The notes under the pieces were generated by a model. It ran no database searches. It saw only the letters and a list, made by a program, of their open reading frames with translations, and was not told the DNA's origin. A stretch of DNA of 64,000 nucleotides from Anaerolineales bacterium (GTDB taxonomy: Bacteria; Chloroflexota; Anaerolineae; Anaerolineales; UBA11579): assembly GCA_026129305.1 (NCBI GenBank), contig JAHCII010000007.1, forward strand, positions 1 through 64,000, read 5' to 3'. Shown here piece after piece: positions 1 through 64,000 of this stretch (positions are counted from its first letter, which is position 1; the number at the start of each line of letters is the position of its first letter). The translations under genes and the position numbers were made by a program.

Positions 1-1
1 A

Positions 2-724
2 TCTGAGGCAGCCGAAGCCACCAGCCCACCGCCTGAACCGGCGGAACCTGAGGCAATTGGCGGCGGCCAGTGCGCCAATGAGTACTACCCCGTCGCGGAA
101 GGGGCCACCTGGACCTATGCCGGCACTGGCAGCACTGGGGATTACACCTGGACGGCCAGCATGAGCGGGGTGAACGACAGCGGCTTCACCCTCACCAACA
201 CGTTTAACGTGGACGGCGACACAGTGGTCGCGATCCAACAGTGGAGCTGTAGCAATGAAGGCGTGGCTGCCCTGCAGTTTGGCGGCGGTCCGGAAGCCTC
301 GGTGATGGCCACCGGAGTGGATGCCACTTTCGAAACCACCGGTTCCAGCGGCTACAGCTTCCCGAACACGATCCACATCGGTGACAGCTGGCAGCAGAGC
401 TACAACATCCAAGGCGTGATGAACATGGCCGACGGGCTGAGCGCCAATACCACCGGTCTGGTCACGCATATCTACACCGCCCAGGCGGAAGAGACGGTCA
501 CGGTGCCCGCCGGCGAGTTCCAGACCATCCGGATCCTGGTGGAGACCAACCTGCAATTGCAAGTCGAAGTGATGGGCGTCACGCTGCCCTTCAGTATCGA
601 CTCGCAAACCACATCCTGGCTGGCTCGCAATGTGGGCTGGGTGCGCAGTGACAGCGGCCTGGCCATTGAAGGCGGCGAGGCGATGAACTCGGTTGTCGAG
701 ATGCAGAGTTACCACATCCCCTAG
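2..724 (+). CDS. Secreted/lipoprotein-like protein, 5' end cut by window edge
   Basis: An open frame runs from base 2 to a TAG at 722-724, so the N-terminus lies outside the window. The visible start is rich in Pro/Ala/Glu (SEAAEATSPPPEPAEPEA), like the linker that follows a lipoprotein or signal-peptide cleavage site. A compact beta-rich domain with many Thr, Ser and Gly follows, starting near QCANEYYPVAEGATWTY. No catalytic motif was recognised. The function is unknown; an extracytoplasmic location is inferred from composition only. A strong bidirectional terminator follows, separating it from the converging DinB-like gene. Confidence 0.7.
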   Translation, partial: SEAAEATSPPPEPAEPEAIGGGQCANEYYPVAEGATWTYAGTGSTGDYTWTASMSGVNDSGFTLTNTFNVDGDTVVAIQQWSCSNEGVAALQFGGGPEASVMATGVDATFETTGSSGYSFPNTIHIGDSWQQSYNIQGVMNMADGLSANTTGLVTHIYTAQAEETVTVPAGEFQTIRILVETNLQLQVEVMGVTLPFSIDSQTTSWLARNVGWVRSDSGLAIEGGEAMNSVVEMQSYHIP

Positions 725-734
725 CTGTCTTGTT

Positions 735-780
735 CCTGAACCAAAAAAAGCCCGCCATATTGGCGGGCTTTTTTGGTTCA
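735..780. terminator. Bidirectional Rho-independent terminator
   Basis: A near-perfect palindrome: an A-run, then GCCCGCCA, a 3-nt loop, TGGCGGGC and a T-run, flanked by tgaacc/ggttca. A-tract and T-tract on either side let it serve both the upstream plus-strand gene and the converging minus-strand gene. Confidence 0.85.
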
Positions 781-1287
781 AGGGTTGGGCGACCAGGGCG
801 CAGCCATGTTGGCCTTGCCCTGGTTCCACAATTGGTAGGTCAACTGCATATGGCCGATATGCAAGCTGTAATGAGCGATGACATGCTGCAAGATCCAGCG
901 CAGCGGGTGGACATGCCCATCATAGGTCAGGCTGGATTCGAGCCGCTCCGCATTCAAAGCGGACAGCACTGCCTGGCTTTGGGTGGCCACGGCGGCCAGT
1001 CTCTCCAGGATCTCATCCGCTGAGCCAGCCACGAAAGCGAACTCCGCCTCGCGCCGGCGGGTGTGCGGCAGGCCGCCAATCAGCTCCCCGATCCAGAAGT
1101 GCTCTGAGCCGGCGGTGTGCATGCCCAGCACGGCCAGGGAATTGACCTCATCGGCACCCTCCGGCAGTTCGGGCCGCCAGTTGAGCCCAGCCAGGGGCGT
1201 GCTGTGGATGATGCCGCCCACCTGGCCGCGCATACGCTCCAGCGTTTGCAAGGTCTGTTGGACTTCGGGGAGCCTCTCTTCAGTCAT
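778..1287 (-). CDS. DinB-like superfamily protein
   Basis: 169 residues, the usual size of the DinB/YfiT four-helix-bundle family. These proteins often bind a divalent metal through three histidines, and some are thiol transferases. The N-terminal helix has HSTPLAGLNWRP, the middle has GMHTAGSEHFW, and the C-terminal helix has HVIAHYSLHIGHMQLTYQLW; these are the usual His-bearing positions. The substrate cannot be read from sequence. It lies 5 bp downstream of fumarase on the same strand, so it may be co-transcribed with it. A second DinB-like protein is at 31462-31959. Confidence 0.75.
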   Translation of the reverse strand: MTEERLPEVQQTLQTLERMRGQVGGIIHSTPLAGLNWRPELPEGADEVNSLAVLGMHTAGSEHFWIGELIGGLPHTRRREAEFAFVAGSADEILERLAAVATQSQAVLSALNAERLESSLTYDGHVHPLRWILQHVIAHYSLHIGHMQLTYQLWNQGKANMAAPWSPNP

Positions 1288-1292
1288 GCCGC

Positions 1293-2717
1293 CTACTTGA
1301 CGATGCCGCCGTCGGTCAGCTTGCGCAGGTCGCTCAGAGCGGCCTGGATCTCGGCGGCGGTCACCGGGCGGTCCTGGCTGACGTGCTTGAGCGCGCCGGC
1401 CTCGGCCTGCTCCACGGCAACTTCGCCCACGGTGCGGTCTTCTTTCAAGGCCTGCTTGACCAGCGCGGCGCCGGCCTGGTAGCCGATCACCGGGTTGAGG
1501 GCGGTGACGATGATGGCATTGCGCGAGAGCCAGCCCTCGGCCTTCTCGCGGTTAGCGGTCAGGCCGGCCACACATTTGTCAGTAAAGGCGCGCACCGAGC
1601 CAATGATGACTTGCATCTCCTCAAAGAGATTGTGGGCGATGATCGGCATCATCACGTTGAGCTCCAACTGGCCGGCAGCCGCCGCCAGGGCCAGCGTGGT
1701 GTCGCAGCCCATCACATGGTACATGGCCATGTTGAGCATTTCCGCCATGACCGGGTTGACCTTGCCGGGCATGATGCTGGAACCAGGCTGCAGGGCCGGC
1801 AGGCGGATCTCATCCAGGCCCGTGGAGGGGCCGGAGGAGAGTAGACGGAAGTCATTGGCGATGCGGGTGAGGGTCACGGCCAGAGTGCGCAAGCTGGCGG
1901 AGAAATCGGCCGCATCGGCCAGGGACTGCATGCTCTCGAACAGGTCGTCCGAAGTGTGCAGTTCGAGGCCGGTGATCTCAGAAAGCTGCTTGACCATGCC
2001 GGCATGATAGTCGGGGTGGGCGTTGAGGCCGGAACCGGTGGCGGTGCCGCCGATGCCCAGGCGGCGCAGCCCTTCGGCGCTGCGCCGGATGCGGGCCGCA
2101 TCGCGTTCCACGGCCTTGGCGTACCCGCCAAATTCCTGGCCCAGGCGCACCGGCACCGCATCCTGCAGGTGGGTGCGGCCGGATTTGACGATATCGTCGA
2201 ATTCCCTGGCCTTGGCATTCAAGGCGGCAGTCAAGCCATCCACCACGCCCAGCAATTCCTCCAGACGCCAGAGGGCGCCCAGACGGATGGCGGTGGGGAT
2301 GGTGTCATTGGTGGACTGGGCCATATTGACGTGGTCGTTGGGGTTGACCAGCTTCTCGCCCAGGATCTGGTTGGCGCGAGCGGATAGCACCTCATTGACG
2401 TTCATGTTGTGGCTGGTGCCGGCGCCGGCCTGGAAAGGATCGACGACGAACTGGTCGCGCCACTGGCCGTCCATCACTTCGGCGGCAGCGGTGGCGATGG
2501 CCTGGGCCTTGTCCTTGTCCAGCAGGCCCAGACCAGCATTGACCTCAGCCGCGGCGCGTTTGATGGCGGCCATGGACCAGACGAAGGCAGGCCAGGGCTT
2601 GAGACCGGAGATGGGGAAATTATCTACGGCGCGCTGGGTTTGCGCGCCATAAAGCGCATTGGCGGGGACTTGCACCTCGCCGAGTGAGTCTTTTTCAATG
2701 CGGAAGTCTGTGCTCAT
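1293..2717 (-). CDS. fumC: Fumarate hydratase, class II
   Basis: 474 residues, normal for class II fumarase, which interconverts fumarate and L-malate in the TCA cycle. The N-terminus FRIEKDSLGEVQVP is typical of FumC rather than of aspartase. The superfamily signature GSSIMPGKVNP is at 312-322. GRTHLQDAVP (catalytic His183), GTSHNMNVNEV and ELNVMMPIIAHN are also present. The start is the ATG at 2717, preceded by AAAGGA; an in-frame upstream ATG at 2780 would add an unrelated 21-residue extension. The GTS-H-NM residue differs from the more common GTSTNM. Aspartate ammonia-lyase is the main alternative. Confidence 0.92.
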   Translation of the reverse strand: MSTDFRIEKDSLGEVQVPANALYGAQTQRAVDNFPISGLKPWPAFVWSMAAIKRAAAEVNAGLGLLDKDKAQAIATAAAEVMDGQWRDQFVVDPFQAGAGTSHNMNVNEVLSARANQILGEKLVNPNDHVNMAQSTNDTIPTAIRLGALWRLEELLGVVDGLTAALNAKAREFDDIVKSGRTHLQDAVPVRLGQEFGGYAKAVERDAARIRRSAEGLRRLGIGGTATGSGLNAHPDYHAGMVKQLSEITGLELHTSDDLFESMQSLADAADFSASLRTLAVTLTRIANDFRLLSSGPSTGLDEIRLPALQPGSSIMPGKVNPVMAEMLNMAMYHVMGCDTTLALAAAAGQLELNVMMPIIAHNLFEEMQVIIGSVRAFTDKCVAGLTANREKAEGWLSRNAIIVTALNPVIGYQAGAALVKQALKEDRTVGEVAVEQAEAGALKHVSQDRPVTAAEIQAALSDLRKLTDGGIVK

Positions 2718-3134
2718 GGGTTCCTTTTTCCGAATGAGTTTGGTTCTGCTCTCTATTTTAATCCATCTGCTGGCGGGCAACTACAGGCGCAGTTGCGGCT
2801 GTGCCGTTTCTAGGTGGTTTGTTAAGCTGGGCAGGACAAAAGATATATTAATCGTGCGGGGGGCAAGGGGTTTAATCAAACTTTGGGCTGTGCCCCTGAC
2901 GACCTGGCCCAAGACAAGCCGGATTAAAGCATGGGCTTGGTTGTTGCGGTGAGTTTGGTGGGGCGCGTCAAGGGGATGGCCTGGCGCGAAGATCAGATTG
3001 CTTAGTGTGGTTGGGCGCACGGCCGTGCGCCCCTGAGATGTTGCTGTGGGGATGGCTGCACAAAAACAGATTGTTTCGTCCGTCAGGCAGCGGCAGATCC
3101 GCCGCTGCCTGCACTCCTCGCAATGACGACGAGC
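2718..3134. repeat. Intergenic region with dispersed repeat-like sequence
   Basis: About 415 bp without a convincing gene. The stretch from about 2975 to 3130 holds gattgcttagtg, an inverted GGGCGCACG/CGTGCGCCC arm pair and a terminal ctcctcgcaatgacgac. That last motif recurs, inverted, in the repeat cluster at 5990-6260. A minus-strand open frame here has no recognisable protein features and was not called. Confidence 0.5.
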
Positions 3135-3135
3135 G

Positions 3136-3172
3136 CTAAAAAAAGAGCCCGCCATTTTGGCGGGCTCTTTGC
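3136..3172 (-). terminator. Terminator of the ferredoxin gene
   Basis: On the minus strand AAGAGCCCGCC pairs with GGCGGGCTCTT, followed by a run of seven T. It sits directly after the ferredoxin stop codon. Confidence 0.85.
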
Positions 3173-3182
3173 TGAACAAAGT

Positions 3183-3608
3183 TTACTTGGCGTGCTGCTG
3201 CCAACCGTCCCAGTAGCCCGGGCCGTTCTCGAAGTAGTCGTAGTTCGACTGAATATCATCACGCAGGTTGACGGTCTCGCCAGCGGCCAGGGTCTTGGTG
3301 CTCGCAATCTCCACCGCATGGCCGTGGTGATTGTTGCCAGAGAAGGCCTGATCGAAGCCAGGAGTGCCAACCGGCTTGGCCTGGCTCTCGCCGCCTTTGG
3401 CGGAGTAGGCATCAGGCACTTCATCCTCGGTGAAAATGGCCTCGTAAGGGCATTCCGGGATGCAGGCGCCGCAATCAATGCAGGTGGCCGGGTCGATGTA
3501 GTAGAGCGGATACTTATCCTGAGGCATGCCGGGAACGATACATTCCACCGGGCAGACTTCAACGCAACCGCCATCGCGTAGACACAAGCTTGTGATGATG
3601 TGAGTCAT
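3183..3608 (-). CDS. Ferredoxin with two Fe-S cluster motifs
   Basis: 141 residues. The second motif is a classical 4Fe-4S site, CIDCGACIPECP (Cys43, 46, 49, 53). The first is CLRDGGCVEVCPVEC, a C-x5-C-x3-CP pattern, shorter than the C-x7-C-x3-CP of ordinary seven-iron ferredoxins. About 80 C-terminal residues follow and are rich in Asn, His, Tyr and Gly, ending YWDGWQQHAK; this tail is not part of the small ferredoxin fold. A low-potential electron carrier is likely, partner unknown. It lies downstream of sod on the same strand, 45 bp away. Confidence 0.88.
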   Translation of the reverse strand: MTHIITSLCLRDGGCVEVCPVECIVPGMPQDKYPLYYIDPATCIDCGACIPECPYEAIFTEDEVPDAYSAKGGESQAKPVGTPGFDQAFSGNNHHGHAVEIASTKTLAAGETVNLRDDIQSNYDYFENGPGYWDGWQQHAK

Positions 3609-3653
3609 GGATTACTCCTTCGTTGAGCTTGATTTTACTCTCACCAGCCTGTT

Positions 3654-4259
3654 TTAGCCAGCGAAGCGCTTGGCTACCTCAGCCCAGTTGACCACGTTCC
3701 ACCAAGCAGTGATGTAATCGGGGCGGCGATTCTGATAGTTGAGGTAATAGGCGTGCTCCCACACGTCGACGCCCAGGATGGGGGTCTGGCCGCTGGAGAG
3801 CGGCGTGTCCTGGTTGGGCGTGGAGACCACGTCCAGGCCGCCATCGGCCTTCTTCACCAGCCAGGCCCAGCCACTGCCGAACTGGCCGACGCCAGCCTTG
3901 GCCAGCTTGTCCTGGAAGCTGGCAAAATCACCAAAGGCTTTGTTGATCGCTTCGGCCAGGTCGCCTTGCGGCTCACCACCACCGTTGGGGGACATGACCT
4001 CCCAGAACAGAGTGTGGTTGTAGTGGCCGCCGCCGTTGTTGCGTAGAGCGGGGCGAATGTCTTCTGGAATGCTGTTGAGCTCCTTGAGCAGGTCCTCGAT
4101 GGACTTATCGGCCAGGTCGGGGTGCTTCTCGATGGCCGCGTTGAGGTTGTTCACATACGCCTGGTGGTGCTTGCCATGATGGATTTCCATGGTGCGCGCA
4201 TCAATGTGCGGTTCCAGCGCAGCGGGTTCATAAGGAAGGTTGGGAAGCGAAAATGCCAT
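3654..4259 (-). CDS. sodA: Superoxide dismutase, Fe/Mn family (Mn-like)
   Basis: 201 residues, normal for the Fe/Mn family that dismutates superoxide to oxygen and peroxide. The metal ligands are visible as His27 (MEIHHGKHH), His82 ([11 protein letters not shown]), Asp165 and His169 ([11 protein letters not shown]). [11 protein letters not shown] and the HYNHTLFW context look more Mn-type than Fe-type, but cambialistic use cannot be excluded. There is no signal peptide, so it is cytoplasmic. The ATG follows AAGGAG. A strong sigma70-like promoter lies upstream at 4340-4368. Confidence 0.95.
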
Positions 4260-4339
4260 AGCTGCAGCTCCTTGGTGGGTTGTGGTTAAGCTGAAAACGG
4301 GCAGGAAACTCCTGCGTTACAATACGAACGAACTCCTTC

Positions 4340-4368
4340 ATTGTAATTAGCCCCTTACCCCTTGTCAA
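4340..4368 (-). promoter_or_regulatory. Sigma70-type promoter of the superoxide dismutase gene
   Basis: On the minus strand TTGACA (4368-4363) and TACAAT (4345-4340) are separated by exactly 17 nt. The predicted transcript starts near 4333, leaving a leader of about 74 nt before the ATG at 4259. Confidence 0.75.
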
Positions 4369-4380
4369 GAAAACCACAAT

Positions 4381-5295
4381 TTGAGCGCTATTTCGCCCCC
4401 GACCACCAAGCTTCCGCCACATTTGGTGCTCTTTGTGGGCATTCTGGCGGTCTCATCCTCGGCGCTGCTGATCCGCTATGCCCAGCGTGAGGCGCCTTCG
4501 CTGGTGATCGCGGCCTTTCGCATGGGCTTTTCGGCGCTGATCCTGCTGCCGCTGACCCTGCCGCGCCATGCGCCTGAACTGCGCCGGCTGACCCGGGTCG
4601 AGCTGGGCCTGGCCGCCCTGGGCGGCGGCTTGCTGGCGCTGCACTTCGCCAGTTGGATCCTCTCGCTGGAGTACACCAGCGTGGCCAGTTCGGTGGTACT
4701 GGTGACCACCAACCCGCTATGGGTGGCCTTACTGGCCCCACTCTTCCTTAAAGAGCGCCTGACCCCGGCAGTGCTGCTGGGCATGCTGGTGGCCCTGGGC
4801 GGCGGCCTGTTGGTGGGGTTGAGCAGCAGCGGCAATCTGTCGGCCGGCAGCCAGCCTCTGTTGGGCAACTTTCTGGCGTTGGTTGGCGCCTGGACCGGGG
4901 CGGGGTACATCCTGATCGGCCGGCGGCTGCGTCCTGTGCTGCCGCTGACGCCGTACATATTTCTGGTGTACGGCATGGCGGCGCTGGTGCTGGCGGCCAT
5001 GCTGGCCTTCTCCGGGCTGCCAGTGAGCGGCTTCTCCAACGGGACCTACATGTATATGCTGCTGCTGGCCCTGCTGCCGCAGCTCCTAGGCCACTCCAGC
5101 TTCAACTGGGCGTTGGCGCACCTGCCGGCTTCGTTCGTATCGATCGCGCTGCTGGGCGAACCGGTGGGCGCGATTGTCCTGGCATTCTTTTTGCTGGGAG
5201 AGACGCCCGGCCTGCTGGAATTGCTGGGCGGGGGATTGATCCTGGCTGGCATTTTCATCGCCACCGTGCAACCCAGCGCCAAAAAGACCGGCTGA
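4381..5295 (+). CDS. EamA/DMT-family transporter
   Basis: 304 residues with about ten hydrophobic helices in two EamA halves: roughly 13-145 (RYAQREAPSLVIAAFRMGFSALIL; SVASSVVLVTTNPLWVALLAPLFLKERL) and 160-297 (ALVGAWTGAGYILIGRRLR; ASFVSIALLGEPVGAIVLAFFLLGE). This is the drug/metabolite transporter superfamily, usually an exporter or facilitator of small metabolites; the substrate cannot be predicted. The start is taken as TTG at 4381 because the first helix begins only about a dozen codons later and no earlier ATG exists. Divergent from sodA. A second family member is at 44355-45221. Confidence 0.85.
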   Translation: MSAISPPTTKLPPHLVLFVGILAVSSSALLIRYAQREAPSLVIAAFRMGFSALILLPLTLPRHAPELRRLTRVELGLAALGGGLLALHFASWILSLEYTSVASSVVLVTTNPLWVALLAPLFLKERLTPAVLLGMLVALGGGLLVGLSSSGNLSAGSQPLLGNFLALVGAWTGAGYILIGRRLRPVLPLTPYIFLVYGMAALVLAAMLAFSGLPVSGFSNGTYMYMLLLALLPQLLGHSSFNWALAHLPASFVSIALLGEPVGAIVLAFFLLGETPGLLELLGGGLILAGIFIATVQPSAKKTG

Positions 5296-5338
5296 GTATA
5301 ATTAATCCGGTTGTGCTGTACCCTTAGGAAGGAGTGCT

Positions 5339-5950
5339 ATGTTAATTCGTTGCAGACACTGTTACACCCCATTCACCCTCAGCCAGGAAGGCGCAGCTGC
5401 CGCCCTGGCGGAAGTACAGGCCAACAACTACAAGTATTACAACGCCCACTGCCCCCGCTGTGGACGCCCCAACTCCGTGGCTCTGGCCCAACTGATGCGG
5501 GAAGTGCCCGCTGAGGCCCGGCAGACAGCCGCGGCGCCTGCCGCCAAACCGGCCGCCGGCGCCAAGCCCACCGCCGCAACCGCGGCGCGCCAGGCCGCCA
5601 GCAAGCCGAAGCCGTCCAAAGCTGAGGTGGAGAAGGCCATGAAGGCCGCCGTCGAAAAGGCGACTACGAAGAAAGCTGCCGCGGCGAAAGCCACGACCGC
5701 GAAACCTGCGGCCAGCAAACCGGCCGCGAAGGCAACCAAGGCGCCCGCCAAGACGACGGCCAAGCCCGCAGCCAAGGCAGCCGCCAAGCCCAAGACCACC
5801 GTCAAAGCCCCAGCCAAGACGGCCGCCAAACCGGCCAGCAAGGCCAAAGCTCCGGCCAAGGCCGCCGCGGCAAAACCAGCTGCCAAGACGGCGGCCAAGA
5901 AGCCTGCGGCAAAGACCGCGGCAGCGAAGAAGCCAGCCACGAAGAAGTAG
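5339..5950 (+). CDS. Zinc-ribbon protein with histone-H1-like Ala/Lys/Pro tail
   Basis: 203 residues in two parts. Residues 1-60 carry a likely treble-clef or zinc-ribbon fold, with paired Cys5/Cys8 (CRHC) and Cys38/Cys41 (CPRC). Residues 65-203 are a low-complexity tail of AAKP, KAAAAK and KTAAKP repeats, strongly basic and without acidic patches after about residue 85, like the C-terminal domain of eukaryotic H1 or bacterial H1-like proteins. Such tails bind DNA or RNA without sequence specificity. A nucleoid-associated or nucleic-acid-condensing role is inferred. AGGAAGGAG precedes the ATG. It is followed at once by a strong terminator. Confidence 0.8.
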   Translation: MLIRCRHCYTPFTLSQEGAAAALAEVQANNYKYYNAHCPRCGRPNSVALAQLMREVPAEARQTAAAPAAKPAAGAKPTAATAARQAASKPKPSKAEVEKAMKAAVEKATTKKAAAAKATTAKPAASKPAAKATKAPAKTTAKPAAKAAAKPKTTVKAPAKTAAKPASKAKAPAKAAAAKPAAKTAAKKPAAKTAAAKKPATKK

Positions 5951-5952
5951 CG

Positions 5953-5986
5953 CAACAACGGCCCCGAACGGGGCCGTTGTTTTTTA
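5953..5986 (+). terminator. Rho-independent terminator
   Basis: ACAACGGCCCC pairs with GGGGCCGTTGT around a 4-nt loop, followed by a T-run. It terminates the zinc-ribbon/H1-like gene. Confidence 0.9.
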
Positions 5987-5989
5987 CAG

Positions 5990-6295
5990 GCCTGTCATTG
6001 CGAGGAGTAACTTGCGAGCAAGTGCGACGAAGCAATCTCAGCAGGCAAACCAAGTAGGATTAGAAAACAGGAAGGCAGGCAATACGAGATTGCTTCGCTA
6101 CGCAAGCATCGCTCGCAATGACAGGTGGGCAGTAGGGGCGGGTCTGTGACCCGCCCGCTTGGGCCTACAACAAGCGCACCAGCGGGCCGGTCTGAGACCG
6201 GCCCCTACGCACTCTTTTTCATTGCTTCGTCGCACTTGCTCCCCAAGTACTGCTCACAATGACAGATCCTGTTGCTGACCGCTGACAGCTAATAG
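5990..6295. repeat. Cluster of dispersed intergenic repeats
   Basis: No gene. It holds cattgcgaggag...gacgaagcaatct (from about 5997) and its inverted counterpart gattgcttcgctacg...ctcgcaatgacag (to about 6124). Two short GC palindromes follow: GCGGGTC/GACCCGC near 6138 and GGCCGGTC/GACCGGCC near 6187. A third gcttcgtcgcacttgct copy follows, then the short-period gctgac/gctaat tract that runs into the 3' end of malQ. Related elements occur at 2975-3130, 45228-45440 and 57320-57560. Confidence 0.7.
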
Positions 6296-7792
6296 CTAAT
6301 CGCTATAAGTCCTCTCGCCCTCGGCGTTCAGCGCGGCAATGTGGGCGGCCAGGTCTGCAGTCAGCAGATCGCCGTCCAGCCGCCAGGCCCAGTTGCCCAA
6401 GGCAGTACCGGGAAGGTTAAAGCGGGCTTCAGTACCAAATTCCAGAAAATCCTGAATGGGAGCCACGGTCAAAGCGGCAGGGGAAGCCCAGAGGCTGTGC
6501 AGCATATCCCAGGCAATATGGATGCCGTTGCTGTTGAGGTATTCCAAGCAAAACCTGCGTTCATTCTCCGGCGCCTTAGCAAACCAGCCTACCACCGTGT
6601 CGTTGTCGTGGGTACCGGTGTAGGCGACGCAGTTCACCGGGTAGTTGTGCGGCAGGAAGATGTGGTCCATGTCGGTATCAAAAGCGAATTGGAAGACGCG
6701 CATGCCAGGCAAATGGAAACGATCGCGCAAGCTGGTGACGATCGGCTCGCCCTCGCCCCCCAGGTCTTCGGCGATCAAGGGCAGATTGCCCAAGCGTTCG
6801 CGTACGGTCTCAAAGAAATCGGCGCCCGGCCCGAACTCCCAGGTCCCGTGCACGGCTGTGGGTTCATCGGCTGGGATGGCGTAATAATTGGCAAAGCCGC
6901 GGAAGTGGTCCAGGCGCAGCACGTCCACCAGGCTTAATACGGCTTGCAGACGGGCCAACCACCAGGCATAGCCTTGCTGTTTGTGTGTCTCCCAGCGGTA
7001 GAGCGGGTTGCCCCAACGTTGGCCGGTCTCTGAAAACATGTCTGGCGGCACCCCGGCCACACGCAGCGGCTTGCCAGCTTCATCGATCTCGAAGAGTTCA
7101 CGCGCCGACCACACATCCGCACTGTCTTCGGAGACATAGATCGGCAAATCGCCAATGATGCCGATGCCCAGTTCGCCAGCGCGGGTGCGCAGTGCGCTCC
7201 ACTGGCGGAAGAACAGGAACTGCTCAAAAGCGTAGAACGAGATTGTGGAGGCATGGGTCTGGCGGGCCTCCGCCAGGGCTGCGGGCCGGCGGTCTCGTAC
7301 CCCAGCCGGCCAGGCAGACCAGGGCAGCTCAGCTTCCTGGTCTTTGAGCGCCATAAACAAGGTGTAGTTATCCAACCAGCCAGCCTGTTCCTGGCGAAAG
7401 GCATCAAAATCCGTTTGCAGCTGCGCGTGATCTCTCAAGCGCAGGTAGGCAACCTGGAACAAACTGCGCTTCCAATAATGCACCAGCTGGTAATCGACCC
7501 GCTCGGTAGGGAAACTGGGCGCACTTTGCCAATGGGCCTCATCCAGCAGGCCATCTTGCACCAGCAGTTCAGGGCTGATCAGGTCGGGGTTGCCGGCAAA
7601 AGAAGAATAGGAGGCATAAGGCGAATCGCCGTAACCGGTCGGCCCCAGCGGCAGCACCTGCCACCAGCGCGTGCGCGTGGCAGCCAGAAAGTCCAGCCAG
7701 GCCTGCGCGCCGGGGCCAAGGTCGCCAATGCCAAAACGACCCGGCAGGGCGGATACAGGCAGCAAGATGCCGGATTCTCGGGTGAACAACAT
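6296..7792 (-). CDS. malQ: 4-alpha-glucanotransferase (amylomaltase, GH77)
   Basis: 498 residues, normal for GH77, which transfers alpha-1,4-glucan chains in maltodextrin or glycogen metabolism. Visible motifs are GILLPVSALPGRFGIGDLG at the N-terminus, DSPYASYSSFAGNPDLI, the nucleophile region LRLDHFRGF, the acid/base AEDLG and YTGTHDNDT near the C-terminus. The start is the ATG at 7792, beginning MLFTRESG; the upstream open frame adds an unrelated 24 residues. The last two codons and the TAG stop lie in the gctaat-type repeat tract, so the C-terminus may have been shaped by repeat insertion. Confidence 0.94.
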   Translation of the reverse strand: MLFTRESGILLPVSALPGRFGIGDLGPGAQAWLDFLAATRTRWWQVLPLGPTGYGDSPYASYSSFAGNPDLISPELLVQDGLLDEAHWQSAPSFPTERVDYQLVHYWKRSLFQVAYLRLRDHAQLQTDFDAFRQEQAGWLDNYTLFMALKDQEAELPWSAWPAGVRDRRPAALAEARQTHASTISFYAFEQFLFFRQWSALRTRAGELGIGIIGDLPIYVSEDSADVWSARELFEIDEAGKPLRVAGVPPDMFSETGQRWGNPLYRWETHKQQGYAWWLARLQAVLSLVDVLRLDHFRGFANYYAIPADEPTAVHGTWEFGPGADFFETVRERLGNLPLIAEDLGGEGEPIVTSLRDRFHLPGMRVFQFAFDTDMDHIFLPHNYPVNCVAYTGTHDNDTVVGWFAKAPENERRFCLEYLNSNGIHIAWDMLHSLWASPAALTVAPIQDFLEFGTEARFNLPGTALGNWAWRLDGDLLTADLAAHIAALNAEGERTYSD

Positions 7793-7834
7793 GAAGCTTG
7801 ATTCTACCGTGCGTTTGCTGGCGATACCCGCCGA

Positions 7835-9184
7835 ATGGTAGACTGGATGCCAACTACTATGCAAGCCACCCCAATCCCCTCCCCCAACCTTTCACAAAAA
7901 CGTATTTTTGCCCTCTGGCTGCCCCTGGCGGCCAGCTGGCTGTTAATGGCGGTGGAGATGCCGTACATCAGCGCGGCACTGGCGCGCATGAACGAAGCGG
8001 AGCGCATGATCGCCGCCTTCGGCCTGGCCGCCTCGCTGAGCATCACCATCGAAAGCCCGGTGATCTCGTTGCTGGCCACGGCGACCGCTCTGGCGCGCAG
8101 CCACCAGAATTACCTGATGCTGCGGCGTTTCACCTGGCACCTGATGATCCTGACCACGCTGCTGCAAGCGCTGCTGGCCTGGACGCCTTTGTTTGATGTG
8201 ATCGTCAAAGGCTGGCTGAATGCACCGGCCAGCTTGCACCAACCGGTGCAGCTGGGCCTGCAACTAATGCTGCCCTGGAGCGCGGCGATCGCCTGGCGGC
8301 GCTTCCGCCAGGGCATTCTGATCCGCTACGGCCACAGCAACCTGGTGGGCCGCGGGAGCATGCTGCGCCTGCTCAGTTCAGCCGGTTCGGCCACGCTGCT
8401 GGCCGTGCTGACCCCGCTGCCGGGCATCGCCGTGGGCGCTCTGGCCCTCAGTATTGGTGTGGTGCTGGAAGCGCTGTACTCCCATTGGCTAAGCGCCCCG
8501 ATCGTGCGCGAGCGGCTGGCGCCGGATGCCCACCCGCGCCAGGCAGAACTGGGCTACAAAGAGCTGCTGAACTTCCACTGGCCGCTGGCGGCCAGCAACC
8601 TGCTGTATCTGTTCACCCAGCCGATCATTGCCGCGGCCCTGGCGCGCAGCCCGCACCCGGAGCTGAGCCTGGCGGCCTGGCCGGTGACCAGCGGCCTGCT
8701 GTTCATTAGCCGGGCGCCGGAAATGGCCCTGCCCGAGGTGACGATCGCCCTCAGCGATGAGGAACATCACCAGGCAGCCATGCGCCGCTTTGGCTGGCTG
8801 GTGGGCGTGGGCTGTTCTGTGTTCCTGTTCACGCTGAGCTTCACCCCGCTGGCCGAGATCTATTTCCACCAGCTGATCGGCGTTTCCAGCGAACTGGCGG
8901 CCATGGCCCGGCTGGGCGTGCAAGTGGCCCTGCTGATGCCGCTGGCGATGGCCTCTGTGGTCGTCTCGCGCGGGCTGCTGACCGCGCAGCGCCGCACGCA
9001 ACCTCAGGCGATCGCCATGGCAGTGGAGCTGGCCGCCCTGGCCGGCGTGCAGTTGGCCGGCGTGTGGCTGGGGCTGCCGGGAGTGCCAGTCGCCGCCGCA
9101 GGCTTGACGATCGCTTTGTTGATCGAAGCCTTGATGCTGAAGCAAGTGCTGCGCCGCACGCGACCCCAGCAAGCAGGTTTATGA
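7835..9184 (+). CDS. Polytopic membrane protein, MOP/MATE superfamily-like with ANKH resemblance
   Basis: 449 residues with about 12 hydrophobic segments. The pattern ISAALARMNEAERMIAAFGLAASLSITIESP, followed by WRRFRQGILIRYGHSNLVGRG, reminds me of ANKH (the animal pyrophosphate/citrate exporter) and its bacterial relatives in the MOP flippase fold. This is recollection, not a search. Substrate unknown; exporter or flippase activity is inferred. Possible starts are ATG 7835, 7847 or 7859, none with a strong ribosome site; the first helix begins well after all three. Divergent from malQ; the aldo/keto reductase follows after 17 bp. Confidence 0.6.
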   Translation: MVDWMPTTMQATPIPSPNLSQKRIFALWLPLAASWLLMAVEMPYISAALARMNEAERMIAAFGLAASLSITIESPVISLLATATALARSHQNYLMLRRFTWHLMILTTLLQALLAWTPLFDVIVKGWLNAPASLHQPVQLGLQLMLPWSAAIAWRRFRQGILIRYGHSNLVGRGSMLRLLSSAGSATLLAVLTPLPGIAVGALALSIGVVLEALYSHWLSAPIVRERLAPDAHPRQAELGYKELLNFHWPLAASNLLYLFTQPIIAAALARSPHPELSLAAWPVTSGLLFISRAPEMALPEVTIALSDEEHHQAAMRRFGWLVGVGCSVFLFTLSFTPLAEIYFHQLIGVSSELAAMARLGVQVALLMPLAMASVVVSRGLLTAQRRTQPQAIAMAVELAALAGVQLAGVWLGLPGVPVAAAGLTIALLIEALMLKQVLRRTRPQQAGL

Positions 9185-9201
9185 TTGCTTAAGGAGTAAA
9201 G

Positions 9202-10173
9202 ATGCAATATACACAATTGGGACGTAGCGGTTTGGAAGTCAGCCGCCTGTGCCTGGGCACTATGAATTTTGGCCCGCACACCAAACAGAAGGACAGTTTT
9301 GCTGTGATGGACCAGGCCCTGGAGGTCGGCATCAATTTCTTTGATACCGCCAATGTGTACGGCTGGAAGATGGGCGAAGGCATTACCGAAAAGATCATTG
9401 GCGAATGGTTCGCCCAGGGCGGCGGGCGGCGCGAAAAGACGGTGATTGCCTCCAAGGTGTTTGGACGCATGGGCGAATGGCCCAACCAACGCCGGCTCTC
9501 GGCCCTGCACATCCGAGAAGCCTGCGAGGCCAGCCTAAGGCGCCTGCAAACCGACCATATCGACCTGTACCAGATGCACCACATCGACCGCACTACACCT
9601 TGGGAGGAGATCTGGCAGGCGATGGAAGTGCTGGTGCAGCAAGGCAAGGTGATCTACGTGGGCAGCAGCAACTTCGCCGGCTGGCATATTGCCCAGGCGC
9701 AGGAGACGGCCGCCGCCCGCCACTTCCTGGGCCTGGTGAGCGAGCAGAGTCTCTACAACTTGATGGAGCGCAGCATCGAGCTGGAGGTCATCCCGGCCAG
9801 CCAGCACTACGGCCTGGGGATCATCCCCTGGAGCCCGCTGAACCGGGGTACCCTGGGCGGCGCGCTGCAAAAGGCCAAAGCCGGCCGCCGTGCGGCGGAC
9901 GATGTGGAGAAGATCGTGGCGCAGCACCGGCCACAACTGGAAGCCTACGAGGCTTTCTGCGCCCAACGCGGCGAGTCCCCGGCGGATGTGGCCCTGGCCT
10001 GGCTGCTGCACCAGCCGGGAGTGACCGCGCCGATCATCGGCCCGCGCACGACCGAGCAGTTCAAGGGCAATTTGCACGCGCTGGAAATCACGCTGGACGA
10101 GGAAGCCCTGAAAGCCCTGGACCAGATCTGGCCCGGCCCGGGCGGCGCAGCCCCAGAGGCCTACGCCTGGTAG
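9202..10173 (+). CDS. Aldo/keto reductase
   Basis: 323 residues, normal for the AKR TIM-barrel family of NADPH-dependent carbonyl reductases. The catalytic tetrad is visible: Asp in FFDTANVYG, the Tyr of the same motif, Lys in VIASKVFG and His in LYQMHHID. The cofactor-binding C-terminus has PIIGPRTTEQFKGNLHALEITL. It resembles the AKR11/YajO-type general reductases. AAGGAG lies just before the ATG. It opens a four-gene run with an M24 peptidase, methylglyoxal synthase and a P1 peptidase. A role in reducing methylglyoxal is a context inference only. Confidence 0.9.
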   Translation: MQYTQLGRSGLEVSRLCLGTMNFGPHTKQKDSFAVMDQALEVGINFFDTANVYGWKMGEGITEKIIGEWFAQGGGRREKTVIASKVFGRMGEWPNQRRLSALHIREACEASLRRLQTDHIDLYQMHHIDRTTPWEEIWQAMEVLVQQGKVIYVGSSNFAGWHIAQAQETAAARHFLGLVSEQSLYNLMERSIELEVIPASQHYGLGIIPWSPLNRGTLGGALQKAKAGRRAADDVEKIVAQHRPQLEAYEAFCAQRGESPADVALAWLLHQPGVTAPIIGPRTTEQFKGNLHALEITLDEEALKALDQIWPGPGGAAPEAYAW

Positions 10174-10198
10174 GCCTGCAACCACACAGAGGTTGAGC

Positions 10199-11383
10199 AT
10201 GACGAACTTGATTCAGGAAAAGGTGCAGCAGGCGGTGGCTGTGCTGCAGGAGCAAAACATTGACCTGTGGATCACCTTCGTGCGCGAGACACGCGCCGGC
10301 GGCGACCCGATGCTGCCGCTGCTGTTTGGCACTGACCTGACCTGGCCAAGCGCGCTGCTGATCAGCAAGAACGGCGAGCGGATTGCGATCGTCGGCCATT
10401 ACGAAGCGGACACAGCCCAGAATACCCAAGCCTTCAGCCAAGTGATCGACTATCACACCTCGGTGCGTGAGGTGCTAAAGGACAGCGTGGCACGGCTGGA
10501 CCCACAGCGCATTGCGATCAATACCTCCAAGAACGACACCTTTGCGGATGGCCTGACCCACGGCATGTACCAGCTGCTGCGCGAATACCTGGGGGAGCCC
10601 TATGCTGAACGGCTGACCAGCGCCGAAGCGATCGTGTCGGCGGTGCGCGGCCGCAAGACGGCCGAGGAACTGCGCCGGATCAGGAAAGCCGTGCACAGCG
10701 CCGAGGAGATCTACGCCGATACCTTCGATTTTGTGCAGGTGGGCCAGACCGAGCGTGAAATTGCCGCTTTTATGCAGGCCCAGACCCAGGCGCGCGGCCT
10801 TGAATTGGCCTGGGAGGCGCTGGCCTGCCCGGCGGTCAATTCCGGGCCAGACAGCCCGGTGGGCCACGCCGCGCCGACGGATATCCGCGTCGAGCCCGGC
10901 CACATCCTGCACTTTGACTTTGGCGTGATGGAAGAGGAGTACTGTTCCGACATTCAGCGGGTGATGTACCTGCTGCGGCCCGGCGAAAGCCAGGCGCCTG
11001 AGCCGGTGCAGCGCGGCTTTGAAACGATCATGAAGTCCGTACAAGCAGCGATGAAGGCCATCAAGCCCGGCGCGCTGGGCCACCAGGTGGATGCCGCTGC
11101 CCGCACAACCGTGACGGACGCCGGCTACCCCGAATACATGTACGGCACCGGCCACCACATGGGCCGCAGCGTGCACGACGGGGCCGGCATGCTGGGCCCG
11201 CTGTGGGAGAAATATGGCGAGATGCCCAACGTCCCGTTGGAGGTTGGGCATGTGTACACGATCGAACCGGGTCTGGCGGTGGAAGGCTACGGCTACATCG
11301 GCATCGAAGAAGACATCGTGGTGACCCAGACCGGCGCTGAGTTCCTCAGCACCCCGCAAACCGAGTTGATCCTGAAGGGATAA
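10199..11383 (+). CDS. M24-family metallopeptidase (Xaa-Pro peptidase-like)
   Basis: 394 residues: an N-terminal creatinase/prolidase-like domain (about 1-165) and a C-terminal pita-bread domain. The dimetal ligands are visible as Asp in HFDFGVM, Asp in CSDIQRVM, His in YGTGHHMGRS, Glu in YTIEPGLAV and Glu in IGIEEDIVV. The family cleaves X-Pro peptides or related substrates in the cytoplasm. The ATG at 10199 is preferred because AGAGG lies 7 nt upstream; a TTG at 10193 would put that site too close. Methylglyoxal synthase follows after 3 bp. Confidence 0.9.
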   Translation: MTNLIQEKVQQAVAVLQEQNIDLWITFVRETRAGGDPMLPLLFGTDLTWPSALLISKNGERIAIVGHYEADTAQNTQAFSQVIDYHTSVREVLKDSVARLDPQRIAINTSKNDTFADGLTHGMYQLLREYLGEPYAERLTSAEAIVSAVRGRKTAEELRRIRKAVHSAEEIYADTFDFVQVGQTEREIAAFMQAQTQARGLELAWEALACPAVNSGPDSPVGHAAPTDIRVEPGHILHFDFGVMEEEYCSDIQRVMYLLRPGESQAPEPVQRGFETIMKSVQAAMKAIKPGALGHQVDAAARTTVTDAGYPEYMYGTGHHMGRSVHDGAGMLGPLWEKYGEMPNVPLEVGHVYTIEPGLAVEGYGYIGIEEDIVVTQTGAEFLSTPQTELILKG

Positions 11384-11386
11384 ACC

Positions 11387-11854
11387 ATGCCAATCGAAAG
11401 CCTGCCCACGAAAAAGCGCATCGCCCTGGTGGCTCACGACGGCTGCAAGGAAGACCTGGTGGAATGGGCGACCCACAACCGCGAGGAACTCGCCAAACAC
11501 AAGTTGTACGGCACCGGCGGCACGGGCACGCTGATCGCTGCGGAGACGGGTCTGAAAGTACGCCGCTTCCTGAGCGGCCCACTGGGCGGCGACCAGCAGA
11601 TCGGCGCGGCGATCGCCACCAACGATATTGACATCCTGATCTTCTTTTGGGACCCGCTACAGCCGCAGCCGCACGACCCAGACGTCAAGGCCCTGCTGCG
11701 CCTGGCCGTGCTGCACAACATCCCGACGGCCTCCAACCGGGCCACGGCAGACTTTCTGATCACCTCCGACCTGATGCGCGCCGAATACGAGCGCAGGATT
11801 CCGGACTTCTTGCGCCGCTTGCAGGAACGCGAGGAGCTGGAAGACGATGACTGA
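11387..11854 (+). CDS. mgsA: Methylglyoxal synthase
   Basis: 155 residues, matching MgsA, which converts dihydroxyacetone phosphate to methylglyoxal and phosphate in a bypass of lower glycolysis. Signature stretches are IALVAHDGCKEDL, the phosphate-binding YGTGGTGTLI (usually ATGTTG), LSGPLGGDQQIGA, DPLQPQPHDPDVKALLRLA and NIPTASNRATADFLI. The catalytic Asp lies in the GPLGGDQQ stretch. The stop overlaps the start of the P1 peptidase (8 bp), implying coupled translation. An aldo/keto reductase two genes upstream could reduce the toxic product (inference). Confidence 0.93.
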   Translation: MPIESLPTKKRIALVAHDGCKEDLVEWATHNREELAKHKLYGTGGTGTLIAAETGLKVRRFLSGPLGGDQQIGAAIATNDIDILIFFWDPLQPQPHDPDVKALLRLAVLHNIPTASNRATADFLITSDLMRAEYERRIPDFLRRLQEREELEDDD

Positions 11855-12839
11855 GAACCACACTATCACCTCGATTGACGGCATCCGCGTCGGTCACGCC
11901 CAAGATGAAGCCGCGGTGACCGGCTGCACAGTGGTGCTGTGCGAAAAAGGCGCTATAGCGGGCGTGGACCAGCGCGGCGGCGGGCCTGGGACGCGGGAAA
12001 CCGACGCGCTGCGCCCAATGCACCTGGTGGACAAAGCCCACGCCATTATGCTGGCGGGCGGTTCCGCCTTTGGCCTGGACGCCGCCGGCGGCGCGATGCG
12101 CTATCTGGAGGAGAAGAAGGCCGGCTTCAACGTGGGCGTGGCACGCGTACCGATCGTGCCGGCGGCGATCTTGTTCGATTTGGGCATCGGCTCCGCCCAG
12201 CGCCGGCCGGACGCGGAGATGGGCTACCAGGCCTGCCTGGACGCCAGCCGCGAGCCGGTGGCGGAGGGCAGCCTGGGGGCCGGCACGGGCTGCACAGTGG
12301 GCAAGATCTTGGGCATCGGCCAGGCGGTCAAAGGCGGCATCGGCTCCGCCGCCATGGATATTGGCGGCGGCGTGAGGGTCGCCGCGCTGATGGCGGTCAA
12401 CCCCTTCGGCGACGTGGTTGACCCGCGTACGGGCGAGATCGTGGCCGGGGCGCGCAGCCTGCGCAAAGGGCCGATCAAGATCGGCCAGGGGCGCTTTGCC
12501 GACACGCTGGAAGTGATGAAAAGCCAGGTGGGCCGCACGGTGTTTGGCGCGGCGCAGCGCGGCAACACCGCGATCGGCGTGGTGGCGACCAATGCCCAGA
12601 TGGACAAGAGCGACGCCAACAAGATGGCGGCCATGGCCATGAACGGCTTGGCGCGCAGCACACGGCCGGCCAACACCATGCTGGACGGCGACACGCTCTT
12701 CACCCTGGCGACCGGCCGGCGTAAGGCCGATGTGAACATCGTGGGGGCCTTCGCCGCCGAAGTAGTGGCGCAGGCGGTCATACGGGCCGTGCAAACGGCC
12801 TGGAGCCTGGGCGGCGTACCCGCCTTACAAGACCTGTAG
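11847..12839 (+). CDS. P1-family peptidase (DmpA/BapA-like, self-processing Ntn fold)
   Basis: 330 residues. Family hallmarks are SIDGIRVGHAQDEAAVTGCTVV, GVDQRGGGPGTRETDAL, LAGGSAFGLDAAGGAM and the predicted autoprocessing region RGNTAIGVVATNA, with the likely cleavage at Asn240-Thr241. In this family the newly exposed Ser or Thr becomes the nucleophile, giving L-aminopeptidase, D-esterase or amidase activity. The local context here has Thr, not the Ser of DmpA. ATG overlaps the mgsA stop. It ends the four-gene run that begins at 9202. Confidence 0.88.
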   Translation: MTENHTITSIDGIRVGHAQDEAAVTGCTVVLCEKGAIAGVDQRGGGPGTRETDALRPMHLVDKAHAIMLAGGSAFGLDAAGGAMRYLEEKKAGFNVGVARVPIVPAAILFDLGIGSAQRRPDAEMGYQACLDASREPVAEGSLGAGTGCTVGKILGIGQAVKGGIGSAAMDIGGGVRVAALMAVNPFGDVVDPRTGEIVAGARSLRKGPIKIGQGRFADTLEVMKSQVGRTVFGAAQRGNTAIGVVATNAQMDKSDANKMAAMAMNGLARSTRPANTMLDGDTLFTLATGRRKADVNIVGAFAAEVVAQAVIRAVQTAWSLGGVPALQDL

Positions 12840-12912
12840 CAACCTGGAAGGCTATCTCGTTTTATAATAAGGCGTCTCGCCAAATTATCGCTTGTAGATA
12901 GGAGATCTCATT

Positions 12913-13236
12913 ATGGCTTCAAACACCGTAAGCAGTGACGACAAGTTATGGGCCGCGCTGGCCTATGTCTTCACTCCCGTAGTCCCCATCATCATCCTGC
13001 TGTTGGAGGACAAGAAGAACCGCCCCTTCATCAAAGAACACAACATGCAAGCCCTGGTTTGGGCAGTGGCGCTCTTCGTCATCCTGTTCGTGTTGGGCAT
13101 CGTGACCTTCGGGCTGATTTCCTGCCTGGCTCCGTTGGCCTGGATCCCGCAGCTCTACTGGGCTTACAAAGCCTTCCAGGGTGAATCGGTCAACATTCCT
13201 GTGGTGACCGACTTCGTCAAGAAGCAGGGCTGGTAA
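12913..13236 (+). CDS. Small membrane protein, DUF4870/Tic20-like
   Basis: 107 residues with three hydrophobic segments (about 13-30, 47-70 and 72-88). The sequence DDKLWAALAYVFTPVVPIIILLLEDKKNRPFIKEHNMQAL matches the conserved N-terminus of DUF4870-type proteins. The function of the family is unknown. TATAAT at 12863-12868 and AGGAG before the ATG indicate its own transcription unit. A strong terminator follows. The next gene, a Yip1-like protein, has a similar upstream TTTATAGTAAGG context. Confidence 0.8.
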   Translation: MASNTVSSDDKLWAALAYVFTPVVPIIILLLEDKKNRPFIKEHNMQALVWAVALFVILFVLGIVTFGLISCLAPLAWIPQLYWAYKAFQGESVNIPVVTDFVKKQGW

Positions 13237-13245
13237 ACCAAGCCT

Positions 13246-13281
13246 CACAAAAAAGACCTGCCAATGGCAGGTCTTTTTTGT
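13246..13281 (+). terminator. Rho-independent terminator
   Basis: AAAAAAGACCTGCC pairs with GGCAGGTCTTTTTT around a short AAT loop. It closes the DUF4870-like transcription unit and is nearly symmetrical. Confidence 0.9.
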
Positions 13282-13371
13282 GGAAAACCATCCTTTGTAA
13301 CAGTAGCATTTAGAAAAGCATTTCGTTTATAGTAAGGATATTAATCCACATTTCATAAAAGGAGATTTCAT

Positions 13372-13992
13372 ATGTTGATGGATCGTATCATTGGAGCTTT
13401 TACTTTCCGCAAGGGCGTGTATGCTGAGGTTGAGAAGGACACCTCCTTCACCACCACCGCCTGGGCGATCGTGGCGGTCACCGCCCTGGTCAACCAGATC
13501 AGCAGTTTCTTTGCTGCGCAGTCCGCCAGCGCGGCCGCGGCAGACTTCCTGGCTGAGACGGACCTCGGCGCGCTGGACATGACGGTTTCGCCGTTCAATA
13601 TCATTTCCGGCACGCTGGTGGCCGTGGTGGCCTTTGCGGTGGGCTGCTTCGTGGTGGCCTGGGTCGGCAAGACCATGTTCAAAGCCGACGTGACCTTTGA
13701 AGAGGTCGTGCGCACCATGGGTCTGGCCAATGTGTGGGGTCTGGTAGGCCTGCTGGGCATTCTGTTCAGCTTTGTGCCGCTGCTGCTGTGCGCCATCTCC
13801 CCGCTGCTGTTCGCTGCGTCGATCCTGAGCATCGCCGCCTCCGCAGTGGCGGTGAAGGAAGCGCTGGACCTAGAATGGGGCCAGACCATCGTGACCATCA
13901 TCGTCGCCTGGGTGGCCATCTTCATCATCAACTTCGTGGTCGGTGGCCTCTTGGGTGTCGGCAGCGCGGTGATGTCCGGTTTGGGTCTGTAG
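13372..13992 (+). CDS. Yip1-family membrane protein
   Basis: 206 residues with about five hydrophobic segments. The N-terminal MLMDRIIGAFTFRKGVYAEVEKDTSFT is typical of bacterial Yip1-domain proteins. The helices are roughly 27-45, 73-100, 116-150 and 163-195, with the conserved charged loop GKTMFKADVTFEEVVRTMGLA between them. Function in bacteria is unknown. AAAGGAG precedes the ATG, and TATAGT near 13330 may be the -10 element. It is followed by a bidirectional terminator. Confidence 0.8.
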   Translation: MLMDRIIGAFTFRKGVYAEVEKDTSFTTTAWAIVAVTALVNQISSFFAAQSASAAAADFLAETDLGALDMTVSPFNIISGTLVAVVAFAVGCFVVAWVGKTMFKADVTFEEVVRTMGLANVWGLVGLLGILFSFVPLLLCAISPLLFAASILSIAASAVAVKEALDLEWGQTIVTIIVAWVAIFIINFVVGGLLGVGSAVMSGLGL

Positions 13993-14008
13993 ACCAAACA
14001 CTTTTGCA

Positions 14009-14054
14009 CAATAATAAAAAAGCGGCACGCTAGCGTGCCGCTTTTTTTATTGTC
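14009..14054. terminator. Bidirectional terminator
   Basis: A long palindrome: ACAATAATAAAAAA, GCGGCACGC, TA, GCGTGCCGC, then TTTTTTTATTGT. It serves both the Yip1-like gene and the converging receiver-like gene. Confidence 0.9.
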
Positions 14055-14060
14055 CGGTGT

Positions 14061-14432
14061 TTAGCCAACCGTAGCCAGCGTTTCTCTCAGTGCTTTGCCG
14101 AGCTGGGCGCGCACGGCGACTTTATCCATGCCGGCGGCACGCGCCTCTTTCAAGCTGGCCGGGTTGTCATGGCGGCCAAAGGCCATCCAGGGGATGCTGG
14201 CCGTAGCCGGGTGGCCTTTAGCGACCGGCAGCCACGCCCGCCAGGGCAGCGTGCAAGTCAGGTCGAGCACCACCAGGGCGGTCGGTGCGGCAACCAAAGC
14301 TTCCACAAAAGCCTCGGCGCTCAAGGGGTCTTCCACCCAGTCGAAGCCGAAACCAGCCGCCTGGGCCGCATCGCCGATCTGGGGCATGAAGAAGAGATCT
14401 GTACCGAGAGCAAGTATTCGTTGGGTTTCCAT
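14061..14432 (-). CDS. Degenerate response-regulator receiver-like protein
   Basis: 123 residues, a single domain with the alternating hydrophobic pattern of a receiver fold. TALVVLDLTC keeps an Asp where the phospho-acceptor usually lies, but the acidic pair expected after strand 1 is absent (ILALGTDLFF). No output domain is present. The start at ATG 14432 is supported by AAGGAA 4-9 nt upstream; an upstream in-frame start would add 11 residues. Function unknown; a non-phosphorylated receiver-like protein is the best guess. Confidence 0.6.
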   Translation of the reverse strand: METQRILALGTDLFFMPQIGDAAQAAGFGFDWVEDPLSAEAFVEALVAAPTALVVLDLTCTLPWRAWLPVAKGHPATASIPWMAFGRHDNPASLKEARAAGMDKVAVRAQLGKALRETLATVG

Positions 14433-14485
14433 GCGTTCCTTCTGGCTGTTGAAAGTAGAGACCACTATAATACCGTTCTCAAGTG

Positions 14486-15082
14486 ATGAAAACGATCGTA
14501 TTTGTAGGCGACTCGATCACTGAAGGCGCCGCAGACCATGAAATGGGTGGATGGAGCCGCCGGCTGGCAGCCAAGCTGCCGGCCGGATGGCGGGCCGTGC
14601 ATGCCGGCGTGGGCGGCGACACGATCACCCTGATCCTGGAGCGGCTGGAACGCGATGTATTAGCGCACCAGCCGCAGATCATCGTGCTGGCGGTGGGCAT
14701 CAATGACAGCCGCACCTGGTCGGGTGTGCCCGAAGTCACGCAGCCGGCCTTTGCCGGCGGGCTGCAGCGCTTTGCCGCCCGCCTGCAGGGGGCGCTGCCC
14801 GAGACGCGCGTGCTGGTGGTGGGCCTGACGCCGGTGGACGAAAGCCGCACCATGCCGATCGCCGAAGATTTGTATTATGCCGAGGCGGCGGCGCGCGACT
14901 ATGACGCGGTTCTGCAGCGCAGCGCTGCAGAACACGGTTGGGGTTATGTGCCGCTGCGGCCGCGCTTCGAGCAGGCCGGCGGCGCGGCGACGCTGACCAG
15001 CGACGGCCTGCACCCCACCCCAGACGGACACGCTTTGATCGCCGCGGCCGTTGCCGAGGCCCTGGAGCCGTGGCTGCCATGA
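14486..15082 (+). CDS. SGNH/GDSL-family esterase or lipase
   Basis: 198 residues with the four SGNH blocks: Ser10 in FVGDSITEG, Gly in HAGVGGDTI, Asn in VGINDSRTW and the Asp/His pair in SDGLHPTPDG. There is no signal peptide, so it is probably cytoplasmic. The substrate is an ester or acyl group but cannot be narrowed. The ATG at 14486 follows an in-frame GTG at 14483, and the choice is uncertain by one codon. The stop overlaps the ATG of the next gene (ATGA), so the two are translationally coupled. Confidence 0.88.
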   Translation: MKTIVFVGDSITEGAADHEMGGWSRRLAAKLPAGWRAVHAGVGGDTITLILERLERDVLAHQPQIIVLAVGINDSRTWSGVPEVTQPAFAGGLQRFAARLQGALPETRVLVVGLTPVDESRTMPIAEDLYYAEAAARDYDAVLQRSAAEHGWGYVPLRPRFEQAGGAATLTSDGLHPTPDGHALIAAAVAEALEPWLP

Positions 15083-16336
15083 ACGTTCCGGCGCTGACGA
15101 TTAACAAGTCCCAGGCGCGTCGTTTCCTGCTTGGCTATCAAGGTTTGTTGCCCGCGCGCAGATGGGCCGGGAAGCAAGCCGTCTTCCGGGCCGTTCGCCA
15201 ACTCAACAGCATTCAATACGACCCGATCAATGTGGTCGGCCCCAACCCGCACCTGGTGCTGCAGGCTCGCATCCGCAATTACAAGCGGGAAATGCTGGAA
15301 GCCGCCTTGTATGAGGAACGCAGCCTGGTAGAGGGCTTCGACAAGGTCATGTGCATTTACCCCAGCCAGGACTGGCCGTATTTTCATCTCTATCGCCGCA
15401 CAATGGGGGAGCCGGTATGCGAGCAACCCTGGCTACACCGAGGCGGCCAAGCTGATCGAAAACGTGCGCAAGGAATTGGAAAGCCGCGGGCCGCTGTCTT
15501 CGCTTGAAATGGAAGAGGACAGCCGGGTATTTGGTGGCTGGGGCACCCACATGCGCGCCGCACGCGTGGCCCTGGACATGCTGTTCTTTGGCGGCGACGT
15601 GGTGGTGCACCGGCGGGTGGGCAGCCGGCGCTACTTTGAGCTGAGTGAACGCGCCCTGGGCGAGCTGCACAGCCAGCCGGACCCCCACCCCAACCCGGAA
15701 GCCTACCTGGACTGGCACGTGCTGCGGCGCATCGGCAGCTTGGGGCTGGCCCGCGGCTCTGGCACGGACCACTGGCTTTCCATGCTCAAGGCGCCTGGCG
15801 GGCGCCCGGCAGCCTTGAAACGCTTGCTGGCTGGCGGAGCGATCCAAAAATTGCAGATCAGCGAATGGCCCGAGCAGGCCTTCTATATTCGAAGCCAGGA
15901 CCTGGCGGCCTTGCACAAGGCCGCAGCGACGGCGGGCGGCCAGCCGGCGGCCGCCTTCATCGCCCCACTGGACAATGCCATTTGGGACCGCACCTTGCTG
16001 GAAAAAGTCTTTGATTTCTATTACCGCTGGGAAGTGTATGTGCCCGCCCCAAAGAGGCAATACGCCTACTATGTCTTGCCAGTCCTGTTCGGGGAAAATT
16101 TTGTGGCCCGTCTGGACCCGGCCTTTGAGCGCAGCAGCAAGACCTTTGTGATCCAGAACTGGTGGTGGGAAACCGGAGTAGACAAAAAAGACCCCGCTCT
16201 GGTTGTGGCGTTAAGCGAGTGCATCCAAGAGTTCGCCAGGTACCTGGACGCCGAGAGCGTGCGCTTGGGGGATCCGGTCCGCAAGGACGCGCTGCTGCGC
16301 AGCGCGTTAAAGGCGGCTGGCTATTCTGGCGGATAG
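15079..16336 (+). pseudogene. YcaQ-like winged-helix (HTH_42) protein, single-base frameshift
   Basis: Two reading frames join into one protein of about 418 residues, the usual size for the YcaQ/AlkX-type winged-helix family, whose studied members are DNA glycosylases acting on alkylated or crosslinked DNA. Frame 1 runs from the ATG at 15079 (SQARRFLLGYQGLLPARR) to RRTMG. Frame 2 continues as RYASNPGYTEAAKLIENVRKEL and ends in the 16336 stop. The break maps to a run of five G at 15405-15409; removing one G restores the frame. It may be a real mutation or an assembly or sequencing error. Downstream, LVEGFDKVMCIYPSQDWPY and WEVYVPAPKRQYAYYVLPVL are intact family motifs. Confidence 0.75.
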
Positions 16337-17673
16337 ACGGGCTGCATCTCCCCCAGCACTTCACCCACCTGCCATAAGCGCAATCCTTGTGCCTGGCCCT
16401 GGCCGAACTGGCTGAGCCCATCCAATATCGGATACCCCCGCAACTCTCGTAAGCTGCGTTGGACGCGCACGGCAGTCAGGCTGTCCAGCCCTTGCTCCAG
16501 CATGACCTGTTCCAACACATGCTGGGTGAGGTCCAGCGCGCCGGCGGCGTGCAGGGCGCCCCAATCGAGGAATTCCGTTTCAGAGGCCCATGCCTGCAAG
16601 TCGGCAGGCTGGGTCTGGTCCCACCAAGCCCAGGCGGAAGTGAGGTAGAGGCCCTGCGCCCGAACCGGGTCTGCCAGATATTCGTACAGCTGCAGATCAT
16701 AGGCCGCAGCCGGGGCGACCAGCACAAAGCGATCGCGCACACCCAAGTCGTGCAGCGCGTTGAGTAGAGTGGCCAAGCCGAAACCACGCGCATTGGTGTA
16801 GATCAGATTGGCATGCGCCTCACGGGCGGCGAAAATAAAGTCAAACACATTGGCGAAGGGGTCAGCGTCCAGCTCGGCTTGCAGCACCAGATTGAGATGG
16901 GGCTCAACCAGCAGCGGTAGCGCTGTGCCATCGCTGGCGGGCACCGGCATGGGCAGGGGCGGCGGGCTGAGCGCCAGCTCACCGGCCACATCCGCTGGCC
17001 AGGTGAGCAAGGCCAGGCGTAGTTCCTGGCCGGCGCCCTGGGGGCGCAGGCTGGGCCACTGGGCCAACAAGGTCTGCAGCGCAAAGTCCAACTGGGTTTG
17101 CGGGTCCGGCTCCAGAGGGAAAAGCGTATCGCCAGCAAAGGCTCCTGGACCCAGCGCCGGCAGGCCCGCTTCGGCCAGGCTGTCTGCCAGGGCGGCTTCG
17201 CCGGCCGGGGCGCAGATCAGGGCCAGCACGGCTTGCGGATGGCGGTCAAGCAAAAGGCCCAACTCGGCCACGGTCTGTTCAGAGGTGCCATCCGCATTGC
17301 CCCGCACCAGGACCAGTTCAGCCCCCAAGAGGCCGCCAGCAGTATTGAGCGCCGCGCTGCGCTCATCCAGCGCTCGTGACCAGCCAGTGTAGGCCAGGCC
17401 AAAAGGTTCACCCCGCGGACAGAAGTGCAAGACGGTCACCTGCCGGCCGCTGTAGTCGGGGAGCGGCGTGGGCGTGGGGCCGCCCGGAGTGGCGCTGGGG
17501 CTGGGGCTGGCCGTGGGCGCAGCCAGAGTACCGATCGCGGGAAAGCCCGGCAGGGTCGGCAAGCCGACAGTGGGCAGACTGACCACGGGCGTGGGCAGCG
17601 TCTGCGAGCTCAGCGGGGCGCAGGCAGCCAGACAGAGGGCGGCTAAGAAGGCGAAAGAGCGCAGACGCAGCAC
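16321..17673 (-). CDS. Lipoprotein with type 1 periplasmic-binding fold
   Basis: 450 residues. The signal peptide ends in a lipobox, LCLAAC (Cys18), followed by a Pro/Thr/Ser-rich spacer (about 22-72) and then a LivJ-like or leucine-binding-protein-like domain. Visible family features are RALDERSAALNTAGGLLGAELVLVRGNADGT and the inter-lobe pattern VLALICAPAGEAALADSLAEAGLPALGPGA. Ligand unknown; no transporter genes adjoin it. Its 3' end overlaps the converging winged-helix gene by 16 bp. Confidence 0.75.
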   Translation of the reverse strand: MLRLRSFAFLAALCLAACAPLSSQTLPTPVVSLPTVGLPTLPGFPAIGTLAAPTASPSPSATPGGPTPTPLPDYSGRQVTVLHFCPRGEPFGLAYTGWSRALDERSAALNTAGGLLGAELVLVRGNADGTSEQTVAELGLLLDRHPQAVLALICAPAGEAALADSLAEAGLPALGPGAFAGDTLFPLEPDPQTQLDFALQTLLAQWPSLRPQGAGQELRLALLTWPADVAGELALSPPPLPMPVPASDGTALPLLVEPHLNLVLQAELDADPFANVFDFIFAAREAHANLIYTNARGFGLATLLNALHDLGVRDRFVLVAPAAAYDLQLYEYLADPVRAQGLYLTSAWAWWDQTQPADLQAWASETEFLDWGALHAAGALDLTQHVLEQVMLEQGLDSLTAVRVQRSLRELRGYPILDGLSQFGQGQAQGLRLWQVGEVLGEMQPVYPPE

Positions 17674-17676
17674 CAG

Positions 17677-18030
17677 CTATCCCAGATTGAGGTAGAGCGC
17701 ATCCGTCTTGGCGGCCATGATGAAGTCGTTGTTGTGCAAACCTTTGATCTTGTGCGTCCACCAGGTGACGGTAACCTTGCCCCACTCGGTGCGCAGCACC
17801 GGGTGATGGCCCTGCTCCTCGGCCAGTTCACCGACTTGCTGGGTGAAGGTCAGCGCGCTGGCGAAGTCTTTGAACTTGAAGGCGCGCCGCAAACGCAGAA
17901 TATCCTTTTCGTCTACCAGGCTCCAATCCGGCACCTGAGCATGCATTTCCTGCGCCTGTTGGAGGCTGAGCGCGGGTTCATCTCCCCGGCAAGGCACACA
18001 GGTCTGTTGGGTAAGCGGTGAGTTGGTCAT
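17677..18030 (-). CDS. phhB: 4a-hydroxytetrahydrobiopterin dehydratase (pterin-4a-carbinolamine dehydratase)
   Basis: 117 residues, normal for PCD/DCoH, which dehydrates the carbinolamine formed by aromatic amino-acid hydroxylases. Some bacterial homologues act in molybdopterin metabolism or have unknown roles. The family motif is complete: EEQGHHPVLRTEWGKVTVTWWTHKIKGL followed by an Asp. The ATG at 18030 is chosen because the upstream open frame passes through a hairpin of the neighbouring regulatory RNA. No hydroxylase gene is visible in the window, so the physiological partner is unknown. Confidence 0.88.
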   Translation of the reverse strand: MTNSPLTQQTCVPCRGDEPALSLQQAQEMHAQVPDWSLVDEKDILRLRRAFKFKDFASALTFTQQVGELAEEQGHHPVLRTEWGKVTVTWWTHKIKGLHNNDFIMAAKTDALYLNLG

Positions 18031-18053
18031 AATCAGGGCAACGTTGGGGCGAT

Positions 18054-18059
18054 TATAAT
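18054..18059 (+). promoter_or_regulatory. Candidate -10 element for the riboswitch transcript
   Basis: TATAAT at 18054-18059, with transcription expected near 18066, about 15 nt before the preQ1 aptamer. No canonical -35 was seen. Confidence 0.5.
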
Positions 18060-18080
18060 GTGACGCACAAGCAAATAGTT

Positions 18081-18180
18081 GCCGGTCGCAGCGCACCCGG
18101 CTGATCAAAACTGCACCTTTGCTCGATCGCTGGTTGAGCCAGCGATCGAGCAAGTCAGCGCTGTCACAGGCGCTTTTTTG
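18081..18180 (+). promoter_or_regulatory. preQ1-I riboswitch with downstream terminator
   Basis: The aptamer is 18081-18114. P1 is GCCGG (18081-18085) with CCGGC (18097-18101). Loop bases GCAG (18088-18091) can pair with CTGC (18111-18114) to form the pseudoknot, across an A-rich tail TGATCAAAA. The C before the P1 3' strand is the expected ligand-contacting base. GGTCGCAG and the CAAAA tail match my memory of the Thermoanaerobacter preQ1-I aptamer. A 14-bp hairpin (18120-18152) and a small terminator AGCGC/GCGCT plus six T (18157-18179) follow, ending just before the ribosome site of the transporter gene. This fits transcription termination when preQ1 is bound. Confidence 0.85.
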
Positions 18181-18196
18181 TTGGCTGGAGCATGCG

Positions 18197-18829
18197 ATGA
18201 CCAAAGAGACTCAAAACAGCTTATCGACCTTGGCGATCATCGTGATCGCCAGTTACATCGCCGCTCAAATGCTGGCGGATGTGGCCAGCATCAAGATCGG
18301 CCTGCTGGGCAGCCTGGCGGTCGACATGGGCACCTTCATTTACCCGATCACCTTTACCCTGCGTGACCTGGTACACAAGGTGCTGGGTCGCCAGGCCGCC
18401 CGCACCCTGGTGCTGGCGGCCGGCGGCATTAACCTGCTGATGGCCGCCTACCTGATGTGGGCGGCAGCCTTCCCCAGCGACCCAGTCTGGGGCCTGGGCG
18501 TCGAATTCAGTGCCCTGCTGGGGCCGGTGTGGCGCATCGTGCTGGCCTCAATTGCAGCGGAGGTGGTCAGTGAGCTGGTGGACACGGAGATCTATCACTG
18601 GTTCGTGACCAGAATTACGCAGCGCTACCAATGGGCGCGGGTGCTACTGAGCAACAGCGTCAGCGTGCCGGTGGACAACCTGATCTTCTCGATCGGCGCG
18701 TTTGGCTGGGCGCTGCCCTGGCCCACAGTGTGGAGCATCTTCCTGGTCAACTTGCTGGTCAAGTACGGCATCACCCTGCTCAGCCTGCCGCTGATCTACC
18801 TGGCGCCAGACAAACAAGCTGGACAATAA
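18197..18829 (+). CDS. yhhQ: Queuosine precursor transporter (YhhQ/VUT family)
   Basis: 210 residues with six or so hydrophobic helices. The family pattern is clear: IVIASYIAAQMLADVASIKI, DMGTFIYPITFTLRDLVHKVLG, the VVSELVDTEIYHWF segment and LLSNSVSVPVDNLIFSIGAFG. The family imports preQ0 or preQ1 for the tRNA modification queuosine. The ATG at 18197 is preceded by GGAG; the longer open frame to 18119 reads through the riboswitch hairpin and is rejected. The preQ1 riboswitch directly upstream independently supports the substrate. Confidence 0.93.
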   Translation: MTKETQNSLSTLAIIVIASYIAAQMLADVASIKIGLLGSLAVDMGTFIYPITFTLRDLVHKVLGRQAARTLVLAAGGINLLMAAYLMWAAAFPSDPVWGLGVEFSALLGPVWRIVLASIAAEVVSELVDTEIYHWFVTRITQRYQWARVLLSNSVSVPVDNLIFSIGAFGWALPWPTVWSIFLVNLLVKYGITLLSLPLIYLAPDKQAGQ

Positions 18830-18858
18830 ACCCCGCTGCACGTACAACGGGGTTTTGA
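18828..18858. terminator. Bidirectional terminator between yhhQ and the ncRNA
   Basis: AAACCCCG pairs with CGGGGTTT around an 11-nt loop. The T-run is short on both strands. It ends the transporter gene and closes the minus-strand ncRNA. Confidence 0.65.
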
Positions 18859-18986
18859 ACCGGATGGTGCAAGTTGGGGTCCTCTCCGTGAGGGTCCGCA
18901 GTTGCCTGGGATGGTTCGTCACGGAAGCCGGCCCCCGTGTGGCTCGTGTTGGTTCCAAACGTAGAAGGTCACACGTACAGCAGGGC
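18830..18986 (-). ncRNA. ssrS: Structured non-coding RNA, candidate 6S RNA
   Basis: A 155-nt minus-strand unit. TATAAA near 18998-18993 can serve as a -10, the RNA begins around TTGCCCTGCTGTACG, and a terminator hairpin closes it at 18828-18858. TTGCCCTG at the 5' end pairs with CAGGCAA about 85 nt later. CCTTCTACGTTTGGAACC near the 5' side and the CCCTG start resemble what I recall of the 6S central-bubble strand in Gram-positive bacteria. No open frame fits. SRP RNA (no GGAAGG tetraloop context) and tmRNA were considered and not supported. The 6S assignment is tentative; that it is an RNA gene is more secure. Confidence 0.5.
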
Positions 18987-19092
18987 AATTCCTTTATAGC
19001 ATACTGAGATTAAAAACAACCCACGCGCGGATTAAAACAAAGAGCCTGCATGAAGATCATGCAGGCTCTTTGTTCGGTTCGCAGTGTCGCGG

Positions 19093-20865
19093 TTACTTGG
19101 CCGCCACCACCTTGATGTGCAGGTCTTTGAGCTGCTGCTCGTCGGCAGGTGTTGGCGCGTCGGCCATCACATCCCGGGCGGCCTGGTTCTTGGGGAAGGC
19201 AATCACCTCGCGGATGCTCTGCTCGTCGGCGAAGAGCATCACCAGGCGATCCAGACCGGAGGCGATGCCGCCGTGCGGCGGCGCGCCGTACTCGAAAGCG
19301 TCGAGCATGTGGCCGAAGCGCTCCTGGGCCACTTCGGGCGTCAGGCCGATCAGCTTGAAGATCCGCGACTGCAGCTCGCGCTCGTGGATACGGATGGAAC
19401 CACCGCAGACTTCGATATTGTTGAGCACCATGTCGTATTGCGCCCCGCGCATATTGGCCGGGTCGCTTTCGACCATGTGGATGTCTTCCGGCATCGGCGA
19501 CGTGAAGGGGTGTTGGCTGGCTTCCCAGCGGCCCTCCTCCTCATTCCAGAAGGCGAAGGGGAAATCGATCACCCAGCAGAAGGCCAGCAGGTCGGGGTCC
19601 AGCAGGTTGAGCTTTTCGGCCAGGTGCACGCGCAAGCGGCCCAGGGCGGTGAAGACTACCTCCGGCTTATCGGCCACGAAGAGCAGCAGGTCGCCGGGTT
19701 GGGCATCCAACCGGGCCTTGAGCTCAGCCAGCTTCTCCGCGGAGAGGAACTTGCTGAACGAGGAACGCTCTTCGCCTTCCGGCGTGATCGCCAGATAGGC
19801 CAGGCCTTTGGCGCCGAAGTCCTTAACATAATCCGTGAGGGCGTCGATCTCCTTGCGGCTGTAGCCGCCCAGGCCGCGGGCATTGATGGCGCGCACGTGC
19901 CCGCCGGAAGCCAGGGCGTCCTCGAAGACTTTGAAGGCAGAGCCGGCCGCCCAGCCGCTGAGGTCCTGCAGCTCCATGCCAAAGCGCATATCGGGGTTGT
20001 CTTTGCCAAAGCGCTGCATGGCCTCCTTGTAGCTGAGGCGCGGCCAGGGCGTGGTCAGCAAGCGCTTGTGCGGAAGCAGTTCCTGCGCCATGGCGGTGTA
20101 CATGGTTTCCATCAGGTTCATCACGTCATCGCGCTCAACGAAAGACATCTCAATGTCGAGCTGGGTGAACTCCGCCTGACGGTCGCCGCGCAGGTCTTCG
20201 TCACGGAAACAGCGGGCGATCTGGAAATAACGCTCAAACCCGGCAACCATCAGCAGCTGCTTGAGCTGCTGTGGGGACTGCGGCAAGGCATAGAACTCGC
20301 CAGGGTGCACGCGCGAAGGCACCAGGTAATCACGGGCGCCTTCCGGCGTGGTCTTGAACAGGATCGGCGTCTCAATTTCGAGAAAGCCTTCTTTGTCAAG
20401 ATAATCGCGGATGAACTTAATCACGCGGTGGCGCAGTTCCAGGTTGGCCTGCATGCGCGGGCGGCGCAGGTCCAGGTAGCGGTATTTGAGGCGCGTGTTC
20501 TCGTCGACCTCTTCTTCTTTATTGATCAAAAAGGGCGGGGTCTTGGACGGGTTGAGGATCTTGACCTGACTGACCGCCACTTCGATTTCGCCGGTGCTCA
20601 TCTCCGGGTTGGTCATGCCTTCCGGGCGGGGGCGCACCACGCCGGTAACCTGCAGCACCCATTCGCTGCGCACAGGCTCAAAAGCCGTGTGGGCTTCGGG
20701 CGCCGCCTCCGGGTCCGAGACGATCTGCACCAGGCCAAAGCGGTCGCGCAAGTCAATAAAGGTCAGACCGCCGTGGTCGCGGCGGCGGTGCACCCAGCCG
20801 GCCAGGGTCACGGTCTGGCCGGCGTTGGCGGCGGTCAACTCTCCGCAGGTGTGTGTCTTATACAT
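19093..20865 (-). CDS. aspS: Aspartyl-tRNA synthetase, probably non-discriminating
   Basis: 590 residues, the bacterial-type AspRS: N-terminal OB anticodon-binding domain (about 1-105), class II catalytic core with motif 2 region [20 protein letters not shown], the GAD insertion and motif 3 [12 protein letters not shown]. His31 in RRRDHGG is the residue found in non-discriminating AspRS (as I recall from Pseudomonas aeruginosa); discriminating enzymes such as E. coli have Leu. If so, it charges both tRNA-Asp and tRNA-Asn with aspartate, and GatCAB converts the latter to Asn-tRNA. AAGGAG precedes the ATG by 7 nt. An attenuator with an Asn-rich leader peptide lies upstream. Confidence 0.95.
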
Positions 20866-20893
20866 AAGTTCTCCTTAGTGTGCAGCGGCCCAG

Positions 20894-20983
20894 AAAACAA
20901 AACGCCCGGCGAGTGCCGGGCGAGAGGAGACTTGGTTGGGCTCAGTGCCCAAGCAAGGTCAATCCCGCCCGGAAAAGGGCGTT
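20894..20983 (-). promoter_or_regulatory. Transcription attenuator upstream of aspS
   Basis: On the minus strand four segments can be read. Segment 1 is CGCCC (20981-20977), inside the leader-peptide frame right after its last Asn codons. Segment 2 is CCGGGCGGG (20972-20964). Segment 3 is CGCCCGGC (20922-20915). Segment 4 is GCCGGGCG (20910-20903), followed by TTTTGTTTT. 1:2 and 3:4 can form together, giving the terminator. 2:3 (CCGGGCG with CGCCCGG) is the antiterminator. A ribosome stalled on the Asn codons would cover segment 1 and free segment 2. Confidence 0.82.
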
Positions 20984-21022
20984 ATTGTCCTCGTTATTGT
21001 TGTTCAGTAGGTTTGCATGCAT
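20942..21022 (-). CDS. Asn-rich leader peptide of the aspS attenuator
   Basis: A 26-codon frame, ATG at 21022 to TGA at 20944-20942. Asn occurs at positions 4, 7, 8, 9, 10, 13 and 14 (AAC or AAT), seven of 26 residues, with one Asp (12) and one Glu (11). The ATG coincides with the predicted transcription start, so translation is probably leaderless. It is too short for ordinary gene calling. The Asn cluster sits directly before hairpin segment 1, the arrangement of amino-acid biosynthetic attenuators such as trp and his. Confidence 0.8.
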   Translation of the reverse strand: MHANLLNNNNEDNNALFRAGLTLLGH

Positions 21023-21028
21023 TTCGGG

Positions 21029-21037
21029 ATTATAGCA
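21029..21037 (-). promoter_or_regulatory. Extended -10 promoter of the aspS leader
   Basis: TGCTATAAT on the minus strand: a perfect TATAAT (21034-21029) with the TG extension one base upstream. The start point 7 nt downstream of the hexamer falls at 21022, the A of the leader-peptide ATG. Confidence 0.75.
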
Positions 21038-21055
21038 TAGGCCGCCAGATGAGTT

Positions 21056-21073
21056 TATACTGCTGAGCAGTAT
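21056..21073 (+). promoter_or_regulatory. Palindromic operator overlapping a -10 element
   Basis: ATACTGCT (21057-21064), a central G, and AGCAGTAT (21066-21073) form a perfect 8-bp inverted repeat. It overlaps TATACT (21056-21061), a likely -10 for the small membrane protein gene at 21094, so a repressor bound here would block that promoter. Confidence 0.5.
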
Positions 21074-21093
21074 GTTTCTCCCCTGGAGTGAAT

Positions 21094-21417
21094 ATGACAA
21101 CTAGGTGCAGCAGCGCCATATTGGGTTTGGTGCAGGTGGTTGATATTGCCGTGCATCTCGCCACAGGCCAGGTGGAGCCGCTGCGCATCGCGGCCAGCCT
21201 CATCATCCTGGGTTGGTTGGCTGCCCGCAGCCGCGGCCAAGCGCGAACCCGTGCCAGCCAGTTGACGGTGATAGGCGTCTATCTGGCGTTGAACCTGGCC
21301 TTTCTGGCGCAGGCCGGCCTGACCAATCCGGATCAAGGCGGCCAGCTGCGCGTGCTGCTTTTAATATTCGTATTGGCGACGCTGGGGCTGGGGGAATGGT
21401 TGCAACGCCAAAAGTAG
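21094..21417 (+). CDS. Small hypothetical membrane protein
   Basis: 107 residues with three or four hydrophobic segments (about 8-22, 31-45, 60-77 and 87-103) and short basic loops such as ARSRGQARTR. I do not recognise the family. The ATG at 21094 is preferred over the GTG at 21088 because CTGGAG lies 6 nt upstream of the ATG. It has its own candidate promoter and palindromic operator, and diverges from the aspS leader. Function unknown. Confidence 0.6.
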   Translation: MTTRCSSAILGLVQVVDIAVHLATGQVEPLRIAASLIILGWLAARSRGQARTRASQLTVIGVYLALNLAFLAQAGLTNPDQGGQLRVLLLIFVLATLGLGEWLQRQK

Positions 21418-21418
21418 T

Positions 21419-23071
21419 TTATGGGTCAAACGATACTCCAACACTCATCCCCCAGCGATCGCGTGTGATACGTTCAACATACTCATTTGCATTTCGGCAA
21501 TCTCCGGTCAAATTGTTCGAAACATTCTGCCAATTCAAAGTAGCATTTGCATTCAAAACAGCTTGGAAGGCCGAGTACAAACAGCCCGGCCCAACGTTAT
21601 AGTCCACCAAAACAAAGCGCCACAAATCTTCATAAGAACTTACTTCGCCGCCAGGTTTTCCAGTCAGGTTGGCAAAGATTTGGTTCACTTGGGCTGCTTT
21701 GGCCAATAAAGAATATCCCACAACTTCTATTCCCGTTTCGGTCTTATTCAGATCAATTTGATAAAGGCACGATGCGCATGAAGCATCTACATAATTGATC
21801 ACCGCACCGCGCAGCATCTGCTGATTAGTCGGGCTTTGCTTTGCGTAACCACGAACGCACTCACTGGCAATGAACAAACTATTGCAAATTTGCTGATAGA
21901 AATCCCTATGCCAAAGAAGGACAGTATCTGCTCCCGATTCTGTAAGTCTGCCAATGCCATATTCATCGGGGGCCAATTCATAATGCCCAGGCCAGAACTG
22001 TGTTTCCTGAGCAATTAGATTCTTTATAAGCTGTGCGGGGACGCCAGTTTGCTGGGAGACTTCAACAATTTTTGTGTTGAAATTATTCTGCCATGCGACT
22101 ACTTCAAGGTGAGAACTTTCTAGTCCGCATTGACTAGCATATCCGGTCCTCAAGAGCCCTCCATCAGCGCAAGTGCTGGCATCAACTGCACCCCAGCGAA
22201 TCAGCTGACCGGCTAAATATAGATAAGGTTCGGCGGTAACAATCTCGTCTGGATGAGTTGCCGAAGTCAACCAGTTCGCTTGCGAGGGGAACGCCATCCA
22301 CAGAAGCGCATAATTAGTAGATGAACCATCAATTAAATTTGTACTGAGTACATCCACCTGCCACATATCCAATTCAGGATGACGCAACACCCGATATCGC
22401 GCTTCAGTAGGGCTGAGGCTATCACCCAGGGAAGAATCTGCCCAAAAAGAAATTGTTTTTCCGTTGGAATCCGTGGGGGTCAGTTCCAACTCCGCCACCT
22501 CACCAGGAAAGAACATATCCACACCTTCAAGATGGACGCCTACTTGATTAATTTGCTGACCAACTGCAGGTTCTGTAGCGTGAATACGCAAACGTGGTAA
22601 TTGTGAACACAAATATGATGAATCGGCCAACGTGCAGCCGGGTAGAGAAATTGAGATTGCCGCTGGGGGCAACAGACTGACTACATCATGTTGTACTTGA
22701 TATTCCTTATAGAACATCAGGTAAAGGCCTGGGCAGTTTCCACCCCCACTCTCCGCAGTAGGACAATAGGGATATTTAATCCAACGTTCGTGGACTTGCT
22801 GGCCACAAACCCTAAGTATTTCTGTCTCATATGGCCATCCCTGATGGTCGATCCTCAAACTGCAAACCAAATTATTGTTTGACCAGTTAAGCAACCACCA
22901 TTCATACTCAGTACGTGTTTCCTGTGAGACATCGATCCGGGGGAAAGCCCTCTCAGAACTGGCATATGCTTCTTTAGGTGTGGAAACAGCAAAGATCGAG
23001 CAGACCACAAGAAAAATCTGCAATAGAAACTTAGGAGACCATAACAAAGAGCAAACGCCTCTGGATTTCAT
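21419..23071 (-). CDS. Secreted protein with C-terminal lysozyme/transglycosylase-like domain
   Basis: 550 residues with a signal peptide (hydrophobic 16-30, cleavage near AYA-S). Residues 40-290 are a Cys- and Trp-rich extracytoplasmic region of unknown fold (VCGQQVHERWIKYPYCP). From about 335 a lytic-transglycosylase-like fold is suggested: VSQQTGVPAQLIKNLIAQETQFWPG, with Glu356 in the catalytic position, then DEYGIGRLTESGAD and, near 500, YEDLWRFVLVDYNVGPGCL. It likely acts on peptidoglycan. It begins 2 nt after the stop of the protease-sortase gene, so it belongs to the same operon. GC content is visibly lower than in the genes to its left. Confidence 0.7.
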   Translation of the reverse strand: MKSRGVCSLLWSPKFLLQIFLVVCSIFAVSTPKEAYASSERAFPRIDVSQETRTEYEWWLLNWSNNNLVCSLRIDHQGWPYETEILRVCGQQVHERWIKYPYCPTAESGGGNCPGLYLMFYKEYQVQHDVVSLLPPAAISISLPGCTLADSSYLCSQLPRLRIHATEPAVGQQINQVGVHLEGVDMFFPGEVAELELTPTDSNGKTISFWADSSLGDSLSPTEARYRVLRHPELDMWQVDVLSTNLIDGSSTNYALLWMAFPSQANWLTSATHPDEIVTAEPYLYLAGQLIRWGAVDASTCADGGLLRTGYASQCGLESSHLEVVAWQNNFNTKIVEVSQQTGVPAQLIKNLIAQETQFWPGHYELAPDEYGIGRLTESGADTVLLWHRDFYQQICNSLFIASECVRGYAKQSPTNQQMLRGAVINYVDASCASCLYQIDLNKTETGIEVVGYSLLAKAAQVNQIFANLTGKPGGEVSSYEDLWRFVLVDYNVGPGCLYSAFQAVLNANATLNWQNVSNNLTGDCRNANEYVERITRDRWGMSVGVSFDP

Positions 23072-23073
23072 TG

Positions 23074-26000
23074 CTATTCAGTCGGCAGAGCCCTAATGAC
23101 AACTCGATGTGTGTTAGAAATATAAGGCCAGCAAGAAATAATCGTCAAAACCGGCTCATCAGTTGGCTGCAAAAATTGACTATAAGCCTGGCTTTGTTGG
23201 ACATCTGTCAGCATTGGCAGCAGATGAACTTCACTGACCGAATAAGTCTTCAACCCACCACTGGAAACGAGATGAATTACATCGCCCTCTGATAAATCCG
23301 CCAGATTACGAAAGACTGCATCATAGATATTGTTATGCCCATAGAGGATTACATTTCCTGAATCACCAGGCAAAGCACTTGTTACCACCCAACCAACTAC
23401 ACCTTGTGGGGAATCCCACTCCGTCTTCAAAATGTCCTTCAAGGATCTATTTGCTTGCCAGCCCAGAGGGAGCACGTCTGAAGCAATGTTTAATTTAGGA
23501 ATGCTAATACGCTCAATCAACCGATCACCGTATTCTATTGTGGCCAAACTTAGCAAGTCCTTCTTCGGCTCATCAGGCTTAAGATACGACAAAACACTGG
23601 AGGATCCCGCAGCGATACTTGGACTAACTATTTGTGGGTCAGGCAGCCTTTGATTATTTTCCTGAGCATTGGCGGTGAATAGAGGCAGGCCCAAGAAAAG
23701 CAAAAGCAGGGTGCCCAGCAATGCGGCTAAGCCAGTTACGTTAAGGATTGGCACCCGCAGAGAAAGAAAGCGCTTTGGAATCCCAAAAGCTATTGGCACC
23801 AACAAAAGAATGGGCAACCATCTGGTTAGCGATGGAGTTACTGTTGCGCCTGTTGTGGGAAGCTGACCTGGCTTGACAGAAAAGACGCCAAACAAAGAAA
23901 AGTGCGGTGTGCTAGCGAAGACATTAGTCCCAATTTTGTCCACTGAGCTTGCAAGATACGACCAGGATTTGTCGCCCGGGAGGAAATGGGCAAAAAACAA
24001 ATTCTCCCCATGACCACCGTTGGCCAGCAAAGTCTCTGTGTTTAACTGATAGCACAAAATTGGGCTTCCCCTGGAAAAATCTGGCTTTGGGTCAATTTCA
24101 ACATCAATAAATTGACCCAAATTCTGCCATTCCATTGGTAGATTAGGCCCAGTGTTTAGCAATCGAATTCTCAGAATGGAATCTTTTTCCACCAACCCAG
24201 CAGGGATATTGACACAGAATGGCGCTAATTTAAAGGTGCCCCCCTCCGAAGTAACGACCGTCTCTAAAAGAGTTTCGCCCTCTTGCAGGGCAACACGATT
24301 GTCGTTTTGAGTGGAGGCAGCCATGCAATCTTCTGAAGGTATAGGAATATTTATGTATGGAACGAAGCGAATCGCAGTCCGCTCACCAATAGCCTTCTTT
24401 TGATTGTATGAATACTCGCTGCCCCCATGACCGTCAGCAAATTCCAAGCCAATTGTCGCCGACTCGCCCTCTGCACCATTTCCTCGCAACGTTTTATATT
24501 GAAAGGTTATTTCGCCAGAATCCTCATGCAAGATGACTTCAAAATCGAGAAAGCCTCCCACGCCTTGGCGCGGCACATTGTTCCACTGCACCACAAATTC
24601 GCGCTCAGGTGCGACCCCATTGGTTGTCGCATAAATCAGGCCCCCTGCTGATGGGTTTAGATTGTCCCAAAATGGCGCGATGAAGTTGTTGGGTTGAGCA
24701 ATTCCCGGAATGAGAAAATTCTCCGACTCGCCTCCACTACCTCCAAAAGTGAGATAGCCATTGGCACTCACTGTGACTTCGGCATAATCCACTTCTGCAT
24801 AAGTAAAAGTAAAGGGCAGCGCAACCGTATGTGAACCATTGGAACCAAAAATAGGGAGGACAGTTCCCTGAGTGGCATCCCGCCAAAAGTAAGAGACTAA
24901 ATTTGCACAAATTCTGGAATCAAGGATGTCATACTGTGTACTGGGTAGCGCAATAGTCACAGGTGGGCTTGTTGGCAGATATGCCATGGCCGCATCTAGT
25001 TGCAAGAGTCCATAACCAGTGTTGGCATCCATGCCGACAGCTTCCATATCGGCAGCAGTGGTGGTAATCCCTTCATAAATTCGATCAGGAGTGTCATAGC
25101 CAGGCAGACTGGCTAGCAAAGCCGCAGATCCTGAAACAAAGGGAGCCGCCATAGATGTACCACTTAGGAAATCATAATTATGCGAGAGGCCATAACTTGC
25201 AGGGTCAGAGTAGTAAAAATAGCCTCGCGGAGTAGTGGACAGAATGTCAGAGCCTGGCGCCATAATATCTAACCCTGCTCCAAAATTAGAGTAGCTCGCC
25301 CTCTCTTCGAGAACATTTGTGGCTCCAACTGCCATCACCCATGGGTAAGCAGCCGGATAAAACACTGGGCTTGTTCCAGCATTTCCTGCTGCTGCAAACA
25401 AAGCGACGCCTTTCTGATAGGCATAGTAGGTGGCATTCTGCATGAGCGCAGACGGCGCGCTTGTACCTATGCTGAGGTTAATAATGTCGACGTTGCGATC
25501 AGCAGCCCAGATCAATGCATCTGCTACACTGGCCGTGGTTCCACCGCACGGCCCAAAGGGACTATTCGGACCAGCCAGAACCTTTAGGGGCATGATCTTA
25601 ACATTCCAAGCAATACCCGCGATGCCTTGGGCGTTATCTCCTGCGGCAGCGGCGATTCCCGCAACATGCGTGCCATGGCCGCATTGATCATTGGGTGTCT
25701 TGTCCCGGTCAATAAAGTCATACCCTGGCAGAATCCGGCCGGCAAATTCCGGGTGACCAAGATCAATGCCCGAATCAATAATTGCCAAGACCGTGTCAGC
25801 GGACCCAGTCGTGATATCCCAAGCAGCGGGCGCCCCTATTTGTGCCGGCCCATATTGTTGGGGCCAAAGCGCATCTGAAGGCGCCAATGCTGGTTCTACA
25901 AGGTAATTCGGTTCCGCAAAACGGATACCAGGCAGCAACAGTAAATTCTCCGCAATCGCTAATTCTTCACCTGGATTAACAGAAAGCAGGACAGTCCCGA

Positions 26001-26223
26001 GCTTTTCAAGGTTCGAATTCCAAAGAATGGCTTGAACACCTTCAACATCGAGTAATCCTTGAATATGCGTGGGCCGGCGGTAACCGACTAAAAGTTGGCC
26101 TGGGAGAAATTCCGAAGAGATGGCATTTAGATCTGCAGCCTGAACAACGGACACTGAGGCTTGGAAGATGGCACACAACACCAGTATCAGTCCAAAGAGC
26201 TTTTTAGGGCTACTCACAAGCAT
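23074..26223 (-). CDS. Subtilase-LPTTG-sortase fusion protein
   Basis: 1049 residues. Parts in order: signal peptide (8-30); propeptide-like region (31-120, ending RFAEPNYLVEP); S8 subtilase with Asp150 (IIDSGID), His183 (CGHGTHVAG), Asn281 and Ser357 (SGTSMAAP); a beta-rich extension (about 425-780); LPTTG at 788-792 with hydrophobic stretch 803-815 and KR at 817-818, as in a sortase sorting signal; a second membrane helix 826-849; and a sortase domain (about 895-1049) with His963 (LYGHNN), Cys1031 (TIISCWP) and Arg1040 (THRVVIRA). The predicted topology places both protease and sortase outside. The ATG at 26223 overlaps the stop of the upstream gene by 14 bp. Confidence 0.85.
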   Translation of the reverse strand: MLVSSPKKLFGLILVLCAIFQASVSVVQAADLNAISSEFLPGQLLVGYRRPTHIQGLLDVEGVQAILWNSNLEKLGTVLLSVNPGEELAIAENLLLLPGIRFAEPNYLVEPALAPSDALWPQQYGPAQIGAPAAWDITTGSADTVLAIIDSGIDLGHPEFAGRILPGYDFIDRDKTPNDQCGHGTHVAGIAAAAGDNAQGIAGIAWNVKIMPLKVLAGPNSPFGPCGGTTASVADALIWAADRNVDIINLSIGTSAPSALMQNATYYAYQKGVALFAAAGNAGTSPVFYPAAYPWVMAVGATNVLEERASYSNFGAGLDIMAPGSDILSTTPRGYFYYSDPASYGLSHNYDFLSGTSMAAPFVSGSAALLASLPGYDTPDRIYEGITTTAADMEAVGMDANTGYGLLQLDAAMAYLPTSPPVTIALPSTQYDILDSRICANLVSYFWRDATQGTVLPIFGSNGSHTVALPFTFTYAEVDYAEVTVSANGYLTFGGSGGESENFLIPGIAQPNNFIAPFWDNLNPSAGGLIYATTNGVAPEREFVVQWNNVPRQGVGGFLDFEVILHEDSGEITFQYKTLRGNGAEGESATIGLEFADGHGGSEYSYNQKKAIGERTAIRFVPYINIPIPSEDCMAASTQNDNRVALQEGETLLETVVTSEGGTFKLAPFCVNIPAGLVEKDSILRIRLLNTGPNLPMEWQNLGQFIDVEIDPKPDFSRGSPILCYQLNTETLLANGGHGENLFFAHFLPGDKSWSYLASSVDKIGTNVFASTPHFSLFGVFSVKPGQLPTTGATVTPSLTRWLPILLLVPIAFGIPKRFLSLRVPILNVTGLAALLGTLLLLFLGLPLFTANAQENNQRLPDPQIVSPSIAAGSSSVLSYLKPDEPKKDLLSLATIEYGDRLIERISIPKLNIASDVLPLGWQANRSLKDILKTEWDSPQGVVGWVVTSALPGDSGNVILYGHNNIYDAVFRNLADLSEGDVIHLVSSGGLKTYSVSEVHLLPMLTDVQQSQAYSQFLQPTDEPVLTIISCWPYISNTHRVVIRALPTE

Positions 26224-27475
26224 TATTCTGTACTCCGAAGCTAGGCAGTGCCAAACACCAGTTGGCAGGTGGGTCAGGCTCCATTCCAACACGAGACATT
26301 GTTAAGATTTGACTGGGAATAAACAAATTGTTTTGGTTCCAAAATTCAGCCTCAGCAGGAAGCTGGTCAAAGTCTCCCCAGCTGAGTACATCCACAAGGT
26401 GTGCATCTTCAAAAAGCAACACGGCTCCAGCTGGCGCCCCACTGAGCATGGTTAAGCTCTCGATCACAAAAACATCTACCCCGTCCACAGCCACGGCACT
26501 TAGGATCAAGAAGTCACCCTCCTGCAAGCTTCCTTCCAGTGGCAAGGTTTCAATATGATCTGGAAGGAGAATTTGCAGTTGCCAACCATCAATCTGAACA
26601 GGGTCATCTGATACATTAAGTAGTTCAATCCAAATGCCCTGCACGTCGACAGCCAAATCCAACGCAAGCTCATTGAGCAAAACCGATCTCCCGACGCTTC
26701 CGAACAACGTGCTAGTGACTGTTGGAGTATTTGTGGCAACGGGTGTACTTGTATGAGTGGGCGTATTGCTTGGCGTAGGTGTGAGCGTGATTGTCGGCGT
26801 GTCGCTTAACGTAGGTGTGAGCGTGATTGTCGGCGTGTCGCTCGGCGTAGGTGTTAGCGTAACTGTGGGCGTGTCGCTGAGGGTAGGAGTAAATGTGATC
26901 GTAGGCGTAGCGCTAGGAAGTGGAGTGTTGCTCGGAGAGGGAGTATAAGTATAGGCTTGCGTATGGGTGGGACGGTTGGTATTGGTTGGCCGTGGAGTAA
27001 GACTAGCGTAAGTCGCCAATGGGATGAAGCGAGTCGTGATGGTCACATGCGGAGTGCGGGTTAGATCCAAGAGGATTAATTGCAAATCATTGTCTAGTGT
27101 GGGTGCTGGCGTGTAGCCCATCTGGTTAGTGACTGAAGTAGACTGACCAGTTGCTGTGGTGCTCTGGTCGCCCAAGGCTGCATCGGCTCTCTCCTGATCT
27201 GGCGAGGAATGAATAAGTTGCTGTTGACCATCTTCTGTAGAAGTATCTTCGCCGGGATTCTGTCCGCCAACGGGCAAAGATCCGGTAGATCTCAGCCCGG
27301 AATTAGGACCCGTGACCGAACCGGCCAGCGTGGCATTAGGCTGTCCAAAGGGAAGACTGGCAAGGAGCACGAAGAGGAAGAATACAGCCATCCATTTGCC
27401 AGGAATTGGCAAGACTGCCATTGCACGAGCCAATAGAGAAAGAATTCGATTGAAGAACAAGCGTACAATGTTCAT
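26210..27475 (-). CDS. Secreted protein with Thr/Pro repeat stalk and lamin-tail-like domain
   Basis: About 421 residues. An N-terminal hydrophobic segment (FFLFVLLASLPFG) gives secretion or anchoring. A Ser/Thr/Gln-rich region follows, then a stalk of 12-residue repeats of the type SDTPTITLTPTL. From about 265 there is a lamin-tail domain (LTD): LLNELALDLAVDVQGIWIELLNVSDDPVQIDGWQL through DFLILSA to LSWGDFDQLP and TMSRVGMEPDPPANWCLA. The LTD is a beta-sandwich of extracellular bacterial proteins. ATG 27475 is preferred; GTG 27496 lies inside a terminator hairpin. It overlaps the protease-sortase gene and is probably its operon partner or sortase-linked surface protein (inference). Confidence 0.75.
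   Translation of the reverse strand: MNIVRLFFNRILSLLARAMAVLPIPGKWMAVFFLFVLLASLPFGQPNATLAGSVTGPNSGLRSTGSLPVGGQNPGEDTSTEDGQQQLIHSSPDQERADAALGDQSTTATGQSTSVTNQMGYTPAPTLDNDLQLILLDLTRTPHVTITTRFIPLATYASLTPRPTNTNRPTHTQAYTYTPSPSNTPLPSATPTITFTPTLSDTPTVTLTPTPSDTPTITLTPTLSDTPTITLTPTPSNTPTHTSTPVATNTPTVTSTLFGSVGRSVLLNELALDLAVDVQGIWIELLNVSDDPVQIDGWQLQILLPDHIETLPLEGSLQEGDFLILSAVAVDGVDVFVIESLTMLSGAPAGAVLLFEDAHLVDVLSWGDFDQLPAEAEFWNQNNLFIPSQILTMSRVGMEPDPPANWCLALPSFGVQNNACE
26740..26960. repeat. 36-bp tandem repeat encoding the Thr/Pro stalk
   Basis: About four to six imperfect copies of a 36-bp unit, read on the plus strand as gtaggtgtgagcgtgatt gtcggcgtgtcgct. On the minus strand it encodes SDTPTITLTPTL/P. 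Copies differ mainly at third positions. The number of copies may vary between strains. Confidence 0.75.
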
Positions 27476-27483
27476 CAGATTCG

Positions 27484-27530
27484 TGAAAAAGGACACCAGG
27501 GGCTGTTATTCGACAGCCCCTGGTGTCCCA
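27484..27530 (-). terminator. Strong terminator after the second subtilase gene
   Basis: GGACACCAGGGGCTGT pairs with ACAGCCCCTGGTGTCC (16 bp) around a 6-nt loop, with TTTTT after it on the minus strand. It separates the upstream subtilase unit from the lamin-tail/protease-sortase/transglycosylase run. The GTG at 27496 lies in its 3' arm. Confidence 0.88.
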
Positions 27531-27545
27531 GATGCAAGAATTGGT

Positions 27546-29957
27546 CTAGTTTCCCTTATCCTGCCATTTCATTTCAGGGATGCCTTGCAATTCCTCCTTC
27601 ACAGCATACGGGAACCAACTGTTATCAACGCTACAAATGTCGACAAAGTTGCGGCTTAAGTTAGGGCTACCACCCAAATCATAGACATACCAGTAGGCAT
27701 CTCCGGGATCACAATCCTCAAAGACCATGTCAATGACCTTGCCGGCGTCCCACAAGCGTATATAGGGCGTACTAAAGCCAGAAGTAAACACCGAATCCCA
27801 GTCAACCACAAAAACGTTGTAGGCGCCTAGATTGCCGTAATGCAGTGTTTTGCCCTTCTTCGCAATGGCCACCGTTTCAGAACCGACATACCAATCAGAT
27901 GCGCTGCCTACGCCACCATCGCGGTACCAGCGGGCGTAGGGGAAATCCCTCAGCGTCCCAACCGTATGATAGGGGATCTGCATGCCGGGGGATCCTGAGG
28001 GCAGGAAAAGGTTCAAATCCAAATCCCCATCAAAACCGTCCCAGTCCAAAGTCACAAACATTGTATTCTTGATATTCGGGGGCACACTAACATTGCGGAT
28101 GGACGAGTTAACTGACACACACATTCTCCCGCAATCGAAAGCATATACATAGCCAACTTCCTGGGCTCCAGCAGTGTATCCCTTGGCGTTGACCAAAACT
28201 CCATACCAAGTCTCTGTTGGCAGATTCAACACGTCAAACCATCTTGATGAACCTGTAACAGTAGCCACACCCGAGCCGGATACAGCCTTTTTAGTGTACC
28301 AGTCACGTATGTTAACTTTGGCCCCCACCAATGGCAGACCCGTCTGTGCATCAACAGCTGCTCCTGAGGCAACAGAACGCTCCATAGCACCACTAATGTC
28401 AAGGTGAACAGAATTACTCATACTGGCTGGCCAACAGTAAGGCGCATCGCCGGTATAGCCATCATCCCAATAGCCTTCATCGTGATCATCCCATAGAGGA
28501 TCCTCAGTAACAAACACTGGATCACCGTATGCAAGCAAACGAGCCTTAATTTGCGCGTTGCTTTCATTCTTGAACAAACCCCACACGCGAGCCGCGCCAC
28601 CAGCCACATGCGGTGTGGCCATTGAAGTCCCGCTCAACCAGTCATAGCCAGAGGCAATTCCCTCAAAATAGCCGCTATGAAATGGATAGGAAACTGGAGT
28701 CGTTGAATAGATACTTTCTCCTGGGGCCACAATCTCTACATAAGTACCATAATTAGAGAAGGATGCGGCACATTCCCAAAACCGTTCATCCCAGTAATCC
28801 TCATCATCAGGATCCCAGCCGACCCCATCATTATCCATATCGATCCACTTGGAGTACGATGCCTGTGCACCAACGCTCAGAATCCCATGGGCGATGTTGG
28901 TGCCATAAGAACCACCCAGGCCGGTGCCATTCGGGTAAAGATTGGGATCGGCCCAAGCCGCAGGGAACATGGGATAGGCATCTGTGTTCAAGGATGAGTT
29001 GCCAGCTGCTGCGACTACTAATTTACCCTTGGCATTAATTGCATAATCCAGAGCATACCAATACGTGGTAGAAGGATTCCCACCGCCCAGGCTCATATTA
29101 AGTACTTTAACGTCCTTGTGATCAGCGCAAAATCGAATGCCTGCAGCGATATCGAATATTGTGCCCCAGCCCTGAGCACTCAAAACTTTAACTGCGACTA
29201 CTTTGCCATTGGAAACACCCGACAACCCGCGGTTGTTGTTGGCGATGGCGGCGATAGTGCCGGCCACATGAGTGCCGTGGACATTGTCATCATTCGGAAC
29301 TTTGTCGTCATTAACAAAATCATAGCCATTAACTACGCGCCCCTTCAAATCAGGATGATTTGCATCAACGCCCGTGTCTAGCACACACACACCGGGCGCC
29401 ATCACTTTATCAATCCAAATCTTCCAAGCGCCAGTTTCAAACCAGCCCCAACTCTCGAAGCCGTCATTTGGGTATGAACTTATTTTAGGCCCTGTAGAGC
29501 GCATAGACCGGAGTTGCTCAACAGGGATTTCCTGTTGAATAGTTCCGTCCTCAGAGGCATAACTAATGCGAATCGTGTCTCTAGTATGGGGCTGAGAGGT
29601 CAGGTCAATTTCCGGGATCCACATGATGTAGTTCGGTTCGGCATAACGAACGCCCGATTGGCCGCCAATTTGGGCAGCCAAAGCAGGGACATCCGAACTC
29701 TCATCAAAACTCAATAAAGCCATGGCCTCATATTGGTCCACAACTTGAGCCCCTACTGTACCAGCCAGGGCCTGTGCCAAGGCCATATATTGCTTGGCCT
29801 GCAAGCCATCATCAAAACTTACCACCACTTCGCCGGGAACAAAAATTGCGTCCCTGTCAATATCAGGAAGTGGAGCCTGGGCTTGGACGGGTTGAACAGC
29901 ACCCAAAGACAGGAATAGAACAAAAGATAGTACAGCCAAGCTGATTTTCTTAATCAC
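27546..29957 (-). CDS. Secreted S8 subtilisin-like protease with C-terminal beta domains
   Basis: 803 residues. Signal peptide (4-27, VQPVQAQA), propeptide-like 35-115 (FVPGEVVVSF, RYAEPNYIM), then S8 catalytic residues Asp194 (VLDTGVD), His227 (NVHGTHVAG), Asn320 and Ser445 (LSGTSMATP). An acidic DMDNDGVGWDPDDEDYWDE loop (373-391), inserted before the Ser, looks like a calcium site. The C-terminal region has a carboxypeptidase-regulatory-like part (AVDAQTGLPLVGAKVNIRDW) and a beta domain (LDWDGFDGDLDLNLFLPSGSPG). No LPXTG signal or membrane anchor, so it is released or held otherwise. GTG start at 29957 with AGGAGG 6 nt upstream. Confidence 0.88.
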   Translation of the reverse strand: MIKKISLAVLSFVLFLSLGAVQPVQAQAPLPDIDRDAIFVPGEVVVSFDDGLQAKQYMALAQALAGTVGAQVVDQYEAMALLSFDESSDVPALAAQIGGQSGVRYAEPNYIMWIPEIDLTSQPHTRDTIRISYASEDGTIQQEIPVEQLRSMRSTGPKISSYPNDGFESWGWFETGAWKIWIDKVMAPGVCVLDTGVDANHPDLKGRVVNGYDFVNDDKVPNDDNVHGTHVAGTIAAIANNNRGLSGVSNGKVVAVKVLSAQGWGTIFDIAAGIRFCADHKDVKVLNMSLGGGNPSTTYWYALDYAINAKGKLVVAAAGNSSLNTDAYPMFPAAWADPNLYPNGTGLGGSYGTNIAHGILSVGAQASYSKWIDMDNDGVGWDPDDEDYWDERFWECAASFSNYGTYVEIVAPGESIYSTTPVSYPFHSGYFEGIASGYDWLSGTSMATPHVAGGAARVWGLFKNESNAQIKARLLAYGDPVFVTEDPLWDDHDEGYWDDGYTGDAPYCWPASMSNSVHLDISGAMERSVASGAAVDAQTGLPLVGAKVNIRDWYTKKAVSGSGVATVTGSSRWFDVLNLPTETWYGVLVNAKGYTAGAQEVGYVYAFDCGRMCVSVNSSIRNVSVPPNIKNTMFVTLDWDGFDGDLDLNLFLPSGSPGMQIPYHTVGTLRDFPYARWYRDGGVGSASDWYVGSETVAIAKKGKTLHYGNLGAYNVFVVDWDSVFTSGFSTPYIRLWDAGKVIDMVFEDCDPGDAYWYVYDLGGSPNLSRNFVDICSVDNSWFPYAVKEELQGIPEMKWQDKGN

Positions 29958-30119
29958 GGATATCCTCCTGGATTTTTTGACTACGCATTATGGATAGATG
30001 TTTCGATAGTCCCGCCACACCTCCGAAGTTAGTCTGCCAGATGAGACAAAAATGAGAAGTGCAAGCAGTATAGTTGAATAAATTAAAACTTACAAGAGTG
30101 CAAGGCTGAACCTAATCAA
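29958..30119. other. Intergenic region between the subtilase gene and tRNA-Leu
   Basis: About 160 bp, AT-rich. It contains the ribosome site (AGGAGG) and presumably the promoter of the subtilase gene on the minus strand. I see no further gene, and no duplicated tRNA end that would mark an integration site. Confidence 0.5.
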
Positions 30120-30203
30120 TAGCGCGGGTGGGAGTCGAACCCACAAGAGGTTGCCCTCGGAGGATTTTAAGTCCCCTGCGTCTGCCAGTTCCGCCACCGC
30201 GCC
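30120..30203 (-). tRNA. tRNA-Leu (anticodon TAA)
   Basis: 84 nt on the minus strand with a long variable arm, as in class II tRNAs. Acceptor GGCGCGG pairs with CCGCGCT (one G-T), D-arm region GCGGAACTGGCAGACGC, anticodon loop with TAA, T-arm GTGGG/CCCAC with TTCGACT, discriminator A73. CCA is not encoded. Confidence 0.93.
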
Positions 30204-30233
30204 TTGGGCGCAATTCTATCGCAAGTATTGCCC

Positions 30234-30755
30234 CTACTCTTCCATGGCCACGTCCAGGGTTTCCGGGTCGTAACGCACCGGGATGATCGTGCCTGGCTGG
30301 AGGGCACTAAGCCGTGCGAAGGACAGCAAGCGTTCCGTCTCAGACGTAAAAGGAGTTTCGCCCTGCGGACGCACCTCCAGACCAAAACGCACTACAGGCG
30401 CACTGTTGATATAGGTGCCGGTATTCTCGACAGAAAGGATCTCGGCAGTCGCCGCTCTACCGGATTGCAGAATGCGTTTGTTGAGGCGGCTGCTCAAGAA
30501 CGGGGTGCCAAAGATCAACAGCATGCTGATGATGGACATGGTGAACGTGAGTGTCATGGAGACTGTGGCCAGAATGGATAAGCCAGAGCCGCGCCCCATC
30601 AGCAACCCAGGCAGGAGCTGGTCCACCCAGCGGGCAAAATCAGCGCCCCAGCCGCCTTCTTCGCCGATGATGCCCACAAAGATGCAGGTGAAGGGAATCC
30701 ACATCAGCGCGAACATCCACACGCCCAACTTTTGCAAGATCTTGATACGCTGCAC
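30234..30755 (-). CDS. DUF3592-like membrane protein
   Basis: 173 residues with two hydrophobic segments (about 8-30 and 60-88) and a soluble C-terminal domain. The C-terminus reads SGRAATAEILSVENTGTYINSAPVVRFGLEVRP...RLSALQPGTIIPVRYDPETLDVAMEE, the pattern of DUF3592 proteins (a beta-strand domain ending VRYDP). Function unknown. It is 14 bp downstream of the PHP-domain gene on the same strand. Confidence 0.7.
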   Translation of the reverse strand: MQRIKILQKLGVWMFALMWIPFTCIFVGIIGEEGGWGADFARWVDQLLPGLLMGRGSGLSILATVSMTLTFTMSIISMLLIFGTPFLSSRLNKRILQSGRAATAEILSVENTGTYINSAPVVRFGLEVRPQGETPFTSETERLLSFARLSALQPGTIIPVRYDPETLDVAMEE

Positions 30756-30769
30756 TTTAACCTCCGTCT

Positions 30770-31405
30770 CTATCCGAACCAGGCGGCCCAGCGGCTGGCC
30801 AGGCGCACCAGCGGGCCGCTGGGGCTGCCGTGCAGTTCAGCCTGGGCCACAGCCCGGCGCAGGCTATCGCCGTCGTGGAAATGCGGCAGGCGCATCGTGG
30901 CGCGCCCCACTTCCAGCAGGGTGTGTGCATCGGAGCCAGCGGTGCCGGGCAGGCCGTGGCGGGCGGCCAGTTGGGCGGCAGCCTGATTGTACGCCGGGCG
31001 CAAATTGCGGGCATTGAAAGTCTCGAAAGCGTCGACCAGCTCAGCCAGTTCCTCCAGATCCTCGGCGGACCATAGGCCGCGGCGCGGGTCACAGGGGTGC
31101 GACACGCTGATGAAGGCGCCCTGCTGGCGCAGCTGGGCGATGGCCTGGCGGTAAGGAGTGTGTTTGGGCACCAGCTCGGTGACATAGGCGGCCAACAGCT
31201 CCCCTTTGTCGGTGAGCACTTCTTCGCCCACAATCACCAGTTCCGGGTCAAGCTGTTGAGCTTCCAAGGCGCCGCTGATGCTGTTGTGGTCGGTGATGAT
31301 CACGCGGTCCAGGCCGCGCCGGCGGCAGGCGACCACCAGGTCGGCGGGCTTAACCCGGCTGTCCTTCGAGGCATGCGTATGGCAATGGGTTTCGATGGTG
31401 AGCAT
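30770..31405 (-). CDS. PHP-domain metal-dependent phosphoesterase
   Basis: 211 residues. The metal-binding motifs of the PHP family are visible: His7 and His9 (ETHCHTHASKDS), ITDHNSISG, VGEEVLT, ISVSHPCDPRRG and the C-terminal GSDAHTLLEVG. Family members hydrolyse phosphoesters, for example nucleotides or histidinol phosphate; this short stand-alone form resembles YciV/TrpH-like exonucleases or AMP phosphatases. Cytoplasmic. Start at ATG 31405. Confidence 0.88.
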   Translation of the reverse strand: MLTIETHCHTHASKDSRVKPADLVVACRRRGLDRVIITDHNSISGALEAQQLDPELVIVGEEVLTDKGELLAAYVTELVPKHTPYRQAIAQLRQQGAFISVSHPCDPRRGLWSAEDLEELAELVDAFETFNARNLRPAYNQAAAQLAARHGLPGTAGSDAHTLLEVGRATMRLPHFHDGDSLRRAVAQAELHGSPSGPLVRLASRWAAWFG

Positions 31406-31461
31406 AGTGATCAGTGAATTCTAACGCCTGCTGATGGTTATACTAAGTCAGGAGTACGCCC

Positions 31462-31959
31462 ATGAACGCAGACGCATTTCGATATTTATACAATTACCAC
31501 TTCGCAGAGAACCGCAAGATATGGAATTACGTTATGGACCTGAGCGAGGAAGACTTCACCCAACCTGTCGAGTACTCCATCGGTTCAGTGCGCGATCAGG
31601 TGGTGCACTTGGCTGATGTGGACGACGTGTGGTTCAGTGACCTGCGCGGGCAAGACGGCCCGACCGAGTGGCTGGAGCCGATGAGCTCTGCCGACCGCCA
31701 GCAGATCCGCTCCGGCTGGGACCTGGTGGAAGCCGGCATGCGCCAGTACTTGGAGACCTTGCAAGACAACATGCTCTCCGACAAACCGCTGTCCGGCGAA
31801 GACGCCGACTTGACAGTCTGGCAGGTGCTGCTGCACGTCATCAACCACGGGACGGACCACCGCGCCCAACTCCTGCGCCTGCTGAACGATCTGGGGCAAA
31901 GGACCGGCCCGCAAGATTTGGTGTTCCATATTTACGAGCACCCTTACTCGGCAGGCTGA
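31462..31959 (+). CDS. DinB-family protein
   Basis: 165 residues, four-helix-bundle DinB type: MNADAFRYLYNYHFAENRKIWNYVMDL, VRDQVVHLADVDDVWF (His), and the C-terminal TVWQVLLHVINHGTDHRAQLLRLLNDLG. The three His at the expected helix positions can hold a divalent metal. Enzyme activity unknown. AGGAG precedes the ATG. Divergent from the PHP-domain gene. Confidence 0.88.
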   Translation: MNADAFRYLYNYHFAENRKIWNYVMDLSEEDFTQPVEYSIGSVRDQVVHLADVDDVWFSDLRGQDGPTEWLEPMSSADRQQIRSGWDLVEAGMRQYLETLQDNMLSDKPLSGEDADLTVWQVLLHVINHGTDHRAQLLRLLNDLGQRTGPQDLVFHIYEHPYSAG

Positions 31960-32006
31960 TGAGACCCTGCCCGCGCCAGCAGTGAGCCAAGAGCAGGTCC
32001 AGCGGT

Positions 32007-32825
32007 CTAAGGAGTCGGGGTCAGGATACCCGCCGGTGGGGTCGGGGTGCCTGCTGGGCCGCTGACTTCGAATTCACCCACGACTTTAGGGTCCTCGCCC
32101 ACAAAGATCTGCACCTGGTAAACGCCCGGCAGCCACTCCTGGCTGGGCGCCAACCATTCCGTGTAGCCAAAGCCGCCGGTGCCGCCATCCCAAGGCATCG
32201 TCTCAAAATGCACCAGCTGACCCTGCCGGTACCAGAGCGCAGACCATTGAGACTCAGGCAGCATGCCGTCATAGCTGAACGTGGCGTAAATGCCCTCGAC
32301 CGGGCTCTCAAACAGGGTGCCCGGCTCGATAGCCGTGTACGTGCGGAAGTTAAGGTCACGGCTGAAGGTCAGCGGGCTGAAGACGGCCGCCGAGTTGGGC
32401 GTCACGACTGATGTGAACTGGCTGCGCACCTCATCAGGCAACTGGGGCGGCGGCGTGGGCGAAGGGGTGTAGGTGAACTGCAGCGTAGGCGTCTCTGAAG
32501 GCGTCAACGTGACTGTGGGAGACAGGCTGGGGGTGGGAGACAAGGTCGGCGTGCTGGTTTGGCTGGACGTGGGCGTGACCGGGAGGACGCTGTAGACCAC
32601 AGGCCGGCCAAACCAATGCAGCAGGGCGGCCAAGGCAAAAAGCACCAGACCCCAGAAAACGGTGGCCCAACCCTGCAGCAGGCGCTGTTGTCGCAGCCGA
32701 TGGTAGGGCAATTCCCCGGCCTGCTGCATACGCGCCCGGCCCGTCCACAGCGTGTACAACCCAAAGAAAGCCAACACGACCGTGCTGGTCAACAGAAAGC
32801 TTTCTAAGTCCAGTGAAATGGTCAT
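32007..32825 (-). CDS. Membrane-anchored protein with Thr/Pro stalk and Ig-like C-terminus
   Basis: 272 residues. Two hydrophobic helices (about 10-28 and 52-72) are separated by a basic loop, followed by a Ser/Thr/Pro spacer (TPTSSQTSTPTLSPTPSLSPT). From about 135 comes a beta-rich domain ending GEFEVSG (SQFTSVVTPNSAAVFSPLTFSRDLNFRTYTAIEPGT...WLPGVYQVQIFVGED). The C-terminal domain resembles a secreted immunoglobulin-like fold. Function unknown. Its stalk composition is like that of the secreted proteins at 21-30 kb. Confidence 0.65.
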   Translation of the reverse strand: MTISLDLESFLLTSTVVLAFFGLYTLWTGRARMQQAGELPYHRLRQQRLLQGWATVFWGLVLFALAALLHWFGRPVVYSVLPVTPTSSQTSTPTLSPTPSLSPTVTLTPSETPTLQFTYTPSPTPPPQLPDEVRSQFTSVVTPNSAAVFSPLTFSRDLNFRTYTAIEPGTLFESPVEGIYATFSYDGMLPESQWSALWYRQGQLVHFETMPWDGGTGGFGYTEWLAPSQEWLPGVYQVQIFVGEDPKVVGEFEVSGPAGTPTPPAGILTPTP

Positions 32826-32925
32826 GCCAGCGGATTATAGCTGTTGGCGACGTAATAATCAGGCGGCCAGACGGCCGCCGCCTGGCTTTAAGGCGTTACT
32901 CAGGCGGGCTTGGTAGAATGCTCTT

Positions 32926-33978
32926 ATGGAGAAGGTGTCCCGCAGGGATTTTCTCAAGTTGGGCGGCCTGGCCCTCAGCGGGCTGGCGCTGACTGATACG
33001 CCGCTGGATCTTTACAAGCCGGCCGACGCCAAGGGGCTGGTGCGCGTGGCCAACATCAACGGCATCCAGATCTACGACCAGCCGCAATACCCGCGTTACA
33101 ACGATCAGGTCAAAGTGGTGGGCACGCGCAAGCGCGACCAGCTGCTGTATGTCTACGAAAAGTTTCAGTCAGAGACCGGGCCAGACTTCAACCCGATGTG
33201 GTACCGGCTGGACGAAGGCTATGCCCACACCGCGTACTTGCAGCCGGTAGATACGCTACTGAATGAAACCCTGCCCGTGGAAAACGAAGAGGGTGAGCTT
33301 TTTGAGGTCACCGTCCCGTTGACCCAGTCCTACCGGCTGACGCGCACCTATGGCTGGGAAAAGCTCTATCGCCTGTATTACGGCTCCATCCATTGGGTCA
33401 AAGGCGTCATCGAGGGACCGGATGGGGCTACTTGGTACCGCATCCTGGACGACCTGCTCAAGATCGAATACTGCGTGCTGGCCAGCCATCTGCGCAAAAT
33501 TCCGGCCAGCGAACTGACGCCGATCTCGACGCGGGTGGCGCCGGAACAGAAACGCGTCGAAGTCAGCATCGTCGAGCAACGGCTGTGGGCTTACGAGGAA
33601 GGTGCAGTGGTGCTGGATACCAAGATCTCCACCGGCATCCCAACTCTGCAGAGCACCAACGGCATCCCCACCTACACGCCCAAGGGCAACTTTCACGTTT
33701 TCTCCAAGATGCCGGTGCGCCATATGGGCGACGGCCAGATGACCAGCGACATCGCCGCGTACGAGCTGCCCGGCGTCCCTTGGGTCTCGTACTTCCACGA
33801 ATGGGGCGTGGCCTTCCACGGCACCTGGTGGCACGACAATTTTGGCAATGATATGAGCCGCGGCTGCGTCAACATGCGTACCGAGGAGGCCAAGTGGTTG
33901 TTCCGCTGGCTGTTGCCAGAGGCTTCGCCGCCCAAAATGACCAACCCGGGGCACGGCACGCGCATCGTCGTTTTCTAG
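32926..33978 (+). CDS. L,D-transpeptidase (YkuD domain) with Tat-type signal
   Basis: 350 residues. The N-terminus SRRDFLKLGGLALSGLAL is a twin-arginine signal. The C-terminal YkuD domain (about 208-350) has VEVSIVEQRLWAYEEGAVVLDTKISTG, His298 (VAFHGTWWHDNF) and the catalytic SRGCVNM (Cys314). YkuD enzymes form 3-3 crosslinks in peptidoglycan or attach proteins to it, outside the membrane. The middle region (40-200), with repeated Trp and Tyr, resembles SH3-like wall-binding modules. A Tat-exported L,D-transpeptidase is less common than Sec export. Confidence 0.9.
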   Translation: MEKVSRRDFLKLGGLALSGLALTDTPLDLYKPADAKGLVRVANINGIQIYDQPQYPRYNDQVKVVGTRKRDQLLYVYEKFQSETGPDFNPMWYRLDEGYAHTAYLQPVDTLLNETLPVENEEGELFEVTVPLTQSYRLTRTYGWEKLYRLYYGSIHWVKGVIEGPDGATWYRILDDLLKIEYCVLASHLRKIPASELTPISTRVAPEQKRVEVSIVEQRLWAYEEGAVVLDTKISTGIPTLQSTNGIPTYTPKGNFHVFSKMPVRHMGDGQMTSDIAAYELPGVPWVSYFHEWGVAFHGTWWHDNFGNDMSRGCVNMRTEEAKWLFRWLLPEASPPKMTNPGHGTRIVVF

Positions 33979-34024
33979 CCGGTGATACAATCCGGCTATT
34001 GCGCCTCTGTTCACAAGGTAAGGA

Positions 34025-34531
34025 ATGAAGACCCAAAAAACGTTGATTTTTGCCGTGTTGACTATCCTGCTGGCTGCCTGCGCCCCGGCAGCTGGTGAAA
34101 TGCATGTGATCGAGCCCTGGGCTCGGGCTACGCCAGCCGGCAGCACAGCAGCGGCATATTTCCAGCTGCACAACAGCACCGGCACAAGTGATGCACTGAT
34201 TGGCGTAAGCAGCACGGTAGCGCGCGCCGTGGAGATCCACGAAAACATAAGCATGCAAACCATGCAGGCCGAAGGCAGCCATGACATGGGTCACGACATG
34301 AGCGGCCATGCGGTCGAAGAAGCTATGGGTCACGGAAACGATGTGATGACCATGCGCCCCGTGGAGCGGATTGAAATCCCCAACAATGAGATGGCCGTGC
34401 TGGAACCCGGTGGCTACCACATCATGCTGATCGACCTGCAAACCGACCTGGTGGCGGGCGAGAGTTTTGAGATGGTCTTGCATTTTGAAAACACTGAAGA
34501 CATCACAGTCATGGTGATGGTTCGAGACTAG
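34025..34531 (+). CDS. PCu(A)C-type copper chaperone lipoprotein
   Basis: 168 residues. Lipobox LLAAC (Cys19), then the PCu(A)C fold: EMHVIEPWARATPAGSTAAAYFQLHN, AVEIHENISMQTM and MRPVERIEIPNNEMAVLEPGGYHIMLIDLQ. The insert between His- and Met-ligand strands is unusually rich in His/Met/Asp (about 86-110). The family delivers Cu(I) to the CuA site of cytochrome oxidase on the outer face. The converging cox locus is 70 bp away, supporting this role. Confidence 0.9.
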   Translation: MKTQKTLIFAVLTILLAACAPAAGEMHVIEPWARATPAGSTAAAYFQLHNSTGTSDALIGVSSTVARAVEIHENISMQTMQAEGSHDMGHDMSGHAVEEAMGHGNDVMTMRPVERIEIPNNEMAVLEPGGYHIMLIDLQTDLVAGESFEMVLHFENTEDITVMVMVRD

Positions 34532-34546
34532 CTGACTCTGAGTAAC

Positions 34547-34586
34547 CTAAAAAAAAGTCCCGGCTAACGACCGGGGCTTTTTTGTT
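34547..34586. terminator. Bidirectional terminator between the copper chaperone and the cox locus
   Basis: AAAAAAAAGTCCCGG pairs with CCGGGGCTTTTTT (one G-T) around a 7-nt loop. A-runs and T-runs on both sides serve the converging genes. Confidence 0.85.
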
Positions 34587-34599
34587 GCAGATGGTCAGA

Positions 34600-36438
34600 C
34601 TACGCTAAGACGGCATCCAGCGCCAGCGCCAGGAAGAGCAGTGCCAAGTACATGCTGGAATAACGATACATACGCCAGGAGATCTTGTTGCCCTCGCCGC
34701 GCAGCACCTGCCAGGCAGCCCAGATCAGGATGGCGCCCAGCACAGCGGCTGAAACCAGGTAGAGATTCCCAGCCAAACCCAGCGGGGTCAGGGCCAGGGT
34801 CAGCGCCACCAGGGCCAAGGTGTACCACCAGATCTGCTTGCGGGTTTCAGCTTCGCCGCGCACCACGGGCAGCATGGGCACGCCGGCCCGGGCGTAGTCG
34901 TTCTGCTTGATCAGCGCCAGCGCCCAGAAGTGTGGGGGCGTCCACAGAAAAATAATCAGGAACAAGAACAGCGGCGTCCAGCCCAGGCTGCCGGTGACGG
35001 CCGCCCAACCCACCATGGGCGGGATGGCCCCCGCCCCACCGCCGATGACAATGTTCTGGACGGTGGCGTGCTTGAGCCACATCGAATAGAGCACCACGTA
35101 GTAGAGCATGCCGGCCAGGGCCAGCACAGCCGCCAGCAGGTTGACGAAATTGGCCAGCAGGAAGAAAGCCAGCACCAGCAGAGAGAGGCCAAAAGCCAAG
35201 CCCTCGGCTGGGGTCAGCCGCCCGGCGGCGATCGGCCGGCGGGCGGTGCGGCTCATATGCTGGTCGGTCTCGCGGTCAATGTATTGGTTGATCGCCCCGG
35301 AGCCGCCGGCGGCCAGGGCGCCGCCCAGCAGCGTCCAAAAGGTCAAGGCCAATGAGGGTAAAGTCCGGGCGCCCATCACCATGCCGCCATAAGTGGTCAC
35401 CAGCAACAGGGCCACAATGATCGGCTTGGTCAGGCTGACGAGATCCTGCAAAAACTGGCGTTTGTCCAGCGGCTCTGCTGCCTCTCGCTCCTCGTCCTGT
35501 GGGTCCCGGGCGGCAAAGCCCACCAAGGCCCACAGCACCACCGCCGCCGCCCACACGGCCGCCGCGCTGGCCACATGCAAGCCCAGCAGCGGAATGGGGA
35601 ACTGCGTGCTGACCTTCATGGCGCCGACCAGCGCCTGTGAGAAGTACAGCACCACGGTCAGGGTGGCGGCGATGAGGATGCCGCGCTGGGTGCGCTGCGT
35701 ACGCCAGGCGCGGCGCAGCAGCATCAGCAGGTGCACGGATATCAGCGCCACGACAAAGCGATGACCCATATGCACCCAGCCCAGCGTGTGCGAGGGAATC
35801 AATTCGCCATTGCACAACGGCCAGCCGGAGCAGGCATAGGTGGCGTTGGTCATGGCCACCAAAGCGCCGCTGACTAGCACCACGAAGATGCCCGCCAGGG
35901 CGCCGGTGACAGAGCGGGAAAAGCGGCCGCGGAAATGCAGGCGTTCCGGCAGTTTGCCATGCTCGTACAGATGAAAAGCGGCCACAGTTGAAGTAATCAG
36001 CATGGCCAGAATGACCAATGCCACGCCCAAGTGCACCGCCACCAAGTTGGGCGGCGTTTCGAGGATAACCACCAAGCCGCCCAGCAAAGCCTGCACCACC
36101 AAAAGCACCAGTGCGATCAGCAGCGGCCGGCTGATCAGACCCTGGTGGCGGTAGCGCCACCAGGCCACCAGGAAGGAAACCAGGATCAGCGGGCTGGTGA
36201 TGGCAGCCACCAGGCGGTGCGTGTACTCGATGATGGCGTCCATGCGCATGGGCGGGATCCAACTGCCGAAGCAGGTCGGCCAGTCGGGACAGCCCAGGCC
36301 GGAGCCGGTAACGCGCACAATGCCGCCAATAATGATAAGCAGATAGGTCACTATGGCGGTGACCAGGATCAGATAGCGGAAACGGCCCATTGCTTTGGAC
36401 GGGTTTGCCGGTCGGGTGGATTTCTTTGCTTTAGCCAT
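34600..36438 (-). CDS. ctaAB: Fused heme A synthase-heme O synthase (CtaA-CtaB)
   Basis: 612 residues. The N-terminal half (about 18-310) is CtaA/Cox15: four conserved His in helices (His74 in EYTHRLVA, His136, His226 in HMGHRF and His288) and two Cys pairs, C50/C56 and C203/C209. A linker (310-330, RDPQDEEREA) leads to a C-terminal CtaB/Cox10 prenyltransferase half with the Asp-rich site NQYIDRETDQHMSRTARRP (384-402). The two enzymes act in sequence (heme B to O to A). The ATG at 36438 overlaps the SURF1 stop. Last gene of the cox operon. Confidence 0.92.
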   Translation of the reverse strand: MAKAKKSTRPANPSKAMGRFRYLILVTAIVTYLLIIIGGIVRVTGSGLGCPDWPTCFGSWIPPMRMDAIIEYTHRLVAAITSPLILVSFLVAWWRYRHQGLISRPLLIALVLLVVQALLGGLVVILETPPNLVAVHLGVALVILAMLITSTVAAFHLYEHGKLPERLHFRGRFSRSVTGALAGIFVVLVSGALVAMTNATYACSGWPLCNGELIPSHTLGWVHMGHRFVVALISVHLLMLLRRAWRTQRTQRGILIAATLTVVLYFSQALVGAMKVSTQFPIPLLGLHVASAAAVWAAAVVLWALVGFAARDPQDEEREAAEPLDKRQFLQDLVSLTKPIIVALLLVTTYGGMVMGARTLPSLALTFWTLLGGALAAGGSGAINQYIDRETDQHMSRTARRPIAAGRLTPAEGLAFGLSLLVLAFFLLANFVNLLAAVLALAGMLYYVVLYSMWLKHATVQNIVIGGGAGAIPPMVGWAAVTGSLGWTPLFLFLIIFLWTPPHFWALALIKQNDYARAGVPMLPVVRGEAETRKQIWWYTLALVALTLALTPLGLAGNLYLVSAAVLGAILIWAAWQVLRGEGNKISWRMYRYSSMYLALLFLALALDAVLA

Positions 36439-37201
36439 GACTTTCGTTCTTCTTCGCTTCCTGTCTGCGTACATAAAATGGGTAGCCAACCATCAGCAGG
36501 CTGGCAAAGATAAACCATTGCACCGCGTAGCCAAAGTGCGAGCCTTCGCTCAGGTCCATCTGCGGCACAGCCGCATAAGGCGGCGCGGTCTGCTGCCCCT
36601 GCGGAATGCGCTGCAGGTAGACGGGTAGCAACTCTAGGTCCATCTGAGCCGCCAGGCGCGGCAGGTCCAGGTTGTTCCAAGTCTCCAGGCGTTCCCCGGG
36701 CTGGGTGGTGGGGTCAGGCTGCAGGGAGCGTCCCAAACCGAAATCAGTCTCCGCCCGGCGCAACTGTCCGAAAACGGTCACCAGCCCATCTTCAATATAA
36801 GCGCTGCGCTGCTGGGCATCCGCTTGCGGGATCCAGCCGCGCTCCACCAAAATCGCTTGGTTCGTGCCTTCGATCAACAGCGGCGTATACAGATCGACGC
36901 CCAGCTGATTGCCCGTCTCGCCCAGCCAGACCTGGTTGCGCAATACAATTTCATCTACTGGCAGATACTGGCCGCGCACTGTCGCCCGGCGGTACTCCAT
37001 GGAGTATAAATCCAAATCGAGGGCGCCGGCTTCCAGCATCAGGGTCGGGGCGGCCTGCTGCTGCATGACCCGGGCATTCAGGGCGCGGCGCCATTCCAGG
37101 CGATCCAGCTGCCAAATACCCAGCCGCACCAGTACGGCAAACCCGGCCAAAACCAAGACGCTGGCCAGGAGCCAGCGCCGGGTGAAGAGCGGTTTCAGCA
37201 T
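36431..37201 (-). CDS. SURF1-family cytochrome oxidase assembly protein
   Basis: 256 residues with N-terminal (about 12-30) and C-terminal (232-250) membrane helices. SURF1 signature: FAVLVRLGIWQLDRLEWRRALNARV, then VRGQYLPVDEIVLRNQVWLGETG, ILVERGWIP and the C-terminal SEGSHFGYAVQWFIFASLLMVGYPFYVRR. SURF1 assists heme A insertion into subunit I. It overlaps ctaAB by 8 bp and the cupredoxin-like gene by one base. Confidence 0.92.
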   Translation of the reverse strand: MLKPLFTRRWLLASVLVLAGFAVLVRLGIWQLDRLEWRRALNARVMQQQAAPTLMLEAGALDLDLYSMEYRRATVRGQYLPVDEIVLRNQVWLGETGNQLGVDLYTPLLIEGTNQAILVERGWIPQADAQQRSAYIEDGLVTVFGQLRRAETDFGLGRSLQPDPTTQPGERLETWNNLDLPRLAAQMDLELLPVYLQRIPQGQQTAPPYAAVPQMDLSEGSHFGYAVQWFIFASLLMVGYPFYVRRQEAKKNESHG

Positions 37202-37755
37202 TAGCCGCCTGTCTCGGTGAGCCCGCTAGGTGCAGAGTTCTTGGGCTGCTTGACGGGAAAAACGATCAGGCTGTAGACGAACAGCAGCATGGCTGTGGGG
37301 GGGGCTGCAAAGCTGATCCCCAGCAGGCGCGTGCGCAGGGTGGTTGCCTGGCGCACATTCAGACCCAGAAATTTCGAAGCATTGAAAGAGCAGGCCAGGG
37401 CAAAGTGGTCGGCGGTATCCAAGCGCATGCTGGCGCTGCCCTTGGCTGGGACATACAGCGGCCCCAGGGTGTGCGATTGCGTGTCCTGGTTAACCACCAC
37501 CAGCGTATCGCCCTCCACAAAGCTCAACTCAAAGGGAATGGTAGGCGGCGACTCACCGGCAGCCACCTGGGCGGCGGTGCCTTCGGGAATAAGCAGCTCG
37601 ACTTCCTGCGGGGCGCGCACAGCGGTTTCGCCCTGCATGCGCAGGCCCAATTCGCTGACCAGCCATACCGCCGCAATCGAGGCCACCAACACCAGGAACA
37701 GACGCCAGCCATAGCGCGCCAGGACCTTCATGGAAATTCGGGTAGTGCTTGCCAT
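37201..37755 (-). CDS. Cupredoxin-like membrane protein in the cox operon
   Basis: 184 residues: TM helix 15-35, an extracytoplasmic beta domain (50-140) and a second helix 150-166. The beta domain has a cupredoxin-like pattern, LSFVEGDTLVVVNQDTQSHTLGPLYVP (His95) ... ADHFALACSF (Cys122). A blue-copper site needs a second His, and I see none, so it may be a degenerate or different copper site. I recognise no named family. Its place between SCO and SURF1 suggests a copper delivery or assembly role (inference). Confidence 0.7.
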   Translation of the reverse strand: MASTTRISMKVLARYGWRLFLVLVASIAAVWLVSELGLRMQGETAVRAPQEVELLIPEGTAAQVAAGESPPTIPFELSFVEGDTLVVVNQDTQSHTLGPLYVPAKGSASMRLDTADHFALACSFNASKFLGLNVRQATTLRTRLLGISFAAPPTAMLLFVYSLIVFPVKQPKNSAPSGLTETGG

Positions 37756-37765
37756 ATCTCAACCT

Positions 37766-38377
37766 TTACTCAGCCAGCAGCAGTCTCACATCGTGAGCCA
37801 TATCTGTGGCCGTCATCTCGAACGGAAAAGTGATGCGCAGCAGGCCTTCTTTGTCGATCACCCAGGTGCGCGTGGAGTGCGACACCACATAACCAATTTC
37901 GCTTTCCACCGTCTGGACAAAGCGGCCAGCGCCATAGCCGTTCCAAGCGTTCTCCAAAGCAGGCAGATCCCCGGTGAGCCCAAAAAAGTCTGGGCTGAAG
38001 CGATCGACATAGGCGGCAATCGCATCCGGGGTGTCGCGCTCCGGATCCACGGTAACAAAAACGAAGTCCACTCCACCGGCTTCCTGGCCCAGTGCATCGG
38101 CAATCTGTTTGAACTTGGCCAGGGTGGCTGGGCAATAGTCCGGGCAGTTGGTGTAGCCCAAGTAGATCAGCACCACTTGGCCGCGGCGCTGGCTTAGACG
38201 GTACGGCGTGCCGTCCGCTTCCTGCAGGTTCAGGTCATAAGCCAATGGGGCGGGTGTGCCGATCGCCGAGCCGCGGAAGCTTTTTTGAGCCTCGAAGGCC
38301 TGCAAACCAAGAAAAAAAACAGAAGTAGCCACCAGCAGTGCGCCGGCGCCAATTAACCAGATGCGGGTGTTCTTCAT
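37766..38377 (-). CDS. SCO1/SenC-family copper chaperone
   Basis: 203 residues with an N-terminal membrane helix (8-26) and a thioredoxin-like domain outside. Copper ligands are visible: Cys78 and Cys82 in GYTNCPDYCPATL and His167 in VVSHSTRTWVID. SCO proteins insert copper into the CuA site of subunit II, or keep its cysteines reduced. The TVDPERDTPD loop is a further family marker. Start at 38377. About 95 bp separate it from coxIII. Confidence 0.94.
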   Translation of the reverse strand: MKNTRIWLIGAGALLVATSVFFLGLQAFEAQKSFRGSAIGTPAPLAYDLNLQEADGTPYRLSQRRGQVVLIYLGYTNCPDYCPATLAKFKQIADALGQEAGGVDFVFVTVDPERDTPDAIAAYVDRFSPDFFGLTGDLPALENAWNGYGAGRFVQTVESEIGYVVSHSTRTWVIDKEGLLRITFPFEMTATDMAHDVRLLLAE

Positions 38378-38471
38378 AGCTTCCTATTCTAGCAAAAAGC
38401 GAGTCCCTTTGGAGAGGCGGCGCCTGCCCATCAGAACTCGCTTTTGTATAAACACAATTTGGTTCTACTCG

Positions 38472-39035
38472 CTAAATTGGATTGCCCATCAGATACAAGC
38501 CGACGTAGAAGAACATCCAGACCACGTCTACAAAGTGCCAGTAGATGGCGCAGGCTTCCACGCCCCAGTGTTTTTCGGCGCTGTAGTGCCCGTTGCGGCC
38601 ATTGTTCCAGACGATGAAGAGGAAGATCACACCGGTGAGCACATGGAAAGCATGGAAACCGGTCATGGCGTAGAAGACCGCGCCTTGCGCTCCGTCGCCC
38701 GGGCCAAAGTGAGCTACCTGCCACTCCACACCCACCACACCGACCAGGAAGATCAGGCCCAGCACCATAGTGATAAAGATGTTGCGCAAGAAGGCCGGGC
38801 GGTTGCCGTGCGCCATTTCAATTTCGGCCCGGTTCATGAAGAACGAGCTGAACAAGAGCATCACAGTCACGATGATGCCCAGGGTTTGGTCCAGGTCCGG
38901 ACGCTGGCCGCCCAGCAGGACCACGCGGGCCACGAAGAGGCCCACGAACACGAAAAGGTCCGAGAATAGGAAGAGCCACAAACCCAGCCGGTTACGGCCC
39001 AGTTTGACAGCGTAACTTTCAGCGATAGCAGACAT
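38472..39035 (-). CDS. ctaE: Cytochrome c oxidase subunit III
   Basis: 187 residues with five hydrophobic helices, like the short five-helix subunit III of caa3- and bo3-type enzymes. Markers are GLWLFLFSDLFVFVGLF (helix 1), YAMTGFHAFHVLTGVIFL and the C-terminal IYWHFVDVVWMFFYVGLYL. Subunit III stabilises the catalytic core. Its ATG overlaps the coxIV stop by one base. Confidence 0.93.
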   Translation of the reverse strand: MSAIAESYAVKLGRNRLGLWLFLFSDLFVFVGLFVARVVLLGGQRPDLDQTLGIIVTVMLLFSSFFMNRAEIEMAHGNRPAFLRNIFITMVLGLIFLVGVVGVEWQVAHFGPGDGAQGAVFYAMTGFHAFHVLTGVIFLFIVWNNGRNGHYSAEKHWGVEACAIYWHFVDVVWMFFYVGLYLMGNPI

Positions 39036-39259
39036 TAATGCGCCTCATCGTCGGAGAACAAGCGTCCCACGTTCATGTAATAGACAATCACGAAGAAGGC
39101 CTTGAAGGCGGCCACCAGCAGCAGCGCCTGGCCCCAAGGGGGAGCGATGGCGCCCACCAGATACTCACCGAAGGTGAGCACGCCGAGCATCAGGAAGACC
39201 CAGGTGCTGGCATTCAGCTGTGCCCGGCGGCTGCCGGCTTGGTCATTTGTCTCTGCCAT
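39035..39259 (-). CDS. ctaF: Cytochrome c oxidase subunit IV, prokaryotic type
   Basis: 74 residues with two helices (WVFLMLGVLTFGEYLVGAI; ALLLVAAFKAFFVIVYYMNV), ending in the acidic tail RLFSDDEAH. This matches the small subunit IV (CtaF/COX4_pro). The ATG at 39259 is selected because AAGGAG sits 7 nt upstream; the open frame could begin 12 codons earlier with no ribosome site. It lies between coxI and coxIII as expected. Confidence 0.88.
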   Translation of the reverse strand: MAETNDQAGSRRAQLNASTWVFLMLGVLTFGEYLVGAIAPPWGQALLLVAAFKAFFVIVYYMNVGRLFSDDEAH

Positions 39260-39263
39260 TGAA

Positions 39264-41204
39264 TTACTCCTTGCCTGTGGCAGCCGCGTGGGCATGGCCG
39301 GTAGCGGAAGCCGCCGGCATGATCACATACGGGGAATCGATCTTGCCATAGTCATACGGCTCGCCGACCACTTCGAACGGTTCGGGGAAGTTGTGCAGCG
39401 GGGCCGGAGAGGGGATGTGCCATTCTGGTGAACGGGAATTCCAGACGTTGTCCTTGGCCTCCGGGCCTTTGCGGGCGCTGCGGATGAAGTTGTACAGGGC
39501 CAGGACCACCGAGAGGAAGATGGCAAAAGCCGCAATCGTGATCAGCAGATGGGTGAAGTCAAAGCCCAGCGCCGGGTCGTAGTCCACAATGCGGCGGCGC
39601 ATACCCAGCAAGCCCACCAGCAGCATGCCGTTACTCAGCACCATGAAGCTGCCCCACATCAACCAGAAGTGCCACTTGCCCAGCTTCTCGTTGTACATGC
39701 GTCCGGTCAGCTTGGGGAACCAGTAATACAAGGCGGCGAAGAACGGGAAGACAAAGCCGCCGAACATGGTGTCATGGAAATGGCCGACCACAAAGTAGGT
39801 GTCATGCAGATGCAGGTCGGTGGCGATGGTGCCCAGCGGAGGCCCGGTGACACCACCCAACAGGAAGATGACCACCGAACCGAGAGCGAAGAGCATGGGC
39901 GTGGGGAATTCCAATTTGCCTTCCCACAAAGTGGCCACCCAGCTGAAGAACTTCACGCCGGTAGGCACGGCCACCAGCAAGGTGGCATACATAAAGGGTA
40001 CCCGCAGGAAGGGGCTCATGCCGGAAGCGAACATGTGGTGAGCCCACACGAAGAAGCCGATCAGGGCGATGCCCAGCGAGGACATGGCCACCGCCTTGTA
40101 GCCAAACAGCGGCTTGCGCGAGAAGACCGGCAACAGTTCACTGATGATGCCCAAGCCGGGCAGGATGAACACATACACCGCCGGATGAGAGTAGAACCAG
40201 AACAAGTGCTGGTACAAGATCGGGTCGCCGCCGGCTGTGGCGTCGAAGAAACCCATTCCGAACAAGCGCTCCAACATGACCAGCTGGAAGGACAGACCGA
40301 TCATCTGCGTAGCGGTGAACTGGATGATGGAGGTGGCCAGGGCAGCCCAAACGAAGATGGGCATGCGGAACATGGTCATGCCCTTGGCACGCATGGTGAA
40401 GACGGTGACGATCACGTTAATGGCGCCGGCGATGGAGGAAAGGCCGACCAGATAGACGCCGATCAGGAACATTTCCATGCCCAAAGGCGCACGCACGCTC
40501 AGCGGCGGGTAGCCCACCCAGCCGGTGTCGAAACCGCCGAAGAACATGCTGCTGACCAGGATCAGGGCGCCGGGCACGTTGATCCAGAAAGCAAAGGAGT
40601 TCAGGCGCGGGAAGGCCATATCATTGGCGCCGATCATCATCGGCACCAGGTAGTTCATCAGGGCGCCGATGCCCAGCAAGTTGCCGGCGATCATGACCAT
40701 GCCGTGCAGGCTCATCAGCGTATTGAAGAGATGCTCGCTGTTGTAGCCCAGCATGATCTCGAAGATGTCGCTGTTCAGGAAGGTGATGCCGGACTGCGCC
40801 AGCTCGGTGCGGAAGAGCACCGCCATCAGGCCGCCGATGCCCAGCAGCAAGATCGAAGTGACACCATACTGCACGCCAATGACCTTGTGGTCAAAGTCCA
40901 CGCCGAAGTAGCGCATCCAGTTCGGTTTGGAGGGGTCCGGGTCAATATTCTCATTGATCGGTTTGCCCCGCGCCCAGCCCAGCCATTCGTCCAAAACGCC
41001 CACGCCCACCATAAAGGCCATGGCGCCAATGATCACACCGCCGACAACATGCACTTCAGTGATGTGCTGCTGCAAGGCGGCGTCTGTGCTGGAGACGGGT
41101 AAGCCCACCAGCACCCGAATGGCCATGGTCAGCGCCATGCCCACCACGGTGCCGACGATCTGGGCGATCAGACCACGTACCAGGCCTGTGGAAAGAAAAC
41201 GCAT
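39264..41204 (-). CDS. ctaD: Cytochrome c oxidase subunit I (A2-type)
   Basis: 646 residues. Low-spin heme ligands His167 (SLHGMVM) and His477, CuB ligands His340 and His389/His390, heme a3 ligand His475. The residue usually Glu in GHPEVY is here YSHPAVY (338-344), the YS motif of A2-type oxidases such as those of Thermus and Rhodothermus. An extra N-terminal stretch (1-115) adds two helices. The ATG at 41204 follows GAGGAGGAAC; the longer open frame starts inside that ribosome site. Terminal oxidase of aerobic respiration, membrane-bound. Confidence 0.95.
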   Translation of the reverse strand: MRFLSTGLVRGLIAQIVGTVVGMALTMAIRVLVGLPVSSTDAALQQHITEVHVVGGVIIGAMAFMVGVGVLDEWLGWARGKPINENIDPDPSKPNWMRYFGVDFDHKVIGVQYGVTSILLLGIGGLMAVLFRTELAQSGITFLNSDIFEIMLGYNSEHLFNTLMSLHGMVMIAGNLLGIGALMNYLVPMMIGANDMAFPRLNSFAFWINVPGALILVSSMFFGGFDTGWVGYPPLSVRAPLGMEMFLIGVYLVGLSSIAGAINVIVTVFTMRAKGMTMFRMPIFVWAALATSIIQFTATQMIGLSFQLVMLERLFGMGFFDATAGGDPILYQHLFWFYSHPAVYVFILPGLGIISELLPVFSRKPLFGYKAVAMSSLGIALIGFFVWAHHMFASGMSPFLRVPFMYATLLVAVPTGVKFFSWVATLWEGKLEFPTPMLFALGSVVIFLLGGVTGPPLGTIATDLHLHDTYFVVGHFHDTMFGGFVFPFFAALYYWFPKLTGRMYNEKLGKWHFWLMWGSFMVLSNGMLLVGLLGMRRRIVDYDPALGFDFTHLLITIAAFAIFLSVVLALYNFIRSARKGPEAKDNVWNSRSPEWHIPSPAPLHNFPEPFEVVGEPYDYGKIDSPYVIMPAASATGHAHAAATGKE

Positions 41205-41220
41205 TCTGTTCCTCCTCAAC

Positions 41221-42267
41221 CTATTGCAAACTTACAATGAAGGCAATGATTTGCTGGATCTGCTCTTCGGTCAGGCGGACAGCAAAATCTTGCGGCATGA
41301 TGCCTGGCTGAAAGCCCTGTACGACCTGGGCATTGGGGTCCACGATCGACGTGTGCAAATACTCCAGGTCGGCGGTCACTACGCTGCCGTCAGACAGGCT
41401 CACTTCGTGACCAAACAACCCCAGCCAGGTGGGACCCACGCCGCTTTCTCCGGTCAAGGAGTGGCAGGCGGTGCAACCATAAGTGGTGGCCCAGCGCTGG
41501 CCGCATTGCTCGTCGCCCAGGTTGCAGTCGCCCGCATTTTCGGCCAACCAGGCGTCAAATTCGGCGGGGGTCACCACTTGCACATCCGCCAACATAGCGT
41601 AATGCAGCTGGCCACAAAGCTCGGCGCAGCGCACTTTATAGAGGCCTTCCAAATTCGGAGTAATGCGCAGCTCACGCACAAATTCATCCCCGCCGGGCAA
41701 GACATCCTGCTTGATGCGGAATTCCGGCACCCAGAAGGAGTGGATCACGTCAGCCGAGCGCATGCGCAGCAGCACCTGGCGGTCTTTGGGCAGCACCAAG
41801 GTGTCGGTGGAAACCGCCGTCAAAATCGTTTCGCCGGCTTCGGTCTGCACCTCGGCAGTATATTCAAAGCGCCAGACCCACTGGGAGGCGTACACATCCA
41901 CGGTGAGTGCGTTGGCGTCACGGCGCTCCACATCGGCCAGGGTGCTGGCGCCGATCACGGCCAGAATCAGCACGATCCCGATCGGAATGGCGGTCCAGAT
42001 GATCTCCAGCCGGTCATTGTGGGAGACGTACTTTCCGTCGCCGCGCTCGCCGCGCTTCCGGCGGAAGACGAAAACGCTGTAGAGTATGAAGACCGTGATG
42101 AGAGAAAAGAAAAAGGCAATCAGCCACCAGTGGATGTTAAACAACCAGTCCACAGTGATGGCTTGCTCGCTGGCCTGCAGGGGAAGGATGGGTGCGTTGG
42201 TCAGGAACAAGCCCAAGCCCAGCGTAGAGGCAACCACAAGCAGGCCGACGATAACAAAATGAACCAT
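41221..42267 (-). CDS. ctaC: Cytochrome c oxidase subunit II with fused cytochrome c (caa3-type)
   Basis: 348 residues: two membrane helices (5-22 and 46-68), then the CuA domain with His176 and CAELCGQLHYAM (Cys214, Glu216, Cys218, His222, Met225), then a fused cytochrome c domain with CTACH (265-269) and a likely Met ligand at 324 (GIMPQD). The fusion delivers electrons within the enzyme. The ATG at 42267 is preceded by GGAGGAG. First gene of the cox operon. Confidence 0.95.
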   Translation of the reverse strand: MVHFVIVGLLVVASTLGLGLFLTNAPILPLQASEQAITVDWLFNIHWWLIAFFFSLITVFILYSVFVFRRKRGERGDGKYVSHNDRLEIIWTAIPIGIVLILAVIGASTLADVERRDANALTVDVYASQWVWRFEYTAEVQTEAGETILTAVSTDTLVLPKDRQVLLRMRSADVIHSFWVPEFRIKQDVLPGGDEFVRELRITPNLEGLYKVRCAELCGQLHYAMLADVQVVTPAEFDAWLAENAGDCNLGDEQCGQRWATTYGCTACHSLTGESGVGPTWLGLFGHEVSLSDGSVVTADLEYLHTSIVDPNAQVVQGFQPGIMPQDFAVRLTEEQIQQIIAFIVSLQ

Positions 42268-42327
42268 GCGAATCTCCTCCGAGAATCCTCTCAGCCACAA
42301 GCCTTGCCGCTGCGAGCAGCAAAAATC

Positions 42328-42348
42328 GTGCAATTAAGCATATTGCAC
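42328..42348. promoter_or_regulatory. Inverted-repeat operator candidate of the cox operon
   Basis: GTGCAAT and ATTGCAC arms (7 bp, perfect) around a 7-nt spacer, located between the candidate promoter and ctaC, about 17-37 nt downstream of the expected start. A repressor or redox regulator site is inferred; I do not recognise the motif. Confidence 0.5.
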
Positions 42349-42371
42349 TTGTGCGGAAAGGTACGAAAGGC

Positions 42372-42404
42372 AGTATATCATAATTGGGCTTTAGGCAAAT
42401 CTTT
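42372..42404 (-). promoter_or_regulatory. Candidate promoter of the cox operon
   Basis: On the minus strand TATACT (42377-42372) is a good -10, preceded by ATTATGA. TTGCCT lies about 17 nt upstream as a weak -35. The transcript would start near 42365 and run to the ctaC ATG at 42267. Confidence 0.55.
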
Positions 42405-42409
42405 GGCGT

Positions 42410-42883
42410 TTAAGCCGCCCCCAAGCCCTCCAGCACGTCCAAGACCTTGGAACTATGCTTAGGTACGCTTACTTTTTCGAAGATTTTTGCTACCTTGCCT
42501 TCAGCATCGATGACGAAGGTGCTGCGCACGACGCCCCAATATTTGCGCCCATACATGGATTTTTCCTGCCAAACGCCGTACTGCTCGCAGACCGCATGCT
42601 GCGGGTCGGCCAGCAGCGGGAAGGGCAGGTCGTGCTTGGTCTTGAACTTCTGATGAGAAGCTTCGCTGTCCGGGCTGACGCCGAGGACCACGGCACCCTG
42701 GCTTTGGTAACGCTGGTAGCTGTCCCGGAAATCGCAGGCCTGCTGGGTGCAGCCGGGGGTGTCATCCTTGGGATAGAAGTAGAGCACGACAGTTTGGCCG
42801 CGATAGTCTGAAAGTTTGTGGGTTTTGCCGGTTTCGTCGTTCAAACTAAAGTCTGGGGCGGGTTGACCTTCTTTGATTGCCAT
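42410..42883 (-). CDS. bcp: Thioredoxin-dependent thiol peroxidase (Bcp/PrxQ)
   Basis: 157 residues. The peroxidatic Cys45 is in FYPKDDTPGCTQQAC and the resolving Cys50 lies five residues later, the atypical two-Cys arrangement of PrxQ/Bcp. QPAPDFSLND and WQEKSMYGRKYWGVVRSTFVID are also conserved. Cytoplasmic reduction of peroxides with thioredoxin. Same strand as the cox operon but likely a separate unit, since a promoter follows its stop. Confidence 0.94.
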   Translation of the reverse strand: MAIKEGQPAPDFSLNDETGKTHKLSDYRGQTVVLYFYPKDDTPGCTQQACDFRDSYQRYQSQGAVVLGVSPDSEASHQKFKTKHDLPFPLLADPQHAVCEQYGVWQEKSMYGRKYWGVVRSTFVIDAEGKVAKIFEKVSVPKHSSKVLDVLEGLGAA

Positions 42884-42967
42884 AAATCACCTGTATTTTT
42901 GCGAGTAGTGGATGGGTTCTTTCATTATAGCTAGGCATGCAAGGGACTGCCAGCGCCTGGCCTGCCC

Positions 42968-43885
42968 CTAGCGCGTCCAAAACGAATAGGCCAGCAAATA
43001 GCTGGCGGCAACGCTGAGCGCCACGGCGTTGAGCGTCAGCGCGCTCCAGTGCGGGCGCATACCGTCGCCAATGCGGCCCAGGTACCAAACCTGCATCAGG
43101 GCCAGCGGCAGGCTGAGCCAGGGCGGGAAGGCGATGGCAGCGGGCAGGCCGGCGACGAAGGCCGCCGCGAAGAGCGCGTACGCAATGAAGACACAGGCAT
43201 GGTGCATTTGCAGGCCGCGCTGCCAGCCCAAGCGCACCAACAGGGTTTGCTTATCCGCCTTCAGGTCGCTGGCATAGTCAGGGAATTCCAAGGCCAGCAT
43301 GGAGGCGAAGGTCAGCATGGTGAGCGGGAAGGTGCTGAGCGCCAACAGGCGATGCAGCTCGCCGGCCTGCAAGGCAAAACCGAGCGCCGGCAGCAGGTTG
43401 GCCAGCAGGACCACGGTGGTCAGCTCGCCGTAGCCGCTGCTGGCCAGGCGCACGGGCGGCACCGAGTAGAGCAGCGCCCCCAGGGCGATCAGCAAGAGGA
43501 GCAGGCTGACCAAGGGGGACACGACGCCCAGCAACAACAGCGTGAGGGTTACCAGGGCAGTCAGTGTCAGCATGCTGTAGGCGGCGGCCAGCGCCACCAC
43601 CGGGCGCAGTTGGCCCGGGCCAGCACCCAGCACGCCGCTGCCGCCGGAAAACGGGGTGCGCTGCGGGTTAAGCGCGTCGCCAGGGTAATCGAAGTACTCA
43701 TTAAGGTAGTGGGTGGCCAACTGCAGGCTGCTGACCCACAGCTGGCCCAGCAAGGCCAGGGTCCAATCGATGCTGACTCCCAGGTAGCGGGCAATGCCCA
43801 GACCCAAGGCGTAGTTCAGCACCCCGCCCAGCAAAAAAAGCGGTCGAGAGAGGCGCAGGAACAAAACCAGGGGATTGGCGCTCAT
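42968..43885 (-). CDS. UbiA-family prenyltransferase (MenA-like)
   Basis: 305 residues with about nine helices. The two Asp motifs are NEYFDYPGDALN and DYASDLKADKQTL. MenA transfers a polyprenyl chain to 1,4-dihydroxy-2-naphthoate in menaquinone synthesis; the GGSGVLGAG loop fits MenA better than CtaB. Other UbiA functions (chlorophyll or tocopherol) are possible. No other menaquinone genes adjoin it. It precedes the cupin-like gene on the same strand. Confidence 0.85.
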   Translation of the reverse strand: MSANPLVLFLRLSRPLFLLGGVLNYALGLGIARYLGVSIDWTLALLGQLWVSSLQLATHYLNEYFDYPGDALNPQRTPFSGGSGVLGAGPGQLRPVVALAAAYSMLTLTALVTLTLLLLGVVSPLVSLLLLLIALGALLYSVPPVRLASSGYGELTTVVLLANLLPALGFALQAGELHRLLALSTFPLTMLTFASMLALEFPDYASDLKADKQTLLVRLGWQRGLQMHHACVFIAYALFAAAFVAGLPAAIAFPPWLSLPLALMQVWYLGRIGDGMRPHWSALTLNAVALSVAASYLLAYSFWTR

Positions 43886-43889
43886 GGGC

Positions 43890-44261
43890 TTAGCCCGGCT
43901 GGTCAGCCGGGTGCGCTTCGCTGTGGGTGCTTAGCACCAGCAGGCGGGCCGGGCTGGCCGCCTGCAGAGTGCAGGCCACGCCAAACGGCAGCAGCAGACC
44001 CTGCGGCTGGGCGGCGTCCAGCGTCAGGCTGACTACCGCGCCGTGGGAGGGGGACTGCGGGCGGCGGTCCTCCAACTGCAGTTGGACTTGGCCATCCAGC
44101 GCGAAGCAGATGCGGTCGGCCTCGCCGCGCAGGCCGGCGTTGTGCACCTGGCCGGCCGCCAGGGTCAGCAGGTCCAGCCGGCCAAAGCGGCGCAGCAGGT
44201 GCTGCTGGTTGCTGAGCAGGCTCAGTTGACCGTCCGCGGCTTCCAGCGGGAAAAGCAGCAT
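43890..44261 (-). CDS. Small cupin-like protein
   Basis: 123 residues, a beta-rich single domain with the cupin pattern LLTLAAGQVHNAGLRGEADRICFALDGQVQLQLEDRRP...PFGVACTLQAASPARLLVLSTHSEA. The metal-binding His/Glu set is incomplete. dTDP-sugar isomerase-like WxcM/FdtA proteins are the closest type I can think of, but that is tentative. The ATG at 44261 is preferred because AGGA lies upstream; the frame is open for 26 more codons. Function unknown. Confidence 0.55.
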   Translation of the reverse strand: MLLFPLEAADGQLSLLSNQQHLLRRFGRLDLLTLAAGQVHNAGLRGEADRICFALDGQVQLQLEDRRPQSPSHGAVVSLTLDAAQPQGLLLPFGVACTLQAASPARLLVLSTHSEAHPADQPG

Positions 44262-44354
44262 ATCGTAAATTCCTGAGGGCATGCGCAGGATTATAACGGG
44301 CGGCGCAGGCCGGCGTTCCGTGTTACAAAGTGAGCTCAAATCTCAAGGAGTTGC

Positions 44355-45221
44355 ATGAATACCGGTCTTCTGTACATTACTACCGCATTGTTTTGGGGGC
44401 TAACCTGGCTGGCGATGAAGTTCCAGCTGGGTCAAGTGGCCCCCGAGTGGTCGGTGGTCTACCGTTTCCTCTTGGCGGCGGCGCTCTTCTTTATATATGC
44501 CTGGTGGCGCAAACTGAACCTGCGTTACAGCCTGCAGGCGCATGGTTTGATGGCCCTGCAGGGCATCCTGATGTTCGCCTTCAACTACATCCTGCTGTAT
44601 TTCGCCGGCTTCAGCCTGACCAGCGGCCTGGTGGCTCTACTGTTCTCCACGGTGGTGCTGTTCAATGTGCTGTTCGGTACGCTGATCTTGCGCAACCCTC
44701 TGCAGCCGCGCGTGCTGCTGGGCGCCCTGCTGGGCCTGGGCGGCCTGGCGCTGATCTTTGCGCCCGAGGTGCAGGGCGTGAACTTTGGCGGCGCCCAGCT
44801 GGGCGGCATTCTGCTGACCCTGGGCGGGGCGGCCTCGGTCTCGCTGGGGCAAATGACGGCGGTGCGTAACCAGCGCCACCAGATCCCGGTGGTGCAACTG
44901 AATGCGTACAGCATGCTGTACGGCGCCCTGTTCTGTGCGCTGGTGGCGCTGCTGCGCGGCGTGCCCCCCACCCTGGAGAGCGACCCGCGCTATGTGCTCT
45001 CGCTGCTGTACCTGGCCGTCTTCGGTTCAGTGTTCGCCTTTTGGATGTACTTGACCCTGCTGCAGCGCCTGGGCCCGGACCGGGCCGGCTATGTGACCGT
45101 GCTGGTGCCGCTGGTGGCGCTGGTGGTCTCGATCTTTTATGAAGGCCTGGAATTGGGCGCGCTGCAGTTGGGCGGCGTGGGCCTGGTCTTGCTGGGCAAT
45201 GCCCTGGCGCAGAGAAAATAG
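44355..45221 (+). CDS. EamA/DMT-family transporter
   Basis: 288 residues, ten hydrophobic helices in two EamA repeats: FWGLTWLAMKFQLGQVAPEWSVVYRFLLAAALFF, LVALLFSTVVLFNVLFGTLILRNPL and, in the second half, LTLGGAASVSLGQMTAVRNQRHQIPVVQLNAYSM through LVPLVALVVSIFYEGLELG. Substrate unknown. AAGGAG precedes the ATG. It shares the family but little detail with the transporter at 4381-5295. Confidence 0.88.
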   Translation: MNTGLLYITTALFWGLTWLAMKFQLGQVAPEWSVVYRFLLAAALFFIYAWWRKLNLRYSLQAHGLMALQGILMFAFNYILLYFAGFSLTSGLVALLFSTVVLFNVLFGTLILRNPLQPRVLLGALLGLGGLALIFAPEVQGVNFGGAQLGGILLTLGGAASVSLGQMTAVRNQRHQIPVVQLNAYSMLYGALFCALVALLRGVPPTLESDPRYVLSLLYLAVFGSVFAFWMYLTLLQRLGPDRAGYVTVLVPLVALVVSIFYEGLELGALQLGGVGLVLLGNALAQRK

Positions 45222-45227
45222 TTGTTT

Positions 45228-45440
45228 AGCGGATAGCTATTAGCAACTAGCTATTAGCCGACCAGAACATATATTGCCATCAACCCATAGTACGGGCGCA
45301 CGTACCCGTTATAACGCATGAAGAACGCGTAGTGGCCAGGCCTGTCCTGAGCGCAGCGAAGGGATGCCTTGTCTTCCGGATGTTGCGCCTTTAGCTGATA
45401 GCTATCAGCTATCAGCGATCAGCCGCTCTCGCCATCGCGT
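45228..45440. repeat. Dispersed short-period repeat region
   Basis: Between the EamA gene and the converging methyltransferase gene. It has gctattagcaactagctattagc (about 45236-45258), a cctgagcgcagcgaaggga tract near 45345 and ttagctgatagctatcagctatcagc (about 45390-45415). The gctatc/gatagc units match the tract at the end of malQ. No gene was seen in 45222-45526. Confidence 0.65.
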
Positions 45441-45526
45441 CGCCCGAGCGGGTACTTCAACCCTTACCTGGACGCCGGGAGCCTGACCAGCGCAGGGCTT
45501 TCGATGCCTTCTTCTGGATACAGCAC

Positions 45527-46027
45527 CTAGCGCCACAGCTTGGGCAGCCAACGCGGCACGCGCGCCTTATAGTCGCGATAACTCTGGCCGAAGCGCTGCT
45601 CCAGCCCCGGCTCCTCTGACCAGACAAAGTAGGCGTGGTTGATGAGCGCGAAGGCCAGCGCCCACAGGACCAAGGCTGGGCTGCGCAGCCAGAGCGCCTG
45701 GCCGGCCAGCATGGCGGCCACGCCGCTGATCATCGGGTTGCGCGTATAAGCGTAGGGGCCGGCGGCCACCAGCGCCTGGGTCGGGTCCCAGGGCGCCAAG
45801 GTGCCGCGGCCTACTCTGGCGAACAAGTAGATGCACCAACCCAGCAAGCTCAAGCCGGCCAGGAAGAGCAGCGCACCCAGGCCGCGCAACAACGGGGCGT
45901 TTGCCGCCAGGCCGCCGCATTGGTTGTACAGCAGATACGGTACAACCGCAGTGGCCATGAAAGGCAGCAGCAGGATGGAGAGCAGGTGGCGGAGGAGCAT
46001 GGTGGATCGCTCTGGTTTATCCTTCAT
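45527..46027 (-). CDS. Isoprenylcysteine-carboxyl-methyltransferase-like membrane protein
   Basis: 166 residues with about four hydrophobic helices. The ICMT/PEMT-like C-terminal signature is AAGPYAYTRNPMISGVAAMLAGQ...EEPGLEQRFGQSYRDYKARVPRWLP. These membrane methyltransferases use S-adenosylmethionine on lipid or isoprenyl substrates; bacterial substrates are mostly unknown. The start at 46027 is uncertain because AGGAGG touches the ATG; a second ATG lies at 46000. It follows the BMP-transporter operon at its 3' end. Confidence 0.75.
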   Translation of the reverse strand: MKDKPERSTMLLRHLLSILLLPFMATAVVPYLLYNQCGGLAANAPLLRGLGALLFLAGLSLLGWCIYLFARVGRGTLAPWDPTQALVAAGPYAYTRNPMISGVAAMLAGQALWLRSPALVLWALAFALINHAYFVWSEEPGLEQRFGQSYRDYKARVPRWLPKLWR

Positions 46028-46037
46028 CCTCCTGCCC

Positions 46038-47012
46038 TCACCCTTCTTTCAACTCCGCGCCCAACGCCGCGGGCGGGGCAGCCTGCATCAGCCCGCGCAA
46101 GGGCCGCTGCAGCGGCGCCGGCAGGCGGGCCAGCAGCTGGCCGCCCAGACGGCCGCTGACCACCAACAAGACCAGCAGCATCAGCAGCCAGGGCAGCGCA
46201 TTCAAGACCACCACGGACGATTCGCCCAGGCTGCGCTGCAAGACCACCGAGATCACTGAGCGGGTCGCCACAAAAAGCAGCACGCCCAGCGCGCCGCGCA
46301 GCGGAGACCAGCCGCCGAAGATGACGATGGCCAGGGCGATCCAGCCCAGGCCGCGGGTGTGGCCCTCGGCCCAGCCGATCTTGACGTCCAGCGAGTAGGC
46401 CGCGCCGGCCACGCCGACCAGCGCCCCGCCCAGCACCGCGTAGGCATAGCGCAGCTTGCGCACCGCCACGCCGCGGGCGAAGGCCGCCTCGGGTCGTTCG
46501 CCGGCGCTGCGCAGCGCCAGGCCGGGCCGCGAGTGAAAGATCCACCAGGTGCTGGCCAGGGTCAGTACCAGGGCGAAGTAGACCACCAAGTCCTGGTTGA
46601 ACACGATCGGCCCCAGCACTGGAATATCCTTCAACCATGGGATTGGCAGGCGCGGCACCCAGATGCCGGGCAGACGGGTGAAGTTCTGGCCCAGAAAGGC
46701 GCTCAGGCTGTCGCCCAGCAGGGTCAGCACGAAGCCGACGGCCACCTGGCTCTGGCGCAAGGCCAGGCTGCCGAAGGCCACGACCAAAGCCATCAAGGCC
46801 CCCACCCCAGCCCCGGCCAAAAAGCCCAGCAGCAGGCTATTGCTGACATAAGCGGCGGCAAAGCCCGCCATGGCGGAGAGCAGCAGGCTGCCGTCCAGCG
46901 AAAGGTTGACCACGCCGGCGCGCTCACTGAGCGTCTCGCCGCACACGGCGATGATCAGCGGCGAAGATTGCAAGACGATCGAGGCGGCGATGGCGATCCA
47001 GTTGGCATCCAT
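46038..47012 (-). CDS. ABC transporter permease of the BMP (nucleoside-type) family
   Basis: 324 residues with about eight helices and the conserved stretch AVCGETLSERAGVVNLSLDGSLLLSAM, typical of the second permease in nucleoside/simple-sugar BMP-type importers. Its ATG overlaps the stop of the other permease (ATGA). Last of four importer genes in the operon. Confidence 0.9.
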   Translation of the reverse strand: MDANWIAIAASIVLQSSPLIIAVCGETLSERAGVVNLSLDGSLLLSAMAGFAAAYVSNSLLLGFLAGAGVGALMALVVAFGSLALRQSQVAVGFVLTLLGDSLSAFLGQNFTRLPGIWVPRLPIPWLKDIPVLGPIVFNQDLVVYFALVLTLASTWWIFHSRPGLALRSAGERPEAAFARGVAVRKLRYAYAVLGGALVGVAGAAYSLDVKIGWAEGHTRGLGWIALAIVIFGGWSPLRGALGVLLFVATRSVISVVLQRSLGESSVVVLNALPWLLMLLVLLVVSGRLGGQLLARLPAPLQRPLRGLMQAAPPAALGAELKEG

Positions 47013-48076
47013 CAGCTTTGCCTCCCGGGCGTGCGCCGGGCGGAGCGCACTTCAGACCACCAGGTCTGCAAGACTTCCCGGTTGCCAAATAAGAGCACCA
47101 GCAGCACCATCACACCGGTGAGGATGTCACCCAGCGAAGAGTGCAGCTGAGTGCGCAGCTGCAGGACAATGCTGCCGCTCAATACTGACGCAAAAAAGAA
47201 GGCCACCAGCGGCGTCCAGAACAAACGGAAAGCAGCCAAGATCACAACCATCAACGCCAGGTAGCCGATGCCGCCGGAAATACTCTGGCGCAGGCTGTCG
47301 AACCAGCTGAGCACACGCAGCGCCCCACCCAGCCCGGCCAGCGCGCCGCAAAAGGCCATGGCCAGCAGTGTCTCCCGCCGGCTGGAGACGCCCAGCAGTC
47401 GCGCGGAGCGCGGGTTGCGGCCCAGCGCCTTGAGGCGCAGGCCCCAGCGGCTGTTGCGCAGCGCCAGCAGCACCAGGCCAAAGGCCAGCCCAGCCAGCGC
47501 TAGGGCCACCAGGCTGAAGCGCGTGCTGCCCACCAGGGGCAGCAGCGCATCGGCATGGAAGGGAGCTGTGCCGCGGAAGCTGCCGCCCTCGGGCGGCTGC
47601 CAGGGTCCCGAAATCATAAAATTGGTGAGGATCACCGCCAGGTTGTTGAGCGCCAGGCCGCCAAAGATCTCGTGCACGCCCCAACGCTTGAGCAGGCCGG
47701 CCAAGGCCGCCCACAGCGCGCCGGCGGCCATGGCGGCCAACACTTCGAGGCTGATCTGCAGCGGCGCGGGCAGTTGCAGCGAAAGCGCCACCCAACTGGC
47801 GCCGATGGCGCCTAGAATAAATTGCCCTTCAATGCCGATGTTCCACAGGCCGGCTCGAAAGCTGACCAGCAGACCCAAGGCGCTGAGCAGCAGCGGGATC
47901 CAAAACGCCACCGTGGTCAGCAGGCGATCCTGGCTGCCGAAGGCGCCCTGCCACATGGCGCTGAAGGCTTCAGCGGGAGAGGCGCCAAAGGCCACCAGCA
48001 GCAGGCTGGTGAGCAGCAGCGCCGCCAGCACCGGGGCCAGCGTCCACAACTGAGCCAGCCAGGCAGGGCGGGTCAC
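47012..48076 (-). CDS. ABC transporter permease of the BMP (nucleoside-type) family
   Basis: 354 residues with about ten helices. The motif FWIPLLLSALGLLVSFRAGLWNIGIEGQFILGAIG is the hallmark of the first permease of this family, and the cytoplasmic loop has RWGLRLKALGRNPRSARLLGVS. The start is GTG 48076, which overlaps the ATPase stop by four bases (GTGA); the longer open frame to 48265 is out of phase with the ATPase and not real. Forms the importer channel with the other permease. Confidence 0.9.
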   Translation of the reverse strand: MTRPAWLAQLWTLAPVLAALLLTSLLLVAFGASPAEAFSAMWQGAFGSQDRLLTTVAFWIPLLLSALGLLVSFRAGLWNIGIEGQFILGAIGASWVALSLQLPAPLQISLEVLAAMAAGALWAALAGLLKRWGVHEIFGGLALNNLAVILTNFMISGPWQPPEGGSFRGTAPFHADALLPLVGSTRFSLVALALAGLAFGLVLLALRNSRWGLRLKALGRNPRSARLLGVSSRRETLLAMAFCGALAGLGGALRVLSWFDSLRQSISGGIGYLALMVVILAAFRLFWTPLVAFFFASVLSGSIVLQLRTQLHSSLGDILTGVMVLLVLLFGNREVLQTWWSEVRSARRTPGRQS

Positions 48077-49533
48077 GCGCCGCCCCCGATCAGGTGGCCC
48101 AGTTCGTTCAAGCTGGTCTGGCGCGCGTCCAACAGGCGCGACATGCGCCCACCAGAGAAGACCGCGATGCGGTCGCTGCGCTCCAGGAGCTCGTCCAGAT
48201 CGGCGGAGAGGAACAGGATGGCGGCGCCCTCGCGGCGGCGCAGATCCAACTGCTGCCAGATCCAATCGCTGGAGCGCAGGTCCAGGCCGCGGGTGGGATG
48301 CTCGGCCAGGATCAGCTGTGCATCGTCGGGCAGCAGGCCAAACAGTACCCGCTGCTGGTTGCCGCCGGAGAGTTCCTCCACCCGGCTGCCGGGCCGGGCG
48401 ACGATCTGGTATTGCTTGATCTGCCGGCGGGTTTGGGCGCGGCTGGCGGCGCGGTCCACGAACAGGCCGTTCTGGCTGACCAGGGCCATGTGCTCCGCCA
48501 GGGTCATGCCGCTGACCAGGCCTTCTTCCAGGCGGCCGGCGGCCAGGTAATGCAGGCCCAGTTTGCGGGCGGCCAAATAGTCCAAGCGCGGCTGTCGCTG
48601 GCCCGCCAGGCGCAGCTCGCCGCCAGCCAGCGGCAGCAGGCCGGCGCAGGCCCGCAGCAGCAGTTCCTGCCCGTTGCCCTCCAGGCCGGCCAGACCCAGC
48701 ACTTCGCCGGCGTGCAGGCTGAGGTCCACGGGTTGCAGTGCCAGGCGCGGCGTGCGCACCACCAGGTCACGCAGTTCCAGTTGGGGGGTGCCCGCCACCG
48801 GGCGGGGCCGGGGGGCACGCCGGGGCAGTTCGGCGAACATCAGGTTCACCAACTTCCGGCTGGGGCAAGGCAGCTTGGCGCCGCCCACATAGTCGCCCTG
48901 GCGCAGCACGATCGCCTGGTCACACAGATCCTGCACTTCTTCCAGCTTGTGCGAGACCAAGATGAGGGTTTTGCGCTCTTTGCGGGCCAGGTCACGCAGG
49001 GAATTGAACAATACGCTCTTCTGCTCAGCGCTGATGCCGGTGGTCGGTTCGTCCAGGATCAGCAGCTGCGCGCCGCCCGAGAGCAGGCGCAGCAGTTCCA
49101 GCTGCTGGCGCTCGCCCAGGCTGAGGTCCTCGATGCGCTCGTGTGGGTGAACGTCAAAGCCATAGTGCTGGCCCAACTGGCGCAGCTGGTCTGCAGCGGT
49201 ACGACGCGGGATGGCCAGGCCGCCCGGTTGGCCGAGCAGATAATTCTCCAACACGGTGAAGGGCGGCACATCCAGCGGGTCCTGATAAAGCATGCCGATG
49301 CCGGCCGCCAGCGCATCCAGCGGGGAGCGGAATTGCTGCGGCACAGCATCGAGAAGGATGCGGCCGCTGTCCGGCGTTTGGTAGCCGGAGAGGATCTTCA
49401 TCAGCGTGCTTTTGCCCGCCCCGTTCTCGCCAAGCAGGCCGTAGATCCGCCCGGCTTCAAAAGTGAGGCTGATGCCCCGGTTGGCTTGCACTGGGCCAAA
49501 ACTTTTCGAGATCTTGTCGAGTTCTACGCGCAT
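48073..49533 (-). CDS. ABC transporter ATPase with two nucleotide-binding domains
   Basis: 486 residues, tandem NBDs like RbsA/NupO. NBD1: Walker A GENGAGKST, signature LSLGERQQ, Walker B LLILDEPT and switch His in LVSHKLEE. NBD2 has a degenerate P-loop GLEGNGQE, signature LSGGNQQ and a Walker B-like LILAEHPTRGLD in which Glu/His replace the usual Asp-Glu. One functional and one degenerate site is normal in this family. A terminator lies between it and the binding protein gene. Confidence 0.92.
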   Translation of the reverse strand: MRVELDKISKSFGPVQANRGISLTFEAGRIYGLLGENGAGKSTLMKILSGYQTPDSGRILLDAVPQQFRSPLDALAAGIGMLYQDPLDVPPFTVLENYLLGQPGGLAIPRRTAADQLRQLGQHYGFDVHPHERIEDLSLGERQQLELLRLLSGGAQLLILDEPTTGISAEQKSVLFNSLRDLARKERKTLILVSHKLEEVQDLCDQAIVLRQGDYVGGAKLPCPSRKLVNLMFAELPRRAPRPRPVAGTPQLELRDLVVRTPRLALQPVDLSLHAGEVLGLAGLEGNGQELLLRACAGLLPLAGGELRLAGQRQPRLDYLAARKLGLHYLAAGRLEEGLVSGMTLAEHMALVSQNGLFVDRAASRAQTRRQIKQYQIVARPGSRVEELSGGNQQRVLFGLLPDDAQLILAEHPTRGLDLRSSDWIWQQLDLRRREGAAILFLSADLDELLERSDRIAVFSGGRMSRLLDARQTSLNELGHLIGGGA

Positions 49534-49552
49534 GGCTTACCTGCACCTCAGC

Positions 49553-49598
49553 GGAAAGAAAAGCAGGCCTGAGGCTCAGTTGAGCCCCAGGCCTGCTT
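49553..49598 (-). terminator. Terminator between the binding-protein and ATPase genes
   Basis: On the minus strand AAGCAGGCCTG pairs with CAGGCCTGCTT, with GGCTCA/TGAGCC extending the stem, followed by TTTTCTTTCC. It is inside the operon and would let the binding protein be made in excess over the membrane subunits. Confidence 0.8.
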
Positions 49599-49609
49599 GG
49601 GGAAATGCG

Positions 49610-50821
49610 TTATTGGCTCTCGCCCATGCCCTGCAGCAAGGCGGGCAGGTACCAGATCTGCTCGTCGGTGGCGCTTTGGCCGGCAGCCACATACACGGTA
49701 CCGTCGCGCAGGTTGACCGGGCCGGCCCACAGGTCCACTTCGCCCGCCGCGAGCTTGGCGATGAAGTCATGCAGGTCGCTGGCGGCCTGGCCTTGCAGCG
49801 CCGGGCCGTCCAACCAACCCACATCGGTCTGGCCGGGGTCGGTTAGCGCGTCCCAGTTGGCCGCGTTCCAATCCCAGCTCTGCTCCCAGGCGCCGGCGGC
49901 CACGGACTCGGCCAAGGCCAGGTAGGCCGGACCCCAACTGAAGAAGGGCACGCCCAGGCAGAAGGCCGGCGCGCTGTCGCAGGCGTTGAGATAGTCGTAG
50001 GGCACAGCCAGGATGGCTTCATCGGCAGCGGCGCGCTGGGCGGTCACGTCGATGGCCTCGGTGGTGTCAATGCCGCTCATGATTACGTCCACACCGGTAT
50101 CGAAGAAATTGTTGGCCACTTCGGTGGGGTCCAGGGTCACGCCGGGGATATTGAACCAGAAACCGATCCAGGTCACGTCGAACTTGAGGGCCGCCGGATC
50201 CTCGCCCCGATAGGTTTCGTAGCAGTGGCGGGCGCCCAGGTAGGCTGAGGCGGTCAGGCGGATGGTTTCGTGGTTGATCAGCGGGCCGACATAACCGATG
50301 TGGCCGGTTTGGGTATTGAGGGCTGCGGCGCAGCCGGCGATGGCCTTCATGTCTTCCATGCGGCCCATCACATTGCCCAGGTTGGCCGGGGCTTCACCGG
50401 TGCGAGCGTCATCCCCAGAGACATTAATGAAGACCACTTCGGGATGGGAGGCAGCCACCGTAGTGGTGTCTTCCTCGAATTCATCCGAAGTGGTGATGAT
50501 CAGCTTGGCGCCCTGCTCCACCATGTCGGCGACCACACTGGCCACCGTGGCTTCCGGTTTGTCTGCCGGGTTGAGCGACTCGAAGACAATCACCTGACTG
50601 CCGGGCAGGTGCTCTTCCACGAAGAGGCCGCCTTCGTAGTGAGCCTGGCTCCAACCGTGATCGTTGCGCGGGCCCACCAGGATCAGGCCGATGGTCAGGC
50701 CCTCGGCGGCGGCATCCTCGCCGGCAGCCGCATCCGGCTGGCTGGCGGCTGGGGCGCAGGCGCCCAGGACCAGGGTCAGGCTGAGCAGTACAGCAAATAC
50801 AACCTTTTTATGAAAAATCAC
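49610..50821 (-). CDS. BMP-family substrate-binding lipoprotein
   Basis: 403 residues. Lipobox LVLGAC (Cys22) after a short signal peptide. BMP/PnrA-like domain: EGLTIGLILVGPRNDHGWSQAHYEGGLFVEE, ADMVEQGAKLIITTSDEFE, MKAIAGCAAALNTQTGHIGYVGP and FDTGVDVIMSGIDTTEAID. The family binds nucleosides or purines, sometimes sugars or autoinducer-like molecules; the ligand here is not predictable. Start is GTG at 50821 with GGAGG 5-6 nt upstream. A structured leader RNA lies upstream. Confidence 0.9.
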   Translation of the reverse strand: MIFHKKVVFAVLLSLTLVLGACAPAASQPDAAAGEDAAAEGLTIGLILVGPRNDHGWSQAHYEGGLFVEEHLPGSQVIVFESLNPADKPEATVASVVADMVEQGAKLIITTSDEFEEDTTTVAASHPEVVFINVSGDDARTGEAPANLGNVMGRMEDMKAIAGCAAALNTQTGHIGYVGPLINHETIRLTASAYLGARHCYETYRGEDPAALKFDVTWIGFWFNIPGVTLDPTEVANNFFDTGVDVIMSGIDTTEAIDVTAQRAAADEAILAVPYDYLNACDSAPAFCLGVPFFSWGPAYLALAESVAAGAWEQSWDWNAANWDALTDPGQTDVGWLDGPALQGQAASDLHDFIAKLAAGEVDLWAGPVNLRDGTVYVAAGQSATDEQIWYLPALLQGMGESQ

Positions 50822-50919
50822 TTCTTCCTCCGTTGGAAATGGCGAATGCGCAAAAGGGTGGCGGTTTATCGGCGCTCCGGCGATCACCCCCCATCCTGTA
50901 GCGTGACCACCCCTGGGCC

Positions 50920-51040
50920 AAAAAGAAACGCACCCTGGGCTTGCCAGGGTGCGTCAATTTTCTTTGACACTCCTCCCCGAGAACCACTTCGGTTGGAGGT
51001 CAGCGTCCGCATTCAGCTACTCCGCGGGTGGTCTCACAAA
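50920..51040 (-). promoter_or_regulatory. Structured leader RNA, riboswitch-like, upstream of the BMP importer
   Basis: On the minus strand: hairpin CCGC/GCGG around ggagtagctgaat, then GACGCT paired with AGTGTC around an inner CCTCC/GGAGG hairpin. An alternative GTGTCAA/TTGACGC pairing competes with the GACGCT stem. A terminator follows, GCACCCTGG/CCAGGGTGC then GTTTCTTTTT (50952-50920). Mutually exclusive stems ahead of a terminator are the layout of a riboswitch. I match it to no class I know; purine, THF, TPP and yybP motifs were compared by memory without a fit. Confidence 0.65.
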
Positions 51041-51185
51041 AAATGTATCATATATGGGGGTAAAGGTCATCGTTACCGGAATATACAGGACAACGCGGCG
51101 GGTGTCAAGGGAAGCGCCCCAAATTGGCCTGCTTTTGGGCCAGGTCTTACCAAATTGCAGGCTGGCCACCAAGTAGAATGGCCGC

Positions 51186-51923
51186 ATGAAGCAGAATAGG
51201 TACGATGACGAGGCTTTTTTCAGCAAATACAGCCAAATGAACCGCTCGGTGCAAGGGCTGGCTGGCGCGGGGGAATGGCATACCCTGCAGCCCATGCTGC
51301 CAGACTTTGAGGGCAAAGCCGTGCTGGACCTGGGCTGCGGCTTTGGCTGGCACTGCCAATACGCCATCGAGCACGGCGCGGCCTCCGTGGTGGGCGTGGA
51401 CATCTCAGAGAAAATGCTGGCTGTGGCTCGCGAAAAGACGTCCGGCGAGATCAAGTATGTATGCAGCCCGATCGAGGAGGTGGAGTTCGCCGAGGGTTCT
51501 TTTGATGCCGTGATCAGCTCTCTGGCCTTTCACTACCTGGCCTCATTTGACGAGATTGCCAGGAAGGTGTGGACCTGGCTGAAACCCGGCGGGGATTTTG
51601 TCTTCTCGGCGGAGCATCCGGTCTTCACGGCGCAGGGCAGCCAGGACTGGCAACGCGACGCACAGGGAATGATCGAGCACTTCCCCGTAGACAACTACTT
51701 TTACTCCGGCAGGCGCGAAGCCAACTTCCTGGGCGAGACGGTGATCAAGTACCACCGCACACTGACCGACTACTTCTCGGCGCTGCTGCAGAACGGCTTT
51801 GAGATCCGCGGTGTGGCCGAACCGCAGCCGAGTGCGGAGATGCTGGCCAGCGTGGAAGGCATGCAAGACGAACTGCGCCGCCCGATGATGCTGATCGTGG
51901 CCGCCCGAAAGACGCCGGCCTAG
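51186..51923 (+). CDS. Class I SAM-dependent methyltransferase
   Basis: 245 residues. SAM-binding motif I is VLDLGCGFGWHCQYAI, motif II is ASVVGVDISEKML and post-motif is SSLAFHYLASFDEIARKVWTWLKPGG. It resembles UbiE/Methyltransf_11-type enzymes. Substrate unknown. Its stop codon shares the CTAG palindrome with the converging mgtE stop, so the two genes overlap by four bases. Diverges from the BMP operon. Confidence 0.88.
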   Translation: MKQNRYDDEAFFSKYSQMNRSVQGLAGAGEWHTLQPMLPDFEGKAVLDLGCGFGWHCQYAIEHGAASVVGVDISEKMLAVAREKTSGEIKYVCSPIEEVEFAEGSFDAVISSLAFHYLASFDEIARKVWTWLKPGGDFVFSAEHPVFTAQGSQDWQRDAQGMIEHFPVDNYFYSGRREANFLGETVIKYHRTLTDYFSALLQNGFEIRGVAEPQPSAEMLASVEGMQDELRRPMMLIVAARKTPA

Positions 51924-53272
51924 ATATTCAGGGTCAGCTTGGCAATCACCAGATAAATCGCCAGGCCGGTGGCATCCACCAGGGTGGTGATGAGCGGCGC
52001 CGAAACCGCGGCAGGGTCGATCTTGAAATGCTTGGCCAGCAGGGGGATAAAGGCGGCAATGCCGTTGGCCCATACGCAAATGGTCAAAACGCCCAAGCCG
52101 ACTGCCAGCGCCAGGTCCGGCTCAGGGCTCCACAGCAGCGCCCGCCCGTAGGCCACCAGACCCAGTAGGGTGCCCAGAATCAGCCCGGTCAGCAATTCAC
52201 GTTGGATGATGCGCCCCATGTGCTGCATGTGCAACTCGCCGGTCGCCAAGCCGCGGATCAGCGTGGAGACGGTCTGGGCGCCGGTATTGCCGCCCGTGCC
52301 GATCAGCAAAGGGATAAAGAAGGACAGGGCCACCACGGCGGCCAGCTCCTTTTCGAAGAACTGCAGCACAGAAGCGGTCAGGGTCCCGGCGACAAACAGC
52401 AGCAATAGCCAGCCCACCCGGCGGGTGACCACCGTCCAGACGGGGACACTGAAGTAGGCTTCGGCTTCCACGCCGCTCTGCACCGCGCCAAACTTGAGCA
52501 GATCCTCGGCGTGCTCGGCCGCCAGCACATCAATCACATCGTCGGCGGTGATGATGCCCAGGATGCGTTTCTCGGCATCCGCCACGGGTATGGCCAGGAA
52601 GTCATAGCGTGAGAGCAGCTTGGCGACTTCTTCCCGGTCAGTTTCAGGCAGGACGCTGATCACCTCACGGTTCATCAGCCGGGCGATCTTGGTGGTTGGC
52701 GCGGCGGTGACCAACTCGCGCAGGGAGAGCACACCCAACAGACCGTCGGCGCCATCCACCACGTAGAGGTTGGTGAGCGTCTCGACCTTGGGTGAGATCT
52801 TGCGCAGGTGGGCCAAGGCCTGGCTGGCGGTCATCTGTGGGTCCAGGCGGGCAAACTGCTCGGTCATCATCTGCCCGGCAGACTCGGCGGGGAAGCTGAG
52901 CAGGCGCTGCACATCGCCACGCTGGCGTGGGGCCAGCGCGGCCAGAATGGCGGCCCGCCGGCGCTGCAGCACGCCCACCGCGTGGGCGGCTTCGTCCATC
53001 GGCAGGAGGTTCAGGATGGCGGCCGCTTTGGCGACAGGCAGCTCATCCAGCACGCTACGCACGGCCTGCGGGCCGAGCTCATGCAGCACTTCGGCCTGGT
53101 CGGCTGGGCTCAGCAGGCCGAAGACCAGGTTGCGTTGGGCGGCGGGCAGATGCTCCAGGGCCTCAGCCAGGTCAGCGGGGTATTGCTTCTTCAGCAGACG
53201 GCGCAACCCACTCAGGTTGCCGGTTTGCAGATGGGTACGCAGGGTTTCATATAAGTTCTGTGTGTTTGGCAT
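51920..53272 (-). CDS. mgtE: Magnesium transporter MgtE
   Basis: 450 residues: N-terminal superhelical domain (about 1-125; AEALEHLPAAQRNLVFGLLSP), two CBS domains (about 130-250; VISVLPETDREEVAKLLSRYDFLAIPV), and five C-terminal membrane helices with the pore motif IGTGGNTGAQTVSTLIRGLATGEL. Mg2+-gated Mg2+ channel of the inner membrane. The ATG at 53272 has AAGGAA upstream; the open frame extends a further 48 codons without merit. I saw no M-box riboswitch upstream. Confidence 0.95.
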   Translation of the reverse strand: MPNTQNLYETLRTHLQTGNLSGLRRLLKKQYPADLAEALEHLPAAQRNLVFGLLSPADQAEVLHELGPQAVRSVLDELPVAKAAAILNLLPMDEAAHAVGVLQRRRAAILAALAPRQRGDVQRLLSFPAESAGQMMTEQFARLDPQMTASQALAHLRKISPKVETLTNLYVVDGADGLLGVLSLRELVTAAPTTKIARLMNREVISVLPETDREEVAKLLSRYDFLAIPVADAEKRILGIITADDVIDVLAAEHAEDLLKFGAVQSGVEAEAYFSVPVWTVVTRRVGWLLLLFVAGTLTASVLQFFEKELAAVVALSFFIPLLIGTGGNTGAQTVSTLIRGLATGELHMQHMGRIIQRELLTGLILGTLLGLVAYGRALLWSPEPDLALAVGLGVLTICVWANGIAAFIPLLAKHFKIDPAAVSAPLITTLVDATGLAIYLVIAKLTLNI

Positions 53273-53365
53273 GGCGTATTCCTTCGGCTGTGGCCCATTG
53301 TAGCCATACTGTCGCCTTCTCACCCCGCAATCGCGGGGATTGCCAGACCGACCAGATTGGGGGCG

Positions 53366-53371
53366 TATAAT
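53366..53371 (+). promoter_or_regulatory. -10 element of pckA
   Basis: TATAAT at 53366-53371, with the start expected near 53378 and AAGGAC before the ATG at 53408. No convincing -35 was seen. Confidence 0.5.
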
Positions 53372-53407
53372 TGGCTTAACATCATCTAAAACCCAAGGAC
53401 GGAATCG

Positions 53408-54991
53408 ATGACCCAAAACCCCTCAGCGACTGCCAACCTGGACCTTAGCAAAGCCCACCAGAACCTGAGTGTCCCCGAAGTGTATGAGCATGCAGTGAAA
53501 GCCGGTGCGGTGCAGCTGACCGCCGACGGCCCTTTCAATGCGGTCACCAGCCCGCACACCGGCCGCTCGCCCAAGGACAAGTTCACGGTGCGCGAAACGG
53601 CTACGGAACAGGACGTGCACTGGGGCCAGATCAATGTGCCCTTCGACGAGGAAAAATTCAATCTGATGCACCAGAAGGTGCTAGCCTACCTGGAAGAACG
53701 TCCCGCAATCTACACTCGGGACGTTTTCGCGTGTGCCGACCCTGCCTACCGCATGCCGGTGCGCTTCGTCTCCGAATCGGCCTGGCATATGTTGTTCGTC
53801 AACAACATGTTCATCCGCCCTTCGGCTGAGCAACTGCAAGACTTTGAACCGGAGTTCACCGTGCTGCACGCGCCGGAAATGCAGGCCGACCCAGAAACGG
53901 ACGGGACGCGCAGCGGCACCTTCATCCTGGTGCACTTGACCAAGAAACTGGTGCTGATCGGCGGCACACGCTATGCTGGGGAGCTGAAGAAATCCATCTT
54001 CAGCGCGCTGAACTATCTGCTACCCAAGCAGGGCGTGCTCTCGATGCACTGCTCGGCCAATGTGGGCGCCGATCGCAGCACAGCGCTGTTCTTCGGCCTG
54101 TCCGGCACGGGCAAGACCACGCTTTCGGCTGACCCGGACCGGGCGCTGATCGGCGACGACGAACACGGCTGGAGCGACAACGGCGTCTTCAACCTGGAAG
54201 GCGGCTGCTACGCCAAAGTGATCAAGCTCTCGGCGGAGGCGGAGCCGGACATTTATGCCGCATCGCACCGCTTCGGCACTGTGCTGGAGAATGTGGTGCT
54301 GAACCCCGACCGCACGCCGGACCTGGACAGCGACAGCATCACCGAGAACACCCGGGCCGCCTACCCGATCCATTTTAATTCCAACACCGACAAAGACGGC
54401 ATGGGGGGGCACCCCAACCACATCGTCTTCCTCAGCGCAGACGCCTGGGGCGTGCTGCCACCGATCGCCAAACTGACCTCCGAGCAGGCCATGTACTATT
54501 TCCTCTCCGGCTACACGGCCAAACTGGCCGGCACCGAGCGCGGCGTGACCGAGCCCGAGGCCACCTTCTCGGCCTGCTTCGGCGAGGTCTTCATGGTCTG
54601 GGACCCCACAGTGTATGCGGAGATGCTGGCCGAGAAAATGGCCAAACATAAGGCCCAGGCTTGGCTGGTGAACACCGGCTGGTCCGGTGGGCCGTATGGG
54701 GTGGGTAAGCGCATGAAGCTGAGCTTCACGCGAGCGATGGTGCGTGCCGCGGTGGATGGCCGGCTGAACGACGCTCCCACCGAGACCGAGCCAGTCTTCG
54801 GCCTGGCGATCCCCAAAGCGGTGCCAGATGTGCCCAGCGAAGTGCTGGTACCGCGCAGCACCTGGGCCGACCCGGCGGCTTACGACCAACAGGCCGCCAA
54901 GCTGGCCCAGCTCTTCCACGAGAACTTCAGGCGCTTCGAAGCAAGCGCCTCAGACGCCATCAAAGGCGCTGGGCCGCTGGCCGGACGCTAA
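53408..54991 (+). CDS. pckA: Phosphoenolpyruvate carboxykinase (ATP)
   Basis: 527 residues, normal for the ATP-type PEPCK of gluconeogenesis (oxaloacetate plus ATP to PEP, CO2 and ADP). Motifs are SPHTGRSPKDKF (oxaloacetate-binding Arg), the kinase-1a P-loop FFGLSGTGKTTLSADP, GDDEHGWSDNGVFNLEGGCYAKV (metal and PEPCK-specific loop) and NTGWSGGPYGVGKRM. AAGGAC precedes the ATG. Followed by a strong terminator. Confidence 0.97.
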   Translation: MTQNPSATANLDLSKAHQNLSVPEVYEHAVKAGAVQLTADGPFNAVTSPHTGRSPKDKFTVRETATEQDVHWGQINVPFDEEKFNLMHQKVLAYLEERPAIYTRDVFACADPAYRMPVRFVSESAWHMLFVNNMFIRPSAEQLQDFEPEFTVLHAPEMQADPETDGTRSGTFILVHLTKKLVLIGGTRYAGELKKSIFSALNYLLPKQGVLSMHCSANVGADRSTALFFGLSGTGKTTLSADPDRALIGDDEHGWSDNGVFNLEGGCYAKVIKLSAEAEPDIYAASHRFGTVLENVVLNPDRTPDLDSDSITENTRAAYPIHFNSNTDKDGMGGHPNHIVFLSADAWGVLPPIAKLTSEQAMYYFLSGYTAKLAGTERGVTEPEATFSACFGEVFMVWDPTVYAEMLAEKMAKHKAQAWLVNTGWSGGPYGVGKRMKLSFTRAMVRAAVDGRLNDAPTETEPVFGLAIPKAVPDVPSEVLVPRSTWADPAAYDQQAAKLAQLFHENFRRFEASASDAIKGAGPLAGR

Positions 54992-54999
54992 ACTCCAAC

Positions 55000-55031
55000 A
55001 AAAAAGCCTCCGAAATTCGGAGGCTTTTTGT
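55000..55031 (+). terminator. Rho-independent terminator of pckA
   Basis: AAAAAGCCTCCGAA, a short loop, and TTCGGAGGCTTTTT: perfect stem with a T-run. Confidence 0.92.
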
Positions 55032-55128
55032 TATTTTCAGCTTGAATAACCGCATAAAGCGACTGAATAATTTGGCGGCTTTTTGCTTTATACTGCTCAA
55101 ACCCTTGTTAGCAATGAGGAGATTTCTC

Positions 55129-55956
55129 ATGATCGGTATCAATCCCCGCGGCATGCTGGCCGCAACCGCCACAATGCTGGCCATCCTATTGGCGGCCTGC
55201 AGTTCCGGCAACGCCCAATCGGAGAACCTGGCCGCCACGGAGCGTGCGCTCAGTGCGACCCAACAGGCGCTGGAGGCGCAGCAACAGCGCCAGTCGGACC
55301 AGCAACCCCAGCGCGGCCTGGGCGCGCCGGCCACCGAAGAGGTACAGGAAGAACAAGAGCAGCAGGAGCAGGAACAGGAAGCCCCCGCAGTGACGGACAA
55401 GGGGCCCTATTATGTGGAGGAATTTTCTGAGCCGCCCATGGACTGGACCTACTACCTGCTGAACGGTGACTCCCGGGACTTCCAGCTCTACACCGAGCGC
55501 GACCGCCTGGTGTTCGACATCAAAGGCGAATATATCTGGGCCTATTACACCTATGACAACTACACGTATGGCGACGTGCGCGTGGACTTCCGCGCCAAGA
55601 ACCTGGGGAATAACAACAACAACGTCAGCCTGATCTGCCGGGTCAGCGACCGCGGCTGGTATGAGTTCAATGTAGCCAACAACGGTCTCTACTCCATTTA
55701 CCGTTACACGGTCAGCGACAACAACTTCCGCGAGCTGTACAGCGGCGGTGTGGCCAATATGCGCATTGGCAAGGAAACCAATGACTACACCATGATCTGC
55801 AAGGGCAACCGCCTGACGCTGGGCATGAATGGCGTCGAGATCCGCACGATCGAAGACAACTTGTTCGAAGAGGGCTTTGCCGGTGTGGGTGTGTCTTCCT
55901 TTGACGGGACGCCGGTGCTGGTGGAGATGGAGTACGTGGAGATCTCGCAGCCGTAA
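55129..55956 (+). CDS. Lipoprotein with coiled-coil spacer and jelly-roll domain
   Basis: 275 residues. Lipobox LLAAC (Cys24) is followed by a Gln/Glu/Ala-rich helix (SENLAATERALSATQQALEAQQQRQ) and an acidic stretch (EEVQEEQEQQEQEQE), which form a coiled-coil or flexible spacer. From about 93 there is a beta-rich domain like LamG or the 3-keto-disaccharide hydrolase fold: YYVEEFSEPPMDWTYYLLNGDSRDF...GDVRVDFRAKNLGNNNNNVSLICRVS...TLGMNGVEIRTIEDNLFEEGFAGVGVSSF. A carbohydrate-binding or enzyme role is inferred. AGGAG lies 7 nt before ATG 55129. Confidence 0.7.
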   Translation: MIGINPRGMLAATATMLAILLAACSSGNAQSENLAATERALSATQQALEAQQQRQSDQQPQRGLGAPATEEVQEEQEQQEQEQEAPAVTDKGPYYVEEFSEPPMDWTYYLLNGDSRDFQLYTERDRLVFDIKGEYIWAYYTYDNYTYGDVRVDFRAKNLGNNNNNVSLICRVSDRGWYEFNVANNGLYSIYRYTVSDNNFRELYSGGVANMRIGKETNDYTMICKGNRLTLGMNGVEIRTIEDNLFEEGFAGVGVSSFDGTPVLVEMEYVEISQP

Positions 55957-56006
55957 GCTGTTTCTTCGACTAGCTAGAGCTCTTGCTAGGCAACCCAATT
56001 CCTACT

Positions 56007-56045
56007 AAAACAAAGCGGAAGGATGAACCTTCCGCTTTGTTTTTA
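56007..56045 (+). terminator. Rho-independent terminator
   Basis: AAAACAAAGCGGAAGG pairs with CCTTCCGCTTTGTTTT around a short loop; perfect 12+ bp stem. Ends the lipoprotein gene. Confidence 0.9.
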
Positions 56046-56106
56046 ATGCCGTTTAGCTAAAATACATTCTGTTCTTGTCGCCCGTCTTTTTAGCGGCATA
56101 AGAGGT

Positions 56107-57301
56107 ATGCACGTGGACAATGTCTCCCTAGAGCAAATCCGGCAATTCCGACTATATGCACATCATTTGGATAAGTGGTATCCAACGACGGACATAAGAG
56201 GATGTTGCTGGCGCGTGTGGCTTTCAAAACTCTCCGCCGGGCACATGGGAAAACGCATTACACAACCGCATCCCTGACTTAAAGCTGGATGATATGAAGC
56301 AAATGCTTGAAGTTGATAAAACCTTGCTGCAGGCATGGAGCCTGCGGGGTGCGCCTTTTGTCTTTCCCACTTCGGAAAGCGATGCATTTTTGTCGGCGCT
56401 TATCCCCCTACAAGACGAGCCGTGGATATACACTCGGGGAATAGAACTGGCACTCGATTTTTTGGACATGACCTTTGCAGAATTGTTGCCTTTGGTGAAA
56501 AAGGTGATGCCAAAACTGGACGGCGAGGTATTGAAGAGTAAGACCACACTGGACCAAACTTTGGCGGAGTGGGTGTTGCCTCTTCTCCCAAAGGGCAAAG
56601 AGGATTTGTGGAACAAGCCGTCTATGTATGGAAATCCAGAGAAACAAACTGTCGGCGGTGCGGTAGTTTCTTTTATGCTCCGGCCCTGTGCTTTCATGGG
56701 CTTGGTGGTCTTTGCCAAGAGAGAAGGAGCCAACCCAACCTTTACTTCCTTCAAACATTGGACAGGCCATCCACTTCAAGCAACAGATAACGCAGAGCAA
56801 AAACTGGCCCGAAAATATCTACACTGTTTTGGCCCAGCATCCACCGGCGAATTTTCAGATTGGCTCGGATGCTCCCCTGCACAGGCAAAGCGGATATGGC
56901 AAACGGTTGCCGATGAGATTGAGCCGGTTAGAGTATTCGGGAAAGACCGCTACATACTTTCAAATGACAAAGACTTGCTTTTGTCTCCACCGCAATCGCA
57001 AAGAAAGACCCACCTACTCGCAGGGCATGACCCCTATTTGGGTTTGCAGGACCGCGAGGTCGTTTTAGACGACAAGATAAAAGCAAAGCAAATTTGGCAG
57101 ACGGTTTCAAACCCCGGCGCCATCCTGTCGCAAGGTGAAATTGTGGGGATGTGGAAGAGCAGGAAAAAGGGCAAGGGATTAGAAATAGAAGCTACCTTAT
57201 GGGGTGGTACAAAAAGCATCAAAAAAGATGTACAGGACTTGGGTAATGAATATGCTTTGTTTCAACTACTCAAACTAAACAAGCTTACATTGTTGGCGTA
57301 A
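56107..57301 (+). pseudogene. Winged-helix DNA-binding domain protein, frameshifted near the start
   Basis: The 5' frame starts at ATG 56107 (MHVDNVSLEQIRQFRLYAHHLDKWYPTTDI) and is broken near 56198-56204. Skipping one base joins it to the frame that ends at 57301: EDVVGACGFQNSPPGTWENALHNRIPDL...VDKTLLQAWSLRGAPFVFPTSESDAF. The joined protein, about 397 residues, resembles the same winged-helix HTH_42 superfamily as the broken gene at 15079 (LQAWSLRGAPFV, GEFSDWLGCSPAQAKRIW). Lower GC than its neighbours suggests transfer. The downstream part is open and could be translated alone from 56294. Confidence 0.65.
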
Positions 57302-57319
57302 CTGCCATCTTCCTGGGTA

Positions 57320-57560
57320 CAAGTCTCTTGTGTCACTCTGAGCGCAGCGAAGAGCTTTCCATATCTCTGTATTCACGAGTGCCAAACCCACTCTATAGTT
57401 TCGATACAAAAAGTCCTTCGCTGCGCTCAGGACGACAGTGCATTTTGTCGCTCTGAGCTGGGCGACGCAGTCGCCCCGCGAAGAGCTTTCCATGTCTCAG
57501 CATCACGAGTACCCAAACCTGCCCCTGTAGCTTAGATGTAAAATCCTGCGTTGCGCTCAA
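57320..57560. repeat. Dispersed repeat with two imperfect direct copies
   Basis: Two copies of a roughly 130-bp unit: ctctgagcgcagcgaagagctttccat (about 57337) and ctctgagctgggcgacgcag...gcgaagagctttccat (about 57451). Each copy is followed by cacgag, then ttcgctgcgctcaggacgac or ttgcgctcaagacgac. The tctgagcgcagcgaag core recurs near 45345. No gene seen. Confidence 0.65.
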
Positions 57561-58513
57561 GACGACACGAGCTGCGTTACCTCCTGCGCGCAGCCCCAGC
57601 TGAGCGTGAACCCAGCGCCGCCGTGGCCGTAATTGTGGATCAGCTGCTGGCCACCGGGCAGCGCCTCCGCCTCCAGCCGCACGCTGGGGCGCACCGGACG
57701 CAGACCGACGCCTTCGCCGAGGATCTCGACCTGGGCGAAGGCCGGGTGCAGAGCCGCGGCTTTACGCAAGATGTCTTCCCGGTCGCTGGCGCGCGGGTCG
57801 GTCTCCCAGTCGTCTGCCTGGGCCGTGCCCCCCAGCACAATGTCGGCGCGGCGCGGGATGATGTAGCCCAGCGAATTGGGGCCTTCGTCGTCCAGGATCG
57901 AGTGCTGCACGCCGTTGGGGCGCACTTTGAGTGTCTGCCCGCGCACTGGATAGAGACTGTCGTCACCGGCCAGCTGACGGGCGCCGAGGCCGGTGCAGTT
58001 GATGACCACATCGGCGACCGCCAATGCTTCGTCGATATGCCGGACGTCTTTCTGCTGCAGCTCGCCGCCCAGGCGCCGAAACCAGGCCAACAGGTAGTCC
58101 ATGTAGAGGCTAGTGTCGATCACCACCGACTGGGTCTCGAAGCCATCCCGGTAGCCGGCGGGCAGACGGGCCGGGTCCAGGCGGCGGTAGACGCCGCCAG
58201 CCGCGGCAGCCCACCACGGCTCCGCCACGGGGTGAGCGTAAAGATCATGCACCACTGTGGGCCGGCAGCCGCTGGCCGGGTCCGGCAGCAGCTGCTGGCG
58301 GAAGAAGGCCAGGGAGTGCGCCGCCCAGGCATTTACCCGCTCCAGCGGCTTGGCCAGGTAGGGAAACCACAGGGCAGCAGCCTGGTTGGAGGTGGTGTGC
58401 GGCGGCAGCTCACGCGCCCACAGCGTCACCGGCCGCCCGGCTTGCAGCAGCAGGATGCCGGTGGACAGGCCGGAGACGCCGGCGCCAAGCACGAGGACGG
58501 GTTTAGGTGGCAT
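57557..58513 (-). CDS. D-amino-acid oxidase-like FAD enzyme
   Basis: 318 residues. FAD Rossmann motif VLGAGVSGLSTGILLLQAG at the N-terminus, substrate and flavin contacts SNQAAALWFPY, DVVINCTGLGARQL, EGVGLRPVRPSVRLE, and the C-terminal NYGHGGAGFTLSWGCA. This is the DAAO pattern (oxidative deamination of D-amino acids to keto acids with H2O2). Glycine oxidase ThiO is the alternative. Peroxisomal signal absent, as expected. Start at ATG 58513. Confidence 0.9.
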   Translation of the reverse strand: MPPKPVLVLGAGVSGLSTGILLLQAGRPVTLWARELPPHTTSNQAAALWFPYLAKPLERVNAWAAHSLAFFRQQLLPDPASGCRPTVVHDLYAHPVAEPWWAAAAGGVYRRLDPARLPAGYRDGFETQSVVIDTSLYMDYLLAWFRRLGGELQQKDVRHIDEALAVADVVINCTGLGARQLAGDDSLYPVRGQTLKVRPNGVQHSILDDEGPNSLGYIIPRRADIVLGGTAQADDWETDPRASDREDILRKAAALHPAFAQVEILGEGVGLRPVRPSVRLEAEALPGGQQLIHNYGHGGAGFTLSWGCAQEVTQLVSS

Positions 58514-58553
58514 GAAGGGATTGTACGCTGACGCAGGTGGCTTAAGGCGAAGT

Positions 58554-58622
58554 TATAATAGTCAAGTGGTCGTTACTCGGCATAGCCGAGTAGGAACGCC
58601 AAAGCTGCATGTTTGTGCAGCT
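58554..58622 (+). promoter_or_regulatory. tRNA-Arg promoter and upstream hairpins
   Basis: TATAAT at 58554-58559, followed by two hairpins before the tRNA: ACTCGG/CCGAGT (near 58576-58591) and AAGCTGCA/TGCAGCTT (near 58601-58622). The hairpins may be processing signals in the precursor. Confidence 0.5.
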
Positions 58623-58624
58623 TA

Positions 58625-58697
58625 GCGCCCATAGCTCAACGGACAGAGCGACTGACTTCGGATCAGTAGGTTGAGGGTTCGAATCCTTCTGGGCGCG
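58625..58697 (+). tRNA. tRNA-Arg (anticodon TCG)
   Basis: 73 nt with discriminator G. Acceptor GCGCCCA/TGGGCGC, D-arm GCTC/GAGC, anticodon stem ACTGA/TCAGT with loop CTTCGGA (TCG at 34-36), T-arm GAGGG/CCTTC with TTCGAAT. CCA is not encoded. Confidence 0.93.
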
Positions 58698-58699
58698 CT

Positions 58700-58735
58700 A
58701 AACGCACCAGCCAAGGCTGGTGCGTTTGCTTTTTC
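58700..58735 (+). terminator. Terminator after tRNA-Arg
   Basis: AAACGCACCAGCC pairs with GGCTGGTGCGTTT, followed by GCTTTTTC. Confidence 0.85.
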
Positions 58736-58826
58736 AGGGAATGGCGCCAGGCCTGGATGACAGCAGCGGACAGGTGTGTGATAATGCGGCCACCTACTGC
58801 GTGAAGATTACGTAAGGAGATAAGTT

Positions 58827-59099
58827 GTGATCACACGTGAATTCACGATTGAGCATGAGATTGGCTTGCACGCCCGCCCGGCAGCCACCTTTGTGAAAAC
58901 CGCGGGCAAGTTCCAGGCAGACATCACGCTCGAGAATGTCAGCCGGGGCTCCGCGGCGGTGAACGCCAAGAGCATCATTTCCGTGCTGACCTCGGGCGTG
59001 GAGCACGGCCACACCATCCGTGTCAACGCCGAGGGCGAGGACGCGCAGGCCGCGCTGGATGCGCTGGGCGAGTTGATCGCCAGCAACTTCGGCGAATAG
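58827..59099 (+). CDS. ptsH: Phosphocarrier protein HPr
   Basis: 90 residues. Active-site His15 is in GLHARPAATFV and a regulatory-type Ser49 in NAKSIISVLTSG. HPr passes phosphate from enzyme I to the PTS EIIA proteins. Start is GTG 58827 with AAGGAG before it. No enzyme I gene is visible here. Its place directly upstream of a PTS operon suggests it serves that system, though it has its own terminator (59116-59148). Confidence 0.95.
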   Translation: MITREFTIEHEIGLHARPAATFVKTAGKFQADITLENVSRGSAAVNAKSIISVLTSGVEHGHTIRVNAEGEDAQAALDALGELIASNFGE

Positions 59100-59115
59100 C
59101 AAGATACGGCAACTT

Positions 59116-59148
59116 TAAAAGGCTCCTGACCCCAGGAGCCTTTTTTGT
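59116..59148 (+). terminator. Terminator of ptsH
   Basis: AAAAGGCTCCTG, a short loop and CAGGAGCCTTTTTT. Confidence 0.9.
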
Positions 59149-59182
59149 TCGCTTGACTCGCTACTTGGATAGGAGTACAGTG

Positions 59183-59217
59183 TGTTTGAAAGAACAAAGA
59201 TGATGTTTGTTCAAACA
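59183..59217. promoter_or_regulatory. Inverted-repeat operator of the DeoR-controlled operon
   Basis: TGTTTGAA (59183-59190) and TTCAAACA (59210-59217) are exact inverted copies about 20 nt apart, just upstream of the regulator ATG at 59228. TGTTTG-type half-sites are common in DeoR-family operators. Autoregulation is likely. Confidence 0.65.
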
Positions 59218-59227
59218 TAAAATCATT

Positions 59228-60022
59228 ATGGAGAAACAAAAACGCCAAAAGAAGATCCTGGAATTCATTCGCGCCAACAGCGCCGCCACGGTGGCGGATC
59301 TGTGCGAAGGCTTCCAGGTGTCTGAGATGACCATCCGGCGCGACCTGGCCGAGCTGGACGAAGCCGGCCTGCTGCGGCGGGTACATGGCGGCGCCACCCT
59401 GGGCACCGGCCGGAGCAACGAGCCCACCTATAAAGCGCGTGCGCTGGAGAACCACGAAGCCAAGCAGGCCATCGCCGCCTTGGCGGCCTCGCTGGTGGCG
59501 GATGGCGACAGCATCGCCCTGGACGTAGGTACCACTATTCACGAAATGGTCAGCCCTCTAAAAGACCGCCTGGACCTGACCATCCTGACCCCCAGCCTGA
59601 GCATCGCCAACAGCCTATTGGAAGTCTTCCGCCCCAACTCCGGCATGCGCCTGATACTGACGGGCGGCATCGTGCGCCAGGATGAGAAATCCTTGATCGG
59701 CGAGTATGCCCAAAGCATGTATCGAAACCTGAATGTGGACAAGGCTTTCCTGGGCGTGGGGGCTTTGAACATCAAAGAAGGCTTTACCGAATACAACCTG
59801 GACGATGCGGCGGTCAAAAAGGCTATGCTCGGCTCTGCCGAAAAGGTCTATTTCCTGGCGGACGGCAGCAAGTTCGGCCGCTCCACCTTCGCCTCGGTGG
59901 CGCCCCTCAGCACGGCCACGGCCATCCTCACCGACAGCAGTGCTCCCCAAGCGATCATTTCCCAAATCCAAGCCATGGGCGTGGAAGTCATTGTGGCCCC
60001 TTCGCCACTGCCCCAAAAATGA
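59228..60022 (+). CDS. sgcR: DeoR-family transcriptional regulator (SgcR-like)
   Basis: 264 residues. N-terminal winged HTH (about 1-55; ILEFIRANSAATVADLCEGFQVSEMTIRRDLAELDEAGLLRRVHGGA), then the DeoR sugar-phosphate-sensing domain (about 75-240; DSIALDVGTTIHEM, LILTGGIVRQDEKSLIGEYAQS, VYFLADGSKFGRSTFA). ATG 59228 is preferred over TTG 59207, which lies in the operator. It heads the PTS operon and most likely represses it until a phosphosugar binds. Confidence 0.9.
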   Translation: MEKQKRQKKILEFIRANSAATVADLCEGFQVSEMTIRRDLAELDEAGLLRRVHGGATLGTGRSNEPTYKARALENHEAKQAIAALAASLVADGDSIALDVGTTIHEMVSPLKDRLDLTILTPSLSIANSLLEVFRPNSGMRLILTGGIVRQDEKSLIGEYAQSMYRNLNVDKAFLGVGALNIKEGFTEYNLDDAAVKKAMLGSAEKVYFLADGSKFGRSTFASVAPLSTATAILTDSSAPQAIISQIQAMGVEVIVAPSPLPQK

Positions 60023-60094
60023 AGGAGGTTTATCGGGCGATACAAAGCAGGTGGCTGGCTCGCAAGCAGCCAATACCGACTTGAGGAGAGCAAT

Positions 60095-60382
60095 GTGAAG
60101 AAAGTTTGGGTAGTGTGCGCCACGGGAATAGCCACGTCCACCATGATGCGGCTGAAAGTGGAAAGTTTCCTAAAGGAACAAGGCCTGGAAGCCAATGTTC
60201 AGCAGTATCGCGTGACCGAGATCTCTTCTGATCGCATGGACGCGGACGTGATCATGGCCACTACAGAAATTCCCAAGGAGTTTCACGAACTGGTGCCGGT
60301 GATCAACGGCATTTCCCTCATCACAGGTATTGGGCAAGAAGAAGCCTTGCAAGAGCTGGCCGACACGTTGAGGAAACCTTAG
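60095..60382 (+). CDS. sgcB: PTS EIIB, lactose/galactitol type (SgcB-like)
   Basis: 95 residues. Phosphorylated Cys8 in WVVCATGIATSTMM, the P-loop of the EIIB lactose/galactitol superfamily. It receives phosphate from EIIA and passes it to the incoming sugar on EIIC. GTG start with GAGGAG upstream. EIIC follows after 18 bp. Confidence 0.9.
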   Translation: MKKVWVVCATGIATSTMMRLKVESFLKEQGLEANVQQYRVTEISSDRMDADVIMATTEIPKEFHELVPVINGISLITGIGQEEALQELADTLRKP

Positions 60383-60400
60383 TCAACTAGGAGATCTGTG

Positions 60401-61759
60401 ATGGAAAGTATTTTTGAAAGCGTAGGCGAGTTTCTTAATGCGCTTGGCCCCCTGATCGTTTTGCCCGTGGTGATCGCCATCTTGGGCATGGTGCTGGGCC
60501 AGAAGTGGGATAGCGCCGTGCGCAGCGGTCTCACCACGGCCGTGGCCTTCGTCGGCATCTTCCTGACCGTCGGCCTGCTGGGTGAAACCGTCAGCACGAT
60601 CGGCGCGGCCTTTGCCGAGAACACTGGCACCGGCCTGAGCGTGATCGACATCGGCTGGCCGGCCGCTTCGGCCCTGGCCTTTGGCACCCCGGTAGGCAAC
60701 CTGATCATCCCCTTGGGCATTGCGCTCAACCTGGTCTTGCTGCTGCTCGGCCTGACCCACACCCTGGACATTGACATCTGGAACTTCTGGCACATGGCCT
60801 TTGTCGGCGCGCTGGTCAACTATGTGACCGGCAGCTTTGCGCTGGCCCTGTATGCGGCCGCCTTCAGCCTGGTGGTGGCCCTGTTCCTGGCGGACTGGTC
60901 TGCCCCGCTGATCCAGAAGCACTTCAAGATCCCCGGCATCTCCATCCCCCACCTGCAGTCGGCCAGCTACATGCTCCTGGCGCTGCCGTTTGCCAAGCTG
61001 ATCAACAAGGTGCCGGCCCTGCGCAAGCTGAACATGGAGCCGGACACCATCCGCAAGCGGCTGGGCCTGATCGGTGAGCCGATGGTCCTGGGCTTCATCA
61101 TCGGCGGTCTGCTGGCCATCTTTGCCGGCCAGGGCACCACGGACGTGATCCTGACGGCCGTCAACACCGCCGCGGTGATGCTACTGATCCCGCGCATGGT
61201 CGGCATCCTGGTGGAGGCCCTCTCCCCGGTGGCCGAGGCTGCACAGAAGTTCATGTCCAAGCGTTTTGCCGGCCGCAAGTTCTACATCGGTATGGACTCG
61301 GCCATCCTGGCGGGCAACCCGACCGTGATCGCCGCCGGCCTGCTGTTGGTCCCGGTGGAGATCCTGCTGGCGCTGGCCCTGGCTCCGCTGGGCAACCAGA
61401 CCTTGCCCTTTATCGACCTGGCGGACGGCGTGTTCGTGGCCGCCATGCTGGCGCCGCTGGTGGCGGGCGACGTCATCCTGACCACCCTGCTAGGCGCCAT
61501 CGTGATGGGCATTGGCCTGATCTTCACCACCCATCTGGCCCCGGCGGTCACCAACCTGGTGAACACCGGCGCCACGGCACTGGACATCCCCTCCGGTTTT
61601 GCGTCTTACACCGTGATGAGCGATGGGGCCATGCCGGTAGCTTACGGCCTGTACTACCTTTTCCAAACCCCGGTGGCGGTGGCGATCGTGGTCAGCCTGG
61701 CAGTATTGGGCGGCTTATACTGGCTCAAAACCAAGTATCCTCTTGGCAGCGAAGCCTAG
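60401..61759 (+). CDS. sgcC: PTS EIIC, galactitol type (SgcC-like)
   Basis: 452 residues with ten or more helices. Family landmarks are GQKWDSAVRSGLTTAVAFVG, IDIGWPAASALAFGTPVGNLIIPLGI, GMDSAILAGNPTVIAAGLLLVPVEILLA and a C-terminal SYTVMSDGAMPVAYGLYYLF. It is the membrane channel of a GAT-family PTS, for a hexitol or pentitol-like substrate, identity unknown. ATG 60401 is preferred over GTG 60398, because AGGAG spacing fits. Confidence 0.92.
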   Translation: MESIFESVGEFLNALGPLIVLPVVIAILGMVLGQKWDSAVRSGLTTAVAFVGIFLTVGLLGETVSTIGAAFAENTGTGLSVIDIGWPAASALAFGTPVGNLIIPLGIALNLVLLLLGLTHTLDIDIWNFWHMAFVGALVNYVTGSFALALYAAAFSLVVALFLADWSAPLIQKHFKIPGISIPHLQSASYMLLALPFAKLINKVPALRKLNMEPDTIRKRLGLIGEPMVLGFIIGGLLAIFAGQGTTDVILTAVNTAAVMLLIPRMVGILVEALSPVAEAAQKFMSKRFAGRKFYIGMDSAILAGNPTVIAAGLLLVPVEILLALALAPLGNQTLPFIDLADGVFVAAMLAPLVAGDVILTTLLGAIVMGIGLIFTTHLAPAVTNLVNTGATALDIPSGFASYTVMSDGAMPVAYGLYYLFQTPVAVAIVVSLAVLGGLYWLKTKYPLGSEA

Positions 61760-61795
61760 TACGGCAGTTCATTTCGTTGTTACGCAGTAGGTAAT

Positions 61796-61833
61796 GAACG
61801 AGGGTGAGCTGCAGAAGCAGTTCACCCTCGTTC
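61796..61833 (+). promoter_or_regulatory. Long intra-operon hairpin
   Basis: GAACGAGGGTGA (61796-61807) pairs with TCACCCTCGTTC (61822-61833), continuing inward as CTGC/GCAG around AGAA. There is no T-run, so an mRNA processing or stability element is more likely than a terminator. It separates the IIC gene from the sgcQ-like gene. Confidence 0.6.
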
Positions 61834-61870
61834 CCATCTTGAGGGAGTTGCGGAGGTAGACAAGGATAGT

Positions 61871-62683
61871 ATGAGCAATTGGATTGAAAGCCTATTCGGC
61901 ACCCAAAAGCCGGTGATCGCCATGGTGCACATGCCGGCGCTGCCCGGCGACCCAGGCTATGACGCCAAGCAGGGCATGCAATACGTGGTGGACCACACCC
62001 GCGCCGACCTGCTGGCCCTGCAGGAGGGCGGCGTGGATACGGTCATGTTCTCCAACGAGTCCAGCCTGCCCTACCTGACCGAGGTCGAGCCGGTGACTGT
62101 GGGCAGCATGGCGCGCGTGATCGGCGAGCTGATGCCCGAGATCCGCATTCCCTTTGGGGTCAACGTGCTCTGGGACCCCTATCGCTCTCTGGACCTGGCG
62201 ATGGCCACCGGCGCCTCCTTTGTGCGCGAGATCTTCACCGGCGTATACGCCAGCGATTTTGGCCTGTGGAACACCAATTGCGGCAAGGTGGTCCGCCACC
62301 AGCACGCCATCGGCGCCCAAAACGTGAAGCTGCTCTTCAACATCGTGCCGGAAGCCGCTTCCTACCTGGGGGACCGCAGCCTGGCCGATATTGCCCGCTC
62401 CACGGTGTTCAACGCTCACCCGGACGCCTTGTGCGTCTCCGGCCTGACGGCGGGCAAGGAAACCTCCGCCCAGGCGCTGCACGAAGTGCAGGAAGCCGTG
62501 GGCGACACGCCGGTGTTCGCCAATACCGGCGTGCGCCTGAGCAACCTGGAGCAGCAACTGACCGCGGCCGATGGCGTGGTGGTAGGCACCAGCTTCAAGA
62601 AGGACGGCTACATTTGGAACCCGGTGGATGGCGAGCGCGTGAAGGAATTCATGGCCAGAGTTCGGGAAATCCGCGGTCAATAA
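61871..62683 (+). CDS. sgcQ: BtpA/SgcQ-family TIM-barrel protein
   Basis: 270 residues: WIESLFGTQKPVIAMVHMPALPGDPGYD, LLALQEGGVDTVMFSNESSLPYL, IPFGVNVLWDPYRSLDLAMATGASFVREIFTGVY and the C-terminal GVVVGTSFKKDGYIWNPVD. The BtpA/SgcQ family has a TIM-barrel-like fold; BtpA affects photosystem I in cyanobacteria and SgcQ in E. coli is uncharacterised. The enzyme activity is unknown. Gene order here suggests an isomerase, aldolase or kinase-like role on the imported sugar phosphate (inference). Confidence 0.85.
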   Translation: MSNWIESLFGTQKPVIAMVHMPALPGDPGYDAKQGMQYVVDHTRADLLALQEGGVDTVMFSNESSLPYLTEVEPVTVGSMARVIGELMPEIRIPFGVNVLWDPYRSLDLAMATGASFVREIFTGVYASDFGLWNTNCGKVVRHQHAIGAQNVKLLFNIVPEAASYLGDRSLADIARSTVFNAHPDALCVSGLTAGKETSAQALHEVQEAVGDTPVFANTGVRLSNLEQQLTAADGVVVGTSFKKDGYIWNPVDGERVKEFMARVREIRGQ

Positions 62684-62684
62684 C

Positions 62685-63344
62685 ATGCCCGCCTTCGAGA
62701 TCGCGCCTTCGCTCGTCTCGGCTCCGCTGCTGAGCCTGAGCGACAGCCTGGCCCAGCTGCGCTCGGCCGGGGTGCAGAAGCTGCATATTGACATTGAAGA
62801 CGGGCACTTTGTGCCCGTCATGAATCTGGGGACGCGCTTCATTGAAGAGCTGCGCGGCTCCGGATTCTTTCTGGATGTGCACCTGATGGCCTCTAACCCC
62901 GAGGAGATCATCCCCCTGGCGGCGCGCCTGGGGGCAGACGCCATCAGCGTGCATCTGGAAGCCAGCTTGTACCCGCGCCGGCACTTGACCGCCATCCGCA
63001 GCCTGGGTCTGCAAGCTGGGCTGGCGGTCAACCCCAAGACGCCCCTGCCAGACCTGGACTACTTGGCGGATCGCCTGGACAGCCTGCTGGTCCTGACCAC
63101 TGAGCCGGAAGACCCGCACAGCCCCTTCATCCCGGCGACATTGAACAAGATCAGGCAAGCGCGCCAATGGGCTGCGCAGGCAGCGCCCGGCCTGCCGATC
63201 ACCGCCGACGGCGGAGTGAGCGCGGAGAATCTGAGCGATGTGCTGGCCGCCGGGGCCAGCGGCGTCGTGGTGGGCCGCGCCCTGTTTGCCGGGGCAGACC
63301 TCCAAAGAAGCATCGAGCAGTTGAGAAAGGCGGCCGGATCGTGA
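62685..63344 (+). CDS. sgcE: Ribulose-phosphate 3-epimerase family protein (SgcE-like)
   Basis: 219 residues, TIM barrel. Metal and catalytic residues are visible: His and Asp in KLHIDIEDGHFVP, DVHLMASNP and ITADGGV. It interconverts ribulose-5-phosphate and xylulose-5-phosphate, or a related ketose phosphate as in SgcE or AlsE. It begins one base after the sgcQ stop and its stop overlaps the EIIA start (GTGA). ADGGVSAENLSDVL is the usual C-terminal signature. Confidence 0.88.
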   Translation: MPAFEIAPSLVSAPLLSLSDSLAQLRSAGVQKLHIDIEDGHFVPVMNLGTRFIEELRGSGFFLDVHLMASNPEEIIPLAARLGADAISVHLEASLYPRRHLTAIRSLGLQAGLAVNPKTPLPDLDYLADRLDSLLVLTTEPEDPHSPFIPATLNKIRQARQWAAQAAPGLPITADGGVSAENLSDVLAAGASGVVVGRALFAGADLQRSIEQLRKAAGS

Positions 63345-63814
63345 GCGCATTCAATCTATTGGCGCCTGCCTCGGTACATTTGGGCCTGCAGGCCCACAGC
63401 GCCGAAGAGGTGATCCGCCTGCTGGGCGGGGAATTGCGCTCCCACGGGAAGGTCAAAGCCGATTTTGTGGAAGCCACCCTGGCACGCGAGGCGACCAACC
63501 CCACTGGCCTGGTGCTGGGCGGGCGATACAATGCCGCCCTGCCGCATGTGGACCTGGAATACGTCAACCAATCAGCCATCGCGCTGGCCGTGTTGAAGGA
63601 CCCGGTCACTTTCCACAGCATGGTGGACCAGGCAGAGGAAGTGCCGGTGCAGCTGGTGATCATGCTGGCCCTGGTGGACCCCAAAGCGCAGATCAATGCC
63701 CTCGGCCAAATTGCCGAAGTGCTGCAGAACCCCGAAATTGTCGAAAAGCTGGTCCACGCCACGACAAGCAAAGAGATCTTTCTGATCCTGGGCCAGATCG
63801 AAGGCGGTCAATAG
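63341..63814 (+). CDS. sgcA: PTS EIIA, fructose/galactitol type (SgcA-like)
   Basis: 157 residues. Phosphorylatable His69 is in LPHVDLEYV, the EIIA type-2 motif, and SHGKVKADFVEATLAREATNPTGL is characteristic of the Fru/Mtl/Gat EIIA family. It accepts phosphate from HPr, probably the ptsH product 4 kb upstream. Start is GTG 63341, overlapping the epimerase stop by four bases; the longer frame from 63167 is out of phase with the epimerase. Confidence 0.9.
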   Translation: MSAFNLLAPASVHLGLQAHSAEEVIRLLGGELRSHGKVKADFVEATLAREATNPTGLVLGGRYNAALPHVDLEYVNQSAIALAVLKDPVTFHSMVDQAEEVPVQLVIMLALVDPKAQINALGQIAEVLQNPEIVEKLVHATTSKEIFLILGQIEGGQ

Positions 63815-63815
63815 C

Positions 63816-64000
63816 ATGGACGAGTGGTTCCAAAGCCTGACCGGCGCCTGGGGCTGGCCCCTGCTGGACTGGTATCTGGCCAACAGCTGGGTGAATTTGC
63901 CGCTGATCGGTTATGGCATCTTCCTGCTCTTGGCCTGGCGCAACTATGACCTGATCGAGCAGCGTCTGGTGGACAGCTGGCTGGCCCAGGCCGGCGGGAA
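63816..64000 (+). CDS. Putative membrane protein, 3' end cut by window edge
   Basis: A frame opens at ATG 63816, one base after the EIIA stop, and stays open to the window end (61 codons). The visible residues include a hydrophobic helix near 30-43 (VNLPLIGYGIFLLLAW) and several Trp. I do not recognise it. It probably belongs to the same operon. Confidence 0.5.
   Translation, partial: MDEWFQSLTGAWGWPLLDWYLANSWVNLPLIGYGIFLLLAWRNYDLIEQRLVDSWLAQAGG

Follow-up and report, generated by a model that had tools for sequence, protein, structure and literature searches.

The window analysed here is a 64,000-nucleotide stretch of an Anaerolineales contig, and it encodes on its minus strand a bacterial-type aspartyl-tRNA synthetase (aspS, 20865-19093, with its ATG at 20865). 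The product matches the profiles NF001750 (846 bits) and TIGR00459 (752 bits), both above cut-off, and contains a GAD domain; a ribosome-binding site, AAGGAG, is located at 20876-20871. The next likely gene 3' of aspS in the list of open reading frames is on the opposite strand, which makes aspS probably a single-gene transcript. Upstream on the minus strand are an extended -10 element of the form TGC-TATAAT (TGCTATAAT, 21037-21029) and, after a gap of 6 nt, the ATG (21022) of a 26-codon open reading frame, MHANLLNNNNEDNNALFRAGLTLLGH (21022-20942, stop codon 20944-20942), in which seven codons specify Asn. Judged by the spacing from the -10 element, the transcript probably starts at or beside this ATG, and the leader peptide, which has counterparts in relatives, would then be read from a leaderless mRNA.

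A first-pass annotation of this DNA had described the promoter element, the 26-codon frame with its seven Asn codons and, behind it, four RNA segments ending in a T-run, and all of these were located on the minus strand. Four of the Asn codons are consecutive (codons 7-10, 20993-21004) and would act as the control codons; codons 13-14 (20981-20986) are also Asn and lie where, from the geometry, a stalled ribosome would cover segment 1 and free segment 2. Segment 1 (CGCCC, 20981-20977, with CAAU at its flank) pairs with the GGGCG of segment 2 in the minimum-energy fold. Segment 2 (CCGGGCGGGA, 20972-20963) lies within the leader ORF and is the antiterminator strand, identified by duplex formation and covariation with segment 3 (TCTCGCCCGG, 20925-20916), which overlaps the 5' arm of the terminator; between the two is an additional hairpin (20957-20931) whose loop contains the stop codon. 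Segment 4, GCCGGGCG, is the 3' arm of an intrinsic terminator, CGCCCGGC-ACTC-GCCGGGCG, which is followed by the T-run TTTTGTTTT (20922-20894 in total); the hairpin itself (20922-20903) has a predicted energy of -17.4 kcal/mol. The same annotation had recommended folding the leader, and the folded RNA is much more stable than its shuffles (z -5.4).

The Asn-rich leader upstream of aspS is real and exceeds chance, as confirmed in 188 aspS upstream regions gathered from relatives, most of them represented by draft MAGs. Of these regions, 33 contain a short ORF in which five or more of ten codons are Asn; the reverse strands have no such ORF, and dinucleotide shuffling yields 0.25 per set. At a threshold of six or more the figures are 23, 0 and 0.05. 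No other residue shows comparable enrichment in these regions. In the window's own genome and in two sister species, four Asn codons in a row were found nowhere else in a short ORF that resembles a leader and follows a promoter, and there was no clear second Asn leader before gatB.

In the window's own family (f1) the leader is present in all 17 genomes with a usable upstream region, in each case as a -10-like element followed by a short ORF that contains between two and seven Asn codons, and nearly always with a T-run terminator; examples of the peptides are MFQPIVVDNNNLDNNPQRAGGPCLAVR, MFQIGLPWFFLNENNNDNNNTLHRAGGCTLGWR and MSKAKTLEISFVVNNKDINPMRRERGLGLPAH. At all 15 loci sampled in family f11, aspS is preceded by leaders of the type ANNNNNDNDD; other families within the order supply more Asn leaders, and several sampled families have none. 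Across nearly all leader-bearing relatives an intrinsic terminator is present. Among the grouped leaders, 40 have the exact sequence TATAAT within 22 nt, and in 30 of these it lies 6-9 nt 5' of the ATG, from which a leaderless mRNA is probable. Comparison with relatives, which had been suggested as a check on the Asn cluster and on the pairing of segments 2 and 3, shows that both are retained, the latter with compensatory changes. A more distant Asn leader, MQSYANNNNDNNDA, is found immediately behind a tRNA-Lys gene, and such a gene lies directly 5' of the Asn leader ORF in locus L071 (406-478) and likewise in L070, L074 and L076; in those loci the leader and the tRNA may be on one shared transcript. 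On the other side of aspS, some 100-250 nt downstream, several relatives carry 6S RNA (ssrS; L039 4383-4558, L042 2335-2511, L056 4352-4527 and L034 3384-3564), and none was found within the window.

In most leaders segment 2 starts 2 to 15 nt past the final Asn codon, and its sequence complements the 5' arm of the terminator. The duplex of segments 2 and 3 has an energy of -20.8 kcal/mol in the window and antiterminator duplexes average -21.2 kcal/mol, against -17.8 for mismatched partners; tested against shuffled versions of segment 2, the duplex reaches p<=0.05 in 42 of 67 leaders. Its core, GGGC:GCCC, is almost fixed and the flanks vary jointly, giving pairs such as CGUU/AACG, CAUC/GAUG, GCUC/GAGC and GCGU/ACGC. 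At four flanking positions 107 of 136 cells are paired, compared to 69.1 +/- 5.0 (maximum 84) in 2000 whole-arm shuffles, a figure that both the choice of register by the duplex itself and the omission of 11 leaders of unclear register bias in favour of pairing. Adding the leaders of unclear register gives 125 of 172 cells against 85.8 +/- 5.4. In an alignment composed from the two strands with constant spacers between them, the covariation score is 0.353, against 0.158 when shuffled and at most 0.127 when slid, and changes on both sides occur in 36 cells against 14.5, with the proviso that leaders within one family are related and that whole-arm shuffles and slid controls offset these biases only partly. 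The antiterminator is thus mutually exclusive with the terminator, conserved and covarying across families.

Whole-leader folding at equilibrium, stalled versus free, was dropped as a test of the switch. With the terminator complete and a ribosome stalled in mid-cluster, 42 of 58 leaders keep the terminator. The trp leader of E. coli keeps its own as well, and its 2:3 pairing becomes visible only when the RNA is folded before the 3' arm is made. As most leaders and E. coli trp alike retain the terminator at equilibrium, the switch must be kinetic. Leaders were instead folded before the 3' arm of the terminator exists, and here segment 2 holds the terminator arm with P>=0.5 in 54 of 58 leaders for a mid-cluster stall and in 52 of 58 for a stall at the last Asn codon. 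The corresponding zero for a ribosome at the stop codon carries no evidential weight, since segment 2 is then covered by construction. The 1:2 pairing is present in the window's full-length fold, and the core of segment 2 is paired on its 5' side in 46 of 58 leaders. With no ribosome at all, 29 of 58 leaders, including that of the window, favour the antiterminator in the fold that precedes the 3' arm, and shielding of segment 2 by segment 1 therefore does not seem to be general.

The reading that we favour, with a probability of roughly 0.88, is that the aspS leader is a ribosome-mediated transcription attenuator, probably leaderless, that senses Asn-tRNA and, to a smaller extent, Asp-tRNA. 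Attenuation had been the proposal of the first-pass annotation, and the codon enrichment, the terminator and the covarying antiterminator support it. Translation, stalling and regulation at the leader are steps that we infer from the arrangement of these elements, and they would proceed as follows. RNA polymerase would start at or beside the leader ATG and a ribosome would translate close behind it. When Asn-tRNA (and Asp-tRNA) is ample, the ribosome would pass the Asn/Asp cluster, reach the stop codon and cover segment 2, allowing the terminator to form and leaving aspS untranscribed. When Asn-tRNA is scarce, a ribosome stalled on the Asn codons would cover segment 1, segment 2 would pair with segment 3, i.e. 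with the 5' arm of the terminator, and aspS would be transcribed.

Asn had been named as the stalling residue and the conserved Asn cluster bears this out, but Asn does not act as the only enriched residue. In 52 leaders Asp is clearly the second residue of the Asn cluster, with 88 occurrences against 27 Ala, 10 Ser and 7 Thr, and outside the cluster Ala and Ser are commoner than Asp. Simple drift from Asn codons would not account for the Asp enrichment, because Ser and Thr are also one base from Asn and Ser would be equally expected. The ratio of Asp to Asn in the cluster is 42:92 in family f11, which carries asnS, and 19:83 in the leaders of asnS-less genomes. The leader is probably a mixed Asn/Asp sensor dominated by Asn. 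A stronger version makes the leader primarily a dual sensor for all that AspRS feeds, Asn-tRNA as well as Asp-tRNA, instead of an Asn sensor, and is evenly balanced in our judgement: apart from Asn itself, no residue but Asp is strongly enriched within the cluster, and Asp reaches its high share in the asnS-linked family, but Asn exceeds Asp by about 3:1 overall and by 7:1 in the window's leader, and not one of the 188 upstream regions has at least five Asp in ten codons.

Why an Asn signal should act on an aspartyl-tRNA synthetase is suggested by the genes for Asn-tRNA supply. In bacteria that lack AsnRS, a non-discriminating AspRS forms Asp-tRNA(Asn), which is then amidated by GatCAB (PMC4206432). 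The first-pass annotation had named possession of AsnRS as part of one refuting condition, and no asnS above cut-off was detected in any of the family's 24 genomes, single-contig ones included. In the genus, the genes found from the same synthetase class are a single bacterial AspRS and one LysRS-like gene, while gatB is above cut-off in G000 and in 22 of the 24 family genomes and gatC was identified by eye in L259. From the absence of asnS, the AspRS of this lineage would be non-discriminating, and an Asn shortage would be a sensible signal for aspS because AspRS must supply the Asp-tRNA(Asn) for GatCAB. Genes resembling asnB are common in the family, and the tRNA route therefore need not be the sole source of free Asn. 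Many members of the order (G001-G010 and relatives) have two full-length gatB copies per genome. The His at the anticodon site of AspRS, which we take to be the equivalent of P. aeruginosa H31, was considered as a marker of tRNA discrimination and rejected, as it is identical in genomes with and without asnS.

The leader is not confined to genomes of this kind. All sampled f11 genomes have asnS, which in G201 and G058 lies approximately 30 to 120 nt 3' of aspS, and in G033 (L290 734-10411) the Asn leader is followed in one direction by aspS, gatA, a gene for an unknown protein of 289 aa with no NCBIfam match, a kinase-like gene, gatB and asnS. Where asnS shares the gene cluster, one leader would control both synthetase genes. 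The leader is also present in families f4 and f9, in which asnS is found elsewhere in the genome. A strict link between the leader and the absence of asnS is refuted by leaders alongside asnS and by asnS-less families that lack an Asn leader. The presence of AsnRS, which the first-pass annotation had counted against its proposal if coupled with a leader that fails to respond to Asn-tRNA charging, would thus not refute attenuation; an Asn signal fits both contexts. AsnRS-like genes in G024, G035 and G048 score far below the asnS cut-off (218-258 bits) and perhaps encode archaeal-type AsnRS or AspRS; these genomes have a partial match or none to the window's aspS.

These distributions also bear on an unlikely alternative, that the leader arose to control an aspS-(gat)-asnS cluster and persists as a mere leftover where asnS has been lost, as in the window. 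The strongest leaders (NNNNNDNDD) do stand before aspS in a family that has asnS, adjacent or clustered where checked. However, every usable genome of the family in which asnS is undetected retains the leader (17/17), and its clear-register leaders keep both terminator and pairing despite differing sequence on the two antiterminator strands; a leftover would not keep pairing with changed strands. Direct sensing of a tRNA or metabolite by a T-box or other RNA, with the leader ORF incidental, is very improbable. Such control of the genes for tRNA-dependent amidation is reported for Clostridium acetobutylicum (Saad et al. 2012, 2013, cited in PMC4206432), but neither the window locus nor the sampled leaders gave any Rfam match at the gathering threshold, and it is the Asn codons that are conserved and not the surrounding RNA sequence. 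A last rival, in which a short constitutive transcript simply ends at an ordinary terminator and the Asn-rich ORF is there by chance, has the equilibrium folds in its favour and is scarcely credible given the Asn enrichment, conservation and covariation.

The attenuator reading of the aspS leader also gains general support from other leaders in the same genomes, where the codon matches the gene. Four genomes of the genus were scanned without bias for TGNTATAATN{5,9}ATG, and this returned short ORFs with Tyr codons, followed by a terminator, before tyrS (MQTDCRPVYYPQTR, MHAEFAPAYAYAPTC) and before one further gene. These tyrS leaders, with YY or YAY and probably leaderless, are found in the genus and the family (L278 1501-2852, which is G000:C17; L258, L270, L274 and L294-L322). 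That second leader, MAFQNGSHAYVYYYAESDLAVLSCPE, precedes a phenylalanine-4-monooxygenase-like gene in L284 (G000:C36) and L268; the protein matches NCBIfam models below their cut-offs and passes Pfam Biopterin_H. Phenylalanine-4-monooxygenase makes Tyr, and both the tyrS leader and the MAFQNGSHAYVYYYAESDLAVLSCPE leader are likely Tyr attenuators.

A broader interpretation, to which we give even odds, is that the aspS leaders form a class-wide Anaerolineae family, probably leaderless, that reads the Asn and Asp tRNAs dependent on one enzyme and thereby parallels the two-codon T-box with the ribosome as sensor. The family would have persisted whether AsnRS was lost or gained, would be tuned by its ratio of Asn to Asp codons and would belong to a wider set of leader-peptide attenuators that includes those of tyrS and phenylalanine hydroxylase. 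If the aspS leader acts as proposed, a synthetase would be controlled via the amino acid of another tRNA that its enzyme must serve, and the leader peptide would be a record of how the cell makes Asn-tRNA and a marker from which use of the indirect Asn pathway could be read. Leader-peptide attenuation would be extended to a phylum for which no report was found, suggesting that it is a general device there, and the natural series of genomes with and without asnS could reveal how the codons of a regulator follow a change of pathway.

The principle of attenuation is known; no description of its Asn/Asp specificity on aspS or of its wide occurrence in the Anaerolineae was found in the open literature. 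The first-pass annotation had known of no Asn attenuator on aspS, and a search of the open literature, with most subscription journals outside it, likewise returned no Asn-codon attenuator and no attenuator of any kind in the Anaerolineae. A system with the same logic is the T-box of C. acetobutylicum, through which uncharged tRNA-Asn reportedly raises expression of the ND-AspRS/GatCAB genes; a T-box RNA binds the tRNA directly, whereas the proposed sensor of the aspS leader is the translating ribosome. The enterobacterial trp, his and pheST/pheM attenuators share with the aspS leader a short ORF in which control codons abound, a layout where 1:2/3:4 and 2:3 pairings exclude one another and a T-run terminator, and in pheST/pheM the target is likewise a synthetase (PMC1262725). 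The aspS leader differs from them in its Asn (and Asp) control codons, the main codon not being that of the amino acid in the gene's name, in probably being leaderless and in having its antiterminator strand within the leader ORF. Outside the proteobacteria, classical attenuators act on synthetase genes in Streptomyces trpS and leuS (PMC1262725), where the codon matches the amino acid of the synthetase, in contrast to the mainly Asn leader of aspS in another phylum; that report describes no Asn-codon case. Leaderless leader peptides, with transcripts that begin at the ATG, are established for S. meliloti trpL (PMC7298713) and C. glutamicum ilvBNC (PMC11857589), and these serve Trp and branched-chain amino acid biosynthesis, respectively, in phyla other than that of the aspS leader.
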